From contig NZ_CP083553.1 in assembly GCF_025144465.1 (NCBI RefSeq), forward strand, positions 2,850,001-2,914,000: DNA of 64,000 bases, in the 5' to 3' direction. Shown in pieces: positions 1 to 64,000 of this stretch. Source of the DNA: Leisingera sp. S132. GTDB taxonomy: Bacteria; Pseudomonadota; Alphaproteobacteria; Rhodobacterales; Rhodobacteraceae. Under the pieces are notes generated by a model. That model did not search any database, was not told the DNA's origin, and was given only the letters and a program-made list of their open reading frames with translations. The stretch's first letter is position 1. Each line of letters begins with the position of its first letter. The translations under genes were made by a program, and so were the position numbers.

Positions 1-452
1 TCCGGGTCGACATAGAAGGTCACGGGCATCTGCACCCGCTCCCCCGGCTGAAGCACCTGCTCGGTAAAGCAGAAGCAGTCGATTTTCGAAAAGAACCCGC
101 CGGCCTGATAAGGCGCCACATTATAGGACGCCTGCCCTGCCACGGGCCGGTCGGTCGGGTTGTAAGCTTCGTAAAAGGCCAGGCCGGTTTCGCCCAGGCG
201 GATCTCCATCTCGCGCTGCATCGGCTTGAACTCCCACGGCATGCCGCGTTCCTTGGAGCCGTCAAAGCGGACCTTGATGGTCTGGTCCAGAACCGTATCC
301 GACCCCGCGCTGGCCACGCCGGTGACGCCGCCAAAGCCGGTGACGCGGCAGAACCAGTCATAAAACGGCACCGACGCCCAGGACAGCCCGCCCATCAGGA
401 CGACGACGCCGACCAGCTGAACAACAGTCTTCCTGGGTCCCTGCAGCGCCAT
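1..452 (-). CDS. ctaG: Cytochrome c oxidase assembly protein CtaG/Cox11 (partial, 3' end outside window)
   Basis: Copper chaperone that delivers copper to the CuB site of cytochrome oxidase subunit I from the periplasmic face of the inner membrane. The first about 150 residues are present; the family is usually about 190-200. One N-terminal membrane anchor spans about residues 9-29, followed by the periplasmic domain. The copper-binding CFCF motif is visible with Cys126 and Cys128. The start codon shares one base with the stop of the preceding small gene (TGATG), so the two are translationally coupled at the end of the ctaC-ctaB-small ORF-ctaG row. The frame is open at the window edge. Confidence 0.93.
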   Translation of the reverse strand, partial: MALQGPRKTVVQLVGVVVLMGGLSWASVPFYDWFCRVTGFGGVTGVASAGSDTVLDQTIKVRFDGSKERGMPWEFKPMQREMEIRLGETGLAFYEAYNPTDRPVAGQASYNVAPYQAGGFFSKIDCFCFTEQVLQPGERVQMPVTFYVDP

Positions 453-616
453 CAGTTCTGCTCCCCCTGTGCGTCGGGAAACTTGAAGCTGGCCGAGGTC
501 ACCTTGACCATGGTCAGCGCCATGATCAGCACCACGAAGGCCGCCAGCAGAATGCCGACGCCCTTGTTCAGGCCGGACCGGCGCTTGTGGATCTCATGTT
601 CCTTGCGCAGGGCCAT
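452..616 (-). CDS. Small single-span membrane protein between ctaB and ctaG
   Basis: A 54-residue protein with a basic N-terminal segment (MALRKEHEIHKRR) and one hydrophobic span at about residues 20-38. An upstream ATG at 637 would add seven residues, but it lies inside the end of ctaB. The ATG at 616 begins one base after the ctaB stop and is preferred. A short protein of this kind is regularly found at this place in oxidase clusters of Rhodobacteraceae and is usually annotated as a cytochrome oxidase assembly or hypothetical protein. A role in aa3 oxidase assembly is inferred from position only. Confidence 0.75.
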   Translation of the reverse strand: MALRKEHEIHKRRSGLNKGVGILLAAFVVLIMALTMVKVTSASFKFPDAQGEQN

Positions 617-617
617 C

Positions 618-1559
618 TTACCAGCCTCCCAAGCCATAGGGCTTCAGCAGGGCCTCGGCCAGGATGGCGCCGAAATGCAGGAACAGATACAGCAGAGACA
701 GCTTGAAGAAACTGCGCTCAACCTTGAAATTGTCGGCCTCGGAATCATCCTCGTCGCGGCGGGTGATCTTCCAGGCGCCATGCAGGAACAGCGCGTTCAG
801 CACCAGCGCCACGGCCAGATACAGCGGCCCGCCGATGCCGGAGAACGCAGTGCCAACAGCCAGCACGGCCAGCAGCACGGTATAGGCCAGAATGTGGACG
901 CGCGTGGAGCGGCGGCCATGGGTCACCGTCAGCATCGGCACCCCCGCGTCGTCATAGTCAGAGCGCATGAACAGCGCCAGCGCCCAGAAATGCGGCGGCG
1001 TCCACATAAACGTCAGCAGGAACATCAGCCAGGGCTCAACCGACATGGTGCCGGTGGCAGCAATCCAGCCAATGACCGGCGGGAACGCCCCGGCGGCACC
1101 GCCGATGACGATGTTCTGCGGCGTCGCCCGCTTCAGCCACATGGTGTAGACCACCACGTAAAAGAAAATGGTGAAGGCCAGGAACGCGCCGGCAAAGACG
1201 TTGGCGGCCAGCGCCAGCATGATCACCGACAGGCCCGACAGCGCCAGGCCGAACGCCAGCGCCTCGCCGGCCTCAACCTTGCCGGCCGGGATCGGACGCG
1301 ACTTGGTGCGCTTCATCACCTTGTCGATATCCGCGTCCCACCACATGTTCAGCGCGCCGGAGGCACCGCCGCCAATGGCGATGAACAGGATCGCGCAGAA
1401 GCCGACAACCGGATGCACGGAAACCGGCGCGGCCAGCAGCCCGACCAGAGCGGTGAACACCACCAGCGACATGACACGAGGCTTCAGCAGGGCGAAATAA
1501 TCGCCAAAGCTGGCCTCGTCCTCATATGCCCGGCTTGCGTTGATGCTTGCGTCGCTCAT
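618..1559 (-). CDS. ctaB: Protoheme IX farnesyltransferase (heme O synthase)
   Basis: Transfers a farnesyl group to heme B to make heme O, the precursor of heme A for the aa3 oxidase. The 313-residue length is normal for the UbiA-type prenyltransferase family. The Asp-rich prenyl-diphosphate/Mg site is visible as NMWWDADIDKVMKRT at about residues 71-85, followed by SRP. Many hydrophobic segments follow, as expected for an integral membrane enzyme with 8-9 spans. It lies between ctaC and the small assembly gene on the same strand. Confidence 0.97.
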   Translation of the reverse strand: MSDASINASRAYEDEASFGDYFALLKPRVMSLVVFTALVGLLAAPVSVHPVVGFCAILFIAIGGGASGALNMWWDADIDKVMKRTKSRPIPAGKVEAGEALAFGLALSGLSVIMLALAANVFAGAFLAFTIFFYVVVYTMWLKRATPQNIVIGGAAGAFPPVIGWIAATGTMSVEPWLMFLLTFMWTPPHFWALALFMRSDYDDAGVPMLTVTHGRRSTRVHILAYTVLLAVLAVGTAFSGIGGPLYLAVALVLNALFLHGAWKITRRDEDDSEADNFKVERSFFKLSLLYLFLHFGAILAEALLKPYGLGGW

Positions 1560-1656
1560 CTTGGGTCCTTTGGCGGCAACGGGTGCGCAAGCTTGCGCAC
1601 CCAGGTCTTGTCACTGTGCGGCACGGCGCCCCCTCGGGGCCCCTGCAACCAGGGGA

Positions 1657-2502
1657 TCAGTTGGAAGCGACCTGATAGGCCTGCGGGATGCCCGCGTATT
1701 CTTCCTTGGCGCCTTCCAGCCAGGCGTCATATTCGGCTTGGGTCACCACTTTGACGGTGATCGGCATATAGGCGTGGTCCTTGCCGCACAGCTCGGAGCA
1801 CTGGCCGAAGTAGATGCCTTCCTTGCCCTCGTCGACCTTGAACCACAGCTGGGCCAGACGGCCGGGAACCGCGTCCTGCTTCACGCCGAAGGCCGGGATG
1901 GTCCAGGAGTGGATCACGTCGGCGCCGGTCACGTTCATCACGATGGTCTTGCCCGACGGCACCACAACGGCGGTGTCGGTGGCCAGCAGATACTCGTCCT
2001 CGGCATAGCCGTTTGCGGCCAGCTGGTCCTTGGGCAGCATGAAGCTTTCAAAGCCGAACTCGTGGTCGGAATACTCATAACCCCAGTACCACTGGTAGCC
2101 GGTCACCTTGATGTTGATGTCGCCTTCCGGGATTTCCTGCTGGGCAAACAGCTGCGGCAGCGAGAAGGAGCCGATGAACACCAGCACCAGGATCGGGATC
2201 ACGGTCCAGGCGATCTCGATCGGGGTGTAGTGGCTGAAGTTTGCCGGGGTCGGGTTGGCGCGCTTGTTGAACCGCAGGATCGCCCACAGCAGCAGACCGG
2301 CCACGAACACGCAGATTACGGTGATGATCACCAGGATCATCCAGTCCAGCTTGTGGATCCCTTCCATCAGCGAGGTCGCCGCCGGCTGGAAGTTCAGGCC
2401 GCCGTCCACCGGCTTACCAATGGTTTTCAGGCCTTCTTGCGCCATTGCTGGAAGGCTCGAAAGGCCGGCGAAAAGGCCCGAAAGCATCAAAGCGTTTTTC
2501 AT
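1657..2502 (-). CDS. ctaC: Cytochrome c oxidase subunit II
   Basis: Subunit II of the aa3-type terminal oxidase; its periplasmic domain holds the dinuclear CuA centre that accepts electrons from cytochrome c. The protein has 281 residues, with a signal peptide (about 1-21, ending LPAMA), two membrane spans and a cupredoxin domain. The aromatic stretch YQWYWGYEY and CuA ligands Cys235, Cys239, His243 and Met246 (CSELCGKDHAYM) are all present. An AGGA ribosome binding site lies six bases before the ATG. It heads the oxidase assembly row and diverges from tldD across a 195-bp region with an FNR-type box. Confidence 0.98.
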   Translation of the reverse strand: MKNALMLSGLFAGLSSLPAMAQEGLKTIGKPVDGGLNFQPAATSLMEGIHKLDWMILVIITVICVFVAGLLLWAILRFNKRANPTPANFSHYTPIEIAWTVIPILVLVFIGSFSLPQLFAQQEIPEGDINIKVTGYQWYWGYEYSDHEFGFESFMLPKDQLAANGYAEDEYLLATDTAVVVPSGKTIVMNVTGADVIHSWTIPAFGVKQDAVPGRLAQLWFKVDEGKEGIYFGQCSELCGKDHAYMPITVKVVTQAEYDAWLEGAKEEYAGIPQAYQVASN

Positions 2503-2664
2503 GTTCTGTCCTGATCGGTTGATCGTATTGTTCCTGCGGCAGCACGAAATGCACGGGAATCAATGATTCCGCAAAACGCACCTGCCCCGTTGTCTTTGAT
2601 GCAGCTTAAAACCATATTCGGACGTGCAGATAAAGAGGCAGCCAAGCGTCAAACCGTCGCTTTC

Positions 2665-2678
2665 TTGATTTAGATCAA
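2665..2678. promoter_or_regulatory. FNR/FnrL-type binding site
   Basis: TTGATTTAGATCAA is a perfect match to the dyad TTGAT-N4-ATCAA bound by FNR/FnrL/Anr proteins. It lies 20 bases before the tldD ATG and 163 bases before the ctaC start. In roseobacters such boxes are bound by oxygen-sensing FnrL or by NO-sensing Dnr-type relatives. Which of the divergent genes it controls is not decided by the sequence: it sits very close to the tldD start codon, but oxidase control by oxygen would make more biological sense. Confidence 0.75.
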
Positions 2679-2697
2679 AAAATCTGAGGACCGTGCC

Positions 2698-4119
2698 ATG
2701 GAAAACCCATCCTTCCGACCCTTCGAAACCGCGCTTCCGGAGGATGAGGCCCTGGCCACCCTGCGCGATGCCCTGAACGGCGCCGAGGACGGCGAGATTT
2801 TTGCCGAACGCCGCAAGTCGGAGGCGCTCTCCTTTGATGACGGGCGCCTGCGCAGTGCCAGCTACGATGCCTCCGAAGGCTTCGGCCTGCGGGCGGTGAA
2901 CGGCGATGTCGCCGGGTATGCCCATTCCACCGATGTCTCCATCGCCTCGCTGCGGCGGGCGGCGGAAACCGCGAAACTGGCGGTCGGCGCGGGCGGCGGC
3001 ACCTACTCGGACGCGCCGCAGGCCACCAACACAAAGCTTTATACGGACGCCGATCCGATCAGCGCCATGCCCTTCCCGGTCAAGGTGGAGACGCTGCGCG
3101 AGATCGACGACTATGCCCGCAACCTCGATAAACGCGTGGTGCAGGTGTCTGCCTCGCTGGCCGCCTCCCTGCAGGAGGTGGAGATCCTGCGCGCCGACGG
3201 GGTGCGGGTGCGCGATACCCGCCCGATGGCCCGCCTGAATGTCTCCGTCATCGTCGAAAAGGACGGCCGCCGCGAGAGCGGCTCCGCCGGCGGCGGCGGG
3301 CGGCTGGGCCTCGACGGGCTGGTCGATCCCGCGCATTGGCAGGCCCAGGTGCAGGAGGCGCTGCGCATCGCGCTTGTTAACCTTGATGCGGTCCCGGCCC
3401 CCGCTGGCGAGATGGATGTGGTGCTTGGCCCCGGCTGGCCCGGCATCCTGCTGCACGAGGCAATCGGCCACGGGCTGGAGGGCGATTTCAACCGCAAGGG
3501 GTCCTCGGCCTTTGCCGGGCTGATGGGCCAGCAGATCGCCGCCAAGGGCGTCACGGTGCTGGATGACGGCACCATCCCGGACCGGCGCGGCTCCATCACC
3601 GTGGATGACGAGGGCACCCCAAGCCAGAAGACCACGCTGATCGAGGACGGCGTGCTGGTCGGCTTCATGCAGGACCGCCAGAACGCGCGGCTGATGGGGG
3701 TCTCCCCCACCGGCAACGGGCGGCGGCAAAGCTATGCCCATGCGCCGATGCCGCGGATGACCAACACCTACATGCTGGGCGGCGAGGCCGATCCCGGCGA
3801 CCTGGTGGCGGGCATCAGGGACGGCATCTGGGCGGTGGGCTTTGGCGGCGGCCAGGTCGATATCACCAACGGCAAGTTCGTGTTTTCCTGCACCGAGGCC
3901 TACCGGGTGAAGGACGGCAAGGTCGGCGCACCGGTTAAGGGGGCAACCCTGATCGGCGACGGCGCCACCGCGCTCAAGCAGATCCGCGGCCTCGGCAACG
4001 ACATGGCGCTGGACCCCGGCATGGGCAACTGCGGCAAGGCCGGGCAATGGGTGCCGGTCGGCGTCGGCCAGCCGTCTGTGCTGATGGGCGGGCTGACAGT
4101 CGGCGGGTCTGCTGCGTAA
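2698..4119 (+). CDS. tldD: Metalloprotease TldD
   Basis: TldD acts with TldE (PmbA) as a heterodimeric zinc peptidase in the cytoplasm, degrading unfolded peptides and maturing some peptides such as microcin B17 and CcdA substrates. The 473-residue length fits the family. The zinc-binding HEAIGH motif is at residues 253-258, inside the conserved LLHEAIGHGLEGD block. The ribosome binding site GAGGA precedes the ATG. No pmbA partner is in the window. The gene diverges from ctaC; the FnrL-type box falls within its short upstream region. Confidence 0.96.
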   Translation: MENPSFRPFETALPEDEALATLRDALNGAEDGEIFAERRKSEALSFDDGRLRSASYDASEGFGLRAVNGDVAGYAHSTDVSIASLRRAAETAKLAVGAGGGTYSDAPQATNTKLYTDADPISAMPFPVKVETLREIDDYARNLDKRVVQVSASLAASLQEVEILRADGVRVRDTRPMARLNVSVIVEKDGRRESGSAGGGGRLGLDGLVDPAHWQAQVQEALRIALVNLDAVPAPAGEMDVVLGPGWPGILLHEAIGHGLEGDFNRKGSSAFAGLMGQQIAAKGVTVLDDGTIPDRRGSITVDDEGTPSQKTTLIEDGVLVGFMQDRQNARLMGVSPTGNGRRQSYAHAPMPRMTNTYMLGGEADPGDLVAGIRDGIWAVGFGGGQVDITNGKFVFSCTEAYRVKDGKVGAPVKGATLIGDGATALKQIRGLGNDMALDPGMGNCGKAGQWVPVGVGQPSVLMGGLTVGGSAA

Positions 4120-4350
4120 ATTCCCGGCGAAACCATGTACTTGCCGCAAAATCCGGGGCCCGGCTGCACAGCCGGCCGGGCCCGGACGCGGCAAGCGCCG
4201 CCGCACAACCTTTGCTTGAATGTGAATTTCTTAAGCAGTTTTCGCAACTTAGCAAAAATTTTCAGGGCATTACCAAAAAATTGCCGGGTGTTCACCACCT
4301 GTTAACCCCCACAAGGTTAATTCTTGTCCTGCAAACAGGCGGAGCTGCGG

Positions 4351-5532
4351 ATGACCGAAGAAACACTTTCTTCCACTCACCCCCCACTCCCACCCACCAC
4401 GGAAGATAACCGGTATTCATGGCTTCGCCTTTTGCGCTCCAAACGGGTCGGCCCGGTGACCTTTCACCGGCTGCTCGCAGAATACGGTTCGGCGCAGAAC
4501 GCGCTGGATGCGCTGCCCGAAGTGGCGCGCTCCGCAGGCATCAAAGGGTATGAAACATGCTCTGCCAAGGCGGTGGACACAGAACTCAAGACCGCAGAAG
4601 CCGCCAAAGCGCGGCTTTTGTGCTTTTCGGACCCCGAATATCCCGCCCTGCTCAGGGGCCTCAAAGATGCCCCGCCCCTGCTGTGGGCCATCGGCGACCT
4701 GTCGGTGCTGAACCGTCCGGGGATCTCCATGGTGGGCGCGCGCAATGCCTCTTCCCTGGGGGTGCGGATGGCCCGGTCAATGGCCCAGTCCCTGGGCGAG
4801 GCCGGATATATCGTGGTGTCCGGCATGGCCCGCGGTATCGACACCGCAGCCCATCAGGCAGCCTTGAAAACCGGCACGATCGCGGTGCTGGCAGGCGGCG
4901 CTGACGTGATCTACCCGGCGGAAAACGCAGACCTGGCCGCCCGGATCAGCGAAACCGGGCTGCGGCTGTCGGAACAGCCAATGGGCCTTGCGCCGCAGGC
5001 CCGCGATTTCCCCAAGCGCAACCGGATCATCGCCGCCCTGTCGCGCGCGCTGGTGGTGGTGGAGGCCGCCTCCAAATCCGGCAGCCTGATCACCGCGCGG
5101 GATGCGCTGGACTATGGCCGCGAGGTGCTGGCGGTGCCCGGCCACCCGTTTGATGCGCGCAGCTCCGGCTGCAACCGGCTGATCCGGGACGGCGCCACGC
5201 TGGTGCGTGACGCAAATGATGTTCTGGAAGCCCTGCCGCCGCAGGAAATGCCGACCGTGCAGGCCGCCGCGCCGCAGGACCTGCAGCAGGCGCTGGCCGC
5301 CCTGCCGCCGCCACCGCCGCAGCGGCGCAGCCTGGCTGAGACCCACGCCCTGCACCAGCAGATCCTCGGCAGCCTCGGCCCCTCGCCGACATCCGAAACG
5401 CAACTGATCCGCGACCTGTCCCTGCCGCCGCAGGACCTTGGACCGGCCCTGACCGACCTGGAACTGGAGGGGGCGATCTGCCGCGACCCCGGCGGCCTGC
5501 TGTCCCGGGCCTACCCCGAGGACAAGGATTGA
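4351..5532 (+). CDS. dprA: DNA-processing protein DprA
   Basis: DprA/Smf binds incoming single-stranded DNA during transformation and loads RecA. The protein is 393 residues if it starts at the ATG at 4351, preceded by GGAG at a six-base spacing; a TTG at 4324 would add nine residues but is less likely. The N-terminal helical region is followed by the Rossmann-like DprA domain (ISMVGARNASSLG, VVSGMARGIDTAAH, LAGGADVIYPAEN, FPKRNRIIAALS). A C-terminal winged-helix region (about residues 330-390) ends the protein. It is followed by topA, a common order in this family. Confidence 0.96.
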   Translation: MTEETLSSTHPPLPPTTEDNRYSWLRLLRSKRVGPVTFHRLLAEYGSAQNALDALPEVARSAGIKGYETCSAKAVDTELKTAEAAKARLLCFSDPEYPALLRGLKDAPPLLWAIGDLSVLNRPGISMVGARNASSLGVRMARSMAQSLGEAGYIVVSGMARGIDTAAHQAALKTGTIAVLAGGADVIYPAENADLAARISETGLRLSEQPMGLAPQARDFPKRNRIIAALSRALVVVEAASKSGSLITARDALDYGREVLAVPGHPFDARSSGCNRLIRDGATLVRDANDVLEALPPQEMPTVQAAAPQDLQQALAALPPPPPQRRSLAETHALHQQILGSLGPSPTSETQLIRDLSLPPQDLGPALTDLELEGAICRDPGGLLSRAYPEDKD

Positions 5533-5711
5533 CCCCGCCCGCCGGCGCCGCTGACACCGGTACCGCCCCCCGCTGCAACCCGCCCCAGCAGGACCGCAAA
5601 GGCTGCACTTGCGCCGCGTCCATTGAGCCCGGATTGACATTCTCCCCTTGCGCCCCACATCCTGCCCCGCCATAGAACCCGGCAAACCGGTCCGAAGAGG
5701 TATCAGAATTT

Positions 5712-8354
5712 ATGCCAGTAGTAGTTGTCGAATCCCCGGCCAAAGCAAAAACAATCAATAAATATCTTGGCCCCGACTATACGGTTCTGGCGTCTTACGG
5801 GCATGTGCGCGACCTGCCCGCCAAGGACGGATCGGTCGACACCGACAATGACTTCGGCATGACCTGGGAGGTCGCCAACGATTCCCGCAAGCACGTAAAG
5901 GCCATCGCCGACGCGCTGAAAGACGACAATGCGCTGATTCTCGCCACCGACCCCGACCGCGAGGGAGAGGCGATCAGCTGGCACCTGCAGGAAGCGTTGA
6001 CCAAGCGGCGCTCGATCAAGAAGGACACCGCCGTCAGCCGGGTAACCTTCAACGCGATCACCAAGGAAGCGGTGACCGAGGCGATGAAGAACCCCCGCCA
6101 GGTCGACATGCCGCTGGTCGAGGCCTATCTGGCGCGGCGCGCGCTGGACTATCTGGTCGGCTTCAACCTGTCGCCGGTCTTGTGGCGCAAGCTGCCGGGC
6201 GCGCGCTCGGCGGGCCGGGTGCAGTCCGTCTGCCTGCGGCTGATCGTTGAACGCGAGATGGAGATCGAGGCGTTCAACGCGCAGGAATACTGGTCGGTGC
6301 GCGCCAATCTGGCCACGCCGCGCGGCCAGGAATTCGAGGCGCGCCTGACCGTCATGGGCGGCGACAAGCTCGACAAATACAGCCTCAAGAACTCCACCTC
6401 TGCCGAAATGGCGGTGCAGGCGGTGGCGTCCCGCAAGCTGTCGGTGCTGTCGGTCGAGGCCAAGCCTGCGGCCCGCAACCCCTCTGCGCCCTTCATGACC
6501 TCGACCCTGCAGCAGGAGGCCAGCCGCAAGTTCGGTATGGGTGCCAAGCAATGCATGAGCGCCGCCCAGCGGCTCTATGAGGCGGGCTACATCACCTATA
6601 TGCGGACCGATGGCATCGACATGGCACCCGAAGCCGTGCAGGCCGCACGCGACGAGATTGCCAAGCGCTATGGCGCGGACTACGTGCCGTCCAGTCCGCG
6701 CATCTACAAGAACAAGGCGAAGAACGCGCAGGAAGCGCACGAGTGTATCCGCCCGACCGACATGGGCCGCGATGCCGCCTCGCTGAAGCTGACCGAAGAC
6801 GACCAGCGCAAGCTCTATGACCTGATCTGGAAGCGGACCCTCTCCTGCCAGATGGAAGGCGCCCGGCTGGAGCGCACCACCGTCGATATCGGCTCCGCCG
6901 ACCAGCAGGTCGTGCTGCGCGCAACCGGCCAGGTGGTGCTGTTTGACGGCTTCATGCGAGTCTACGAGGAAGGCCGCGACGATGTAGCGGATGAGGACGA
7001 CAAGCGCCTGCCGCAGATCATGCAGGGCGAGGCGCTGAAATTCGCATCGTCCTTGGCGGCGCAGGCGGACAAGGCCGGCAAGGATGCCTCGGTTCTGTCC
7101 GATGACGGCGCCGTGCTGGCACTGCAGCACCACACCCAGCCGCCGCCGCGCTATACCGAGGCGACCCTGGTCAAGCGGATGGAAGAGCTGGGCATCGGCC
7201 GCCCCTCGACCTATGCCTCCGTGATCACCACGATCCAGGACCGCGAATACGTCCGCAAGGAAAAGAACCGCCTGTTCCCCGAGGACAAGGGCCGGATCGT
7301 TACCATCTTCCTGCTGAACTTCTTCCGCAAATACGTCGGTTACGAATTCACCGCCAACCTGGAGGAAGAACTGGATGACGTGAGCGCCGGCGACCGCAAC
7401 TACAAGGATCTGCTGGGCCGGTTCTGGCGCGATTTCTCCGCCGCCATTTCGGAAACCTCCGACCTGCGCATCACCGAGGTGCTGGACGTGCTGGACGACG
7501 CCCTGGCGCCGCAGCTCTACCCGCCGCGCGAAGACGGCACCGATCCGCGCACCTGCCCGAAGTGCGGCGCGGGCCAGCTGCACCTCAAGACCTCGCGCAC
7601 CGGCGGGTTTGTCGGCTGCGGCAACTATCCGGAGTGCAACTACACCCGGCCGATTTCCGGCGAAGGCGCAGAAGGTTACGAACGTATTCTGGGCGAGGAC
7701 GACGGTGACGAGATCCACCTGAAGTCCGGCCGCTTCGGGCCTTATGTGCAGCGCGGTGAGGCGACGCCCGAGAACAAGAAGCCGCCACGCTCCTCGCTGC
7801 CCAAACAGGGCAAGGATTTCCTGCCCGGCTGGGGCCCGAATGAGATCACCCTGGAGCAGGCGCTGACCCTCTTGACCCTGCCGCGCGACATTGGCCAGCA
7901 CCCGGACGGCGGCGCGATCCAGTCCAACCTGGGCCGGTTCGGGCCGTATATTGCGCATCAGCTGCCGGATGAGGAAAAGCCGGTTTACGTGAACCTCAAG
8001 GAGACCCTGGACGTCTTTGAGATCGGCATGAACCGGGCGGTGGAGATGCTGGCAGAGAAACGCGCCAACCCGGGCCGCCGCGGCAGCCGGGCTGCCGCCA
8101 AGCCGCTGAAGGAGCTGGGCGAACACCCGGAAAGCGGCGGCGCCATCAACATCATGGACGGGCGCTACGGGCCGTATGTCAAATGGGAGAAGGTGAACGC
8201 CACCCTGCCCAAGGACGTGGAGCCCAAAGACGTGACCATGGAGATGGCGGTGCAGCTGATCGCCGAGAAATCCTCCAAGGGCGGCAAGAAAAAGGCGGCA
8301 GCGAAGAAGCCCGCAGCCAAGAAGAAACCTGCCGCCAAGAAAGCCTCGACCTAA
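5712..8354 (+). CDS. topA: DNA topoisomerase I
   Basis: Type IA topoisomerase that relaxes negative supercoils. It has 880 residues: an N-terminal TOPRIM domain (VVVESPAKAKTINKYLG, acidic DPDREGEA), a central domain with active-site Tyr296 in YITYMRTDG, a four-Cys zinc finger (about residues 615-640, CPKCG...CGNYPEC), and C-terminal topoisomerase repeats (two GRFGPY and one GRYGPY block). The protein ends in a Lys/Ala-rich tail typical of alphaproteobacterial TopA. Its TAA overlaps by a few bases the stop codon of the convergent tetR-type gene. Confidence 0.98.
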   Translation: MPVVVVESPAKAKTINKYLGPDYTVLASYGHVRDLPAKDGSVDTDNDFGMTWEVANDSRKHVKAIADALKDDNALILATDPDREGEAISWHLQEALTKRRSIKKDTAVSRVTFNAITKEAVTEAMKNPRQVDMPLVEAYLARRALDYLVGFNLSPVLWRKLPGARSAGRVQSVCLRLIVEREMEIEAFNAQEYWSVRANLATPRGQEFEARLTVMGGDKLDKYSLKNSTSAEMAVQAVASRKLSVLSVEAKPAARNPSAPFMTSTLQQEASRKFGMGAKQCMSAAQRLYEAGYITYMRTDGIDMAPEAVQAARDEIAKRYGADYVPSSPRIYKNKAKNAQEAHECIRPTDMGRDAASLKLTEDDQRKLYDLIWKRTLSCQMEGARLERTTVDIGSADQQVVLRATGQVVLFDGFMRVYEEGRDDVADEDDKRLPQIMQGEALKFASSLAAQADKAGKDASVLSDDGAVLALQHHTQPPPRYTEATLVKRMEELGIGRPSTYASVITTIQDREYVRKEKNRLFPEDKGRIVTIFLLNFFRKYVGYEFTANLEEELDDVSAGDRNYKDLLGRFWRDFSAAISETSDLRITEVLDVLDDALAPQLYPPREDGTDPRTCPKCGAGQLHLKTSRTGGFVGCGNYPECNYTRPISGEGAEGYERILGEDDGDEIHLKSGRFGPYVQRGEATPENKKPPRSSLPKQGKDFLPGWGPNEITLEQALTLLTLPRDIGQHPDGGAIQSNLGRFGPYIAHQLPDEEKPVYVNLKETLDVFEIGMNRAVEMLAEKRANPGRRGSRAAAKPLKELGEHPESGGAINIMDGRYGPYVKWEKVNATLPKDVEPKDVTMEMAVQLIAEKSSKGGKKKAAAKKPAAKKKPAAKKAST

Positions 8355-8938
8355 GTCCCCGGTCCGATGGCGGCGCGCATCAGTGCCGCCATCGCCGCCT
8401 CGTAAGGCGCCGTCGCAGCGCCTTCGGCAATGGCAAGCGCCGCCCTGTCGAAGGCAGCCGACATCACCGTCGCCAGCGCATCAAGCTCACCTTCTTCCAA
8501 GCCCGTGCCGGCAGCCGCAAGCCCCGCGCGCAGCGCATTGCGCCCCCCGCCGGCGTCGATTTCGTCCATCGCGGCAGCTCCTAAAACGGCAGGTCCGTCC
8601 ACCAGCAGTATGCGGGCGCGGCCCGGCGCGGCTATAGCGGCAAAGAAGGCCCGGCTGCCCGCCTCCAGCCCCTCCCCGCCCGGCACCTTGGCCGCAGCCT
8701 CGATTGCCTTGGTAACCGCCTGGGCCTCGGCCTCGGCAACAGCGCGGAACAGCGCCTCCTTGCCATCAAAGTGATGGTAAAGCGCGCCGCGTGTGACCTC
8801 CGCGGCCTTGACGATTTCCGGCGTTGAAGTCTCGGCGTAGCCCTTTTCCGAAAACAGAGTGCGGGCGGCAGCGATCAGCCGCTCGCGCATGGCGGCCCGG
8901 CGTGCGGTGTTTGGGACGGGGGCATTTCCCTCTTGCAT
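8351..8938 (-). CDS. TetR-family transcriptional regulator
   Basis: Predicted 195-residue repressor. The N-terminal helix-turn-helix is clear: [47 protein letters not shown]-type sequence, at about residues 16-62. The C-terminal ligand-binding half is unlike any family I can name. The ATG at 8938 is chosen; an ATG at 8971 would add eleven residues but lies inside the second operator. It is divergent from a VOC-family gene and two palindromic operators fill the space between, so it probably represses both. Its stop overlaps that of topA. Confidence 0.9.
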
Positions 8939-8939
8939 A

Positions 8940-8983
8940 CATGCAGCCTGTATGTTTATTTCCACGTACATACAGCCTGTATG
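8940..8983. promoter_or_regulatory. Pair of palindromic operators between tetR-type gene and VOC gene
   Basis: Two 15-bp sites lie 29 bases apart, start to start. CATACAGCCTGTATG (8969-8983) is a perfect dyad with 7-bp arms around one base. CATGCAGCCTGTATG (8940-8954) differs at one base. The first copy begins one base upstream of the regulator ATG and the second lies 21 bases before the VOC ATG. This is the usual arrangement of a TetR-type repressor that controls itself and a divergent target. Binding is inferred. Confidence 0.7.
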
Positions 8984-9003
8984 CTTTTCAGAAGAGGTGC
9001 AAG

Positions 9004-9429
9004 ATGAAAGTGACTCAATACTACCCGGTGCTGCAAACAAGCGACGTCGCGGGCACCGCCGCATTCTACCAAACCCACTTTGGCTTCCGGCCGGCATTCG
9101 AGGCAGACTGGTACGTGCATCTGCAGTCCTGCACCGACCCGGCGGTGAACCTGGCAATCCTGGATGACTCGCACCCCACGATCCCAGAGGCCGGGCGCGG
9201 CAGCAGTGCCGGTGTCATCCTGAACTTCGAGGTAGAGGACGCCGCAGCTGAATACACCCGGCTAACCGGCGCTGGCCTGCCGATACTGAAACCGCTTGTG
9301 GACGAGGACTTCGGGCAGCGCCATTTCATCACGGCGGACCCGAACGGCGTGCTGATCGATGTTATCACCCCGATCCCGCCCAGCGCAGCCTTCGCGGCCC
9401 AATACGCCGAAGACGCCCTGCCCGGCTGA
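9004..9429 (+). CDS. VOC-family (glyoxalase/bleomycin resistance-like) protein
   Basis: A 141-residue single VOC domain with paired beta-alpha-beta-beta-beta modules: [22 protein letters not shown] at the start and [21 protein letters not shown] near the end. VOC proteins act as metal-dependent lyases, dioxygenases or drug-binding proteins; the substrate cannot be told. The ATG at 9004 follows a GAGGTG ribosome binding site, and an in-frame upstream extension to 8824 would run through the operators and the opposing gene. Divergence from a TetR regulator suggests induction by the compound the regulator senses. Confidence 0.88.
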
Positions 9430-9566
9430 GCCCCGGGCACTGGCGGGCCGCCGGTCAAGGCGGACCGCCCTCCGGTCCGTAGAAATACGCAGCCCTCTCC
9501 GTATTCATTGACTCTGCACCGCCCGGGCGCCAGAACTCAGCGCAACCGGCATAATGGGAGATCTCC

Positions 9567-10292
9567 ATGAAAAAGGTATATTCCAGCGCCGCTGAAGCGC
9601 TCGACGGGCTGCTTCACGACGGCATGTTCATCGCCGCGGGCGGCTTTGGCCTCTGCGGCATCCCCGAGCTGCTGTTGCAGGCGATCAAGGACGCGGGCAC
9701 CAAGGACCTGACCTTTGCCTCCAACAACGCGGGCGTTGATGATTTTGGCATCGGCATCCTGCTGCAGACCCGGCAGGTGAAGAAGATGATCTCCTCCTAC
9801 GTGGGGGAAAACGCCGAGTTCATGCGCCAGTACCTGTCGGGCGAGCTGGAACTGGAGTTCAACCCGCAGGGCACCCTGGCGGAGCGCATGCGCGCCGGCG
9901 GCGCGGGCATCCCGGGCTTTTTCACCAAGACCGGCGTTGGCACCGTGATTGCCGAGGGCAAGATGGAGAAGCAGTTCCCCACCGGGCCGGACGGCGCGAT
10001 GGAGGACTACATCATGGAGGAAGGCATCTTTGCCGACCTCGCCATCATCAAGGCCTGGAAAGCGGATGAGACCGGCAACCTGGTGTTCCGCAAGACCGCC
10101 CGCAACTTTAACGCGCCGGCCGCGACCTGCGGCAAGGTCTGCGTGGTCGAGGTTGAAGAGATCGTGCCCACCGGCTCGCTGGACCCGGATGCGATCCACC
10201 TGCCCGGCATCTATGTGCACCGCATCATCAAGGGCGACCACGAGAAACGCATCGAACAGCGCACCGTCCGTCAGAAGAAGGAGCAAGCCTAA
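9567..10292 (+). CDS. scoA: 3-oxoacid CoA-transferase subunit A
   Basis: Alpha subunit of a class I CoA-transferase, probably succinyl-CoA:3-ketoacid CoA-transferase, which activates acetoacetate for ketone-body or polyhydroxybutyrate breakdown. The 241-residue length is normal. The CoA-transferase signature [13 protein letters not shown] is at about residues 24-36, followed by a conserved [11 protein letters not shown] block. The ribosome binding site GGGAGA precedes the ATG. The stop and the scoB start overlap (TAATG), so the subunits are translationally coupled. Confidence 0.95.
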
Positions 10293-10921
10293 TGCCTTGG
10301 GACCGCAATCAGATGGCGGCACGCGCCGCGCAGGAACTGCAGGACGGCTGGTATGTGAACCTTGGCATCGGCATCCCCACGCTGGTCTCCAACTACATCC
10401 CCGAGGGTGTGGAAGTGACCCTGCAGTCGGAAAACGGCATGCTGGGCATGGGCCCCTTCCCGATTGAGGGCGAAGAGGATGCCGACCTGATCAACGCCGG
10501 CAAGCAGACCATCACCGAACTGCCGCAGACCGCCTATTTCGACAGCGCGCAATCGTTTGCGATGATCCGCGGCGGCAAGATCGCGATGGCGATCCTGGGC
10601 GCGATGGAAGTGGCCGAGAACGGCGACCTGGCGAACTGGATGATCCCCGGCAAGCTGGTCAAGGGCATGGGCGGCGCCATGGACCTGGTGGCCGGCGTCG
10701 GCCGCGTGGTGGTGGTGATGGATCACGCCAACAAGCATGGCGACAGCAAGGTGCTGAAGGAATGCACCCTGCCGCTGACCGGCCGCGGCGTGGTCGACCG
10801 CATCATCACCAACCTCGGCGTGCTGGATGTGGTCGAGGGCGGCTTGAAAATCGTGGAATGCGCCGAGGGCGTCAGCGAAGACGAGCTGCGTGCAGCCACC
10901 GAAGCCACCATCGTGGACTGA
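10292..10921 (+). CDS. scoB: 3-oxoacid CoA-transferase subunit B
   Basis: Beta subunit of the CoA-transferase, carrying the catalytic glutamate. The 209-residue protein has the signature [12 protein letters not shown], in which Glu47 forms the CoA thioester intermediate. The N-terminal [13 protein letters not shown] and the central [14 protein letters not shown] block are characteristic of bacterial SCOT beta subunits. Its start overlaps the scoA stop by one base. Confidence 0.95.
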
Positions 10922-10978
10922 CGCGGCGCTGCTGCCGCGAACATAGCCAAACGCCTGCCTCTGCCGTAGGCCTTCGAG

Positions 10979-11010
10979 CCGCCGGGGCGCATCTGCCTGG
11001 GCGGTTTTTT
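10979..11010 (+). terminator. Probable terminator of scoAB
   Basis: CCGCC (10979-10983) pairs with GGCGG (11000-11004) and is followed directly by TTTTTT and a further T-rich run. The loop is long (16 bases), which lowers confidence, but position 58 bases after scoB fits. Confidence 0.5.
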
Positions 11011-11111
11011 CTTTTCTGCGGGTCTCTGTTGTTCCGGTCTTTCCGTTCGGTTCTGCGCTGTGTCCCAGTTAAGGGGGCGCCGCCGCCGGATGGAGTTGGA
11101 CAGACCCCGCC

Positions 11112-11153
11112 GGGGGCCTGCTCGGACAGGATATCCTGGACGACCCCCTTTTT
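11112..11153 (+). terminator. Terminator-like hairpin containing a 12-bp palindrome
   Basis: GGGGG (11112-11116) pairs with CCCCC (11144-11148), followed by TTTTT. Inside lies the perfect palindrome CAGGATATCCTG (11127-11138). The outer stem plus T-run looks like a rho-independent terminator on the plus strand; the inner palindrome could also be a protein-binding site. Confidence 0.45.
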
Positions 11154-11410
11154 GTCAGGGCCGGTCTCCGGGGTGTCGCGCAGGCAGCCCAAAGATGCCT
11201 GCGCCTCGTATCATGGCCCATGCGCGGAGCCATGGCGGGGGATCGCGATCATCCGGGAGTATGGCAGAGGGGCATGAGGATTGCGTGAAGGGGGCGTACG
11301 GTGGGTACGCAACACCCTTTGCCTGGGACAAGCAGCACAGCCCCGCCGGGCGAACACCTGCCCGGGCTCGCCGTCCCAGCCACGATCCGGTTGAGCCGCC
11401 GGTTGCAGCG

Positions 11411-12223
11411 TTAGTTCTGCATCCGGAAGACGCAGCCGTCAGACAGGAACATCTGCGGTGTGGTGCACAATCCGCGCGCCACCTGATAGGCGGCCAGCAC
11501 CTTGGGCACGTAATCGCGCGTCTCGGCATAGGGCGGCACGCCCTTGTGGCTCCGCACCGCGCCCTCGCCTGCGTTGTAGCCCGCCAGCACCAGCATCGGA
11601 TCGCCCCCGAACTCCTTCATCAGCCAATCCAGATAGCGGACGCCGCCGGAAATGTTCTGCTTGGCCTCCAGCGCATCGCTGACCCCGAACCGCGCGGCGG
11701 TGTCCGGCATCAGCTGCATCAGCCCCTGCGCCCCGGCAGAGCTGACCGCATCAGGTTTACCGGCGGATTCGACGGCAATCACTGCAAGAACCAAGGCCGG
11801 AGAGACCTGGGTGCCGGCGCTTTCGGTCAGAATCTGCACGCCGCGCTCCTGTACGATGTCCTGCATCAGCTGCAGCCGCGGGGCTGCCAGCCCCTTGGCG
11901 CCTTTGAGGGCCTGCATGGCATCGTCCAGCCTGCCCGGCCCGGCCCCCTCTAGCCCCGGCGCAACCTTGTCCCAGAACCAGGTGTAGCGCCCGGCAGACG
12001 GCGCGGCGGGTTGCCCGGCGGCGGGCGCGGCCGGGGCTGCTGTGTCCGCCTCCGGCTCGGGCGCGGGCTCGATCTGCACGGTGATGCGCTTGCCGGACCC
12101 CGGTGCGGGCGGTTTGACCCGCTTTGCTTCGAACGCGGGAAAGGGCTTGGGCGCCTCCTGCCCCGCCGCCGTCAGGGGCAAGGCGCACAGGGCTGCCGAC
12201 AAAATTGCGTTTCGCACGGACAT
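11411..12223 (-). CDS. Lytic transglycosylase (SLT-type)
   Basis: Predicted periplasmic murein-cleaving enzyme of 270 residues. A signal peptide (about 1-21, cleaved near TAAGQ) is followed by a Pro/Ala-rich linker (about 35-78) and an SLT domain (about 140-260). The catalytic glutamate is Glu152 in AVIAVESAGKP, with the typical SSAGAQGLMQLMPDTA and YNAGEGAV motifs after it. Two Cys residues near the C terminus may form a disulfide. It lies next to the tad locus on the opposite strand; local wall opening for the pilus is possible but not shown. Confidence 0.92.
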   Translation of the reverse strand: MSVRNAILSAALCALPLTAAGQEAPKPFPAFEAKRVKPPAPGSGKRITVQIEPAPEPEADTAAPAAPAAGQPAAPSAGRYTWFWDKVAPGLEGAGPGRLDDAMQALKGAKGLAAPRLQLMQDIVQERGVQILTESAGTQVSPALVLAVIAVESAGKPDAVSSAGAQGLMQLMPDTAARFGVSDALEAKQNISGGVRYLDWLMKEFGGDPMLVLAGYNAGEGAVRSHKGVPPYAETRDYVPKVLAAYQVARGLCTTPQMFLSDGCVFRMQN

Positions 12224-12580
12224 TGCTCTGCCTGCCGTTGGTTTTTATCGCCCGAGACTCGGAAAAGCGGCGGGCGAATACCAGCTTTTCCGCCCCGGAA
12301 TCTGGCGTAATCGCCATATTTGCCCCCAACTGGCGCGAAAATACCACGGGAGTCCCGCTGGTAATGATTTTTTAACCCCGCAAAAACAGCAAGTTACGGG
12401 AGATATTGTTGAAAAGTTAAAATTGGGCAGCGTTTTGCGGCTTTCAGCCCAAATCCTGCCACGCTGCACTGGCTATATGTACTCATCCAAGCCGGACAGG
12501 AACCAAAGCTGGTGAGAGAGCAGGTTCCAGAGCGACGGCGGGATGAACCAAATTCTGAGATCCTTTGGAGGGACCAAACT
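12224..12580. other. Divergent promoter region and flp leader
   Basis: 357 bases between the divergent lytic transglycosylase and first pilin genes. The middle is A+T-rich (around 12360-12420) compared with its surroundings, which suggests promoter DNA. A 6-bp inverted repeat GGAACC/GGTTCC (12499-12504 and 12523-12528) lies in the likely flp leader. The flp ribosome binding site GGAGGGA ends seven bases before the ATG. No full CtrA box was found here, only half sites. Confidence 0.45.
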
Positions 12581-12790
12581 ATGATCAAGTTCATCAAAAA
12601 CTTCCGCAAAGACGAAGACGGCGCCGTGACTGTTGACTGGGTCGTTCTGACCGCAGCTGTTGCCGCTCTGGCTGGCGTTGCATACACCTCGATCAGCGAT
12701 GGCATCGACACCGTTGCAACCAACACCGGCACCTTCCTGACCGCAACTGGCGGCACCATCGATCAGACCGGTCTGGACCTGAGCCAGTAA
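12581..12790 (+). CDS. Flp-family type IVb pilin (first copy)
   Basis: Likely the major subunit of the Tad pilus: a 69-residue prepilin with a short charged leader (MIKFIKNFRKDEDG), then the hydrophobic assembly helix AVTVDWVVLTAAVAALAGVAY. Cleavage by the prepilin peptidase is expected between Gly14 and Ala15. The mature +5/+6 residues are Asp-Trp rather than the usual Glu-Tyr of Flp pilins. An upstream in-frame ATG at 12512 adds 23 residues but has no good ribosome binding site, whereas GGAGGGA precedes 12581. Confidence 0.93.
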   Translation: MIKFIKNFRKDEDGAVTVDWVVLTAAVAALAGVAYTSISDGIDTVATNTGTFLTATGGTIDQTGLDLSQ

Positions 12791-12838
12791 TTCCAGGCTA
12801 ACTGAAAAGTTACCTGCTCGGATATGCCAGTTGGCCAA

Positions 12839-12867
12839 GGGCCGCGCCTTGGAAAAAGGCGCGGCCC
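12839..12867 (+). other. Strong RNA hairpin between the two pilin genes
   Basis: A 12-bp perfect stem, GGGCCGCGCCTT paired with AAGGCGCGGCCC, around a five-base loop. There is no T-run, so it is unlikely to be a simple terminator. Hairpins in this place typically protect the upstream pilin mRNA from 3' exonucleases and give more pilin than downstream products. Confidence 0.7.
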
Positions 12868-12907
12868 ATATGCCGTAGAAATCAATACACCCAGGGGAGG
12901 AACACCC

Positions 12908-13120
12908 ATGAAGACCATGCTTTCAAGGTTCCTGTCTGACGAGCACGGTGCGGTCACAGTTGATTGGGTTGTTCTGACAGCATCAGTGGTTGGCCTGGGC
13001 GCGATGGCAGTGCTGTCGGTAACCGACGGTGTCAGATCGCTCCGCGTTGGAACAGGAGCGTATCTGGAGGCAACGGCCGCCAACGCCAAGACAGTCTATG
13101 ACGCGCAACTGCAGCAGTAA
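12908..13120 (+). CDS. Flp-family type IVb pilin (second copy)
   Basis: A 70-residue prepilin related to the first copy: leader MKTMLSRFLSDEHG, then AVTVDWVVLTASVVGLGAMAV. The cleavage site is again Gly-Ala with Asp-Trp at mature positions 5 and 6. The C-terminal half differs from copy one (no Thr/Gly-rich end), so the two may be major and minor subunits rather than simple duplicates. The ATG at 12908 follows GGGAGG; the longer frame from 12824 runs through the hairpin. Confidence 0.92.
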   Translation: MKTMLSRFLSDEHGAVTVDWVVLTASVVGLGAMAVLSVTDGVRSLRVGTGAYLEATAANAKTVYDAQLQQ

Positions 13121-13158
13121 CTGTACACCACTCCCGGTTTGCACAGGTCTCGATAAAA

Positions 13159-13178
13159 CAGCCGGATGTCACCGGCTG
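13159..13178 (+). other. Hairpin after the second pilin gene
   Basis: CAGCCGG and CCGGCTG (7 bp) pair around a six-base loop, 38 bases after the pilin stop. No T-run follows. It is likely an mRNA-stabilising or partial terminator structure. Confidence 0.4.
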
Positions 13179-13243
13179 TACGTATCAGTAATTCAGTTCC
13201 TTGCCAAAAATACACTTGGCAGCAGCACAGAAGGAAATCCCCC

Positions 13244-14101
13244 ATGCGGCTCGTATTCGGTATGGTCCTGATTGTCGGTCTCGCTCTTGCCGGCGGTGCA
13301 GTCATGATGGCAAAAAAATATGTAAGTTCCTACCAGAACGCTCTGGCCCAGGAACGCGCGGCCCGGGTGGAAAACATTCCCACTGTCGACATCTTTGTAG
13401 CGACGGACACTCTGAAATACGGCCACCGCCTGACCAAGGAAAGCGTGCGTCAGGTCCGCTGGCCCAAGGAAAGCCTGCCGGAAGGCGTCTTCACCAGCCT
13501 TGAAGCGCTGTTCCCGCCGGGATCGGACGACACGCCCCGCGTGATTCTGCGCACCATGGAGAAGAACGAGGCGATCATGGCCAGCAAGGTCACCCTGCCC
13601 GGGGAAGACGCGGGCATCACCTCGCGGCTGGAACGCGGCATGCGTGCCTTTGCAATCCGTGTGGATGTGTCCTCTGGCGTGTCCGGCTTCCTGCGCCCCG
13701 GCGACAAGGTTGATATCTACTGGTCCGGCCAGGTGCGTCAGGCCGGCGCCACACAGGGTGACTTTACCCGGCTGATCGAGACCAATGTGGAACTGATCGC
13801 GGTGGACCAGAAGGCCAGCAACGATATCGATGGGGCCGTCATTGCCCGTACCGTCACAGTTGCAGCGCGGCCCGAACAAGTTGCCGCCCTGGCCCAGGCG
13901 CAGAGCACCGGCAAGCTGACGCTGGCGCTGGTGGGTGCAGGCGATGACAGCATTGCCTCGGTCATCGAAGTGGACCAGCGCAAGCTTCTGGGCCTTGGCG
14001 CAATCGAAGCACCGCAGGAGGTTGAACGGGAACAAGTCTGCACCATCCGCACCCGCCGCGGCGCAGAAGTTGTGGCCATTCCGATCCCCTGCACCAACTG
14101 A
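13244..14101 (+). CDS. cpaB: Flp pilus assembly protein CpaB/RcpC
   Basis: Periplasmic protein of the Tad secretion system that associates with the outer-membrane secretin. The 285-residue product has an N-terminal membrane anchor (about residues 4-22) and a SAF-like domain beginning with VDIFVATDTLKYGHRLTKESVRQVRWP. A conserved RAFAIRVDVSSGVSGFLRPGD block follows at about residue 130. The ATG at 13244 with AAGGA upstream is preferred over 13166, whose extension is not conserved-looking. It lies third in the tad operon. Confidence 0.93.
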   Translation: MRLVFGMVLIVGLALAGGAVMMAKKYVSSYQNALAQERAARVENIPTVDIFVATDTLKYGHRLTKESVRQVRWPKESLPEGVFTSLEALFPPGSDDTPRVILRTMEKNEAIMASKVTLPGEDAGITSRLERGMRAFAIRVDVSSGVSGFLRPGDKVDIYWSGQVRQAGATQGDFTRLIETNVELIAVDQKASNDIDGAVIARTVTVAARPEQVAALAQAQSTGKLTLALVGAGDDSIASVIEVDQRKLLGLGAIEAPQEVEREQVCTIRTRRGAEVVAIPIPCTN

Positions 14102-14132
14102 GATTTCCGTTCCATTACAGGAAATTACAAGC

Positions 14133-14165
14133 TTCAGCCGCGCCTCCTCCCGGAGCGCGGCTGAA
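14133..14165 (+). other. Hairpin between cpaB and cpaC
   Basis: TTCAGCCGCGC (14133-14143) pairs perfectly with GCGCGGCTGAA (14155-14165). No clean T-run follows, only mixed T-rich sequence. It may attenuate transcription into cpaC or stabilise the upstream mRNA. Confidence 0.5.
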
Positions 14166-14315
14166 TTGCCTGTTGCTTAGGCCCCACATGCCGCGCTGCT
14201 TAAGAAAGGCTTCGAAGCCATTGATTCTTGCAATAATTCGGGAACTGTCCCACAGTGCCGGAAAGAGCGGGCATAAAGACCCGAATAATGAGGCGTGATC
14301 GGAAAGGCAGGTCAC

Positions 14316-15707
14316 ATGACAATTCGTAGGTTCGTTGCGGCGGCCCTTTTGGGTCTATCGTTTATTGGCATACCAGGTGCGGATGGGGCATCGGCACAAT
14401 CCTTGCGGGTGGTGAAAAAAGGCACGGCGGCGACGCTGGATGTGCCCATGAACCGCGCCGTGGTGGTTGAAAGCGAAACCCCCTTTGCGGAACTCAGCAT
14501 CGCGAATCCGGGCATCGCGGACATCTCGTCCCTGTCCGACCGCACTATTTATGTGCTGGGCAAATCCCCGGGTCTGACCACATTGACGCTGCTTGACGGG
14601 GCCGGCCAGCTGATCACAAACGTGGAAGTGCGGGTGGCTGCGGATGTGACCGAGTTCAAGGAGCGCCTGCGCCAGATCCTGCCGAACGAGACAATCGAAG
14701 TGCGCACTGCAAACGACGGCATCGTGCTGTCGGGCGTGGTGTCCAGCTCTGCCCGCCTGCAGCGGGCGCTGGACCTGGCGGAGCGCTATGCGCCTGAGCG
14801 TGTCAGCAACCTGATGTCGGTTGGCGGCATTCAGCAGGTCATGCTGGAAGTCCGATTCGCCGAGATGCAGCGGTCGGTGACCAAATCGCTGAGCGCGTCG
14901 CTGGCGACCGGTTCGAGCAACAAGGCAATTGAGACCGGCACCATGCTGCTTTCAGACAACGGCCTTAATTCAGAAACGATCGTACCCCAGACCGATATCC
15001 AGGGCGCATTCCTGTTTGATTTCGGTGTTGGCAATGCCCGCGTGCGCCTGCTGCTGGAAGCACTGGAGCGCAAGGGGCTGGTCCGCACCCTGGCCGAGCC
15101 GAACCTTTCGGCCCTGTCCGGGCAGGAAGCGAACTTCCTGGCAGGCGGCGAATACCCCGTCCCCACCACCGGGAACGAAGGGGAAATCAGCATTGAATAC
15201 AAGCCCTTCGGCATCGAGCTAAGCTTCATCCCCCGCGTTGTCGACGGCGATCTGATCAACCTTGAACTGGTGGCGGCAGTGTCCGCACTGGACCCGAGCA
15301 ACGGCTTCACCCTGAACAACCTGACTGTCAGCGCCTTCACCCGCCGTGAAGCCTCGACCACGGTTGAGCTGCGGGATGGTGAAAGCTTTGCCATTGCCGG
15401 CCTGATCGAAGACAACTTCCTCGACAACAACGCACAGGTGCCCTGGCTGGGTGACGTGCCGATCCTCGGCGCCCTGTTCCGCAGCTCCGATTTCCAGCAT
15501 TCGCAATCGGAGCTGGTTATCATTGTCAGCGCGCATCTGGTCACCCCGACCCGCGGCGAGGCTTTGGTGCTGCCGACCGACCGGGTGAAGGCGCCCAGCG
15601 AAGGGGAGCTGTTCCTGTTCGGCAAGACGGAGCGCAATGCAAAAGGCGCCGCTGCAGAGGTTGCGCGTCAGGACTTCAACGGCTCCTACGGCTACGTGCT
15701 GGACTAA
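14316..15707 (+). CDS. cpaC: Tad pilus outer-membrane secretin CpaC/RcpA
   Basis: Forms the outer-membrane channel of the Tad pilus. The product is 463 residues, with a signal peptide cleaved near GADGASA. An N-terminal pilus-assembly/BON-type region (SLRVVKKGTAATLDVPMNRAVVVE...) precedes the secretin core with VMLEVRFAEMQRS, LVRTLAEPNLSALSGQEANFLAGGEYPVP and a C-terminal QVPWLGDVPILGALFRS block. The ATG at 14316, after GGAAAGG, is chosen over one at 14295. It is followed closely by an OmpA-type lipoprotein gene. Confidence 0.95.
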   Translation: MTIRRFVAAALLGLSFIGIPGADGASAQSLRVVKKGTAATLDVPMNRAVVVESETPFAELSIANPGIADISSLSDRTIYVLGKSPGLTTLTLLDGAGQLITNVEVRVAADVTEFKERLRQILPNETIEVRTANDGIVLSGVVSSSARLQRALDLAERYAPERVSNLMSVGGIQQVMLEVRFAEMQRSVTKSLSASLATGSSNKAIETGTMLLSDNGLNSETIVPQTDIQGAFLFDFGVGNARVRLLLEALERKGLVRTLAEPNLSALSGQEANFLAGGEYPVPTTGNEGEISIEYKPFGIELSFIPRVVDGDLINLELVAAVSALDPSNGFTLNNLTVSAFTRREASTTVELRDGESFAIAGLIEDNFLDNNAQVPWLGDVPILGALFRSSDFQHSQSELVIIVSAHLVTPTRGEALVLPTDRVKAPSEGELFLFGKTERNAKGAAAEVARQDFNGSYGYVLD

Positions 15708-15725
15708 GCAGAGGGAATTGAGCGG

Positions 15726-16346
15726 ATGATCAGAAAAATCGCCTGGGCCGGCCTGATGCTGAGTGCCGCAGCCTGCACTGACGCCACGGGTTTCAGCGCA
15801 CAGCAGCAAAAGCATTTCGGTGACGCGGCCGCAACCAACGCCGCGGTCATGAAGGGCGACCGCAGCTATGCCATTCAGCTGGCCGGCCGGTTCGCCAAGG
15901 AAGTGCCTAACACCATCAATTTTGACTTCGACAGCGCACGCCTGGATCAGGACGCCCGCGCGGTGCTGGACCGGCAGGCGCATTGGATCAAGCAGTTCCC
16001 CGAAGTGCGGTTCCGGGTGTTCGGCCACACCGATGCGGTGGGCAGCAACGCCTACAACAAGTCGCTTGGCCTGCGCCGGGCGCGCGCGGCGGTCAACTAC
16101 CTGGTGTCGCGCGGCATCAGCCGCAACCGGCTTGAGGCGGTGGTCTCCTTTGGCGAGACGCAGCCGCTGATTCCGACGCCGGACCGCGAGCGCCGCAACC
16201 GCCGCACCGTGACCGAGGTCAGCGGCTTCCTGAAGCGGCACCCGACCCTGCTGGACGGCAAATACGCCAGGGTCATTTACCGCGAGTATATCGAAAGTGC
16301 TGTGCCGCCGACCACTCTGGCGGTCACATCGACCGACGAAGGTTAA
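15726..16346 (+). CDS. OmpA-family lipoprotein of the tad locus
   Basis: A 206-residue protein with a lipobox ending at Cys17 (LMLSAAAC) and a C-terminal OmpA/MotB-type peptidoglycan-binding domain (about 65-165). Key residues are present: NFDFDSARLDQDARAVLDRQ, VFGHTDAVGSNAYNKSLGLRRA, RNRRTVTEV. It sits where other tad loci carry cpaD/rcpB and likely ties the secretin complex to the outer membrane and cell wall. The role is inferred from place and domains. A strong terminator follows, so genes up to here form the first tad transcript. Confidence 0.9.
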   Translation: MIRKIAWAGLMLSAAACTDATGFSAQQQKHFGDAAATNAAVMKGDRSYAIQLAGRFAKEVPNTINFDFDSARLDQDARAVLDRQAHWIKQFPEVRFRVFGHTDAVGSNAYNKSLGLRRARAAVNYLVSRGISRNRLEAVVSFGETQPLIPTPDRERRNRRTVTEVSGFLKRHPTLLDGKYARVIYREYIESAVPPTTLAVTSTDEG

Positions 16347-16696
16347 TAAGGCGGGCCCTGGGATCAGGGCCCTTCTTCTTTTTGCACCGCCGGTTTTCCT
16401 GACATTGTTCCTGATCAGGCATGAGCCGCTGAAAGAGCGGCTCAAATTCAAGCGGGCCTAACGCAGTTCAGGGCAAAATCCGTCAAATCCAAGGCGTCAA
16501 AGCCGCTGATTTGCAGCGGGTCATACGCCGGAAATGCAGGATCGACAGGCCCTGCCCCTGGCGGTCCGCCGGTTACGAAGTAGTAACAATTCCCCATATT
16601 TGGGGATTTTTGGCCCCAATATCGCCTAGATTGCCGCCGACATTGTTTCCAAGAGGTGGACTGTGCGCAAAGCCCGGTCTGCCCAAGTGAACAAGG
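16347..16696. other. Intergenic region between the two halves of the tad locus
   Basis: No gene in 350 bases. After the terminator (own entry) come a hairpin GAGCCGCT-GAAAG-AGCGGCTC (16423-16443) and a short dyad CCCCA-TATT-TGGGG at about 16593-16606 followed by ATTTTT. The second half probably holds the promoter of cpaE, because the upstream transcript should stop at the terminator. Confidence 0.5.
16353..16384 (+). terminator. Rho-independent terminator after the OmpA lipoprotein gene
   Basis: GGGCCCTG (16353-16360) pairs perfectly with CAGGGCCC (16365-16372) around GGAT, and is followed by TTCTTCTTTTT. It begins six bases after the stop codon of the OmpA-type gene. Confidence 0.9.
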
Positions 16697-17938
16697 ATGA
16701 TGGCGATGAGCAGCGGTATGCCGCAAACAGAAACACCTGCGATTGTTGCCTGCACAGTCAGCCGCGACGTGCAGAATTTCGACCTCCTGATTGAAGACAT
16801 GGAATCCGCTCTGGGTGAGGCCTGGGGCGATCTGGGCTTTACCGAGGCGCTGGCATTCTTTGGCCAGGCGGAAGCGGAACCGCTGCAATTCATCGCCCTG
16901 GCCATCGACAGTGCCGACGAGGGCGACCTGCCGCTGATGGGAGAGATCATCACCCAGGCCAAGGCGCGCGGCATCAAGGTGATTCTGATCGCCGAGGACG
17001 TGACCCCGGCCGCGCTGCACACGCTGCTGCGCCAGGGTGCGGACGAATTTGTCCCCTACCCTCTGCCGGAACAGGAGCTGCAGGCGGCCATCGAGCGGCT
17101 GCAGGCGCCGGCCCCGGCGGCGGCGGCGCCGAACCAGAAACAGCTGCAGTCCGGCAGCCAGCGCGAAGGCGCGGTGATCGTCTGCCACGGCCTGGCCGGC
17201 GGCACCGGCTCCACCACCATGGCGGTCAACCTGGCCTGGGAGCTTGCGGCGCTCAGCGAGCATGAAGAGCCGACCGTCTGCCTGCTGGACCTCGATTTGC
17301 AGGCGGGCTCGGCCGCAACCTATCTGGACCTGCCGCGCCGCGACGCGGTGATGGAGATGCTGGGCGAACCGGAGAACATGGACGAGGATCTGTTCGGCCA
17401 GGCCCTGATCCCGTTCCAGGAGAGGCTGCAGGTCCTGACCGCGCCGGCCGAAATGGTGCCGCTGGATCTGCTGTCGCCCGAGGACATCACCCGGGTCATC
17501 GCGCTGGCCCGCAGCCATTTCGATTTCGTCGTCATCGATATGCCGCACACGCTGGTGCAGTGGACCGAAACGGTGCTGAACCTGGCGCATGTCTATTTTG
17601 CGCTGATCGAGCTGGATATGCGCTCGGCCCAGAACGCGCTGCGGCTGAAGCGGGCGCTGCAGGCCGAAGACCTGCCGTTCGAGAAGCTGCGTTTTGCGCT
17701 GAACCGGGCGCCCAAGTTCACCGATCTGACCGGCAAGAGCCGGGTCAAGCGGATGGCCGAATCCCTGGGGATTTCGATCGACCTGCAGCTGCCTGACGGC
17801 GGCAAGCAGATCCTGCAGAGCTGCGACCACGGCCTGCCGCTGGCCGTCTCTGCCGCGAAGAACCCGTTGCGCAAGGAAATCGCCAAGCTTGCAGCCTCGC
17901 TGCACGAGCTGGGCCGCAGTGAAGCAGAAGCCGCCTGA
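16697..17938 (+). CDS. cpaE: Tad pilus localisation ATPase-like protein CpaE/TadZ
   Basis: MinD/ParA-superfamily protein that places the Tad machinery at the cell pole. The 413-residue product has an N-terminal receiver-like domain (about 15-130, GIKVILIAEDVTPAALHTLLRQGADEF), an Ala/Pro linker, and a MinD-like domain. The Walker A region reads GLAGGTGSTT at 165-174, lacking both lysines of the normal KGGxGKTT; degenerate P-loops are known in TadZ. The frame opens with ATG at 16697, 16700 and 16706; the AAGG at 16693 fits the third best (MSSGM...). Confidence 0.93.
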   Translation: MMAMSSGMPQTETPAIVACTVSRDVQNFDLLIEDMESALGEAWGDLGFTEALAFFGQAEAEPLQFIALAIDSADEGDLPLMGEIITQAKARGIKVILIAEDVTPAALHTLLRQGADEFVPYPLPEQELQAAIERLQAPAPAAAAPNQKQLQSGSQREGAVIVCHGLAGGTGSTTMAVNLAWELAALSEHEEPTVCLLDLDLQAGSAATYLDLPRRDAVMEMLGEPENMDEDLFGQALIPFQERLQVLTAPAEMVPLDLLSPEDITRVIALARSHFDFVVIDMPHTLVQWTETVLNLAHVYFALIELDMRSAQNALRLKRALQAEDLPFEKLRFALNRAPKFTDLTGKSRVKRMAESLGISIDLQLPDGGKQILQSCDHGLPLAVSAAKNPLRKEIAKLAASLHELGRSEAEAA

Positions 17939-17962
17939 ACGGCTTGAATTGGGGGTGAGTTG

Positions 17963-19398
<1,436 letters not shown>

Positions 19399-19399
<1 letters not shown>

Positions 19400-20367
19400 T
19401 GGAACTGAGTGCCGAACCGCTTATCTACGGCGCGATCTTCTTTGGGATCCTGGCGCTGGTTGAAGGCCTGTATCTGTTTGTCTTTGGCAAATCCATCAGC
19501 CTGAACAGCAAGGTCAACCGCCGGCTGGAAATGATGGAGAAGGGCAACAACCGCGAGCAGGTGCTGGAGCAGCTGCGCAAGGAGATGGGCCAGCACGCCA
19601 AATCGCAGTCGATCCCGCTGTATTCGCTGCTGTCCGAACGGGCGCAGAAGGCGGCCATCGCCTTTTCCCCCAAACAGCTGATCGTGATCATGGCCGGGCT
19701 GGCCGGGCTGGCCTTTGTCGGGCTCAGCATCGGCACTGCGGCGCCGCTGCCGGTCCGCATTCTGGGTGCCGTGATCATCGGTGTCGGCGCGGTGTTCTTC
19801 TGGGTCAACAAGAAGGCGGCCAAGCGCATGGCGCTGATCGAGGAACAGCTGCCGGATGCGGTGGAATTGATGGTGCGCTCCTTGCGCGTCGGCCACCCGT
19901 TCACCTCCGCCATTCAGATCGTTGCCAACGAAGTCGAGGACCCGCTGGCCACAGAATTCGGCGTCATCTCCGATGAATGCGCCTATGGCCGTGATGTCGG
20001 CGAGGCGCTCAAGGAGATGGCAGAGCGGCTGGACATGCAGGACATGCGGTTCCTGGCGGTTGCGGTGACCATCCAGCAGCAATCGGGCGGCAACCTGGCC
20101 GAAGTCCTGGCCGGCCTGGCAAAGGTGATCCGCGCCCGCTTCCGCCTGTTCCGCCGCGTCAAGGCGATCACCGCCGAGGCGCAGTGGTCCGGCAAGTTCC
20201 TGTCCGGTTTCCCGCTGCTGTGCCTGATCGGGATCCTGGTCAAGGACCCCAACTACTATGACGACGTGATGGACCATGCCTGGTTTATCCCTGCCTGTTT
20301 CGCAGTTGGCATCATGCTGACCGTCAATTTGATTGTCATGCGCGTGCTGACCAACATCAAAGTCTAA
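19399..20367 (+). CDS. tadB: Tad pilus inner-membrane platform protein TadB
   Basis: A T2SF-type polytopic platform protein of 322 residues. Hydrophobic spans lie at about 8-28, two near 95-140 and two near the C terminus (about 270-315). The cytoplasmic T2SSF domain contains LPDAVELMVRSLRVGHPFTSAIQIVANE and QQQSGGNLAEVLAGLAKVIR. It overlaps the cpaF stop by one base at ATGA and is followed by its paralogue tadC. Confidence 0.95.
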
Positions 20368-20377
20368 GGAGCGGACC

Positions 20378-21361
20378 GTGGATTTTCTGACCAGTATCGA
20401 AGACTTCCTCACCTCGCAGTTCGGCCCGTTCGGCCCGCTTCTGGCGCTTGGCATTGCGGGCTTGTTCATGATCCTGCTGGCCATTCCGCTGCTGATGAAC
20501 CAGCGGGAAGACCCGCTGAAGAAGCTGCAGAAGAACATCAGGCCGGAAACCCGGCAGTCGCCGCAGAAAGAGCGGCTGCGGCAGACCGGCCGCAATGAAC
20601 AGCTGCAGAAATTCGCCAATTTCCTGGAACCTCAGAACGAGGAAGAGCTGTCCGCGATGGCGCTGAAACTGCGGCAGGCGGGCTATATCTCCAAAGACTC
20701 CGTGCGGCTGTTCCACTTTGCCCAGTTTGCGCTGGGGCTGGTCGGGCTGATGGGCGGACTGTTCTTTGTCTACGTTCTGAAGGCGGATGTGGAATTTGAC
20801 GGCCAGCAGATGGCCATCCGCATCCTCGCCCCGGCGGCTGCGTGCTATTTCCTGCCGCGTTACTGGATCACCCGGCGCATCGCGGCCCGCAAGGAGGCGA
20901 TCACTGACGCGTTCCCGGATGCGCTGGACATGATGCTGGTCTGCGTCGAGGCAGGCCAGTCGCTGGATCAGGCCATCGTAAGGGTGGCCGCGGAGCTGCA
21001 CAGTTCCTACCCGGAACTGTCGGAGGAATTCCAGGTGGTTGCCCATGAAATGAAGGCGGGCAAGGACAAGGACAAGGTGCTGCGCGATTTCGCCACCCGC
21101 TGCGGGGTGATGGATGTCTCCTCCTTTGTGACGGTGATGATCCAATCCTCCAGCTTTGGCACCTCGATCGCCGACGCGCTGCGGGTTTACGCGGGCGAGA
21201 TGCGCGACAAACGGGTGATGCGGGCAGAAGAGGCCGCAAACAAGTTGCCTGTGAAGATGACACTTGCCACAATGGGGCTGACAGTTCCGCCGCTGCTGAT
21301 CATCCTGGTCGGCCCTTCGGCGCAGAACATCGCAAATCTGGGCAATCTGGGACCCCAATAA
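20378..21361 (+). CDS. tadC: Tad pilus inner-membrane platform protein TadC
   Basis: Second T2SF-type platform protein, 327 residues, paralogous to TadB. It starts at a GTG (20378) preceded by AAGGAGCGG. An N-terminal span (about 18-40), two central spans (about 120-165) and a C-terminal span (about 295-320) frame the T2SSF domain, which contains FPDALDMMLVCVEAGQSLDQAIVRVAAEL and SFVTVMIQSSSFGTSIADALRVYA. Its stop overlaps the next start (TAATG), so the TPR lipoprotein is coupled to it. Confidence 0.94.
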   Translation: MDFLTSIEDFLTSQFGPFGPLLALGIAGLFMILLAIPLLMNQREDPLKKLQKNIRPETRQSPQKERLRQTGRNEQLQKFANFLEPQNEEELSAMALKLRQAGYISKDSVRLFHFAQFALGLVGLMGGLFFVYVLKADVEFDGQQMAIRILAPAAACYFLPRYWITRRIAARKEAITDAFPDALDMMLVCVEAGQSLDQAIVRVAAELHSSYPELSEEFQVVAHEMKAGKDKDKVLRDFATRCGVMDVSSFVTVMIQSSSFGTSIADALRVYAGEMRDKRVMRAEEAANKLPVKMTLATMGLTVPPLLIILVGPSAQNIANLGNLGPQ

Positions 21362-21951
21362 TGAATTTGACAGAACGGGCACCCGCTGCCCGGCTGCTCC
21401 TGGCCCTCACCGCCGCCAGCGCTGTTGCGCTGGCGGCTTCATGTGCGCCGGGCGGTTTGAGACAAGACAAGGGCAGCCCCTGGGCGCCGGGCGCGGACCT
21501 GCGCGGCGAAGAGGCCGACGGGCTGGTGGTCGGCAACCGGCTGATGGCTGCGGGAGAGTACAATCTGGCGCTTGAGGCCTTTACCCGGGCAGCGCTGGAT
21601 CATGGTCTGACACCGGAAGTCCTGTCCGGCATGGGCAGCGCCCAGCTGGGCCTGCGGCGGCTGGGACAGGCCGAGGACCTGCTGCGCCAGGCCGTGGCCG
21701 CCGATCCGGACTGGCCGGAACCGATGAACAATCTGGGTGTTACGCTGATGGAACGCGGCAAGACCGCCGAAGCCGTGCAGGTGTTCCATCGCGCCTACGC
21801 GCTCGACAATGGCGAAAGTGACGCAATCCGCGATAATTTGCGCCTGGCTCTCGCAAAACTTGAAAATCCTGCGCATACTGCTCCGCAAAAAGAAGACTAC
21901 AAATTGGTGCGGCAGGGCGGCGGCAGCTACCTGATTCGCCAGACACCATAA
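21361..21951 (+). CDS. tadD: TPR lipoprotein TadD
   Basis: A 196-residue secreted protein with a lipobox-like end of the signal peptide (ALAASC, Cys at about 28) and tetratricopeptide repeats from about residue 55 to 155 (AAGEYNLALEAFTRAALDHGLTPEVLSGMGSAQ-type unit, then PEPMNNLGVTLMERGKTAEA). TadD family pilotins assist secretin assembly. The start overlaps the tadC stop by one base. Confidence 0.88.
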   Translation: MNLTERAPAARLLLALTAASAVALAASCAPGGLRQDKGSPWAPGADLRGEEADGLVVGNRLMAAGEYNLALEAFTRAALDHGLTPEVLSGMGSAQLGLRRLGQAEDLLRQAVAADPDWPEPMNNLGVTLMERGKTAEAVQVFHRAYALDNGESDAIRDNLRLALAKLENPAHTAPQKEDYKLVRQGGGSYLIRQTP

Positions 21952-21981
21952 CAGAGGCAGAGCAGTAAAAGGGACGCACCA

Positions 21982-22830
21982 ATGCGCCAGCAGATTATCC
22001 TATCCGCTTCTCTGGCAGGGGCGCTGGTCCTGTCGGCCTGCGCGGACAAAGCCGATGAATCCGTCGAACGTGCCTTGCAGGAAGTGAACGTCATCGACGA
22101 AAGCAATCTCAACGATGTGATGCTGAACGTGGCCGACCCGAATGAAGCGGTGGCCCATTTCCAGCGCACCATCAGGAACAGCCCGGACCGGATCGAACTG
22201 CACCGCGGCCTGGCGCATTCGCTGATCCGCGCCAAGCGCAACACCGAAGCCGCCGTTGCCTGGAAGCAGGTTGTGTCAATGAAGGATACCACCAGCGAGG
22301 ACCGCGTCCACCTTGCCGGCGCGCTGGTGCGCAGCGGTGCTTGGGATGAGGCCAAGGCGGAACTGGACAAGGTGCCGCCGACCTATGAAACCTATGAGCG
22401 TTACCGGCTCGAGGCTGTTGTCGCCGACGCCAACAAGGACTGGAAGCGCGCCGACAGCTTTTATGAAATCGCGGTTGGGCTGACCACCACGCCCGCCAAG
22501 ATCATGAATAACTGGGGTTACTCCAAGCTGACCCGCGGCGATTTCACAGGCGCCGAGCGGCTGTTCGGCGACGCGATCCGTCAGGACCAGAGCCTGTTCA
22601 CCGCCAAGAACAACCTTGTTCTGGCCCGCGGCGCACAGCGCAATTACAGCCTGCCGGTGATCCCGCTGAAACAGACCGAACGCGCCCTGCTGCTGCACAC
22701 GCTGGCGCTGTCCGCGATCAAGCAGGGCGACGTCAAGGTGGGCGAAAACCTGCTGCGCGAAGCGATTGCCACCCACCCGCAGCACTTTGAAGAGGCCGCG
22801 CGCTCTTTGGCGGCGCTGGAAAACGGCTGA
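21982..22830 (+). CDS. Second TPR lipoprotein of the tad locus
   Basis: A 282-residue lipoprotein with a canonical lipobox LVLSAC (Cys20) and TPR-like helices across most of the protein (about 45-280), for example NSPDRIELHRGLAHSLIRAKRNTEAAVAWKQ and KIMNNWGYSKLTRGDFTGAERLFGDAI. It is longer than the preceding TadD and is likely a second pilotin or assembly factor. The ribosome binding site is weak (AAAAGGGACG). The next gene starts four bases after its stop. Confidence 0.87.
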   Translation: MRQQIILSASLAGALVLSACADKADESVERALQEVNVIDESNLNDVMLNVADPNEAVAHFQRTIRNSPDRIELHRGLAHSLIRAKRNTEAAVAWKQVVSMKDTTSEDRVHLAGALVRSGAWDEAKAELDKVPPTYETYERYRLEAVVADANKDWKRADSFYEIAVGLTTTPAKIMNNWGYSKLTRGDFTGAERLFGDAIRQDQSLFTAKNNLVLARGAQRNYSLPVIPLKQTERALLLHTLALSAIKQGDVKVGENLLREAIATHPQHFEEAARSLAALENG

Positions 22831-22833
22831 GCC

Positions 22834-23331
22834 ATGCAGTTCCCGGCCCATGCCGCCCTGTGGTTCCTGCCGTTCGTGCTGCCGCTGTGCTACACGGTGG
22901 CGCTGACTGACCTGCGCGGCATGCGTATTCCCAATTGGGCCGTTGACCTGCTGGCGGCGGTCTATGTGGTGATCGGCGCTCTGGTTATGCCCAGCTGGGC
23001 AGACTACGGCTGGCAGCTGCTGCATCTGCCCATCGGCATCGCCCTGGGGTTCCTGTTCTATGCCGCCGGGGCCGTTGGCGCCGGCGACGCCAAGTTTGCG
23101 GGCGCCGCGGCGCCGTTCATCGCGCTGGGTGACTTGCGGTTCCTGATGGTGGTTTTTGCCGCCACCCTGCTGGCCGGCTTTACCGCGCACCGGATTGCCA
23201 AATACACCCGCCTGCGGCAGCTGGCGCCGCAATGGCAAAGCTGGGACACCGGCAAGAGCTTCCCGATGGGCCTGTGCCTGGGGGCCACGCTGGCCATCTA
23301 CCTGGGCCTGGCTGCCAAGTTCGGCAGCTGA
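22834..23331 (+). CDS. tadV: Tad prepilin peptidase (TadV/CpaA type)
   Basis: Inner-membrane aspartic protease that cleaves the Flp prepilins at Gly-Ala. The 165-residue length is that of the short TadV/CpaA class, without the methyltransferase domain of PilD. The two catalytic aspartates are visible: Asp26 in LTDLRGMRIPN and Asp85 in GAGDAKF. Several hydrophobic spans follow. It is the last gene of the row and is followed by a 10-bp stem hairpin. Confidence 0.93.
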   Translation: MQFPAHAALWFLPFVLPLCYTVALTDLRGMRIPNWAVDLLAAVYVVIGALVMPSWADYGWQLLHLPIGIALGFLFYAAGAVGAGDAKFAGAAAPFIALGDLRFLMVVFAATLLAGFTAHRIAKYTRLRQLAPQWQSWDTGKSFPMGLCLGATLAIYLGLAAKFGS

Positions 23332-23339
23332 TGCCGTCA

Positions 23340-23364
23340 GGCACCGCCGCGCGCCGGCGGTGCC
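23340..23364 (+). terminator. Hairpin at the end of the tad operon
   Basis: GGCACCGCCG (23340-23349) pairs perfectly with CGGCGGTGCC (23355-23364). It lies nine bases after the prepilin peptidase stop. There is no T-run, so it is a weak or rho-assisted terminator, or an mRNA end-protecting hairpin. Confidence 0.55.
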
Positions 23365-23512
23365 CCTGATGGTTCGGCCCGTGACGGATTTCACGGCGCT
23401 TTCGCGGAAATGCTGCAGCTCTGCCCCGCTGTTGCCACAGTCCTGAATAGTCTGTTTCCAGAAGCGCCCCGTCTGCCGGGGCCGGATACGGATATCAGGA
23501 ACAGGCACCGCC

Positions 23513-24820
23513 ATGAACATGCAAAACCTCGCCGTTGTGGCCCCGCCCGCCCCCAAGGGGCTGGAACAGATGCAGCTGCCGGTGGTGATGATGCGGGATA
23601 TCCTGCTCAAGACCATCTTCCGCAAAAACGTGGAAAATGTGACCGAGATCGCCGAGGCGATCTGCCTGCCGTCCTCTGTCACCCAGGAGCTGGTGGACAT
23701 GGCCCGCGAGCAGCGCCTGCTGGAGGCCACCGGCACGCTGAATGCCAACAGCGGCAACGAAATGGGCTACCAGCTGACCGATGCGGGCAAGGCGCGGGCG
23801 CTGGATGCGCTGAGCCAGTCCGAATACTTCGGTGCCATGCCGGTTCCGCTGGCGGTCTATCGCGAACAGGTGAAGCGCCAGTCGATCCGCAACATCCAGG
23901 TGACCCGGGACCAGCTGACCAATGCGATGGGCCATCTGGTGCTGCCGGACAGCCTGCTGGATCACCTCGGCCCGGCGGTGAGCGCCGGCCGTTCGATCCT
24001 GATGTACGGCCCGCCGGGGAACGGTAAGTCCTCGATCTCCAACGGCATCCGCGATGCGCTGGGGGATCATGTCTATGTGCCGCGCGCCATCGAATACGCG
24101 GGCCAGGTGATCACCGTCTATGATCCGATCGTGCACACCGCGGTCGAGCAGGAGCAGGAAGATCCCAACGCGCTGCGCCGCCGCCGCCGTTTTGACGAGC
24201 GTTACGTGATGTGCGAACGCCCCACCGTGATCACCGGCGGCGAACTGTCGCTGGACATGCTGGACCTGGTCTACAACCCGACTGCACGCACCTATCAGGC
24301 GCCGCTGCAGCTGAAATCCACCGGCGGCATCTTCATCGTCGACGACCTCGGCCGCCAGGCAGAGCCGCCGCAGTCGCTGGTCAACCGCTGGATTGTTCCG
24401 CTGGAAGAAAGCAAGGACATCCTGGCGCTGCAATCGGGCGAAAAATTCGAAGTGCCCTTTGACACGCTGGTGATCTTCTCCACCAACTTCCACCCGAATG
24501 AGATCTTTGACCAGGCGGCGCTGCGCCGGATCTTCTTCAAGATCAAGATCGACGGGCCGAACCAGGAGAACTTCCTCAAGATCTTTGCCATGGTGGCCCG
24601 CAAGAAGGGCATGCCGCTGGACGAGGCGGCGCTGGTGCATCTGCTGAAGAAGAAGTACCCGACGATCAACAACATCTACGCCAACTACCAGCCGGTGTTC
24701 CTGATCGACCAGATGATTTCCATCTGCGAGTTCGAGGGCATCCCCTACCAGATGTCGCCGGAGCTGATCGACCGGGCCTGGGCGAACATGTTCGTCAAGG
24801 ACGAGCACATCGTAAAGTGA
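23513..24820 (+). CDS. AAA+ ATPase with N-terminal winged-helix-like region, tad-linked
   Basis: A 435-residue soluble protein. The first about 100 residues look like a winged helix (VTEIAEAICLPSSVTQELVDMAREQRLL, then GYQLTDAGKARALDAL). The ATPase core has Walker A GPPGNGKS at 166-173, Walker B IFIVDD at 273-278 and a sensor-1-like VIFSTNF near 330. A basic run of five Arg lies at 222-226. Proteins of this type occur beside tad loci, but their job is not established; control of pilus assembly is possible. It has its own 180-bp upstream region. Confidence 0.85.
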   Translation: MNMQNLAVVAPPAPKGLEQMQLPVVMMRDILLKTIFRKNVENVTEIAEAICLPSSVTQELVDMAREQRLLEATGTLNANSGNEMGYQLTDAGKARALDALSQSEYFGAMPVPLAVYREQVKRQSIRNIQVTRDQLTNAMGHLVLPDSLLDHLGPAVSAGRSILMYGPPGNGKSSISNGIRDALGDHVYVPRAIEYAGQVITVYDPIVHTAVEQEQEDPNALRRRRRFDERYVMCERPTVITGGELSLDMLDLVYNPTARTYQAPLQLKSTGGIFIVDDLGRQAEPPQSLVNRWIVPLEESKDILALQSGEKFEVPFDTLVIFSTNFHPNEIFDQAALRRIFFKIKIDGPNQENFLKIFAMVARKKGMPLDEAALVHLLKKKYPTINNIYANYQPVFLIDQMISICEFEGIPYQMSPELIDRAWANMFVKDEHIVK

Positions 24821-24842
24821 CACCGGGACTGGCTCCGGTGGC

Positions 24843-24890
24843 GGCAAGAGTTTTCAAAAACTCTTGCCAAAACTTTTCGAAAAGTTTTGG
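24843..24890. repeat. Two adjoining perfect palindromes
   Basis: The first arm GGCAAGAGTTTT (24843-24854) pairs with AAAACTCTTGCC (24857-24868) around two bases. The second is a perfect 24-bp palindrome (24867-24890) centred on TTTTCGAAAA. They share two bases. Such A+T-rich palindromes stand out from the surrounding G+C-rich DNA and resemble dispersed intergenic repeats of roseobacters; they may also end transcription in both directions. Confidence 0.75.
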
Positions 24891-24911
24891 GCCTTCCTCT
24901 AATAAGGACGG

Positions 24912-27329
24912 ATGAGCGAACTCCCAAAGTCCATTGAAACCTGGTTCAGTGCCCGCGGCTGGACCATCCACCCGCACCAGCGCGCCATGCTGGAGCGGGC
25001 CGGGGCGCCCTGCACCCTGCTGATCGCCCCGACCGGCGGCGGCAAGACCATGGCGGGCTTCCTGCCGACACTGGCGGAACTGGCCGATGGGTCCCACGAC
25101 GGGCTGCACACGCTCTATATCTCGCCGCTCAAGGCGCTGGCCGCGGATATCAAGCGCAACCTGCGCGCGCCGGTTGAGGAAATCGGCCTGCCAATCCGCA
25201 TCGACGACCGGACTGGCGACACGCCGGCCAGCCGCAAGAAGCGCCAGCGCGCCGACCCGCCGCATATCCTGCTGACCACCCCCGAAAGCCTGGCGTTGCT
25301 CACCTCCTACGAGGACGCCGCACGGACCTTCAAGGGCCTCAGGCGGGTGGTGGTGGATGAGATCCACGCGCTGGCCGAAAGCAAGCGCGGCGACCAGCTG
25401 ATGCTGGCGCTGGCGCGGCTGCAGACGTTGTGTCCGGATCTGCGCCGGGTGGGCCTGTCGGCCACGGTGGACGACCCGCAGGCCATTGCCCGCTACCTCG
25501 CCCGCCATCCCGACCCCTGCGATATCGTGCTGGCCGATCCCGGCCCTGCACCGGACATAAGGATGCTGGAAACCAAAGAAGCCCCGCCCTGGGCCGGCGG
25601 CGGCGCGGCCTATGCAATCCCGGCGGTGATGGAGCAGATCAAGGCCCACAAGACCACGCTGATCTTCCACAACACCCGCGCTCAGGCCGAGATCTTCTTT
25701 CACAACCTCTGGCTTGCCAATGAGGACGCGCTGCCGATCGGCATCCACCACGGTTCGCTCGACCGGGTTCAGCGGGAGCGGGTGGAGGCGGCGATGGTCC
25801 GAGGCGAGCTGCGCGCGATCATCTGCACCGGCTCGCTGGACCTCGGCATTGACTGGGGCGACGTGGATCTGGTGATCCAGATCGGTGCGCCCAAGAACGT
25901 GAAACGCCTGGTGCAGCGCATCGGCCGCGCCAACCACCGCTACAACGCGCCGTCCAAGGCGCTGCTGGTGCCTGCCAACCGCTTTGAAGTGGTCGAATGC
26001 CGCGCCGCACTGGAGGCCGTGCGCGAAAACGATCTGGACGGCGACCCGCGCGGGCCCGGCCCCCGCGACGTGCTGTGCCAGCACATCCTGATCGCCGCCT
26101 GCGCCGGCCCGTTTGACGCAAATGAGCTTTATGCAGAGATGACCCAAGCCGGCGCCTATTCCAGCCTGACCCGCGCCGCGTTTGATGCCTGCCTCACCTT
26201 CTGCGCCACCGGCGGTTACGCGCTGAAAGCATACGACCAATGGCAGCGCCTGCTGCAGCGCCCGGACGGCAAGTGGCAGCTGCGCGACCCGCGCGCGGCG
26301 CAGCGCATCCGCATGAACCTCGGCACCATCCAGGACGCCGACCTGATCAAGGTCCGCCTGAAACGCAGCCGCGGCGGCAAGCCCTTGGGCGAGGTGGAGG
26401 AAGCCTTTGCTGCCACTCTGACCCCCGGCGACACCTTTCTGATCGGCGGCCAGACCGTGCGCTACGAGGGGCTGCGCGAAATGACCGTCGAGGTCAGCCG
26501 TAATCCGGGCAGGAAGCCCAAGATCGCGGTGTTCTCCGGCACCAAATTCGCCACCTCCACCCAGCTCAGCGCCCGCATCCTGAAGATGTTTAAACAGGAC
26601 AGCTGGCCCTCCCTGCCCCGTCACACCGCCGAGTGGCTGGAGCTGCAGCGCGAAGTCTCCGAACTGCCCCGCGCAGGCCAATTGCTGATCGAGAGCTTCC
26701 CGCATGACAGCCGCAAGCACATCTGCATCTACGGCTTCGCCGGCCGCAACGCCCAGCAGACCCTGGGCCTCTTGCTGACCAAACGGATGGAGGAACTGGG
26801 GCTTGATCCCTTGGGTTTTGTCGCCACCGACTACGCCACCCTGATCTGGGGGCTGCAAGAGATCGCAGACCCAGCCCCGCTGTTCGGCCCGGACGCCTTG
26901 CGTGACGGGCTGGAGGGCTGGCTGGCCGGCAATGCGGTGATGAAACGCGCCTTCCGCGGTGCAGCCACCATCGCGGGCCTCATAGAGCGCAACACGCCGG
27001 GCGCACGCAAGAACGGGCGGCAGGCGGCGTTTTCCTCCGACATCCTCTATGACACGCTCAGGAAATACGACCCTGATCACCTGCTGATGGACGTCACCCG
27101 CGAGGAAGCCCTGCGCGGGCTGGTGGATTTCGGCCGCATCGAGGAGATGCTGGAGCGGACACGCGGCCGTATCACGCTCAGGCGGCTGGGCCGGATTTCC
27201 CCCCTCGCGGCCCCCTTACTGCTGGAGGCTGGAAAGGTCCCGGTCAAAGGCGCGGCGGAGGAGAAACTGCTGCAGCAGGAGGCCGCGGCGCTGATGCGGC
27301 AATCCGGGCTGGACCAGCTGCCGCAATAG
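24912..27329 (+). CDS. Ligase-associated DEXH-box DNA helicase (Lhr-like)
   Basis: A superfamily 2 helicase of 805 residues, the normal length for the ligase-associated Lhr-type family that is encoded with an ATP-dependent DNA ligase, an exonuclease and PdeM in many bacteria. Motif I is TGGGKT at 41-46 and motif II DEIH at 149-152; motif III SAT (VGLSATVDD), motif IV IFHNTRAQAE and motif VI VQRIGRANHR follow. The C-terminal half carries the Lhr-specific winged-helix and beta-barrel regions. PdeM follows 37 bases later. Confidence 0.94.
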   Translation: MSELPKSIETWFSARGWTIHPHQRAMLERAGAPCTLLIAPTGGGKTMAGFLPTLAELADGSHDGLHTLYISPLKALAADIKRNLRAPVEEIGLPIRIDDRTGDTPASRKKRQRADPPHILLTTPESLALLTSYEDAARTFKGLRRVVVDEIHALAESKRGDQLMLALARLQTLCPDLRRVGLSATVDDPQAIARYLARHPDPCDIVLADPGPAPDIRMLETKEAPPWAGGGAAYAIPAVMEQIKAHKTTLIFHNTRAQAEIFFHNLWLANEDALPIGIHHGSLDRVQRERVEAAMVRGELRAIICTGSLDLGIDWGDVDLVIQIGAPKNVKRLVQRIGRANHRYNAPSKALLVPANRFEVVECRAALEAVRENDLDGDPRGPGPRDVLCQHILIAACAGPFDANELYAEMTQAGAYSSLTRAAFDACLTFCATGGYALKAYDQWQRLLQRPDGKWQLRDPRAAQRIRMNLGTIQDADLIKVRLKRSRGGKPLGEVEEAFAATLTPGDTFLIGGQTVRYEGLREMTVEVSRNPGRKPKIAVFSGTKFATSTQLSARILKMFKQDSWPSLPRHTAEWLELQREVSELPRAGQLLIESFPHDSRKHICIYGFAGRNAQQTLGLLLTKRMEELGLDPLGFVATDYATLIWGLQEIADPAPLFGPDALRDGLEGWLAGNAVMKRAFRGAATIAGLIERNTPGARKNGRQAAFSSDILYDTLRKYDPDHLLMDVTREEALRGLVDFGRIEEMLERTRGRITLRRLGRISPLAAPLLLEAGKVPVKGAAEEKLLQQEAAALMRQSGLDQLPQ

Positions 27330-27366
27330 CCCTTGCCAGCCCGACTGTGACCGGTAAACCCAAGCC

Positions 27367-28017
27367 ATGACCGGATATGACTTCTCTCTCGCAGGCACCC
27401 GCCTGACCGCCCTCAGCTCCGGTGCGCTGTGGTGGGCGGAGCACCGCCTGCTCTGCGTCTCTGACCTGCATCTGGGAAAATCCGAGCGCCACATCCGGCG
27501 CGGCGGCAGCGCCCTGCCGCCCTATGAAACCCGGGACACACTAATCCGCCTTGCCGAACTGGTGTCTGCCCTGCAGCCTGACACGGTAGTCTGCCTCGGT
27601 GACAGTTTCGACGATGACGCCGCCTCGCGGGCGTTGCCGGATGCGGAGCAATCGCAATTGGCCGCCCTGCTTCAGGGCCGCCGCTGGATCTGGATCACCG
27701 GCAACCACGACCCGGCACCTGCGGACCTGGGTGGCGAGCAGATGGCAGAGCTGCATCTTGCCCCCCTCACCTTCCGCCATATTGCCGATCCTGCTGCCAA
27801 GGCGGAAGTCTCCGGCCACTACCACCCCAAGGCACGTGTGCGCAGCACCTCCCGCCCCTGCTTCCTGCTGGACCGGTCGCGGCTGATCCTGCCGGCCTTC
27901 GGCACCTATACGGGCGGCCTGCGCAGCAGTGATCCCGCGCTCACCTCGCTGATGGCGGCAGATGCGCTGGCAATCCTGACCGGTGCGCAAGCGCTGCCGG
28001 TGCCAATGCCCCGCTAA
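27367..28017 (+). CDS. pdeM: Ligase-associated DNA damage response endonuclease PdeM
   Basis: A 216-residue calcineurin-like metallophosphoesterase. The metal ligands are in order: Asp33/His35 in VSDLHLGK, Asp79 in LGDSFDD, Asn113-His114 in TGNHDP, and His151/His153 in GHYHPK. Members of this family cleave DNA in a ligase-helicase-nuclease repair set. The gene directly follows the helicase on the same strand. The ligase and exonuclease partners are not in this window. Confidence 0.93.
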   Translation: MTGYDFSLAGTRLTALSSGALWWAEHRLLCVSDLHLGKSERHIRRGGSALPPYETRDTLIRLAELVSALQPDTVVCLGDSFDDDAASRALPDAEQSQLAALLQGRRWIWITGNHDPAPADLGGEQMAELHLAPLTFRHIADPAAKAEVSGHYHPKARVRSTSRPCFLLDRSRLILPAFGTYTGGLRSSDPALTSLMAADALAILTGAQALPVPMPR

Positions 28018-28091
28018 GTGGCGCAGCGTCACAGGCCCATGGCGGTTGTGCCGTCTCTATGCTGGCATTCAGCAGCAGAAGGACAGAATTG

Positions 28092-28499
28092 ATGGACCAC
28101 CGCATCCGCAGCAGTTTCGCCAGGCAAAGCATGATGCAGACGCTGGGCGCAGAGATCGCCAGCGTCGCCCCCGGCGAAGTGGTGATCACCGCTCCGATCC
28201 TGCCCGGCAGCCGCCAGCAGCACGGTGTGGCCCATGCCGCCCTCAGCTTTGCCATCGGCGACACGGCGGCAGGCTATGCGGCGCTGACCCTGATGCCGGA
28301 GGACAGCGAAGTGATGACGGCGGAGATGAAGATCAATCTGCTCGCCCCTGGTGCCGGGGATCTCCTGCGCGCCACCGGCAAGGTAATCAAACCCGGCCGC
28401 AGGCTGGTGATCGTCACGGCAGAGGTCCACGCAGTGACGGGCCAAGAGGAAAAGCTGGTCGCCCTCCTGCAAGGCACCATGGTCCCCGTCTCCGCTTAG
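28092..28499 (+). CDS. PaaI-family thioesterase
   Basis: A 135-residue single hot-dog domain protein. The family motif GVAHAALSFAIGDTAAGYAAL (about 43-63) and LMPEDSEVMTAEMKINLLAPG fit PaaI/YdiI-type acyl-CoA thioesterases. The substrate is unknown; no phenylacetate genes are nearby. The ATG at 28092 follows AGAAGGA at an eight-base spacing, better than the ATG at 28059. A bidirectional terminator separates it from folD. Confidence 0.85.
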   Translation: MDHRIRSSFARQSMMQTLGAEIASVAPGEVVITAPILPGSRQQHGVAHAALSFAIGDTAAGYAALTLMPEDSEVMTAEMKINLLAPGAGDLLRATGKVIKPGRRLVIVTAEVHAVTGQEEKLVALLQGTMVPVSA

Positions 28500-28518
28500 T
28501 CCCCGCCCTGCCTACTTT

Positions 28519-28558
28519 AAAAAAACACCCGCCGGAGTGGTTCCGGCGGGTGTTTTTT
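28519..28558. terminator. Bidirectional terminator between the thioesterase gene and folD
   Basis: ACACCCGCCGGA (28525-28536) pairs perfectly with TCCGGCGGGTGT (28542-28553) around five bases. An A-run precedes it and a T-run follows, so it can work on both strands for the two convergent genes. Confidence 0.93.
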
Positions 28559-28583
28559 CATTCAACGCTCAATGGTCTGCGCG

Positions 28584-29474
28584 TCAGGCGGTGAGGCCTT
28601 CTGGTTCCGGGAGGTTGTTTGCGCGGCAGCAGGCGGTGACGGTGTTGGCCAGCAGGCACGCAATCGTCATCGGGCCGACGCCGCCGGGAACAGGCGTGAT
28701 GGCGCCGGCGCGTTCCGCGGCGGAGGCGAAGTCGACGTCGCCCACCAGCACGTTCTTGCCATCGCGCTCGATCCGGTTGATGCCCACGTCGATCACCGTG
28801 GCGCCGTCCTTGATCCAGTCGCCCGGCACCATTTCCGGGCGGCCCACCGCGGCAACCACGATGTCGGCGCGGCGCACCACCTCCGGAAGGTCCTTGGTGC
28901 GCGAATGCGCGATGGTCACGGTGCAGCTGTCGCCCAGCAAGAGCTGCGCCATCGGCTTGCCGACGATGTTGGAGCGGCCAATGACAACCGCGTCCATGCC
29001 CGACAGGCTGCCGTGGTGCTCGCGCAGCATCATCAGGCAGCCCAAGGGCGTGCAGGGCACCATCGATTTCTGGCCGGTGCCCAAGAGGCCCACGTTGGAG
29101 ATGTGGAAGCCATCGACGTCCTTCTCCGGCGCGATCGAGTTGATGATCAGATCCTCGTCCAGGTGTTTCGGCAGCGGCAGCTGCACCAGGATGCCATGCA
29201 CCGACGGATCATTGTTCAGCTGCTCAACCACCGCCAGCAGGTCGGCTTCCGAGGTGTCCGCGTCCAGCTTGTGCTCATAGGAGTTCATGCCGGCCTCGAC
29301 GGTCTGCTTGCCCTTAGAGCGCACATAGACTTGCGACGCCGGGTCCTCGCCGACCAGCACCACCGCCAGGCCGGGGGTGATGCCGTTTTCTTCCTTCAGC
29401 CGGGCGACATGTTCGGCCACCTGGCCGCGCACCTTGGCCGCAAAGGCCTTGCCGTCAATCAGAGTTGCTGCCAT
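28584..29474 (-). CDS. folD: Methylenetetrahydrofolate dehydrogenase/methenyl-THF cyclohydrolase
   Basis: Bifunctional enzyme interconverting 5,10-methylene-THF, methenyl-THF and 10-formyl-THF. The product is 296 residues. The cyclohydrolase residues Tyr50 and Lys54 are in YVRSK, and the conserved [23 protein letters not shown] and [16 protein letters not shown] (NADP site) blocks are present, ending with [11 protein letters not shown]. The ATG at 29474 is chosen over an upstream one at 29519. With fhs nearby it forms a formate-to-methylene-THF one-carbon route. Confidence 0.97.
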
Positions 29475-29564
29475 TTGCTCTCTTCCTTTCCTGCGCAGGC
29501 ATTCGGCCCGCCTATTCACTTCAGTTGGTCGCGATGCCCGAGCCGCAGGTGGCCCTGCTCAGCA

Positions 29565-29870
29565 TCACTCCTCCCGGATCACCCGCGCCTCGCGGGCAAT
29601 CGACCAGTCCACCAGCTGCCGCCACAGGCTTTCGATCAGATCGGGGTCCAGCCCCTCCCTTTGCGCGGCGGCGCGGGCATTCATGACCACTTCCTCAACC
29701 CGCTCCGGGATCCGCGCCGGCCAGCCGTTGAGCTGCTTCAGCTGGATCGCCCGGTCGATATACCCCGCCCGGGCGGCCAGGCGTTGCACCAGCTCAATAT
29801 CGAGCCTGTCAATTTCCGCGCGCAGCGCCTCCATCGAGGAACAGTCTTCCGGCGGTGTCTCTGTGCTCAT
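29565..29870 (-). CDS. Chorismate mutase (AroQ type)
   Basis: Monofunctional 101-residue AroQ-class chorismate mutase, converting chorismate to prephenate for Phe and Tyr. The helical signature is visible: LRAEIDRLDIELVQRLAARAGYIDRAIQLK (two fragments with Arg and Lys ligands), then RVEEVVMNARAAAQREGLDPDLIESLWRQLVD. It lies between folD and fhs on the same strand, an order seen in related genomes. Its ribosome binding site (GAGG) lies inside a perfect inverted repeat, suggesting control of translation. Confidence 0.92.
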   Translation of the reverse strand: MSTETPPEDCSSMEALRAEIDRLDIELVQRLAARAGYIDRAIQLKQLNGWPARIPERVEEVVMNARAAAQREGLDPDLIESLWRQLVDWSIAREARVIREE

Positions 29871-29872
29871 GC

Positions 29873-29918
29873 GTCAGAACCTCGGCTTTCATTGCTTTGG
29901 GCCATGTGAGGTTCTGAC
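29873..29918 (-). promoter_or_regulatory. Leader hairpin covering the chorismate mutase ribosome binding site
   Basis: GTCAGAACCTC (29873-29883) and GAGGTTCTGAC (29908-29918) are perfect 11-base inverted arms separated by 24 bases. On the minus-strand mRNA the proximal arm contains GAGG, the only visible ribosome binding site, ending two bases before the chorismate mutase ATG. Folding would hide it. Read on the plus strand the dyad is followed by CATTTTTT and would look like a terminator, an alternative that has no obvious gene to serve. Confidence 0.55.
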
Positions 29919-29985
29919 CATTTTTTGTGGTCGCGCAATTGTTTCCGAAAACCGGTTCCCACTTTTCGGATTGCGCTTGAAACTC

Positions 29986-30015
29986 CAGCGGCCCGGGGAT
30001 GCCCCCGGGCCGCTG
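29986..30015 (-). terminator. Hairpin downstream of fhs
   Basis: A 13-bp perfect stem: CAGCGGCCCGGGG (29986-29998) with CCCCGGGCCGCTG (30003-30015) and a four-base loop, 18 bases past the fhs stop. The T-run on the minus strand is short (GAGTTTC), so termination may be partial, allowing read-through into chorismate mutase. Confidence 0.65.
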
Positions 30016-30033
30016 AATGTCGCATATCCTGTC

Positions 30034-31710
30034 TTAGAACAAGCCTTCGATCTGGCCGTCCGCATTCAGGCGGATGGTTTCCGCCGCCGGTTTGCGCGGC
30101 AGGCCCGGCATGGTCATGATCTCGCCGCAGACCGCCACGATGAAGCCGGCACCGGCCGACAGGCGCACTTCGCGCACCGGCACCGAATGGCCCACCGGCG
30201 CACCGCGCAAGGACGGGTCGGTCGAGAAGGAGTACTGGGTCTTGGCCATGCAGACCGGCAGGTTGCCGTAGCCCGCGGCTTCCCATTCCTTCAGCTGGGT
30301 GCGGATCTTGTTGTCCGCCAGCACCTCGTCGGCGCGGTAGATGCGCTTGGCGATGGTCTCGATCTTCTCGAACAGCGGCATGTCGTCCGGGTAGATCGGC
30401 GAGAAGTTGGCGGAACCGGCGTCGACGATCTCGACAACTTTCTCGGCCAGCGGCGCGGAGCCTTCGGAGCCCAGCTCCCAGTGGCGCGACAGCACCGCCT
30501 CGACGCCGTGGGTGGCGCAATAGGCCTTGACCGCGTCCACTTCGGCATCGGTGTCGGTGACGAAGTGGTTGATCGCAACCACAACCGGCACGCCGAAGGA
30601 TTTGACGTTCTCGATGTGGCGGCCGAGGTTGGCGCAGCCGGAGTTCACCGCAGCAACGTTTTCCGCGCCGAGGTCCGCCTTGGCAACGCCGCCGTTCATC
30701 TTCATCGCACGCACGGTGGCCACCAGCACCACCGCCGACGGCGCGATGCCTGCCTTGCGGCACTTGATGTTCATGAACTTCTCGGCACCGAGGTCAGCAC
30801 CGAAGCCTGCCTCGGTGACGACGTAGTCGGCAACCTTCAGCGCGGTCTTGGTGGCAATGACCGAGTTGCAGCCGTGGGCGATGTTGGCGAACGGGCCGCC
30901 GTGGACAAACGCCGGGTTGTTTTCCAGGGTCTGCACCAGGTTCGGCTGCATCGCGTCCTTCAAGAGAACGGTCATCGCGCCTTCGGCCTTGATGTCGCGG
31001 CAGTAGACCGGGGTCTTGTCGCGGCGGTAGGCCACGATGATGTCGCCCAGGCGCTTTTCCAGGTCCTTGAGGTCGTTCGCGAGGCACAGGATCGCCATCA
31101 CTTCCGACGCCACGGTGATGTCAAAGCCGGCTTCGCGCGGGAAGCCGTTGGAGACGCCGCCCAGAGACGCGGTGATCTGGCGCAGGGCGCGGTCGTTCAT
31201 GTCGACCACCCGGCGCCAGGCGACGCGGCGGGTGTCGATGTCGCACTCATTGCCCCAGTAGATGTGGTTGTCGATCATCGCGCTGAGCAGCGAGTGGGCC
31301 GAGGTGATGGCGTGGAAGTCGCCGGTGAAATGGAGGTTCATCTCCTCCATCGGCACTACTTGCGCATAACCGCCGCCTGCCGCGCCGCCCTTCATGCCGA
31401 AGTTCGGGCCGAGGCTCGCTTCGCGGATGCAGATCATCGCGTTCTTGCCGATCCGGTTCAGGCCGTCGCCCAGGCCCACGGTGGTGGTGGTCTTGCCTTC
31501 GCCCGCCGGCGTCGGGTTGATCGCGGTCACCAGGATCAGCTTGCCGTCTTCCTTGGACTGCACAGAGTTGATGAACGCCTGGCTCACCTTCGCCTTGTCA
31601 TGGCCGTAGGGCAGCAGGTCATCGCTGGAAATCCCGATCTTCGCGCCAATCTCCTGGATCGGCTTCTTCTGCGCCTCACGCGCAATCTCGATGTCACTCT
31701 TGTAGCTCAT
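30034..31710 (-). CDS. fhs: Formate-tetrahydrofolate ligase
   Basis: ATP-dependent ligase making 10-formyl-THF from formate and THF. The product is 558 residues, typical of the family. The nucleotide-binding [19 protein letters not shown] begins at residue 66; conserved blocks such as [20 protein letters not shown] and [16 protein letters not shown] are intact. The ATG at 31710 is chosen over 31749. In roseobacters this pathway handles one-carbon units from demethylation of DMSP and methylated amines; that link is from knowledge of the group, not from this sequence. Confidence 0.97.
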
Positions 31711-31898
31711 GGCAAGGTTCCTGCTGAGTTTGCATACAATCGCCGGCACGGGAATGCCGGTTTGGCGGTAGACTTAGCCAAAATGCGGCACAATACGCGC
31801 GTGATTTCCGACATTATCACGCCTCGATGCGGCGTGGGGTCTGTCGCAGGCCCTGCAAGGGTTCCTTAAAGGAAACGGATTTCCCCGAAAACGGCCGC

Positions 31899-32474
31899 CT
31901 AGGGCGCCCAGGCGCGCTGATCCGGGACAAAGAGCGCCAGTTCGCCGCCCAACTGCAGGCACCCGGGGCGTTCGACCCAGGCGGTGATTCCCCGGCGGTT
32001 CTGCGCCGCCGGTTTGAAGCGGGCGCCAAAGCCCGAGTGGTCCTTCTCGATCTCGCGGCCCGGCAGGACGCAAGGGCGGTTTTCCATGTCCACCGTCAGC
32101 GTCACCCCGTCAGGCCCCTGCAGGCGAGAGGACGGCGGCACGAAGGTGAAATCCGGGATGCCGCGCAGCACGATGGTGGCGCCCAGATGCGCCGGATTAA
32201 CGCTGCCCATCCCCATGTCTGCCGCGATCAGCGCCAGTTCCTCTTCGGACAGGATGGTCAGCTGGCGCACGTTGCGGATTTCGGTGCCTTCCGGGTAGAG
32301 GTTCTTGACCCGCACGCAGGACACGCGGTTTTCGCCCTCGTGGCGCTCACCGGCAATGCCGGTAAATCCCAGGTCCAAGGTTTCCGACGCCACAGCCTGC
32401 AGGCCGCTGGCTGCAGGCACATGGCCCAGCCACACGATTTCACCCGTGAAGTCCGTTTTCCGCAGCACCGGCAT
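31899..32474 (-). CDS. MOSC domain-containing protein
   Basis: A 191-residue protein with the MOSC (molybdenum cofactor sulfurase C-terminal) fold. The characteristic Cys-containing block is MENRPCVLPGREIEKDHSGFGARFKPAAQNRRGITAWV (seen as two parts around residues 132-170), and VRQLTILSEEELALI lies in the middle. MOSC proteins move sulfur or reduce N-hydroxylated compounds with a molybdenum cofactor. No molybdenum genes are adjacent. Start at 32474 (MPVLRK) is preferred over 32492. Confidence 0.85.
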   Translation of the reverse strand: MPVLRKTDFTGEIVWLGHVPAASGLQAVASETLDLGFTGIAGERHEGENRVSCVRVKNLYPEGTEIRNVRQLTILSEEELALIAADMGMGSVNPAHLGATIVLRGIPDFTFVPPSSRLQGPDGVTLTVDMENRPCVLPGREIEKDHSGFGARFKPAAQNRRGITAWVERPGCLQLGGELALFVPDQRAWAP

Positions 32475-32590
32475 GCCTGCTCTCCCTCGCATGGTCCTTT
32501 GACGTTGCCGCGAGCATACAGCCGGCGCGGGGTGGCGCCAGAGGCGCGGCGATGTTCTTTGGTGATTCCAAGGTTCAGCGCCGTGAATGC

Positions 32591-32621
32591 AAAACCCCCG
32601 GAGGCCAGCGGCATCCGGGGG
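32591..32621 (-). terminator. Terminator of ftsH
   Basis: On the minus strand, CCCCCGGA (read at 32621-32614) pairs with TCCGGGGG and is followed by TTTTG. It lies 27 bases beyond the ftsH stop and separates ftsH from the MOSC gene. Confidence 0.8.
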
Positions 32622-32647
32622 TCAAGCCTTGGTGTATCAAGAGGGTA

Positions 32648-34561
<1,914 letters not shown>

Positions 34562-34639
34562 GGAAAGTTCTCCCTATCAGATAGGCGCACCCGTCGGGCC
34601 GCCTGCGTTGTGCTTAAAATAAGGATCATTCGGGCAGGT

Positions 34640-35893
34640 TCAATGCGATAAAAGGGATGCAAAGAACTCTTCTTCGTTTGCCACCGGTTCCGCCGTCCAT
34701 CCATTGCCCAGTCCAGCCACCGGTGCAGCCGCCAGTTCGGCGCCGCGCCAGACTGCCGGCGAGGACTCCAGCACGGTGCCCGGCACGCCGGTAGCCCGCC
34801 AGGACGGGCATTCAAACAGCCCCTCGCGCCCCAGAGGGCGCACTTCGCAACCCTTTGCGTCGCCTCCGAAAACCTTCCAGCGGTCGTCCCAGATCTGGCC
34901 GGGAAGCGAGGTGACGCCGGCAACCGCCTTGGCCTCGCGGCAGATCCAGATCTGTTTGGATGTTGTCAGGAGATGGCAGCCCGACACGGTCGCCGCGCCG
35001 CCGCCCCGGGCGGCAAGAACGGCGATTTCCATCGGCACCCGGCGCGGCGGATAGGGGGATCCCGCCAACCATTGGATGGCCTTGACCAGCAGCCGGTAGC
35101 CGGTCTCGCTGGGCAAGGTGCGGAATTTCCGCTGGCACAGGACCACCGCGCCGGCCTGCACGTGGGCCATGTCGCGCGCCGCCAGGAACACGTACCAGTC
35201 CAGCGCCTCGCGGGCCTTGTTCATATTTTCGGCAACCCGGGACAGCACCGTCGGCGTCAGGCCCAGCGGCGCCAGATCAGCCAGGGCGCGGCGTGCCCGC
35301 ACCCGTTCAAAGCGCAGATCGCTGTTGCTGGGGTCCTCGCACCATTCGATGCCGCGCTCCTGAAGGTACTGGCGCAACTCGGTGCGGGTCACCTCCAGCA
35401 GCGGCCGCACCAGGGTGACGCCCTTGTGCACCCGGCGCGGCGGCATGCCCGAAAGCCCGGACACGCCAGAGGCCCGGGCCATCCGCATCAGCAGCGTTTC
35501 TGCCTGATCGTCCGCCGTATGCGCCACGCAAAGGGTGGAGATGCCATTGCGCCTGGCCCAGGCGCACAGCAGATCATAGCGCGCTTCACGGGCCTGTTTC
35601 TGCAGATTGCCCTGCCCAGGCCCGTCTTCCCAGCGGATCACCTCATGCGTGATCCCAAGCGCGGCAGCGGCCTTGCCAACCCAGTTGGCCTCCGCTTCTG
35701 ATTCCTGCCGCAATCCGTGGTCCACGGTTGCGGCCAGCAAATCGACCGGCTCGCCCTCAAAGGCTTCCTTCATCAAATGCATCAGCGCCATCGAATCGCT
35801 GCCGCCGGACACGGCAATGCCGAGTTTGCCGGTCAGCCTGGGCTGAAACTGTCCGCGCAGCAGCCCCAGGATATCGCGCCGCAGCCCCGTCAA
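34640..35893 (-). CDS. tilS: tRNA(Ile)-lysidine synthase
   Basis: Modifies C34 of the CAU-anticodon isoleucine tRNA to lysidine, so that it reads AUA. The 417-residue protein has the PP-loop SGGSDS at 29-34 and the family blocks VDHGLRQES, HTADDQAETLLMR and SGLSGMPPRR. The C-terminal third, seen in longer TilS proteins, is weakly conserved. Its start overlaps the cpoB stop by four bases, placing it at the distal end of the tol-pal row, before ftsH. Confidence 0.95.
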   Translation of the reverse strand: MTGLRRDILGLLRGQFQPRLTGKLGIAVSGGSDSMALMHLMKEAFEGEPVDLLAATVDHGLRQESEAEANWVGKAAAALGITHEVIRWEDGPGQGNLQKQAREARYDLLCAWARRNGISTLCVAHTADDQAETLLMRMARASGVSGLSGMPPRRVHKGVTLVRPLLEVTRTELRQYLQERGIEWCEDPSNSDLRFERVRARRALADLAPLGLTPTVLSRVAENMNKAREALDWYVFLAARDMAHVQAGAVVLCQRKFRTLPSETGYRLLVKAIQWLAGSPYPPRRVPMEIAVLAARGGGAATVSGCHLLTTSKQIWICREAKAVAGVTSLPGQIWDDRWKVFGGDAKGCEVRPLGREGLFECPSWRATGVPGTVLESSPAVWRGAELAAAPVAGLGNGWTAEPVANEEEFFASLLSH

Positions 35894-36732
35894 GAACAGC
35901 CCAGCTTGGCCATTTCTGCCGCGGCCTCAGCCTGTTGCGCGGCACCAGGAAAACGCACGCCGACTTCCGACAGCGTCACGCAGGCCTGATCGGTCTGACC
36001 CAGCCGGCCCAGGGCCGCGCCCAGTTCAAACAGGGCCTTGGGCGCCACCGGCCCGGCGGAATTGCCGGTGAAGGCCGCCAGATAGGCGCGCGCCGCTTCG
36101 CGGGTATCCCCCAGCCCGTCCAGCGCCTTGCCGCGGCTGAATTCGGCCGCGGGCGCCAGCGGGCTGCCCGGGTATGACTGATTGAAGGCTGCGAATTTTT
36201 CTGCAGCGTCCTGATAGGCCCCGTCCGCCAGCAGCTGCTCGGCGGCATCAAAATCCGCCTGCTCGCCGATGGCCAGTTCACCGCCGCCGGTCCCGCCGCC
36301 AGAGGTTTCAGCGCCGGCAGCGGGCAGCGCCGCGCCGCCGGAGGCAGGCAGCTCGCCGCCGCCCAGCGTCGTGGTTTCCTTCAGCGCGCCGAGATCGCCG
36401 CCCTCCAGCTCAACCAGGCGGAACTCCAGGTCGCCGATCCGGTTGGTGCCATCGGTCACGATGCGGTCGATCCGGTGATTCATCTGCTCGGTCTGCAGGG
36501 TCAGCCGCTGCAGTTCGCTCTCGATCGCGGCGACCCGGTCCAGGACCGTGTCCCCCGACACATCCGCCGAGGGGGCGCCGGTTGTCGACATCTCCCGCTT
36601 CAGCCGCTGGATTTCCACATGCAGGACGGTCAGCTCCTGGCGGATGTCCGCCAGCGTCTGGCTGTCCTGCGCCGCCAGCGGCAGCGGCAGAATCAGTGCT
36701 GAGGCCAGAAGGGTGGTGCGCAGGCACTTCAT
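35890..36732 (-). CDS. cpoB: Cell division coordinator CpoB (YbgF)
   Basis: Periplasmic partner of Tol-Pal that coordinates peptidoglycan synthesis with outer-membrane constriction. The 280-residue product has a signal peptide (about 1-21, PLPLAA), an N-terminal coiled coil (about 24-110), a Gly/Ala-rich linker with repeated GGG, and C-terminal TPR repeats (FDAAEQLLADGAYQDAAEKFAAFNQSYPGSPLAPAAEF and two more). It follows pal, as in most Gram-negative bacteria, and overlaps tilS. Confidence 0.94.
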   Translation of the reverse strand: MKCLRTTLLASALILPLPLAAQDSQTLADIRQELTVLHVEIQRLKREMSTTGAPSADVSGDTVLDRVAAIESELQRLTLQTEQMNHRIDRIVTDGTNRIGDLEFRLVELEGGDLGALKETTTLGGGELPASGGAALPAAGAETSGGGTGGGELAIGEQADFDAAEQLLADGAYQDAAEKFAAFNQSYPGSPLAPAAEFSRGKALDGLGDTREAARAYLAAFTGNSAGPVAPKALFELGAALGRLGQTDQACVTLSEVGVRFPGAAQQAEAAAEMAKLGCS

Positions 36733-36736
36733 GGCG

Positions 36737-37243
36737 TTACCCCGTCAGCCCGCCGGCCAGCACGGTGACCGCGCGGCGGTTCTTGGAATAGCAGGCCTCG
36801 TTCGAGCAGATTTCCAGCGGGCGCTCCTTGCCGTAGCTGACAACCTTGAGGCGGTGGCCAGCAACCCCTTGGGAAATCAGGTATTCCCGCGCGGCGTTGG
36901 CCCGGCGGGCGCCGAGGGCGAGGTTGTATTCGCGGGTGCCCTGCTCGTCGGCGTGGCCCTCGATGGTGACAACATAATCGGCGTTCTGTGTCAGCCAGCG
37001 AGCCTGGCCCTGCAGGATGCCCTGCGCCTCCGGCGTCAGCGTCGACTGGTCCACCAGGAACAGCACCCGGTCGCCGACGGTCTGCTGGAAATAGGCCGGG
37101 CTTGCCGGATCCAGGGCCCCTGCCCCCACGCCGCCCCCTGCGCCGGCGCCGGCGCCATTTGCGGTGTCATCCCACCGGTTGTTGCTGCAGGCCGCAAGGC
37201 CCAGGACGGCAACAGCCGCAATTGCCAATTTCAAACTGCTCAT
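36737..37243 (-). CDS. pal: Peptidoglycan-associated lipoprotein Pal
   Basis: Outer-membrane lipoprotein that ties the membrane to the cell wall and receives TolB. The 168-residue product has the lipobox LGLAAC (Cys19) and an OmpA-type domain with VLFLVDQSTLTPEAQGIL, IEGHADEQGTREYNLALGARRANA and a conserved SYGKERPLE block. It lies four bases before cpoB's start and 92 bases after tolB on the minus strand. Confidence 0.97.
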   Translation of the reverse strand: MSSLKLAIAAVAVLGLAACSNNRWDDTANGAGAGAGGGVGAGALDPASPAYFQQTVGDRVLFLVDQSTLTPEAQGILQGQARWLTQNADYVVTIEGHADEQGTREYNLALGARRANAAREYLISQGVAGHRLKVVSYGKERPLEICSNEACYSKNRRAVTVLAGGLTG

Positions 37244-37335
37244 GTCTTCTGCCTATCCCTTTTGCGTTTCTTGACCGGAAATTAACACAGGCCCGGATCA
37301 GGTTCCAAGCGGGTATCCCCGCCTTATCTATTCCA

Positions 37336-38661
37336 TTATTTCTGCAATGGCGACCAGGCCGGATCCGATGCCCCGTCCGGAGTTTTCACAGGTTTCAGAT
37401 TGCGGCCGGTGATGTCCACCGAGTAGAGCAGCGCGCGCCCGGCGCTGCCCTGGCTTTCGCGGGTGAACATGATCACCCGGCCATTGGGCGCCCAGGTCGG
37501 CCCTTCGTCCAGGAAGGAGGCGGTCAGCAGCCGCTCCTCGCCGCCATCGGTGCGCATCACGCCGATGTGGAAGCGGCCCTTGTTCTGCTTGGTAAAGGCG
37601 ATCATGTCGCCGCGCGGCGACCATACGGGCGTGCCGTAGCGGCCCTCGCCAAAGCTGATCCGCCGGGCCTCGCCGCCGCCTGCCGGCATCACATAGAGCT
37701 GCTGGCTGCCGGAGCGGTCGCTTTCGAACACGATCTGGCTTCCGTCCGGCGAGAACGACGGCGCGGTCTCAATCGAAGGGGCCGAAGTCAGCCGGGACTT
37801 GGCGCCGGTTTGGATGTCCATCGAAAACAGGTCGGTATTGCCGCCCTGGGTCTGCGAATAGACGATGGTGCGCCCGTCCGGCGCGAACCGCGGCGCAAAG
37901 CTCATGGTGCCGTCGCCGCTGGACAGCACCTTGCGCTGCACCTGGCCCACGTCCAGCACGTGGATCTGCGGGAAGCCGCTCTCATAGCTGGTATAAAGCA
38001 CCCGGTCGCCAGAGGGCGAGAACCGCGGCGCCAGCACGATCGAGGCGCTGTTGGTCAGGTACTGCACATTGGCGCCGTCGTAATCCATCACCGCCAGCCG
38101 CTTGCGGCGGTCGTTCTTGGGGCCGCTTTCGGAGACATAGACCACGCGGCTGTCGAAATAGCCGCTTTCGCCGGTGATCCGGCTGTAGACCGCATCCGCC
38201 ACCTTATGCGCCATCCGGCGCCAGCCGTCGGTGGTGCCGTTGAACTGCAGCCCGGTGCCCAGTTCCTTTTCGGCAAAAACATCATGGCCGCGGAAACGCA
38301 CCGTCAGCTGGTTGCCGTTGACGCTGACCGCGCCGGTGATCAGCGCCTGCGCGTTCACCGCCTTCCAGTCAGCGTATTTCACCGGGCTGTCAAAGCCCGT
38401 CACCTTGGAGATATGGGCGCTGGCCGGCACTTCCCGGAACAGGCCGGTGCCGCTCAGGTCGGCGGCGATCACCCGGGCGATCTGAGCGGCATATTCGGAC
38501 GCTGCCGGGGTCTCCGGCACGAAATCCGGGACCGCATAGGGCAAGGGTTCGATCACGCCCTGGTCGATCTCGATGCGGAGCGGGCCATCCTGAGCCATGG
38601 CCGCGCCCGCGCCTGCCGCCGCCGCGGCACCGATCAGAAGAGCTGCCAGTATTTTCCTCAT
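37336..38661 (-). CDS. tolB: Tol-Pal system beta propeller protein TolB
   Basis: Periplasmic protein linking TolA and Pal. The 441-residue product has a signal peptide (about 1-23, AGAAMAQ), an N-terminal alpha/beta domain (about 24-160), and a six-bladed propeller with repeated blade motifs such as [35 protein letters not shown] and [20 protein letters not shown]. Its start overlaps the tolA stop (ATGA). Confidence 0.97.
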
Positions 38662-39785
38662 TTGATCCGCATCCTTTCAGGATTGAATGTCATCTCAATA
38701 TCGCGCCATTGCGAATATTTTTCAGGGGGAAGCTGAAAGCCTGCGGACCCGCAGCGGATAATTGCCCGCCGGGCCGCCTCATAGGCCTGCTTTGCCGCCG
38801 CTGCGGAGCCGCCAGTGCTCGAGAGCATCCGAATCGAGCCGGTGTCCGGCTTGCCGTCCTGCGCCAGCGAGACGCCCACAACCACGGTTGTCTTCAGCGC
38901 ATCAGTCGACAGAGAGCCGACGTTCCAGCAGCGCGACACCTCAACCCGCAGCGCGTCCTTCTCACCCAGGGTCAGCGGCGGGCCGGAGGGTTCCGGCGCC
39001 TCAACATCGGCGCCGCCTGCCAGTGCCTCTGCCAGCGCATCCGCCACTGCATCGGCAGTATCCGCCTGCTGTGTCTCTGCCGGCTGCGCCGCTTCCGTCA
39101 CCTGCGGTTCCGGCTCCGGCTGGGACCGGGCGGGCCGGGTCTTGGGCCGTTTGGACACCGCCGGCGCGGCAGAGGCTGCCACATCTTCGCCCTCATTCTC
39201 CTCGGTCACGATCCGGTCGCTGGCGGCCTCGCGCGCAGTGGCATCCTGCACGTCCTGCTCGGTCTCGGCGCCCTCTTCAGGCGCGACTTCAGGCTGGACG
39301 ATGTCGTCGATCCTGGTGTCCGGCTCCGGCGGCGCAACCGGTTCCGGCGCCACCCTGTCCACCGGGCGCGGTGCGGTTTCGGGCCGCAGTTGCGGCACAA
39401 GCGAGGATACCTCGGGTTCTTCCGCGGCAGAGGGCACCTCAACCGGCACCTCGGGTTCCGGCGGCTGTTCGGGCAGGTCCGTCACCTGCGTGTCGGGCTC
39501 TGCCGGGGCCAGGGGCTCTGGCTGGGTGATCTCCGGCTCCGGGTCCGGCTGCGGCGCGGGCTCCGGTGCGGGCTGCACCGCGGCCGGTTCATTAAGCGGT
39601 GCAGGCTCCGGCGCCACCTGCGGCGCCTGGCGCTGCTGGCTCAGCTTTTCGAACTGCTCGGCGGAAATCAGCGCCACCTGCTGCACGTTGGACGGCAGGG
39701 GTTCGGACGGGAACCAGGCGCCGAAGACAACCCAGGTCATCAACAGCCCATGGCCTGCCAGCGAGATTTTGGTTCCGGTCTGCAC
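38658..39785 (-). CDS. tolA: TolA-like protein
   Basis: The trans-envelope link of the Tol system. The 375-residue protein starts at GTG (39785), has one N-terminal span (about 7-27), a long Pro/Glu/Ala-rich middle (about 55-270, rich in PEP and QPEP units) and a small C-terminal TonB-like domain ([29 protein letters not shown] onward). The middle is Pro-Glu-rich, unlike the Ala-Lys helix of enterobacterial TolA, as is usual in Rhodobacteraceae. Identity rests on its place between tolR and tolB. Confidence 0.88.
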
Positions 39786-39800
39786 CCTGTGCGTCCCCGC

Positions 39801-40292
<492 letters not shown>

Positions 40293-40296
40293 CGCC

Positions 40297-40992
40297 TCAG
40301 GAATCCAGCTGGCGGCTGAGGATGGTGGCGAACTCGTCGGCAAAGGCCTCGTAGCCTCCGATGATGCGGTCGCTGTCCGCGCTCAGCTTGTTGTAGAACA
40401 CCACCGCCGGGATCGCGGCCAAGAGGCCCAGCCCGGTTGCCATCAGCGCCTCGGCGATGCCCGGCGCCACCACGGCGAGGTTGGTGTTCTGCTGCTCGGC
40501 GATCTCGATGAAGGCGGTCATGATGCCCCAGACGGTGCCGAAGAGGCCCACGAAAGGCGCAGTCGAACCAACAGTCGCCAGCACCGACAGCCCGCCTTGC
40601 AAACCTTCGGTCTCCTTGGCGATGGCCACGTCCATTGAGCGGTCGATGCGCGCCTGCGCGCCGGGGATCAGCCCGCCATCGCTGCGGTGGCTGCGGCGCC
40701 ATTCGCTCATCCCGGCGGAGAAGATCCGCGCCGCCTGGCCCGAGGGTTCGGACCCCAGCCGCTCAAACAGCTCATCCAGCGGGTTGCCGGACCAGAATGC
40801 CCGGTCAAAGGCATCCGCTTCCCGGCGGGCAAGACGGTAGTTGATGGTTTTCTGGATGATGATGCCCCAGGACCAGATCGAGGCCCCGACCAGCATCAGC
40901 ATCACCAGTTTCACGGTCACGGTGGCCCGCGCAAAAAGGCCCCACATGGAGAAATCAATCTCCTGCGCCAGCGCCAGAGTTTCTGCTTCCAT
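40297..40992 (-). CDS. tolQ: Tol-Pal system protein TolQ
   Basis: ExbB/MotA-family proton channel subunit of 231 residues. Three spans are visible (about 18-38, 137-160 and 172-196), with conserved VGSTAPFVGLFGTVWGIMTAF and IAEALMATGLGLLAAIPAVVFYN blocks. It is first of the tolQRAB-pal-cpoB row, after ybgC. Confidence 0.97.
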   Translation of the reverse strand: MEAETLALAQEIDFSMWGLFARATVTVKLVMLMLVGASIWSWGIIIQKTINYRLARREADAFDRAFWSGNPLDELFERLGSEPSGQAARIFSAGMSEWRRSHRSDGGLIPGAQARIDRSMDVAIAKETEGLQGGLSVLATVGSTAPFVGLFGTVWGIMTAFIEIAEQQNTNLAVVAPGIAEALMATGLGLLAAIPAVVFYNKLSADSDRIIGGYEAFADEFATILSRQLDS

Positions 40993-41099
40993 TCGCCTGC
41001 TCTACGGTTTTTCCCAGCCGTTTATCCGGCCTTATTTGGCAAGACGCTAGCGCAGTTCAATGGCAAAGGCCATTAAAACAGGCACGCGGGCGCCAAATG

Positions 41100-41483
41100 T
41101 TACCGTAATGCGCGAATCTCTGCCGGAAGCCGGGCCGGTTTGCCGCCCGTGGTGATGCAGACAATGGTGACCTGGGCGCGGAACAGCGGCAGGCCCGCGC
41201 GCGTGACCTCCTGATTCAGGACCATCCGGGCGGGGGTCACATTGTGCAGGGAAGTGGTGACCAGAAGCTCCTCGTCGAACCTTGCAGGCGCCAGGTAATC
41301 CGCCTCGATCCGGCGCACCACATAGATCAGCCCGCCCTCGCGCATGGCGTTTTGATCAACGCCGATGCCGCGCACCCAGTCGCTGCGCGCCCGTTCGATG
41401 AACCGCAGATAATTGGCGTGATAGACAATCCCGCCCATGTCGGTGTCCTCGTAGTAGACCCGGACGGGGAAGTGGTGGTTCAT
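41100..41483 (-). CDS. ybgC: Tol-Pal-associated acyl-CoA thioesterase YbgC
   Basis: Hot-dog fold thioesterase of 127 residues, normally first in tol-pal operons. The active-site block VYYEDTDMGGIVYHANYLRFIERAR has the catalytic Asp at residue 15 and His22. The start ATG follows GGAGCAGGC. A gap of about 107 bases to tolQ may hold the tolQ promoter. Confidence 0.94.
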   Translation of the reverse strand: MNHHFPVRVYYEDTDMGGIVYHANYLRFIERARSDWVRGIGVDQNAMREGGLIYVVRRIEADYLAPARFDEELLVTTSLHNVTPARMVLNQEVTRAGLPLFRAQVTIVCITTGGKPARLPAEIRALR

Positions 41484-41541
41484 TGCCTGCTCCTTGCATT
41501 TGCCCGCACCCTATGAGCCGCGCCAATCCGCTGCAAGCGGC

Positions 41542-42084
41542 TCACCCCTCCAGCGGATATTCCGCCAAGACGTCATAGCGCGCGCCCTCGGGCGCCAGCG
41601 TCGACTGGAACAGCGCGTAGCTGTCTGCTTCGCACTCCAGCTTGAAATCCGCTGCTGCGGCCAGAAAACGGGCAATCTTTTCGACCTGCCCGGCCTCCAA
41701 GTGCCGGGGAAAGCGCGCCAGAGTCACATGCGGGCGGAAGCGTTCGCGCGGCAGCTCGATCCCGTTGGTGCGGCAGGCACTACGGACGTTGTCGCGCAGG
41801 CGGGTCAGTTCCGGCGTTTTCTGCACCTCAGCTGCCAGCACCCGCGGCAGCTTGTCGCCAAAGGTGCCAAGCCCGCTGAAGGTAAGCAGCAAAGGCGGTG
41901 CACTGATGTCCGCCAGCATCTGATGCAGCGCCTTCAGCGCCGCCTCCGGCTGGTCATCAAGAAAAGCCAGCGTCAGGTGCATGTTCCCGGCCGGGACATG
42001 CCGCCCCACGGTTAACCCTTCCTGCACCCGTTCCAGTGCGTCCAGGGCTGCATCCGGCAGCGGCAGGCCGACAAAGGCGCGCAT
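41542..42084 (-). CDS. thpR: RNA 2',3'-cyclic phosphodiesterase
   Basis: 2H-phosphoesterase of the LigT/ThpR family, opening 2',3'-cyclic phosphates on RNA ends. The 180-residue protein has both HxT motifs: His36-Leu-Thr38 and His119-Val-Thr121 (RPHVTLARF). The start shares one base with the stop of the upstream unknown gene (TGATG), so the two are coupled. Confidence 0.93.
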   Translation of the reverse strand: MRAFVGLPLPDAALDALERVQEGLTVGRHVPAGNMHLTLAFLDDQPEAALKALHQMLADISAPPLLLTFSGLGTFGDKLPRVLAAEVQKTPELTRLRDNVRSACRTNGIELPRERFRPHVTLARFPRHLEAGQVEKIARFLAAAADFKLECEADSYALFQSTLAPEGARYDVLAEYPLEG

Positions 42085-42749
42085 CAGCCCTGCGGCGGTC
42101 CCGCCGGTGCCTGCAGGCGGGCAAACAGGCGCAGGGCGTGGGATTTGTCCTCAGCCGCGACAGGCATCATCCGGTCGTAAGCCGCGGCAATCACGCCCGC
42201 GATCTCAGGCCGCAGGATGGTGGCGCCGGTCTCCGGCAGCACCGCCAGGGGCGAGGCCTCGGCAAAGGCCGCATCGCCCCACATCAGTGCCGCCTGCACT
42301 GCCTGGGTGAGCGCCAGCGTCTCCGCGGGCATCTGCGCCATTGGTCCTTTCATCCGCAGGAACACGAAACACGCCTTAATGCCGCCCTGATCATCAAAAC
42401 GGAAGGCGCGGTACTGGCTGGCACCGCCCTCCTTCAGTTTCGCAACCAGCGGCTGCAAGCCCGGGATCAGGCGGTCCAGATCCGGCACCTCCAGCAGCTC
42501 GTCCCAGTCCCGGAAGAAGAAGAACATCAGGTTTGAGCCCAGCTCCGGATCGGTCTCGGCCATCTGGTGGCCCGCCAGCGTCATCACCGCCTCCAGCGCG
42601 CCCTTGGCGGTTTTCAGGGTCTCGTCCTGCACTCCAAACACAATCGGCGCGACAGGCCGGCCCCAGCGCGCAAAGGCATAGGAGCCGTCATGGCGGGTGA
42701 ACAGGCCTTCGATCTGTTCCGGCGTCAGGTTTGGCAGTTGGGCGGTCAT
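42084..42749 (-). CDS. Conserved protein of unknown function, coupled to thpR
   Basis: A 221-residue soluble protein I cannot assign with certainty. Visible blocks are LTPEQIEGLFTRHDGSYAFARWGRPVAPIVFGV near the start and LGSNLMFFFFRDWDELLEVPDLDRLIPGL in the middle. No signal peptide or membrane span is seen. The ATG at 42749 follows AGGAGACG; the longer frame to 42794 runs into G+C-rich repeat DNA. Translational coupling to thpR suggests a shared role, perhaps in RNA metabolism, but that is inference. Confidence 0.7.
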   Translation of the reverse strand: MTAQLPNLTPEQIEGLFTRHDGSYAFARWGRPVAPIVFGVQDETLKTAKGALEAVMTLAGHQMAETDPELGSNLMFFFFRDWDELLEVPDLDRLIPGLQPLVAKLKEGGASQYRAFRFDDQGGIKACFVFLRMKGPMAQMPAETLALTQAVQAALMWGDAAFAEASPLAVLPETGATILRPEIAGVIAAAYDRMMPVAAEDKSHALRLFARLQAPAGPPQG

Positions 42750-42805
42750 GGGCGTCTCCTTGGTCCTGCCCCGTCTATGCCGCCTGCGCCGCACGGCGGC
42801 AAGGG

Positions 42806-42940
42806 GGGCTCCCGCGCCTGCCCGGCCTCCTGGCTGCGCCAGGCAGCCGGAACCAGCCTTGGGCCCGGCGCCGCTGGCGCGGCGCCCGGCCCAACCGGCT
42901 GCGGCGGCATCCTTGATGCCTCTGCAGCGGGCGGGAGCCC
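42806..42940. repeat. G+C-rich inverted-repeat element (copy 1)
   Basis: 135 bases with perfect 10-bp inverted ends, GGGCTCCCGC (42806-42815) and GCGGGAGCCC (42931-42940). Inside, TTGGGCC and GGCCCAA flank a strong stem of GGCGC runs. A related element with the same ends and the shared core TTGGGCCCGGC is at 52098-52272. It lies between the unknown gene coupled to thpR and ruvB, with no reading frame of its own. It looks like a dispersed structured repeat of the BIME/MITE kind. Confidence 0.65.
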
Positions 42941-42992
42941 TTCTTGCAACAGGAAAGACTGGTGCTGCCGAACAGCCGGCAGCATAACGGTG

Positions 42993-44024
42993 TTACCCGA
43001 ACAGGTCGTTCTGGCTGCGCGGCGGTGCTATGCCAAGGTGGGTCCAGGCCTTTTGCGCCAGCATCCGCCCGCGCGGAGTGCGCTGGATCAGCCCCTGCTG
43101 CAGAAGGTAAGGCTCGATCACCTCCTCCAGCGCATCACGGCTTTCGCTGAGGGCGGCCGAGATCGTCTCGATCCCCACCGGGCCGCCGCCGTAGTTTTCG
43201 GCAATGAGCCGCAGGTAACGGCGGTCGGCGCCGTCGAGCCCTAGCTGATCCACCCCCAGCCGCGTCAGGGCGCCGTCGGCCAGCTCCCGGGTGATGGTGC
43301 CATCGCCCTCGACAACCGCGAAGTCCACCACGCGGCGCAGGAGCCGGCCGGCGATCCTGGGCGTGCCGCGGGCGCGCCGCGCGATTTCGCGGGCGCCGGC
43401 GTCATCGGCCGGTGCACCCAGCTTGCGGGCGTTGCGGCTGACAATCTCGAACAGCTCGTCGATGGTGTAGAACTGCAGCCGGGTCGGGATGCCGAAACGG
43501 TCGCGCAGCGGCGTGGTCAAGAGGCCCATGCGGGTGGTCGCTCCGACCAGGGTAAAGGGCTGCAGCTCAATCCGCACGGTGCGGGCCGCCGGGCCTTCGC
43601 CGATCACCAGGTCCAGCTCAAAATCCTCCATCGCCGGGTAAAGCACTTCCTCCACCGCCGGGTTCAGCCGGTGGATCTCGTCGATGAACAGCACGTCGCG
43701 GGATTCGAGGTTGGTGAGGATCGCCGCCAAGTCGCCCGCCTTGGCCAGCACCGGGCCTGAAGTCATGCGGAAGTTTACCCCCAGCTCGCGCGCGACGATC
43801 TGCGCCAAAGTGGTCTTGCCAAGACCGGGCGGCCCATGAAACAGCGTGTGGTCCATCGCCTCGCCCCGGCGGCGGGCGCTTTCAATGAAGACGCGCAGGT
43901 TGGCGCGGGCCTCGGCCTGGCCGATGAATTCGCCAAGACCCTGCGGCCGCAGGGCACGGTCGTTGTCCGCAGCACTGTCTTCCGGCAGCGGTTCGGGGCG
44001 CAGGGCGGGGTCGGCGTCAATCAT
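42993..44024 (-). CDS. ruvB: Holliday junction branch migration helicase RuvB
   Basis: AAA+ motor of the RuvAB complex. The product is 343 residues from the ATG at 44024 (an ATG at 44051 would add nine). Walker A is GPPGLGKT at 64-71, Walker [11 protein letters not shown] near 110, and sensor and arginine-finger blocks [19 protein letters not shown] and [21 protein letters not shown]-like sequence follow. The C-terminal winged helix ends in [12 protein letters not shown]. It is the last of ruvC-ruvA-ruvB. Confidence 0.98.
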
Positions 44025-44086
44025 TGGCAATACTCCGCTCCAGAATTTCATTCAGATGAACCGCTTGGACGGTAGGCTGGGCAGCA

Positions 44087-44161
44087 CCCGTCCGCGCCGT
44101 CAAACCGAAGGTTTGCCTCCGGCAAAACGGGCGGACGCTTCGCTTTCCGCCCGCGGACGGG
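44087..44161. repeat. Cruciform-like inverted repeats between ruvA and ruvB
   Basis: CCCGTCCGCG (44087-44096) and CGCGGACGGG (44152-44161) form a 10-bp outer stem around 55 bases. Inside is a second small hairpin AAACC-GAA-GGTTT (44103-44115). The region is non-coding and could reduce ruvB expression relative to ruvA or be another dispersed element. Confidence 0.55.
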
Positions 44162-44193
44162 CACCGCCCTTGGTTTTTCAACAGCACCTTACA

Positions 44194-44883
44194 TCATCCC
44201 TTCGGCGCCAGCAGGCGCAGCGCGGCGCGGATCAGCTCTGCTTCACCCGAATCCGGATAGGTCGCGGCGGCTTCGGCCACCGCGGCAGCAGCATCCGAGG
44301 GGCCATAGCCCAGATTGCCCAAAGCCGACAGCGCCCCGGCAGAGGCCGCGGCTGCCCCTGAGGGCTTCTTCGGCGGCGCCTTGCGGGCCGGTTTGGCTGC
44401 AGGCGCGGGATCTGCGTCCTCGACCAGCTCCAGCCCCGGGCCGTCCATGGCATCAACAACCGTGCCGCCCATCGCCATCACACCGGGCGCCTTGTCCTTG
44501 AGGTCCAGCACGATGCGCTGCGCGGTCTTGGGGCCGACCCCCTTGGCGGCCTTGACCGTGGCCCAGTCGCCAAGCGCAATCGCCCGGCTTACGCCGTCCG
44601 GCCCAAGTGCACCGAGGATGGCCAGCGAGACCTTGGCACCAACCCCCTGCACCGAGGTCAGCAGGCGGTGCCATTCCTTCTCAACCAGCGAGGTGAAGCC
44701 GTAAAGCTGCATCAGGTCCTCGCGCACCACCATGTCCGTATAAAGCGCAATGGCCTCCCCCACGCCCGGCAATGCTGCCATGGTGCGGTCGGAGCAATAG
44801 ACGATATAGCCGACGCCGCGCACGTCGATCAGCACATGGTCCTGCGCCCGGTAGTCGAGGCGGCCTGTCAGTTTCCCAATCAT
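44194..44883 (-). CDS. ruvA: Holliday junction branch migration protein RuvA
   Basis: Tetrameric DNA-binding subunit of RuvAB. The 229-residue product has the N-terminal OB domain ([31 protein letters not shown]), two helix-hairpin-helix motifs ([20 protein letters not shown] and [20 protein letters not shown]) and a C-terminal domain that contacts RuvB. An Ala/Pro/Lys insert (about 155-180) makes it slightly longer than the typical about 200-residue protein. It lies 13 bases after ruvC. Confidence 0.97.
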
Positions 44884-44896
44884 GACTGTTTGCCGG

Positions 44897-45394
44897 TCAT
44901 GCGCGTTTCTCCCTCAGCTGGCGCTGCTGCGTGCCGCGGTAGTAAGCGTGGCAGATGGCAATCGCCAGCGCATCCGCCGCGTCTGCGTTCTTGGGCAAAC
45001 AACCCGGCAGCTGCAGCTTGACCATATGCATCACTTGTTCCTTCTCGGCGTGGCCCACCCCCACCACGGTTTTCTTGACCCGGTTGGGCGCATATTCTCC
45101 CACCGGCAGGCCCGCCTTGGCCAGCGTCAAAAGCGCCACGCCGCGGGCCTGGCCCAGCTTCAGCGTGCCGGCGCCATCCTTGTTCACAAAGGTCTGTTCA
45201 ATTGCCGCCTGATCCGGAGCAAAGGCTTCGATGATCTCGGTGACCTGATTGTGCAGCGACAAGAGGCGTTCGCCCAGATCATCGCCGTCAGAGGTGCACA
45301 CCCCGTTGGCGACATGGCTGAGACGGGTGCCGCGCGATTCGATCACACCCCATCCAAGGTTCCGCAACCCCGGATCAATTCCCAAAATCCGCAT
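44897..45394 (-). CDS. ruvC: Crossover junction endodeoxyribonuclease RuvC
   Basis: Holliday junction resolvase of 165 residues. Catalytic acidic residues are recognisable: Asp7 in ILGIDPG, Glu in [10 protein letters not shown], Glu in [11 protein letters not shown]-type sequence and Asp in [10 protein letters not shown]. The ATG at 45394 gives the normal length; the longer frame to 45541 adds unrelated residues. It is first in the ruvCAB order. Confidence 0.97.
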
Positions 45395-45732
45395 GATGTG
45401 CCTGCCCCTGCCCGCATGCCGGCCCGTTTGCCGGAAATTATTTTGACTCACGATTAGCACAAAAGGCGAACATGTCCAATTGCTTTCGCGCCGGATTGTT
45501 TTCGCCAGGCGCACAAGCGCGGCCTGGAAACGACCGTTCACCCCGGCGGAAACGACATTTCCGCAGCTGTTTGGCAGCGCACCGTAAACCCCTTATTTAC
45601 AAGGCGAACAGCTATGCGCGCAGCGCATATGACACATGCATTTTCAGGTCTTGCTGCGCAAATATTTCGCCACTAGATGCCGGCCATCGCAATGACGCGA
45701 CGGATGCAAACAGCTAATCAGAGGACACGGAT
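45395..45732. other. Divergent region between ruvC and the DUF1127 gene
   Basis: 338 bases without a gene. A direct repeat GGAAACGAC occurs at 45526-45534 and 45548-45556 (22 bases apart, two helix turns). I looked for the alphaproteobacterial LexA pattern GTTC-N7-GTTC or GAAC-N7-GAAC and did not find it. The A+T-rich part at about 45590-45680 probably carries the DUF1127 promoter. Confidence 0.4.
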
Positions 45733-45951
45733 ATGGCCGCATTTGATACCACCCGCACCACCTATGGTTCCACCGGCCTGTTTGGCCGTTTCGGCACTTT
45801 GATTGCCGCCGCAACCGGCGCATTCGCCGCCTGGAACGACGCCCGCGTGACCCGCAACGCGCTGAACGGCCTGTCCGACCGCGAGCTGGCCGACATCGGC
45901 ATGTGCCGCGGCGACATCGATGGCGTGGCCACCGGCAAGACCCTTTTCTAA
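45733..45951 (+). CDS. DUF1127 (YjiS-like) small protein
   Basis: A 72-residue basic protein ending in the DUF1127 motif: NALNGLSDRELADIGMCRGDID (seen as two overlapping parts) at about 47-68. Proteins with this motif bind RNA or phosphate-stress partners in some alphaproteobacteria, where they affect sRNA turnover and phosphate and carbon uptake. The start follows AGAGGACACGG. A strong terminator ends the monocistronic unit. Confidence 0.88.
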   Translation: MAAFDTTRTTYGSTGLFGRFGTLIAAATGAFAAWNDARVTRNALNGLSDRELADIGMCRGDIDGVATGKTLF

Positions 45952-45997
45952 GACACCCCTGATTTCGCCCCCCCTCCTCCCTTGGGGCGCACAGGGA

Positions 45998-46032
45998 AAC
46001 GCCGCGGACCTGAACAGGCCGCGGCGTTTTTT
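45998..46032 (+). terminator. Terminator of the DUF1127 gene
   Basis: AACGCCGCGG (45998-46007) pairs perfectly with CCGCGGCGTT (46019-46028), followed by TTTT. Confidence 0.92.
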
Positions 46033-46069
46033 GTTGCCTTATTTGCTGCCTTGCAGCTCTGGCGGCCGC

Positions 46070-46100
46070 AAAAAAGGCCGCGGCTCTGCCAGCGGCCTTT
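46070..46100 (-). terminator. Terminator of the unknown membrane protein gene
   Basis: On the minus strand AAAGGCCGC pairs with GCGGCCTTT (46092-46100 and 46073-46081), followed by a T-run (AAAAAA at 46070-46075 on the plus strand). It serves the convergent gene ending at 46159. Confidence 0.85.
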
Positions 46101-46158
46101 CACAATCGGTTTGCAGCCGGGTGATTTGCAGACGGGCGTTTGCCGGGCAGGCCGGCGC

Positions 46159-46503
46159 TTAGCGCAGCACCGGTCCGATCTTCTGAGCGATGTACATTGA
46201 GGCGGGCTCCGCCTGCATGAGGAAGGCGCCGACACGTTCAACGGCGCTGCCGCCTGCCAGTTTCACGACCCGGTCATCATAGCTGGCCGAACCAAGCGCA
46301 GCGATCAGGAACCCTTTGAACAGCAAAAAGGCGGCGGCGAAGAACACCACCGTGCGGGCGGAAATCCGGGACTGCACCCGGCGCGGCTGAATCACCAAAA
46401 GCCCGTCCGGCCGCATCCTGGCGGAAAACCCCTCGGACAAGGCCGCATGCTTGCGGTTGATATGCTTCAACCGCGACTGAAACTGATCACGATGTTCGAC
46501 CAT
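46159..46503 (-). CDS. Small one-span membrane protein of unknown function
   Basis: A 114-residue protein I do not recognise. A charged N-terminal region (MVEHRDQFQSRLKHINRKH) is followed by a PRRVQSRISAR segment, one hydrophobic span (about 50-67, TVVFFAAAFLLFKGFLIAAL) and a short periplasmic tail ending in AQKIGPVLR. The ATG at 46503 is preferred over 46584, whose extension is unlike a coding region. It has its own terminator. Confidence 0.75.
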   Translation of the reverse strand: MVEHRDQFQSRLKHINRKHAALSEGFSARMRPDGLLVIQPRRVQSRISARTVVFFAAAFLLFKGFLIAALGSASYDDRVVKLAGGSAVERVGAFLMQAEPASMYIAQKIGPVLR

Positions 46504-46606
46504 CACTAGTCTCCGAACTGGCCCCCACCAGCGGATGGCCCATGATTGGCTAAAAATGCGGCAACAATGGGGCAAGCCTCTCAAATTTGCCGCAAACTTA
46601 GTTCAA

Positions 46607-47479
46607 TCAATCCGTTTTACGGAGAAGTAACGTTGTCCATTCACCAATTTCGTCCCGGCGCGCCAGATTGGCGCCGTTCTGTGCATAAACGCTGACCACG
46701 TCATCGGCCTGCTCGTTCAGGATTCCGGAGAGAATCGCATAGCCGCCGGGGCGCAGATTCGCTGTCAGGTCCGGCGCCAGGGCCACCAGCGGGCCTTTCA
46801 GGATGTTGGCGAAGATCAGATCATAGGGCGCCTGCGCCTGCAATTCCGGGTTGTCGAAACCCGCAGCCTCCAGACAGGTGACCTGACCTTCCATGCCATT
46901 GGCCTTGAGGTTGGCCTCAGCCACCTCGACCGCCACCTCATCAATGTCGCTGGCCAGGATGGCGCCGTCCCAGACCCGCGCAGCGGCCATCGCCAGCACC
47001 GCGGTGCCGCAGCCGATGTCAGCAACCTTTTCGCCGCTGAAGCCCTCATCCAGCAGATGGTCCAGCGCCTTGAGGCAGCCCAGCGTGGTGCCGTGGTGGC
47101 CGGTGCCAAAAGCCATCGCCGCCTCGATCAGCAGCGGGATCTTGTCCGCCGGCAGCTTGTCCGCGTCATGGGAGCCGTAGACAAAGAAACGGCCCGCCTC
47201 GACCGGCGCCAGCTCGCGGCGCACATGGGCGACCCAGTCGGTTTCCGGCACCTCGGAGACAACAAAGGGTTTGGCGTCATGCATCGCGGCCAGCAGCGCA
47301 AGGCCTGCCTCGTCGGGCGCTTCGGTGAAATAACCGCCAACCTCCCACAGGCCGGAGCCGTCCTCCATTTCAAAGACGCCGATGCCGGTGGGTTCCGGGA
47401 TGAGCCGTTCCATGGCTTCGCCGAGCGCTTCGGCCTGGGCTTTTGCGGAGAGCGTGGTGAGGGCGGTGTATGTGGGCAT
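46607..47479 (-). CDS. prmA: 50S ribosomal protein L11 methyltransferase
   Basis: SAM-dependent enzyme that trimethylates L11. The 290-residue product has an N-terminal recognition domain, the PrmA block AFGTGHHGTT (123-132), the SAM motif VADIGCGT (152-159) and the NPPY-like position replaced by DLIFANILKGPL, as is usual in PrmA. The genes on each side run in the same direction but hairpins separate it from the MFS gene upstream. Confidence 0.96.
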   Translation of the reverse strand: MPTYTALTTLSAKAQAEALGEAMERLIPEPTGIGVFEMEDGSGLWEVGGYFTEAPDEAGLALLAAMHDAKPFVVSEVPETDWVAHVRRELAPVEAGRFFVYGSHDADKLPADKIPLLIEAAMAFGTGHHGTTLGCLKALDHLLDEGFSGEKVADIGCGTAVLAMAAARVWDGAILASDIDEVAVEVAEANLKANGMEGQVTCLEAAGFDNPELQAQAPYDLIFANILKGPLVALAPDLTANLRPGGYAILSGILNEQADDVVSVYAQNGANLARRDEIGEWTTLLLRKTD

Positions 47480-47560
47480 GGCGTTGCTCCTGAAACTGTT
47501 GCCAAGCGCCTAGGCCGCCGCGCGCCCCGCGTCAAGCATCCGCCTGGCGGCAAGCCAGGC

Positions 47561-47611
47561 AGCGCCCGCGCTCACCCTGTGCGCGGGCGCTCCGCCCCTT
47601 GGCGGGGCGGA
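47561..47611 (-). terminator. Two hairpins between the MFS gene and prmA
   Basis: AGCGCCCGCGC (47561-47571) pairs with GCGCGGGCGCT (47581-47591), and CCGCCCC pairs with GGGGCGG (about 47593-47611). They lie just after the MFS stop on the minus strand. There is no T-run. Confidence 0.5.
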
Positions 47612-47615
47612 AGGG

Positions 47616-48851
47616 TCATTCGGCCGGCGCAGGCCGTGCGTATTTGCTGAAGATGGTCTCGTTGCCCGGTTCCGGGTGGCGCGGGATCAGCAGCGACAGA
47701 GACAGCGACACCAGCGCCATTGCGGCGGCCAGGGCAAAAACCAGGCCCGGTTCATAAACCCAGAGGAGGCCCAGCAGCACCGGCAGGAACACCGCGGCGA
47801 TGTGGTTGATGGTGAAGGCCACGGCGGCGGTGGGGGCGATGTCGCCCGGGTCGGCGATCTTCTGAAAATAGGTCTTGAGCGCCAGCGCCAGGGCAAACAG
47901 CACATGGTCGACCACATAGAGCACAGCCGCAATCACCACGCCCCAGCCAAACCAGTAGATGCCGCCGTAGGCCGCAAAGACGATGGCGAGCCCTGCGTAT
48001 TCGAAAATCAGCGTGCGGCGCTCGCCAAAGGCAGCCACGGCGCGGCCCAGCAGCGGCGCCACGGTCATGTTGATTACCAGGTTGATCAGGTAGAGGCCGG
48101 TGAGTTCATGCACCTCGAAGCCGAATTTCTCAACCATCATGAAGCCTGCGAAGACCACAAAGATCTGCCGCCGGGCGCCCGCCATGAACTGCAGCGCGTA
48201 GTAGAGCCAGTACCGCTTGCGCAGGATCAGCTTCTTGGTCTGCGGGTGCGGCGCGTCGAACTGCGGATAGGCAAAGAGCGCAAACAGCGCGATGGCGGCG
48301 GTCAGCCCGCCGGCGGCCAGGAACACGGTGTTATAGCTGAGGCCCAGGCTTTCCCAGGTCAGCACGATCAGCCCGTAAACCACCAGCGTGGCTGCCGATC
48401 CGGCCGCGACCAGCCAGCCCAGCGTCTGCGGCGCCCGGTCCTTGGGCAGCCATTGCAGCTGCAGCGACTGGTTCACCGTCTCGTAGTAGTGGAAACCGAT
48501 CGAGCTGAGCAGCGTCACCATCAGGAGACCGCCGAGCGAGGGGAACCAGGCGGTGACGGCGGTGGCCACCCCCAGCAGCACCAGCGAGATCAGCCCCAGC
48601 ATCTGCTCACGGACAAACAGGATCACCGCAATCACACCAACGGCCAGAAAGCCGGGGATCTCGCGCACGGTATGCAGCAGGCCAATGTCGGCGCCGTCGA
48701 AATTGGCGGCTTCGATCACGAAGTTGTTGAGCAGCGCGCTCCAGGTGTTGAAGGCAATGGGCATCGCCAGCGCCATCAGGAACAGAAGCGTCACAGGGCG
48801 GCGCCAGAACGGGAGGCTCTGGGCCTCGGAAAGGGGCATCGGTTTGAACAT
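47616..48851 (-). CDS. MFS transporter
   Basis: A 411-residue polytopic protein with about twelve hydrophobic spans, consistent with the major facilitator superfamily. It starts at ATG 48851; two more codons to a TTG are possible. Conserved-looking parts include FDGADIGLLHTVREIPGFLAVGVIAV and GFEVHELTGLYLINLVINMTVAPLLGRAV. The substrate cannot be told. It stands alone between a REP-like repeat upstream and prmA downstream. Confidence 0.85.
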   Translation of the reverse strand: MFKPMPLSEAQSLPFWRRPVTLLFLMALAMPIAFNTWSALLNNFVIEAANFDGADIGLLHTVREIPGFLAVGVIAVILFVREQMLGLISLVLLGVATAVTAWFPSLGGLLMVTLLSSIGFHYYETVNQSLQLQWLPKDRAPQTLGWLVAAGSAATLVVYGLIVLTWESLGLSYNTVFLAAGGLTAAIALFALFAYPQFDAPHPQTKKLILRKRYWLYYALQFMAGARRQIFVVFAGFMMVEKFGFEVHELTGLYLINLVINMTVAPLLGRAVAAFGERRTLIFEYAGLAIVFAAYGGIYWFGWGVVIAAVLYVVDHVLFALALALKTYFQKIADPGDIAPTAAVAFTINHIAAVFLPVLLGLLWVYEPGLVFALAAAMALVSLSLSLLIPRHPEPGNETIFSKYARPAPAE

Positions 48852-48942
48852 GCGCAAGGGTTTACGCCTGTTCAGCCGGTCTGGCGAGGGAGAAAACCCG
48901 CCTGCACATTAAGCTCCGCATCAGCGCGCAGAGACGGCCAAT

Positions 48943-49033
48943 GCGAGGCTCTGCCTCGCGCTCCGGGATATTTGCGGCAAGATGAATGAAGGATCCCCTC
49001 TTCATCTGGCCGCAAAAATCCCGGGAGTGAGCG
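48943..49033. repeat. REP-like inverted repeats upstream of the MFS gene
   Basis: A short hairpin GCGAGGC-TCT-GCCTCGC (48943-48959) adjoins a long imperfect dyad. Its arms are 48961-48986 (CTCCGGGATATTTGCGGC then AAGATGAA) and 49001-49027 (TTCATCTGGCCGCAAAAATC then CCGGGAG). The arms pair over about 26 bases with few mismatches. It is non-coding and resembles dispersed intergenic repeats I associate with roseobacter genomes. Confidence 0.65.
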
Positions 49034-49061
49034 CCAGGAACGCGAGGGGGCAAGGGTGCAA

Positions 49062-49076
49062 GGGGGCAAAGCCCCC
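49062..49076 (-). terminator. Hairpin just after priA
   Basis: GGGGGC-AAA-GCCCCC, beginning ten bases past the priA stop on the minus strand. No T-run follows, so termination strength is uncertain. Confidence 0.45.
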
Positions 49077-49085
49077 TGCCCCACA

Positions 49086-51293
49086 TCAGAAAAAGCTCTG
49101 CGGATCGATGTCGATGCTGAGGCGCAGATCGCCCTTCAGGCGCAGCGGCGCGGTCCAGCGGGCCAACGCCTCCTGCAAAGGCACGCCTTTCGGTGCCTTG
49201 ACCAGCAGCCGCACCCGGTGGCGGCCGCGGACCCGGGCAATGGGGGCGGGTGCCGGCCCGAACAACTGCGCGCCGATCTGGCGCAGCGGGCCGTCATTGC
49301 GGGCCATGGCGTTGCCGAGGTCAAAGACCGCTGCCAGATCCGGTCCCGACAGGATGATCCCGGCCATCCGGCCATAGGGCGGCACGCCTGCGGCCTGGCG
49401 TTCGGCAGCTTCGGCCTTCCAGAAGCTTTCCTCATCGCCTGACAGAATGGCGCGGATCACCGGGTGCTCCGGCTGGAAGGTCTGCATCAGCGCCTCGCCC
49501 GGGCGTTCGGCGCGGCCGGCCCGGCCCGCCACCTGGCGCATCAGCTGAAAGGTCCGCTCCGCCGCGCGCAGGTCGGACCCTTGCAGGCCGAGGTCGGCGT
49601 CGATCACCCCCACCAGCGTCAAGAGCGGAAAGTTATGGCCCTTGGCGACCAGCTGGGTACCGAGAATGATGTCGGCCTCGCCTGCCGCGATCTCCTCGAT
49701 CCGTTGCTTCAGCGCGCGGGCGGAGCCGAACAGGTCGGAGCTGAGCACCGCAATGCGCGCCTCCGGGAACAGGGCGGTGGCTTCCTCCGCCAGCCGCTCG
49801 ATGCCGGGACCGACCGGGGCCATCTTGCCCTCCACCTCGCAGGAGGGGCAGGTCTCTGGCACTGGCTTGGTCTCGCCGCACTGGTGGCACATCAGCCGTT
49901 TCATGAAACGGTGCTCCACCATCCGTGCGTCGCAGTGGTCGCACGCCACCTGCGCGCCGCAGGCGCGGCAGATGGTGACCGGGGCAAAGCCGCGGCGGTT
50001 CAGGAACAGGAGCGATTGCTCGCCGCGCTCCATCCTCAGGGTCATCGCCTTCTTCAGGGTGGGGGAAATCCAGGTGGAGGGCAGCAGATCCTCGGACCGC
50101 ATATCCACCGCGCGCATGTCCGGCAGGACCGAGGCGCCGAAGCGGGAGGTGAGGTTCAGCCGGTTGTACTTGCCTGCCTCGGCATTGGCCCAGGTCTCAA
50201 GCGACGGCGTGGCAGAGGCCAGCACCACCTGCGCCGAACACATTGCCGCCCGCAGCACCGCCATGTCGCGGGCGTTGTAGAGCACCCCGTCCTCCTGCTT
50301 GTAGGAGGTGTCGTGTTCCTCATCGACGATGATCAGCCCCAGATCGCGGAACGGCAGGAACAGCGCGGAGCGGGCGCCGATCACCAGCTGAGCCGCGCCC
50401 TGCCCGACCATCTTCCAGACACGCCGGCGCTCGGTCATGGTGGCGCCGGAATGCCACTCAGCCGGTTTGGCCCCGAACCGGGCCTCGACGCGGGTCAGGA
50501 ACTCAGCGGTCAGCGCGATTTCAGGCAGCAGCACCAACGCCTGCCGCCCGGCGCGCAGGGCGGCGGCGACGGCCTCCAGGTAGACCTCGGTCTTGCCGGA
50601 GCCGGTGACGCCCTTCAGCAGCGTGGTGCCGTAACGCCCGCTGTGGACGCCCTCGGCCAGGGCGGCGGCGGCCTTGGCCTGATCCTCGGTCAGCTGCTTG
50701 GAGGGCAGTTCCGGATCCAGATGCGGATAGGGTGTGTCGCGCGGTGCTTCCTCCTCGCGCAGGGCGCCTTGCTTGACCAGCCCTTTCACCACCGACGGCG
50801 TAACGTCCGCCATATCGGCCAATTCGCGCGGGGTGAAGGCGAGGCCGCCATACTCCTCCAGCACCTCCAGAACCCTTGTGCGGGCCTCCGTCATCCGGTC
50901 CGGCACACCGTCGCCCCGGCGCAGGATCTTGCGCATCGACGGCGGATCGGAAAGACCCGGTGCGCGGGTGGCCAGCCGCAGCATCGCGGGCATAGGCGTC
51001 AGGGTGTAATCGGCCGCCTTGCCGAGGAACTGGCGCATCTCGGTCCGCATCGGCGCCACGTCCAGCACCCGGATCACTGATCGCAGCTTGGCCGAATCGA
51101 AATCCCCCGCACCCGGCCCCCAGACCACGCCCAGCACCTTGCGCGGGCCCAGCGGCACCTCGACGTAGGCGCCGAGGTAACAGCCGCCCTCCGGCGCGCG
51201 GTAGTCGAGCAGCCGGTCAAGGGGCTGGGTGGTCAGAACCCCCACCCGCTCGCCTGCCTGAAAGAACTCCTGCCTGCTCATGCTGCTGCCCAT
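49086..51293 (-). CDS. priA: Primosomal protein N' (replication restart helicase PriA)
   Basis: Restarts stalled replication forks. About 735 residues: an N-terminal DNA 3'-end-binding domain (VGVLTTQPLDRLLDYRAPEG onward), helicase motif I GVTGSGKT at 228-235, motif II DEEH at 323-326, motif III ASATPSLE, and eight zinc-binding cysteines (CRACG, CDHC, CHQCG, CPSC). ATGs at 51293 and 51281 (MSRQEFF) are both possible. It diverges from the transaldolase gene. Confidence 0.97.
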   Translation of the reverse strand: MGSSMSRQEFFQAGERVGVLTTQPLDRLLDYRAPEGGCYLGAYVEVPLGPRKVLGVVWGPGAGDFDSAKLRSVIRVLDVAPMRTEMRQFLGKAADYTLTPMPAMLRLATRAPGLSDPPSMRKILRRGDGVPDRMTEARTRVLEVLEEYGGLAFTPRELADMADVTPSVVKGLVKQGALREEEAPRDTPYPHLDPELPSKQLTEDQAKAAAALAEGVHSGRYGTTLLKGVTGSGKTEVYLEAVAAALRAGRQALVLLPEIALTAEFLTRVEARFGAKPAEWHSGATMTERRRVWKMVGQGAAQLVIGARSALFLPFRDLGLIIVDEEHDTSYKQEDGVLYNARDMAVLRAAMCSAQVVLASATPSLETWANAEAGKYNRLNLTSRFGASVLPDMRAVDMRSEDLLPSTWISPTLKKAMTLRMERGEQSLLFLNRRGFAPVTICRACGAQVACDHCDARMVEHRFMKRLMCHQCGETKPVPETCPSCEVEGKMAPVGPGIERLAEEATALFPEARIAVLSSDLFGSARALKQRIEEIAAGEADIILGTQLVAKGHNFPLLTLVGVIDADLGLQGSDLRAAERTFQLMRQVAGRAGRAERPGEALMQTFQPEHPVIRAILSGDEESFWKAEAAERQAAGVPPYGRMAGIILSGPDLAAVFDLGNAMARNDGPLRQIGAQLFGPAPAPIARVRGRHRVRLLVKAPKGVPLQEALARWTAPLRLKGDLRLSIDIDPQSFF

Positions 51294-51362
51294 GTTGCCG
51301 CCCGTAATCCCATGAGGTAAAGGCAGAAGCGACCGAGGCCAACCCATCCAAAGGACTGCCCC

Positions 51363-52016
51363 ATGAAATTCTTCGTAGATACTGCCGAGATCGGCGCCAT
51401 TGCCGAGCTGAACGATCTGGGCATGGTGGACGGTGTCACCACCAACCCGTCGCTGATCAAGAAATCCGGCCGCGACATCATCGAGGTCACCAAGGAGATC
51501 TGTGATCTGGTCGACGGGCCGGTGTCGGCAGAAGTCACCGCAACGGATGCGGAAACCATGATCGCCGAAGGCCGCAAGCTGGTGGAGATTGCCGAGAACA
51601 TCGCCGTGAAGGTGCCGCTGACCTGGGACGGCCTGAAGGCGTGCAAGACCCTGACCGACGACGGCCACATGGTGAATGTGACCCTGTGCTTCTCCGCCAA
51701 CCAGGCACTGCTGGCAGCCAAGGCGGGCGCGACCTTCATCTCCCCGTTCATCGGGCGTCTGGACGACATCAACCTGGATGGCATGGAGCTGATCGAGGAC
51801 ATCCGCACCATCTATGACAACTTCGGTTTCGAGACCCAGATCCTGGCGGCCTCGATCCGGTCGGTGAACCATGTGCTGGATTCGGCCCGCATCGGCGCTG
51901 ACGTGATCACCGCACCGCCGGCCGTGATCAAGGCGATGGTGAACCACCCGCTGACCGACAAGGGCCTTGATGCCTTCCTGGCCGACATCAAGGCGGCGGA
52001 TATCAAGATCCTCTGA
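51363..52016 (+). CDS. tal: Transaldolase (short TalC/Fsa-type)
   Basis: A 217-residue class I aldolase of the small transaldolase family, interconverting sugar phosphates in the pentose phosphate pathway; some members act as fructose-6-phosphate aldolase. The Schiff-base lysine is Lys83 in [13 protein letters not shown]. The start [13 protein letters not shown] and [15 protein letters not shown] are typical. AAAGGA precedes the ATG, and a strong terminator follows. Confidence 0.95.
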
Positions 52017-52040
52017 TCCGGCGGAACTGAACAGACACCC

Positions 52041-52069
52041 AAAGGGCGCCCGGAACCGGGCGCCTTTTT
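52041..52069 (+). terminator. Terminator of the transaldolase gene
   Basis: GGCGCCCGG (52045-52053) pairs perfectly with CCGGGCGCC (52056-52064) around AA, followed by TTTTT. Confidence 0.93.
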
Positions 52070-52097
52070 CTTTGCGGCAGGCTTCTTTCGGGCGGGG

Positions 52098-52272
52098 GCC
52101 TCCCGCGCCTCTCAGCAGCCCGGCGGCCGCCGGGCCGCATCGCAGCTTGGGCCCGGCAGCGCGCCTGGCGGCGCGCTGCGGCGGCGCTTCCCGCCGCCAG
52201 CGCCGGGCAGACGCCCGGCGCCATGCCCAACGGGCGCGGAGCATGTTTGTGCTCCGGCGGCGGGCGGGAGCC
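52098..52272. repeat. G+C-rich inverted-repeat element (copy 2)
   Basis: 175 bases with near-perfect inverted ends: GCCTCCCGC (52098-52106) and GCGGGAGCC (52264-52272), one mismatch. The core shares TTGGGCCCGGC and GCCCAAC with the element at 42806-42940, and both have the outer context CTCCCGCGCCT and GGCGGGAGCC. It has several internal hairpins. It occupies most of the 367-base gap between the transaldolase and DUF484 genes; the rest is the terminator and the promoter region of the DUF484 gene. Confidence 0.62.
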
Positions 52273-52383
52273 TGTCCTTTTGCAGCAATTTGCGCCCGTC
52301 CCGCATTTTTCGGCAGCATTGCCGGTTTCCCGTGTTATACACGTCAGCAAACCCGCCAGAGGTCCGGAGCCGCAAGAGTTCAC

Positions 52384-53091
52384 ATGAGCAGTTCAAGCAA
52401 TACAGTCAGCCTGGAAGACCAGTTGCGCGAGGCGATTCTCGCCAAACCCGATGCGGTGCTGGAGGATCAGCACCTGATGAATGCCCTGGTCGCCGCCAAT
52501 GAGCGGGCGATGGGCTCCAATGTCGTTGACCTGCGCGGCATCGCAATGGAGCGGATGGCGGCGCGGCTGGACCGGCTGGAAGACACCCACCGCTCGGTGA
52601 TTGCAGCCGCCTATGACAATCTGGCCGGCACCAACCTGATCCACCGCGCCGTGCTGCGGCTGCTGGAGCCGCGCGACTTCACTGCCTTTCTGGCCTGCCT
52701 GGAGCACGACATGCCGGAGATCCTGCGCGTCAATGCGCTAGCGCTGGTGCTGGAGACCGCCCAGCCCGGCGGCGCCGAGGTGGAGCGCAAGTCCGGCGCG
52801 CTGAAGCTGGCCGGTCCCGGCTTCACCGAAAGCTATGCAGGGCAGGCAGGCCACGAACGCCCCGTCACCCTGCGCCAGACCCAGGGCGGCAGCCCGCGGG
52901 TTTACGGCATGAAGGCGGAGTGGATCCGTTCCGAGGCCTGCCTGATGCTGGACTTGGGCGAAGGCCGCCTGCCCGGCATGCTGGTGATGGGATCGGAAGA
53001 CCCGCATCAGTTCTCGCCGATGCAAGGCACCGATCTCCTCACCTTCTTCGGCGGCGTCTTTGAACGCACGATGCGCTGCTGGCTGTCATGA
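52384..53091 (+). CDS. DUF484 family protein
   Basis: A 235-residue soluble protein matching the DUF484 pattern: a helical N-terminal part (EAILAKPDAVLEDQHLMNALVAANE, then VVDLRGIAMERMAARLDRLEDTHRSVI) and a GAF-like C-terminal part ending MQGTDLLTFFGGVFERTMRCWLS. DUF484 genes are usually next to xerC, as here. The function is unknown. Its stop overlaps the xerC start (ATGA). Confidence 0.9.
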   Translation: MSSSSNTVSLEDQLREAILAKPDAVLEDQHLMNALVAANERAMGSNVVDLRGIAMERMAARLDRLEDTHRSVIAAAYDNLAGTNLIHRAVLRLLEPRDFTAFLACLEHDMPEILRVNALALVLETAQPGGAEVERKSGALKLAGPGFTESYAGQAGHERPVTLRQTQGGSPRVYGMKAEWIRSEACLMLDLGEGRLPGMLVMGSEDPHQFSPMQGTDLLTFFGGVFERTMRCWLS

Positions 53092-54008
53092 CGCTGATCT
53101 CTCCCGCCTGCCGGGATGCGCTGCAGCTGTGGCTGGAGCGCCTGGGCGGGCTGGAGGATGCCTCTGCCAACACGCTGACCGCCTACCGCGGAGACGTGAC
53201 TGCTTTTCTGGCCTTCATGACCCGGCACAGCGGCGGGCCGCAGGGGCTGGGTGCGCTGGCGCGGATCACCACCGCGGACATGCGGGCCTGGATGGCCTCG
53301 GAACGCAATTCCGGCACCGGGGCGCGGTCGCTGGCGCGCAAGCTGTCGGCGGTCAAGAATTTCTACCGCTGGCTGGCGGAGCGCGAGGGATTTGAGCCGG
53401 CCGCGGTGCTGCTGGCGCGCTCCCCCAAGTTCCAGAAGAAACTGCCGCGCCCGCTGGCACCGGAGGCGGCCAAGGCCGTTCTCGAAACCGTGGAACTGCA
53501 GTCGCAAAAGGATTGGGTCGCTGCCCGCGACGTGGCGGTGGTGACGCTGCTGTACGGCTGCGGGCTGCGGATTTCCGAGGCGCTGGGGCTGACCGGCGCA
53601 GACGCGCCGCTGCCGCCGGTCCTGCGCATCCTGGGCAAGGGCCGGAAGGAGCGCGTGGTGCCGGTGCTGCCTGCGGCGCGTGACGCAGTGGAGCGTTATC
53701 TGTCGCTGTGTCCGCATCCGCAAGAGAATGGCGCGCCGCTGTTCCGCGGCGTCCGCGGCGGCGCGCTGAACCCGCGCCAGATCCAGGGGGTGATGGCCAG
53801 GACCCGTGCCCAGCTGGGCCTGCCTGCCACCGCCACCCCGCACGCGCTGCGCCACAGCTTTGCCACCCATCTGCTGGAGGCGGGCGGCGACCTGCGCGCC
53901 ATTCAGGAGCTCTTGGGCCATGCGTCGCTGTCGACCACCCAGGCCTATACGGCGGTGGACACCACCCATCTGCTGGAAGTTTATAACAAGGCCCACCCGA
54001 AAGCGTGA
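53088..54008 (+). CDS. xerC: Tyrosine recombinase XerC
   Basis: Site-specific recombinase that resolves chromosome dimers at dif with XerD. The 306-residue product has the N-terminal SAM-like domain (about 10-105) and catalytic residues Arg161 (GLRISEAL), Lys184 (LGKGRKERVVP), His252 and Arg255 (HALRHSF), His278 (LGHASLSTTQ) and Tyr287. It overlaps DUF484 by four bases. Confidence 0.97.
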   Translation: MTLISPACRDALQLWLERLGGLEDASANTLTAYRGDVTAFLAFMTRHSGGPQGLGALARITTADMRAWMASERNSGTGARSLARKLSAVKNFYRWLAEREGFEPAAVLLARSPKFQKKLPRPLAPEAAKAVLETVELQSQKDWVAARDVAVVTLLYGCGLRISEALGLTGADAPLPPVLRILGKGRKERVVPVLPAARDAVERYLSLCPHPQENGAPLFRGVRGGALNPRQIQGVMARTRAQLGLPATATPHALRHSFATHLLEAGGDLRAIQELLGHASLSTTQAYTAVDTTHLLEVYNKAHPKA

Positions 54009-54059
54009 CTTGACCACACCCGCCGTGCCGGCCTTTGCTGTCAGCAGGAGGGCCTGCCC

Positions 54060-54287
54060 ATGCCCGATGAACATTCCGCGCAGGTGGAACTGACCAGCAT
54101 CCTGACTTGCCCGGCCTGCGGGCACGCAGCTGCTGAGGAGATGCCGCAGGACGCCTGCCAGTGGTTCCACGAGTGCCCCGCCTGCAAAGCCCTGTTGCGG
54201 CCAAAGCCCGGCGATTGCTGTGTTTTCTGCTCCTACGGGACCATACCCTGCCCGCCGGTGCAGGCTGGAGACAGCTGCTGCGGGTGA
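54060..54287 (+). CDS. GDCCVxC domain small cysteine-rich protein
   Basis: A 75-residue protein with paired cysteines: CPACG near residue 17, CPACK near 40, and the defining GDCCVFCSYGTIPCPP at about 51-66, with a final SCCG. NCBI describes a GDCCVxC family with seleno- and cysteine forms; this one has only Cys codons. A metal-binding or redox role is likely but unproven. A perfect AGGAGG lies eight bases before the ATG. Confidence 0.85.
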   Translation: MPDEHSAQVELTSILTCPACGHAAAEEMPQDACQWFHECPACKALLRPKPGDCCVFCSYGTIPCPPVQAGDSCCG

Positions 54288-54646
54288 CGCGCAAGCGGCC
54301 CGGTTTAATAAAATGCGCGATATTTTGCGCAACAGGCGGCAAGCCTCTGTTAAGCCGGCGCAGGCCAGATGGCAGAAACCGATCCAGAAAGGATTCTGCC
54401 ATGACCAGTGCCGGCTTTGCCGTTTCGTTTTCCGATGGCGCCCCTGCGGCCCCTGCTCCGCCGCCCGGCGTCCAGCCTTGGGTGCGTGACCGGCCCGCTC
54501 ACTCCCCATTCTCCTCGCCCGCGATCACCGACCCGGCTCCGCATGGCCGCCGCATGGCCCGCATTCTGCTGCCCGCAGGTACGGATTTCCGCCCAAATTT
54601 GCACTGAACGGTTGCGGCTCCGGGGCAAATTCGCCATCACGGTCGG
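54288..54646. other. Intergenic region with a possible small gene
   Basis: 359 bases between the GDCCVxC and pcs genes. A hairpin TGCGC-GATATTTT-GCGCA lies at about 54315-54332. The only candidate gene is the 68-codon frame listed separately. No terminator with a clear T-run is seen. Confidence 0.4.
54401..54607 (+). CDS. Possible small protein, unknown
   Basis: A 68-codon frame beginning MTSAGFAVSFSDGAPAAP and rich in Ala, Pro and Ser, ending RMARILLPAGTDFRPNLH. A good ribosome binding site (AGAAAGGA) lies six to eight bases before the ATG, which is the main reason to list it. There is no recognised domain, signal peptide or membrane span. It may be a real short protein or a chance frame in G+C-rich DNA. 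Confidence 0.35.
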   Translation: MTSAGFAVSFSDGAPAAPAPPPGVQPWVRDRPAHSPFSSPAITDPAPHGRRMARILLPAGTDFRPNLH

Positions 54647-55357
54647 ATGACACCTCAGATCCGCGCCCTTTCCGTTCATCTGCTGACCGCCACCGGTGCT
54701 GTCTTTGCCATGCTGGCCATGCTGGCCGCAGCCGAAGGCAAATGGAGCCTGATGTTCCTGTGGCTGGTGGTGGCCTTTGCCGTCGATGGCATCGACGGGC
54801 CGCTGGCGCGGCACTATCACGTCAAGCGCTACTCGCCGGAGTTCGACGGGGTGCTGCTGGACCTGATCATCGATTACCTGACCTACGTCTTCATCCCTGC
54901 CTTTGCCCTGTTCCAGTCCGGGCTGATGGCGGGCTGGACCGGCTGGTTTGCGATCATCGTGATCACCTTCGGCAGCGCGATGTACTATGCCGACACCAGG
55001 ATGAAGACCAAGGACAATTCCTTCTCCGGCTATCCCGGCGTGTGGAACATGCCGGTGCTGGTGATCTTTGCGCTGGAACCCAGCCATTGGACTAGCCTGG
55101 TGCTGGTGACGCTGCTGTCCATTGCCATGTTCCTGCCGCTGAAATTCATCCATCCGGTGCGCACGGTGCGCTGGCGCAAAGTGTCGCTGCCGATGGCGCT
55201 GGCCTGGACCTTCTTTGCCGGCTGGGCCGCCTGGGTGGACTTTCACCCGGCCAGCTGGGCCCATTGGGGGCTGGTGGTGACCTCGGTCTACCTTCTGTTT
55301 GTCGGCATCGCCCAGCAGATCGTCCCGGAAAGACGCCGCAGCTCCTCCGCTGCCTGA
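54647..55357 (+). CDS. pcs: Phosphatidylcholine synthase
   Basis: Inner-membrane enzyme that makes phosphatidylcholine in one step from CDP-diacylglycerol and choline, typical of alphaproteobacteria. The 236-residue product has about seven spans. The CDP-alcohol phosphotransferase motif is visible with Asp47, Asp50, Gly51, Ala54, Arg55 and, after a longer 12-residue spacing, Gly68, Asp72 and Asp76. The longer spacing fits Pcs rather than other family members. Confidence 0.92.
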   Translation: MTPQIRALSVHLLTATGAVFAMLAMLAAAEGKWSLMFLWLVVAFAVDGIDGPLARHYHVKRYSPEFDGVLLDLIIDYLTYVFIPAFALFQSGLMAGWTGWFAIIVITFGSAMYYADTRMKTKDNSFSGYPGVWNMPVLVIFALEPSHWTSLVLVTLLSIAMFLPLKFIHPVRTVRWRKVSLPMALAWTFFAGWAAWVDFHPASWAHWGLVVTSVYLLFVGIAQQIVPERRRSSSAA

Positions 55358-55401
55358 CAGCCGCGGCCTGAATATGCCGGCCCCGGCCGCCGCCACCCGC
55401 C

Positions 55402-55854
55402 TCAGATCAGAAGGCTGGCAGCCCCTTCGTGTTTCAGCAGCGCCACCTTTGTCTCCACGCCGCCCTTGCCGGAAAACCCGCCCAGCCCGGAGGCGCCGAG
55501 CACCCGGTGGCAGGGGATGATCACCGGGATCGGGTTGCCGCCGCAGGCATTGCCGACCGGCTGCGGCGGGGCGCCCAGTTCCCGGGCAATCCCGCCGTAG
55601 GTGCGGGTTTCGCCAAAGGGGATTGCCAGCATCGCATCGCAGACCGCGCGCTGGAAGTCAGAGCCTTCGACCTGCAACGGCAGGTCAAAAACTGTCAGCT
55701 CCCCCGCAAAATAGGCGCGCAGCTGTTCCAAAGCCCGGGTCAGCAGCGCGGACTGCCCGCCGGCCTCAGCTGTCCAGTCCAGCCGCACGATGGCGCCGTC
55801 CCGCTCTGCCACGCTGAGCGGTCCAACCGGCGTCTCAAGGCTTGCTGAAATCAT
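55402..55854 (-). CDS. ogt: Methylated-DNA-[protein]-cysteine S-methyltransferase
   Basis: Suicide repair enzyme that removes alkyl groups from O6 of guanine. The 150-residue length fits a single-domain Ogt. The acceptor is Cys115 in PVIIPCHRVLGASG, with the helix-turn-helix arginine-finger part RTYGGIARELGAPPQPVGNACGGNP before it. The ATG at 55854 follows GGAGGAAAG. The CtrA-type box at 55930 lies 76 bases upstream of it, between it and the divergent unknown gene. Confidence 0.95.
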   Translation of the reverse strand: MISASLETPVGPLSVAERDGAIVRLDWTAEAGGQSALLTRALEQLRAYFAGELTVFDLPLQVEGSDFQRAVCDAMLAIPFGETRTYGGIARELGAPPQPVGNACGGNPIPVIIPCHRVLGASGLGGFSGKGGVETKVALLKHEGAASLLI

Positions 55855-55929
55855 GTCTTTCCTCCGGCCTGCGGGCGGCTGCATTCTCCTGTGCCGCCGC
55901 CAGAACGGCAAGCCCGGGCCAGCGGCGCG

Positions 55930-55944
55930 TTAACGCTTCGTTAA
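55930..55944. promoter_or_regulatory. CtrA-type box upstream of the 124-residue unknown gene
   Basis: TTAACGCTTCGTTAA, a perfect TTAA-N7-TTAA, also matching the stricter TTAAC-N5-GTTAAC form. It is 80 bases before the ATG at 56024 and 76 bases from the divergent ogt start. Confidence 0.7.
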
Positions 55945-56023
55945 CCAGTGCTAAAGGTTTCTCACCAGGTTGTCTCAAATTCTACTAAAGTGAGTTTCAA
56001 GAACAGAGTAAAAGGCAAGTCCG

Positions 56024-56398
56024 ATGTTTACAGCAACCTCCAGCACCGCCGGCCTCTACAACGGCATGAAGCAGCTTCAGGCGTTCCGCCAGAAGGTGCC
56101 GGCGGCTGCAACTGCGGACGGTGCCAATGCGGATGCCTCTCTCCATTATGCCGCGACCCAGAAGGCGGGGCGGGACGCCCAGAAGGCCGGCAGCCCTGCT
56201 GACGCCCTGACGTCCGGCTATATCGGCCCGGCCCTCGAAGCTTCGCGGAAAGAAGCGCTGGAGCCGCGCCCGGACCAGGGCTTCGACATGGATGCGTACT
56301 ATCAGGATCTGATGAACGGCTGCCAGGCCGGCCCCAAGCCGATCAGTCATATGGCCGCGGAAGCGAACTATGCCAAGGTTCAGAAAATCATCGCCTGA
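56024..56398 (+). CDS. Unknown 124-residue protein with a CtrA-type promoter box
   Basis: I do not recognise this protein. It is soluble and helical-looking (LYNGMKQLQAFRQKVPAAA, then ALEASRKEALEPRPDQGFDMDAYYQDLMNG) and ends in HMAAEANYAKVQKIIA. There is no signal peptide or span. AAAAGG precedes the ATG. A full CtrA-type box lies 80 bases upstream, so it is probably a member of the cell-cycle or motility regulon. It runs in the same direction as a second unknown gene with two such boxes. Confidence 0.75.
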   Translation: MFTATSSTAGLYNGMKQLQAFRQKVPAAATADGANADASLHYAATQKAGRDAQKAGSPADALTSGYIGPALEASRKEALEPRPDQGFDMDAYYQDLMNGCQAGPKPISHMAAEANYAKVQKIIA

Positions 56399-56462
56399 GC
56401 GGCGGCGGTGGGGGCAAGTGCCCCGCTGTCTGCACCGCACCGGCCTCTGCCCGCAGCGGCTG

Positions 56463-56477
56463 TTAACCCGCTGTTAA
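56463..56477. promoter_or_regulatory. First CtrA-type box upstream of the 116-residue unknown gene
   Basis: TTAACCCGCTGTTAA, a perfect TTAA-N7-TTAA and TTAAC-N5-GTTAA, 61-75 bases before the ATG at 56538. Confidence 0.68.
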
Positions 56478-56487
56478 GCCTGTTGTG

Positions 56488-56502
56488 TTAAAACCGTTTT
56501 AA
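56488..56502. promoter_or_regulatory. Second CtrA-type box upstream of the 116-residue unknown gene
   Basis: TTAAAACCGTTTTAA, a second TTAA-N7-TTAA 25 bases downstream of the first box (start to start) and itself a near-perfect dyad. It is 36 bases before the ATG at 56538. Confidence 0.6.
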
Positions 56503-56537
56503 GATCGGTTCAATGCCTCTGCGAAGGACCTTCTGTG

Positions 56538-56888
56538 ATGTTTATACCAGTTTCTGGACGTGTAGATCCTATCAAGCCGAACCGCGGTTTCCTGACCGCC
56601 CGGCCCGTCGTGCGCTCTGACGACCCGGACAAGAGTGAATCCGCCGACAACAGGCCGCGCGGGCAGGAAGAGCACACCCAGGACAACCTGCATCCGGAGG
56701 GCGGCGCCCCCATCTGGGACACTCCCGGACAGGAAACGCCCGGTTCAGCCGAAGAGCTGTTTCATGAAAATGCCGTGCTGGCAGAGCACCTGCTGCTGCA
56801 GCGCGCCTGGCCTGCGAACCGGATCACCCCGGGTGAGGTAAAGGCCGCCTATCACGGCTATCAGGAGGCCAGGTCGCTGACGGCCTGA
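56538..56888 (+). CDS. Unknown 116-residue protein with two CtrA-type boxes
   Basis: An acidic, probably flexible protein: FIPVSGRVDPIKPNRGFLTARP at the start, a hydrophilic middle rich in Asp, Glu, Pro and Gly (about 28-70), and a C-terminal helical part (AEELFHENAVLAEHLLLQRAW then TPGEVKAAYHGYQEA). I cannot name a family. AAGGA upstream could serve either a GTG at 56535 or the ATG at 56538. It faces the convergent LysM solute-binding gene. Confidence 0.75.
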   Translation: MFIPVSGRVDPIKPNRGFLTARPVVRSDDPDKSESADNRPRGQEEHTQDNLHPEGGAPIWDTPGQETPGSAEELFHENAVLAEHLLLQRAWPANRITPGEVKAAYHGYQEARSLTA

Positions 56889-56907
56889 CCTCGCTCCGCT
56901 GCTTGCC

Positions 56908-57930
56908 TTACTGCAGCTGCGCCCAGAAGAGTTCCAGGTGGCGCGACATGATTTCCTCAAACCGGCCGCTGTCGCGCAGCTTCTGCAGGCCCGCGTTGAT
57001 CCGGTAAAGATGGGTGGTGCCGCGCCAGTGGCGCTTGGAAATCACCACATGCAGGCCTTCCTCAGACAGCGGCTTCTCCAGCGGCACCACAGTGTCGCGC
57101 AGGTTTTCCGCGACGATCGTGTTGGCACCCAGGAACAAGTTCACCGCCGCCGCATCCACCTGGCCGTCTGCCACCATGCGAAAACAATCCGCCGGGGTCG
57201 CGGGCTGAACCAGCCCGATCTTTTCCTCGGCCAGCCAGCGCCGGTCCGGGCGGTTCAGGTCATGGGTGAAATACCCCGCTGGCCGGCACAGGGTCTTGCC
57301 TTCGACGTCCGTGTCTGCGGTGTATTCAAACCCGCCGCCGGCCCGCACGAACAGCATGATCGGCATCGTCATGACCGGCTCGGAGAAATGGAATTTGACG
57401 CAGCGCTCGTTGCCCGGTTCCGCCGCGCAATCGGGCTTGAGCCAGGGGAAGCCCATGTCGAACTCCTTCTTGTCCAGCATCGGGAACAGATGTTTGGACC
57501 AGTCGTCCTCCCAGCTGACGGAATAACTGACCGGCGCGGGCGCCAGTTCCAGCGCGGCGTTGATCAGCTCCGTTACCATCCCCTGCCCGGGCAAGCCGCG
57601 GTCGGTGAAGGGGCCGTAGCCGCTGCCGGTGAGCAGCGTCAGCTCTGCCTTTTCCTGCCGCAGCGGCGTGGCATCCGGCGCGGTGGCGCCGGTGATGCAG
57701 GGAATGAACAGCTTGCGTCCCGGCAGCACAGTGGCACCGGCGAGCAGTTTCTGGTTTGCGTAGTAAACCATGGTCCAGCGGTTGCGGTCGCCATAGTGGG
57801 TCTCCGCGATTGTGAACAGCGAGTCGCCGGGCTGCGCCACGTAGTCCACGTCGCAAATCGCCCAGGCCGCGGCCGGCGCCAGGGTGAACAGGGCGGCCAG
57901 CTGGCAGAGGCGTGAGAAAAGACGTCTCAT
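56908..57930 (-). CDS. Secreted LysM-solute-binding domain fusion protein A
   Basis: A 340-residue exported protein: signal peptide (about 1-24, AAAWA), LysM domain (about 29-77, YVAQPGDSLFTIAETHYG, flanked by Cys26 and Cys78), then a type 2 periplasmic binding domain of the HisJ/amino-acid class (about 95-335). Further cysteines Cys168, Cys177, Cys215 and Cys249 recur in the neighbouring paralogue, suggesting disulfides. It should bind cell wall through LysM and a small ligand through the second domain. No permease is encoded nearby. It is the last of three genes, 14 bases after its paralogue. Confidence 0.85.
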   Translation of the reverse strand: MRRLFSRLCQLAALFTLAPAAAWAICDVDYVAQPGDSLFTIAETHYGDRNRWTMVYYANQKLLAGATVLPGRKLFIPCITGATAPDATPLRQEKAELTLLTGSGYGPFTDRGLPGQGMVTELINAALELAPAPVSYSVSWEDDWSKHLFPMLDKKEFDMGFPWLKPDCAAEPGNERCVKFHFSEPVMTMPIMLFVRAGGGFEYTADTDVEGKTLCRPAGYFTHDLNRPDRRWLAEEKIGLVQPATPADCFRMVADGQVDAAAVNLFLGANTIVAENLRDTVVPLEKPLSEEGLHVVISKRHWRGTTHLYRINAGLQKLRDSGRFEEIMSRHLELFWAQLQ

Positions 57931-57944
57931 ACAGGCATCCTCCC

Positions 57945-59024
57945 TCAGAACCCGGCCCAGATCCGGGCCATGTGGTCTTCGACGATGGTCTGGTAGCTGC
58001 CGTTCTCCTGGATCGAGCGCAGGCCCTTGTTGATCATCGCCAGCATTTCATCCGCGCGCGGATGGGTCTTGTGCACCACCACATAGATTCCCAGCACCGA
58101 CAGCGGCTGCGGCAGCACGGTGAACTGATCAGCGATGCCCGCTTCCTTCATCACGCTGCGGCCGGTGAATTCATTGATCGCCACCGCATCCGCCTCGCCG
58201 GCGGCCACCATGTCAAAGCAGTCCTTCACCTTGTGCGGCTGTTTCAGGGTGATCTTCTTCTCCGCAATCCAGTTGCGGCCGCGCTCATCCAGGTCAAAGG
58301 TCAGGTAGCCGGCCGGGCGGCACAGGGTCTTGCCCTCGATGTCGCTGTCGCTGGTGAACACAAACGGCCGGTCCTTATGCGCAAACAGCAGCATCAGGGT
58401 TTCGAACATCGGTTCGGAGAAGTGGAAGTTCTGGCAGCGGTAACTGTCCGGCATGGTGCCGCAGTCGGGCTTGTACCAAGGGAAACCCAGATCCAGCAGC
58501 GCGTTGGACAGCAGCGGGTCGAAATGCGAGGACCAGTCGTTGACCCAGTGGATCGCATAGCCCTCAGCCGGGGCGGCCTGGGTCATGGCAGCATTCACCA
58601 CCTCGGTGATCAGGCCGCCGTTGTGCGACGCCTTGGAGGTGAATGGCGCATAGTCGTCGCCGGTCAGCAAGTTGATTTTCTGGCGCACCGCCGCGTTGCC
58701 CGGCGCGACCTTGACCGGCACCGCAGATGCGGGGGCGGCGGCGGAGATGTCCTTGCCGCCTGGCAGGCCCAGCGGCAGGCCTTCGAGGCAGGCCAGCGAG
58801 AGCTTCATGCCGACCCGGATCGCGCCTGGCTTGGGGCCGATCTGGTCGATGTTACGGCTATGGATGGCGCTCCACTTGCCTGCGTCCTTGTAGAGCTTGT
58901 CGGCAATCACCGACAGGCTGTCGCCGGACTGCACGGTATAGATGCCGCCGCAGGTTTCAGCAGCGGCGGCGGTGGCGAACAGGCCGGACAGCCCGATAGC
59001 GGCGGCGGCAAATAAGGTTTTCAT
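57945..59024 (-). CDS. Secreted LysM-solute-binding domain fusion protein B
   Basis: A 359-residue paralogue of the next gene, in the same order: signal peptide (about 1-22, AAAAE), LysM (about 28-79, YTVQSGDSLSVIADKLY, flanked by Cys25 and Cys79), a Ala/Pro-rich linker longer than in A (about 85-112), and the solute-binding domain (about 115-355). Shared blocks are HFSEP, EGKTLCRPAGY and FPWxKPDC. The start ATG at 59024 is preceded by CCGGGGGGAACC; the frame further upstream is not protein-like. Tandem duplication is clear. Confidence 0.85.
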   Translation of the reverse strand: MKTLFAAAAIGLSGLFATAAAAETCGGIYTVQSGDSLSVIADKLYKDAGKWSAIHSRNIDQIGPKPGAIRVGMKLSLACLEGLPLGLPGGKDISAAAPASAVPVKVAPGNAAVRQKINLLTGDDYAPFTSKASHNGGLITEVVNAAMTQAAPAEGYAIHWVNDWSSHFDPLLSNALLDLGFPWYKPDCGTMPDSYRCQNFHFSEPMFETLMLLFAHKDRPFVFTSDSDIEGKTLCRPAGYLTFDLDERGRNWIAEKKITLKQPHKVKDCFDMVAAGEADAVAINEFTGRSVMKEAGIADQFTVLPQPLSVLGIYVVVHKTHPRADEMLAMINKGLRSIQENGSYQTIVEDHMARIWAGF

Positions 59025-59160
59025 GGTTCCCCCCGGAAGTGTGCAGCGCTTGATCCGCTGATTTGGCGGGCAGCGCTTGCTGTTTTGTTGCTGATTGAGG
59101 TCCGCGGGCAATGCTGCGGCCCGCGTGGCGGCGCCTGTCCGGCGCCGCAGGTGATGGATC

Positions 59161-59916
59161 TTAGTTGCCGACGAACAGCGCCAGCAGCGTTGCGGTATCC
59201 ACCCGTCCGCCGGCACCGATCAGGCTTGCCGGAACGGTGATCTCCTGCCGCTCATAGGCGCCGTTCACCAGCTGGTCGATATAGGCCGCGGACTGGCCCT
59301 GCGCGGCGGCGGTCGCCACCATCTTGTAAAGCGCCGACCCCTCGGCGGCCGCAACGGGCGTCTCCGGGACCGCCGCGGCTGGCTGGGCCTGCTTGCTGCG
59401 CAGGGCAGCCAGCGTGCCTTCGGTGATGCGGGCGACCAGTGCAACCTCGCCGCTGGACGCAGAGCCGTCGAGCCCCGCTGCCGCCGCGGCCCCTGCGGGC
59501 AGCTCAGCCGCGGCCTGCGCCGGCTGCAGCGATGCCGCCGGCTGATCCGCTGCTGGCGCACTGCCGCCGAACTGGAAGTAGAGCAGCATGGCAGAGGCAA
59601 CCGCCAGCCCCGCGGCGGCGAGACCCAGCTTCGGCAGTGCAGAGGCGCCGTCTGCCCCCAAAGGCGCAAACGGCTGCGGATCCATGACCGGTTCGGGCTT
59701 TGCGGGGGCGGGTTTCACAGCGCAGACCGGGCTGGCCTCCTTGGCGGTGCCGGCAGCCGCAGCAGCCGCGGGCTTTGCCTTGACCGGCCCCGCGCTGGCG
59801 GCGACCAAACCGATTTTGATATTCTTTGGTGCCGACACCCCGTCAATCCGGATTGCCGCGCCGCGCGCTTTGCCAGGCTCGGCCGCCGGCTGCGCATCCG
59901 CTTTCAGCTTCAGCAT
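59161..59916 (-). CDS. Unknown one-span Ala/Pro-rich membrane protein
   Basis: A 251-residue protein with no recognised domain. A cytoplasmic Ala/Pro/Lys-rich part (1-95) contains AAIRIDGVSAPKNIKIGLVA, then one span (about 96-115, LGLAAAGLAVASAMLLYFQF), an Ala/Gln-rich periplasmic linker, and a C-terminal helical end (YKMVATAAAQGQSAAYIDQLVNGAYERQEITVPA). AGGGGG lies before the ATG at 59916; an ATG at 59943 is possible. A CtrA-type box is 59 bases upstream. It leads the row to the two LysM proteins, with 136 bases to the next. Confidence 0.72.
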   Translation of the reverse strand: MLKLKADAQPAAEPGKARGAAIRIDGVSAPKNIKIGLVAASAGPVKAKPAAAAAAGTAKEASPVCAVKPAPAKPEPVMDPQPFAPLGADGASALPKLGLAAAGLAVASAMLLYFQFGGSAPAADQPAASLQPAQAAAELPAGAAAAAGLDGSASSGEVALVARITEGTLAALRSKQAQPAAAVPETPVAAAEGSALYKMVATAAAQGQSAAYIDQLVNGAYERQEITVPASLIGAGGRVDTATLLALFVGN

Positions 59917-59974
59917 TGAAATTTGCCCCCTGCCCCATGCCATTTTCTGAAATGACGTAAAAATCTACATGGAA

Positions 59975-59989
59975 TTAACGAATTCTTAA
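59975..59989. promoter_or_regulatory. CtrA-type box upstream of the LysM cluster
   Basis: TTAACGAATTCTTAA, a perfect TTAA-N7-TTAA, followed by CCA as in the CtrA half site TTAACCAT. It is 59 bases before the minus-strand ATG at 59916. Confidence 0.68.
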
Positions 59990-60095
59990 CCAATTGTGGA
60001 AAACCGGTCAACATCTAGAGGAATCCACCGCAGGCAAACACAAGGCATTTCTCGGATAGCGTGTGGAAAATGACGCAACAATAGCGCAAAAATGA

Positions 60096-60123
60096 CAACG
60101 CCCAGCGGTCAGGCTGGGCGTTG
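60096..60123 (-). terminator. Terminator of ileS
   Basis: CAACGCCCAG (60096-60105) pairs perfectly with CTGGGCGTTG (60114-60123). On the minus strand it is followed by TCATTTTT. It lies 27 bases after the ileS stop. Confidence 0.8.
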
Positions 60124-60149
60124 CATGCAATTAAAGGGTGAGACGGGGT

Positions 60150-63110
60150 TTATCCCAGTGCGCTGTCGCAGCGGCCGCAGACGCCCTCGTGCCCGTGGCT
60201 GCCGACATCCGGCAGGATCTTCCAGCAGCGCTGGCATTTGCCGCCGTCTGCCTTTTCAAACACCACCGACACGCCGTCCACTTCCGGCATGCGGAAGGCT
60301 TCGGCGGGGGCCGGGTCGTTTGTCAGCTGGATATCCGAGGTGATGCAGACATCGGCAAAGTTCACCGATTGCAGCGCCGCCAGTGCCTCGCCGTCGCGCA
60401 CATGCACAACCGGCGCGGCCTCCAGCGAGGCACCGATCACCTTGTCGGTCCGCTGCACTTCCAGTGCTGCGGTCACCACCCGGCGGGCCTGGCGGATCTT
60501 GGACCACTTGGCTGCCAGCGGCTCATTCAGCCAGTCGGCAGGCGTCACCGGGATGTCCTGCAAATGCACGGAGCTGCCCTCACCCGGGTACTTCTCCAGC
60601 CAGACCTCTTCCATGGTGAAGACCAGGATCGGCGCCAGCCAGGTGGTCAGGCGGTGGAACAGGATGTCCAGCACGGTGCGGGCCGCGCGGGCGTTCAGGG
60701 TGTCGCCATCGCAGTAGAGCGCGTCCTTGCGGATGTCGAAGTAGAAGGCAGACAGGTCCACGGTGGCAAAGTTGAACACTGCCGAGAACACGCCCTGGAA
60801 ATCAAAGGTCTGATAGCCGGTGCGGACCTTGTGGTCGAGCTCGGCCAGGCGGTGCAGCACCCACTGTTCCAGCTCCGGCATATCCGCCGGGTCAACCCGT
60901 TGATCCTCGCTGAAGTCGCCCAGGGAGCCCAGCATGAAGCGCATGGTGTTGCGCAGGCGGCGGTAGCTGTCGGCGGTGCCTTTCAGGATCTCCGTCCCAA
61001 TCCGCTGGTCGGCGGTGTAATCGGTCTGGGCCACCCACAGGCGCAGGATGTCGGCGCCGTACTGTTTGACGACCTCTTCCGGCACGATGGTGTTGCCCAG
61101 CGACTTGGACATCTTCATGCCCTTTTCGTCCAGCGTGAAGCCGTGGGTCACCACATTGCGGTAGGGCGCCCGGCCCTTGGTGCCGCAGGCCTGCAACAGC
61201 GAGGAGTGGAACCAGCCGCGGTGCTGGTCGGTGCCTTCCATGTAGACGTCGGCGATGCCGTCCTCGGTGCCGTCTTCGCGGTCGCGCAGCACAAAGGCAT
61301 GGGTCGAGCCGCTGTCGAACCACACGTCCAGCACGTCGAACACCTGATCGTAGTCATCCGGGTCCACGGAGTTACCCAGCACCCGCGCTTTGAAACCATC
61401 CTCGTACCAGACGTCGGCGCCGTGCGCGTCGAACTCCGCAACGATGCGCTTGTTCACCTCTTCATTGCGCAAGAGGAAGTCAGCATCGGTCGGCAGCGCG
61501 CCTTTTTTGGTGAAGCAGGTGAGCGGCACGCCCCAGGCGCGCTGGCGGCTCAGCACCCAGTCGGGGCGGCTTTCGATCATCGAATGCAGGCGGTTGCGGC
61601 CGGTTTGCGGCCACCACTTGACCAGTTCGTCGATCGAGCGCAGGGCACGTTCGCGGATGGTATCGCCCATCTCATCCATGCCGTCGTCCATCTTACGGTC
61701 GACAGAGGCAAACCACTGCGGCGTGTTGCGGTAGATGATCGGCGCCTTGGAGCGCCAGGAATGCGGGTAGCTGTGCTTGATCTTGCCGCGCGCCAAGAGG
61801 CCGCCAACCTCAACCAGCTTGTCGATGATCTTCTTGTTGGCATCGCCCTCGCCGCCCTTGCGGTTCAGGATGTAGGTGCCGCCAAAGAAGGGCAGATCGG
61901 CGCGGAAACCGCCGTCGTCCATCACGTTATAGGTGATCATTTGCTCCAGCATGCCAAGGTCACGGTAGAGCTCGAATTCCTCCATCCCGTGGCTGGGTGC
62001 GCAGTGGACAAAGCCGGTGCCTTCGGTGTCGGTCACGAAAGGCGCGGCGCGGAAGTCGCGCGGTTCGTCCCATTCGCCATTTGAGCCTTCGGTGCCTGCC
62101 AGCGGGTGGGTGAGGCCAGAAATTGTCGAAGGGTCAACATCACGAACCCGCGTATATTGGTCTTCGCTCAGGCGCGCGCGCTTGAACACCTCAGCCGCCA
62201 GATTGTCGGCCAGGATGTACTTGTCACCCACGGCGGCCCAGCATTCATCCGGGGTGCCGGTGACTTCATAGAGGCCATAAGCGATGTCAGCACCATAAAC
62301 CACAGCCTTGTTCGACGGGATGGTCCAGGGGGTGGTGGTCCAGATCACCACCTGGGCACCAACCAAATCGCGGTTCTGGAGCTCTGCCCCTTCGCCGCCT
62401 ACGGGGTCCGCCACCTTGAACTTCACCCAAATGGTGAAGCTTTCCTTGTCGTGGTACTCCACCTCGGCCTCGGCGAGCGCAGTCTTCTCGACCGGCGACC
62501 ACATCACGGGCTTGGAGCCTTGATAGAGCGTGCCGTTCATCAGGAATTTCATGAACTCGTCGGCAATGACCGCCTCGGCGTGGTAGTTCATGGTCAGATA
62601 AGGATCATCCCAGTTGCCGGTGATGCCCAGGCGCTTGAACTCTTCGCGCTGGATATCGACCCAGCTGTCGGCGAATGCGCGGCACTCCTGGCGGAATTCC
62701 ACAACCGGCACCGCGTCCTTGTTCTTGCCCTTCTTGCGGTACTGCTCCTCGATCTTCCACTCAATGGGCAGGCCGTGGCAGTCCCAGCCCGGCACATAAC
62801 GCGCATCAAACCCCATCATCTGATGGGAGCGGACGATCATATCCTTGATGGTCTTGTTCAGCGCGTGGCCGATGTGCAGGTGGCCGTTGGCGTAGGGCGG
62901 GCCGTCATGCAGAGTGAAGGGCTTGCGTTCCGCGTCGCCGCCCTTGGCCGCGGCGGCCTTGTCGCGGAGTTTGTCGTAGACGCCGATCTCGGCCCAGCGC
63001 TCCAACCAGGCAGGCTCGCGCTTGGGCAGGCCTGCGCGCATCGGGAAATCGGTTTTCGGCAGGTTCAGGGTGTCTTTGTAGTCAGGCGTCTGGGGCGTGT
63101 CGGCGCACAT
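60150..63110 (-). CDS. ileS: Isoleucine-tRNA ligase
   Basis: Class I aminoacyl-tRNA synthetase charging tRNA-Ile, with an editing domain. About 986 residues. The HIGH signature is His79-Ile80-Gly81-His82 ([13 protein letters not shown]) and KMSKS is at 666-670. A C-terminal zinc finger with CQRCWK and CGRCDSAL ends the protein. The ATG at 63110 follows AAGGA at eight bases; an ATG at 63134 is less well placed. Confidence 0.98.
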
Positions 63111-63377
63111 CGGGGGCGTCCTTTGGATGATCAAGGTCGGAAATGGGGATATTCGGTTCGGCGCGATGGCTCAAGCGCCTTTGCCCGGCGGCTCAATGGT
63201 TTCAGAGCGCCGGGGATATAATTCGAATAATGATGGCCGCGAATAGGGACATGAAGCGCCTTATAGGACGGGGCTGCGGCAGGGTAAAGCGGCAGATGCG
63301 CCGCATTGTGATGAGGGCAGTGCCCGTTCCGCACGGGGCGGGCGCTGCCCGGCCTGCGGCCAGGCAATAACTAAGAA

Positions 63378-63866
63378 CTAACGTACCAGCCAGATACCCA
63401 GATCCGGACGCGCCAGCATCAGCCAGAGGATCATCAGCACCGCAGCAAAGGCGGGAATGCCGCAGGCAAACCAGACCGCGAACAGGCGGTGATAGCGCGC
63501 TGGCAATTCTTCACCTGCCTGTGCTGCCGCGCGCGCCAGATTGCGCAGCCGCAGCTGGATCCAGACCACCGGCAGCCAGAACGCTCCGGTCAGAACATAA
63601 AGCCCCAGCGACAGCGCCTGCCAGCCGGCGCTCAGCGGCCAGCCCAACCGCCAGGCCAGAAGCCCGCCGGTGATTGGCTGCGCTATCACCGCTGTGGCGG
63701 TGAACAGGAGGTCGGCCGCCACCACCACGCTGGCGGTGTGGGCAATCAGTGCGGCATCCCGTGTCCGGTGTGCCATCAGCATGAAAAAGGCGATGCCCGC
63801 ACCGGTTCCCAGCAGCACGCAGGCGCCGATCACATGCAGCCAGCGCAAGGCAAGGTCCAGGTCCAT
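63378..63866 (-). CDS. DUF2269 family membrane protein
   Basis: A 162-residue protein with four hydrophobic spans, beginning MDLDLALRWLHVIGACVLLGTGAGIAFF, followed by MLMAHRTRDAALIAHTASVVVAADLLFTATAVIAQPITG-type sequence. This is the pattern of the DUF2269 integral membrane family. The function is unknown. Its start lies two bases from the stop of the partial upstream gene, so they are probably co-transcribed. Confidence 0.85.
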   Translation of the reverse strand: MDLDLALRWLHVIGACVLLGTGAGIAFFMLMAHRTRDAALIAHTASVVVAADLLFTATAVIAQPITGGLLAWRLGWPLSAGWQALSLGLYVLTGAFWLPVVWIQLRLRNLARAAAQAGEELPARYHRLFAVWFACGIPAFAAVLMILWLMLARPDLGIWLVR

Positions 63867-63867
63867 C

Positions 63868-64000
63868 TCAGCGCTCCTGCAGCAGCTGATGGGTGATCAG
63901 CGCCAGCAGCAGCCCCGGCAGCACCTTGACCAGCGGCCCCAGCGGATCCGCCCACATCTGCGGAGTGACCGCCGTGGCTGCAGCCAGGTAGATCAGCGAA
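63868..64000 (-). CDS. Membrane protein, DoxX-like C-terminal part (partial)
   Basis: Only the last 43 codons are in the window. The translation runs SLIYLAAATAVTPQMWADP, then LGPLVKVLPGLLLALITHQL and LQER. Two hydrophobic stretches around ADPLGPL resemble the C terminus of DoxX-like proteins, which are often fused to a short-chain dehydrogenase and found beside DUF2269 genes. The assignment depends on that resemblance and on the neighbour; the rest of the gene is outside. Confidence 0.45.
   Translation of the reverse strand, partial: SLIYLAAATAVTPQMWADPLGPLVKVLPGLLLALITHQLLQER

Follow-up and report, generated by a model that had tools for sequence, protein, structure and literature searches.

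Conserved full CtrA-type boxes point to three genes without a curated family match as candidate members of the CtrA regulon

The 64-kb window (the whole stretch of DNA that was analysed) carries four full CtrA-type boxes of the form TTAA-N7-TTAA, which are retained in nearly all close relatives, and more strictly than the proteins P1, P2 and P260 encoded next to them. These boxes are very probably CtrA sites, because they are conserved across the genus, CtrA is encoded in the genome, and a full site also precedes a CckA-like and a MotB-like gene. CtrA acts as master regulator of both motility and differentiation in numerous Alphaproteobacteria. Judged by sequence comparison, P1, P2 and P260 are very probably new members of the known CtrA regulon, and we consider it likely that the four boxes are sites for phosphorylated CtrA, which would place P1, P2 and the P260-LysM/solute-binding genes in the CtrA regulon of the genus. 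The features concerned are the following.

55930..55944, plus strand: P1 box, a full CtrA-type box (TTAACGCTTCGTTAA) in the divergent ogt/P1 intergenic region, perfect in 20 of 21 genus genomes
55951..55954, plus strand: CTAA, a possible third half-site six bases past the P1 box; CTAA or TTAA stands here in 18 of 21 genus genomes
55975..55993, plus strand: TCAAATT-N4-TAAAGTGA, a possible P1 core promoter, near-invariant in the 21 genus genomes
56024..56398, plus strand: P1, 124 aa, present in 21 of 21 genus genomes
56463..56477, plus strand: P2 box A, full (TTAACCCGCTGTTAA), perfect in 14 of the 17 genomes with P2
56488..56502, plus strand: P2 box B, full (TTAAAACCGTTTTAA), starting 25 bases after the start of box A, perfect in 10 of 17
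56535..56888, plus strand: P2, 116-117 aa (GTG 56535 or ATG 56538), in 17 of 21 genus genomes
56908..57930, minus strand: SBP1, a LysM plus family-3 solute-binding-like protein by sub-cut-off profile matches, probably periplasmic
57945..59024, minus strand: SBP2, a paralogue of SBP1 (41% identical)
59161..59916, minus strand: P260, 251 aa from ATG 59916, in 21 of 21 genus genomes
59975..59989, minus strand: P260 box, full (TTAAGAATTCGTTAA on the minus strand), perfect in 21 of 21 genus genomes
60006..60011, minus strand: TTGACC, the probable P260 -35; TTGAC in 21 of 21 genus genomes

The original prediction had placed full sites at 55930, 56463, 56488 and 59975 and had found no other in the intergenic regions it checked; these positions are exact, and the four sites are the window's total, against an expectation of 0.02 (mean of 100 shuffles; largest, 1). 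The distances it gave (36 to 80 bases upstream of the genes) agree within a few bases with our counts from box to start codon, which range from 32 to 79 bases: 79 for P1, 35 and 60 to ATG 56538 or 32 and 57 to GTG 56535 for P2, and 58 for P260. Three of the four boxes also have the TTAAC-N5 or GTTAA form that had been described for them; two fit TTAAC-N5-GTTAA in full, in the box at 59975 one side reads TTAAC, and the box at 56488 has TTAAC or GTTAA on neither. The whole 4.69-Mb genome contains 24 TTAA-N7-TTAA sites, four of them within 4 kb, and none of 20,000 random placements of 24 sites brought four within 4060 bases, under a model that treats tandem sites as independent.

A lack of box conservation in orthologous regions had been named as a refuting outcome; this was examined within the genus in a comparison set of 21 genomes (probably Leisingera), which are related and so do not represent 21 independent tests. 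The result did not refute the proposal: perfect boxes are present in 20 of 21 genomes for P1, in 16 of 17 for P2 (box A or B) and in all 21 for P260. Column conservation at the P1 box was 0.99 for the TTAA arms, 0.72 for N7 and 0.68 for the other columns, that is, the arms are retained while the core and flanks vary; at the P260 box the values were 1.00 (8/8 columns invariant), 0.91 and 0.76, and conservation upstream of P260 extends past the box, over the stretch as a whole. These values are given for the P1 and P260 boxes, and the anchor pattern used there dropped nine of the 17 P2 promoters. P2 and its boxes are missing together from four genomes (G006, G007, G019 and G020). All 21 genomes share the gene order ogt-P1-(P2)-SBP1-SBP2-P260-ileS, with P2 missing in four; in the relatives' loci, the labels ileS, rhodanese-like and GTPase come from visual inspection or from BLAST against the window genes rather than from profiles.

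The genes next to the boxes had been described as being of unknown function, which holds for P1, P2 and P260, none of which matches a curated family above the cut-off, and does not hold for ogt (Pfam match above the cut-off) or for the LysM/solute-binding-like pair in the segment. P1 and P260 gave no match in Pfam or NCBIfam, and P2 gave a single chance-level Pfam match (E 0.097, under the cut-off) and no NCBIfam match above the cut-off. Across eight genome pairs, dN/dS was 0.10-0.43 for P1 and 0.17-0.39 for P2, and the AlphaFold models of both were poor (pLDDT 51 and 58, respectively). The N-terminal ~36 residues of P2 are strongly conserved in the 16 intact copies; the copy in G001 has an apparent frameshift and was left out of the alignment and the dN/dS table, with its boxes counted. 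P260, whose start at ATG 59916 is seen in all 21 genomes, has a conserved N-terminal stretch, a probable single membrane helix and a conserved C-terminal domain, a topology read by eye from the alignment.

P1 is transcribed divergently from ogt, and the spacing of the box differs on its two sides. In the 20 genomes with a perfect box, the distance to the P1 ATG is 78-80 bases and that to ogt varies over 74-109 bases, and ogt was thus rejected as the main target. The function of the near-invariant core element and the role of the possible third half-site are putative. By eye, a stretch similar to the core element was seen in G237 and G119, and a FliA-type promoter at P1 was rejected as a poor match to that motif. 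Outside the genus, the full box was found at neither of two P1 loci (G237 and G119), the former having TTAA half-sites only and the latter no TTAA at all in 3.3 kb around P1. P1 in two other genera directly adjoins an ileS-like frame, P260 being absent from the space separating them, and a search of the plasmid collection did not find P1.

Upstream of P260, 17 bases separate TTGACC from TAAGAA (59983-59988), which lies within the P260 box, and the two may form the promoter. TTGAC also occurs upstream of P260 in G119, G108 and the Phaeobacter sp. G2 plasmid; of these three loci outside the genus, G119 and the plasmid have the box, and G108 has TTGAC without it. A DnaA box in this promoter was considered and rejected, as the TTTTCCACA-like stretch is not retained in all relatives.

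P260 heads a row with SBP1 and SBP2, both of which lie between P2 and P260. Their assignments come from matches below the cut-offs: 22.5 bits to Pfam SBP_bac_3 (cut-off 26.4) and 28.6 bits to a LysM-type NCBIfam model (cut-off 134) for SBP1, and 24.9 bits to SBP_bac_3 (cut-off 26.4) and 19.9 bits to LysM (cut-off 20.9) for SBP2, which also has weak PDB matches to amino-acid-binding proteins. A paralogue of the two on contig C6 scores above the LysM cut-off (30.9 bits). No ABC permease or ATPase lies alongside: in all 21 genus loci the pair is flanked by P2 (or P1) and by P260. The genome has one other LysM/solute-binding-like pair, whose gene row also begins with a full box, so that both pair loci of the genome begin in this way. 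P260 and two LysM-type genes were also found together on a Phaeobacter plasmid.

The genome encodes a Rhodobacterales-type CtrA (NF045991, 430 bits; cut-off 350). Outside the window, 20 full sites lie at 18 places; ten picked proteins behind them were searched in Pfam, five of them also in NCBIfam, which gave a Pfam match in eight and left two without a family. All 21 genus genomes have a full site ahead of the CckA-like gene, and this box is conserved as a whole, with identical sequence in 19 of them; the best NCBIfam matches of this gene, searched with an N-terminal piece, are CckA models, under the cut-off. Other full sites precede the MotB-like gene (Pfam MotB_plug above the cut-off), a Ser/Thr kinase gene and the gene of a PAS_5 protein, whose best NCBIfam match, under the cut-off, is MopJ. 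The L078 protein, which we take to be DivL-like, showed PAS domains only in the profile search. Control of cckA and divL by CtrA in Rhodobacterales is predicted in the portions available of PMC2877005 and PMC4046655. At L079, the full site and the 3' end of a reading frame overlap, and therefore not every full site marks a promoter.

Could the boxes be chance, or belong to conserved promoters that are generally AT-rich and have no specific binder? Genome-wide, AATT-N7-AATT, the reversed pattern, outnumbers TTAA-N7-TTAA (46 versus 24); therefore, the genome-wide count alone is no proof, and the case rests on conservation and local spacing. TTAA pairs in the window number four at spacing 7 and no more than one at each of the other spacings between 3 and 15, and none of the 100 shuffles gave more than one site. 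Across the 21 genus loci there are 68 pairs at spacing 7 and 0 to 15 at the other spacings, in a count where one pair retained in most loci scores up to 21 times; AATT pairs peak in these loci too (17 at spacing 4, 14 at 7 and 19 at 15) because of this multiple scoring. The conservation of the P260 upstream stretch beyond its box would suit such an explanation, but the retained arms of the P1 box amid a variable core and flanks would not, and conservation of TTAA pairs to the same degree at several further spacings, which would have favoured it, was not seen. Chance is strongly disfavoured and, in our view, most improbable. It is also quite unlikely that the sites are bound not by CtrA but by a different OmpR-type response regulator whose motif resembles that of CtrA: 11 further proteins of the genome match nearly the whole CtrA-type profile, all below the cut-off, but sites of the same form precede the CckA-like and MotB-like genes, and TTAA-N7-TTAA is the CtrA full site documented in what is available of PMC4287350, PMC6180460 and PMC4046655.

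An explanation compatible with CtrA binding, and opposed to the idea of a module, is that CtrA controls P1 and P260 as two separate targets that are neighbours by chance, with the second P2 box incidental. We regard this as a real possibility, somewhat short of an even chance. In its favour, a separate box stands before each gene, the P260 row and P1 occur apart in other genera and on the plasmid, and P2 box B is perfect in just 10 of 17 genomes; the gene order kept in every genus genome speaks against it, as does, for an incidental P2 box, the presence of a perfect box A or B in 16 of 17. The segment had been proposed as an undescribed CtrA-regulated module. CtrA-regulated genes are well supported by the conservation, the CtrA gene and the sites at the CckA-like and MotB-like genes; a single functional module is no more than a possibility, because the genes have their own boxes and P1 and the P260 row are apart elsewhere.

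With CtrA as the preferred binder of the four boxes, each of the three promoters would be served by its own box or boxes. The palindrome and its spacing are identical to those of the Caulobacter CtrA full-site promoters in the available text of PMC4287350, and the site positions would allow activation near -35 or occlusion of a -10 as at ctrA P3. By the position rules in the parts available of PMC4287350 and PMC6180460, full sites near -35 activate and half sites over -10 repress. CtrA most likely activates P1 and P2, neither of which has a recognisable -35 element; unlike in Caulobacter, however, taking the conserved TAAAGT as the P1 -10 would put the P1 box a good way upstream of -35, and P2 has two full boxes in tandem. 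CtrA may occlude the TTGAC-N17-TAAnAA promoter of P260, since the -10 of this promoter is overlapped by the box; activation of a more downstream start would be possible as well, in the manner of the Caulobacter ctrA P2/P3 full site. The weakest steps of this scheme concern function: P260 could be anchored in the membrane and partner two periplasmic proteins that bind peptidoglycan and ligands, CtrA would then couple a module for envelope sensing or attachment to the motile/differentiation programme, and P1 and P2 may act in this programme as small accessory proteins that are largely flexible. A bolder proposal, which we put forward tentatively and think rather unlikely, is that CtrA commands an undescribed roseobacter envelope-sensing system, in which peptidoglycan-anchored ligand-binding pairs would work with P260 or with a Ser/Thr kinase-FHA-phosphatase set and without an ABC importer, and P260 would be switched inversely to, or timed with, P1 and P2, because the P260 box overlaps its own -10.

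The CtrA regulons of Phaeobacter inhibens and Dinoroseobacter shibae, which belong to the same order, offer the closest comparison, and here too a site precedes CckA-like and MotB-like genes. The targets named in the available text of PMC12363192 and PMC4046655 are flagellar, chemotaxis, c-di-GMP and quorum-sensing genes, and the shared Rhodobacterales CtrA regulon is so far mainly flagellar (PMC12363192, as far as available). In the main text of these papers as available, LysM does not occur in either, nor solute-binding in the P. inhibens paper (PMC12363192). Dshi_2138, which ranks first in abundance among the vesicle membrane proteins of D. shibae, is an uncharacterised LysM protein predicted to be periplasmic (available text of PMC7901474), like SBP1 and SBP2, to which it is likened by description; these add a family-3 solute-binding-like domain and are paired behind P260. 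No description of an envelope or sensing branch of the CtrA regulon was found in the open-licence literature searched. Overall, P1, P2 and P260 are clear, testable candidates for the CtrA regulon, and the position of both LysM/solute-binding pairs behind full boxes points to an envelope or sensing branch of this regulon.

The original prediction, which placed four full CtrA-type boxes (TTAA-N7-TTAA) next to genes of unknown function, proved exact in all four coordinates, and the window (C1:2850001-2914000 of a 4.69 Mb genome in seven contigs) holds no further such site. The gene order at this locus is xerC, a CDP-alcohol phosphatidyltransferase-like gene (presumably pcs-like), ogt (-), P1, P2, SBP1 (-), SBP2 (-), P260 (-), and ileS (-). 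The relevant features are as follows.

55930-55944, full box upstream of P1
56024-56398, + strand, P1, no curated family match above cut-off
56463-56477 and 56488-56502, full boxes A and B upstream of P2
56535-56888, + strand, P2, no curated family match above cut-off
56908-57930, - strand, SBP1, LysM/solute-binding-like
57945-59024, - strand, SBP2, paralogue of SBP1
59161-59916, - strand, P260, no curated family match above cut-off
59975-59989, full box upstream of P260

The clustering of these boxes was compared with chance. Shuffled windows contained 0.02 sites on average, and in 100 shuffles the count never exceeded one. The whole genome holds 24 such sites, and when 24 independent sites were placed randomly in 20,000 trials, four within 4060 bases were never reached. 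The genome-wide counts by themselves are weak evidence, because a reversed control pattern is commoner (46 vs 24). Among TTAA pairs at spacings of 3-15, the window has four at spacing 7 and at most one at every other spacing. In 21 orthologous loci, which total 309,521 bases, spacing 7 accounts for 68 pairs, spacing 10 (the distance between the two boxes of P2) for 15, spacing 6 for seven, and each remaining spacing for 0-2. The 68 pairs are not independent, as 65 represent the four window places repeated in relatives and three lie elsewhere. AATT control pairs in these loci also peaked, at spacing 4 (17 pairs), spacing 7 (14), and spacing 15 (19), each peak being about the size expected from one or so conserved place.

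We then examined box conservation in 21 genomes of the genus, comprising the window, L016 (from G017), and L057-L075. A perfect box was found upstream of P260 in all 21 and upstream of P1 in 20 (absent in G007). Of the 17 genomes carrying P2, 16 have at least one perfect box before it (the exception is G011), box A being perfect in 14 and box B in 10; G006, G007, G019, and G020 have neither P2 nor boxes at that place. In G001, an apparent frameshift interrupts the P2 copy (L057 9147-9398), yet box B is perfect. In ungapped stacks, the eight TTAA columns averaged 0.99 at P1 and 1.00 at P260. The corresponding averages were 0.72 and 0.91 in the seven columns between the arms and 0.68 and 0.76 in all remaining columns; thus, the inner core of the P260 box is well kept as well as its TTAA arms. 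Where the P1 box is present (20 genomes), it stands at a steady 78-80 bases from P1 and at a variable 74-109 bases from the divergent ogt, and therefore P1 is the likely target. A separate element upstream of P1 (55975-55993), TCAAATT-N4-TAAAGTGA, is nearly invariant and could be assigned to no known motif; it is partly kept at P1 of two other genera, both without the full box.

The three proteins are under purifying selection (dN/dS 0.10-0.43, eight pairs per protein) but have diverged, with lowest identities to the window copy of 42% (P1), 50% (P2), and 47% (P260). Among the neighbouring genes, identity is 89-98% for xerC, the pcs-like gene, and ileS, 76-97% for ogt, 69-97% for SBP1, and 60-98% for SBP2.

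A contig of Leisingera sp. SS27 carries a P1 relative (80% identity). A profile search of 295 family genomes (two of the genus itself), whose first pass scored only some candidates per genome, found P1 in G237 and G119, which represent two further genera. Both copies adjoin an ileS-like frame and lack the full box; G237 has TTAA half-sites, and the G119 locus has no TTAA within the 3.3 kb examined. Outside the genus, P2 gave a single weak, broken match. The P260-SBP2-SBP1 row occurs in G119, in G108 (where the examined locus reaches only the start of SBP1), and on plasmid CP104105.1 of Phaeobacter sp. G2 (L107). A full box lies upstream of the row in G119 and on the plasmid, where it is 71 bases ahead of the annotated start; G108 has none there. 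Annotations close to the plasmid row include cheD, cheB, and a chemotaxis receptor. Of 198 family genomes, this one included, 24 gave P260-type matches in a single-sequence search. Two of the 12 loci inspected are rows already described here; in nine of the other ten, judged by eye, the P260 C-terminal domain shares a reading frame with a LysM-like end, and a rhodanese-like frame precedes them (L085-L087, L089, L091, L094, and L097-L099). Such an arrangement suggests that P260 and the LysM proteins act jointly.

For SBP1 and SBP2, the LysM and family-3 solute-binding signals are weak, none of them reaching its curated cut-off, and the PDB matches, to amino-acid-binding proteins, are likewise weak. 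The locus has no importer genes next to the pair. Searching the genome with SBP2 revealed one other such pair, on contig C6 (50000-66000, L109), in the row Ser/Thr kinase, SBP, SBP, FHA, PP2C, and putative GTPase. The kinase has a full box 60 bases upstream (L109, position 7464). A search for this kinase covered 16 genomes of the genus, the present one among them, plus ten others, and found it at ≥83% identity in five of the genus. All five loci, that of this genome among them, keep the box in nearly identical surroundings. Among 14 more distant kinase matches, the seven checked show no box in the sequence examined, and 13 kb of a Ruegeria conchae plasmid carrying related genes also contain none.

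All promoter assignments here are drawn from sequence. For Caulobacter, passages of PMC4287350 and PMC6180460 describe activated promoters with full sites near -35, repression by half sites over -10, and one full site located at -39 of the ctrA P2 promoter and at -14 of the P3 promoter. The P260 region carries TTGAC followed, after 17 bases, by TAAnAA within the box, and this TTGAC is present in all 21 genus genomes, G119, G108, and the Phaeobacter plasmid. CtrA bound there would block a start from TTGAC-N17-TAAnAA; it could at the same time serve another start downstream. No recognisable -35 was found upstream of P1 or P2, which would fit CtrA dependence.

The CtrA of this genome scored 430 bits against a Rhodobacterales-specific model (cut-off 350). 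A full site precedes a CckA-like gene in 21 of 21 genomes, with 15 identical bases in 19; the best NCBIfam matches of its N-terminal piece are CckA models, below the whole-protein cut-off. Family searches, covering ten of the 18 full-site places outside the window, placed further sites before a MotB_plug-domain gene, a PAS_5 protein related to MopJ (match under cut-off), a PAS_7 protein, two Hint-domain proteins, a trypsin-like protein, and the Ser/Thr kinase; two of the ten proteins had no family match. At C1:1773936-1773972 (L009 1501-1537), four TTAA half-sites repeating exactly every 11 bases form three overlapping full boxes, for which no obvious target gene was found. Earlier predictions placed cckA and divL of Rhodobacterales under CtrA control (PMC2877005 and PMC4046655), and PMC12363192 gives flagellar genes as the core CtrA targets. 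Overall, it is very probable that the four window boxes function as CtrA sites; P1, P2, and P260 are unannotated candidate members of the already known CtrA regulon.
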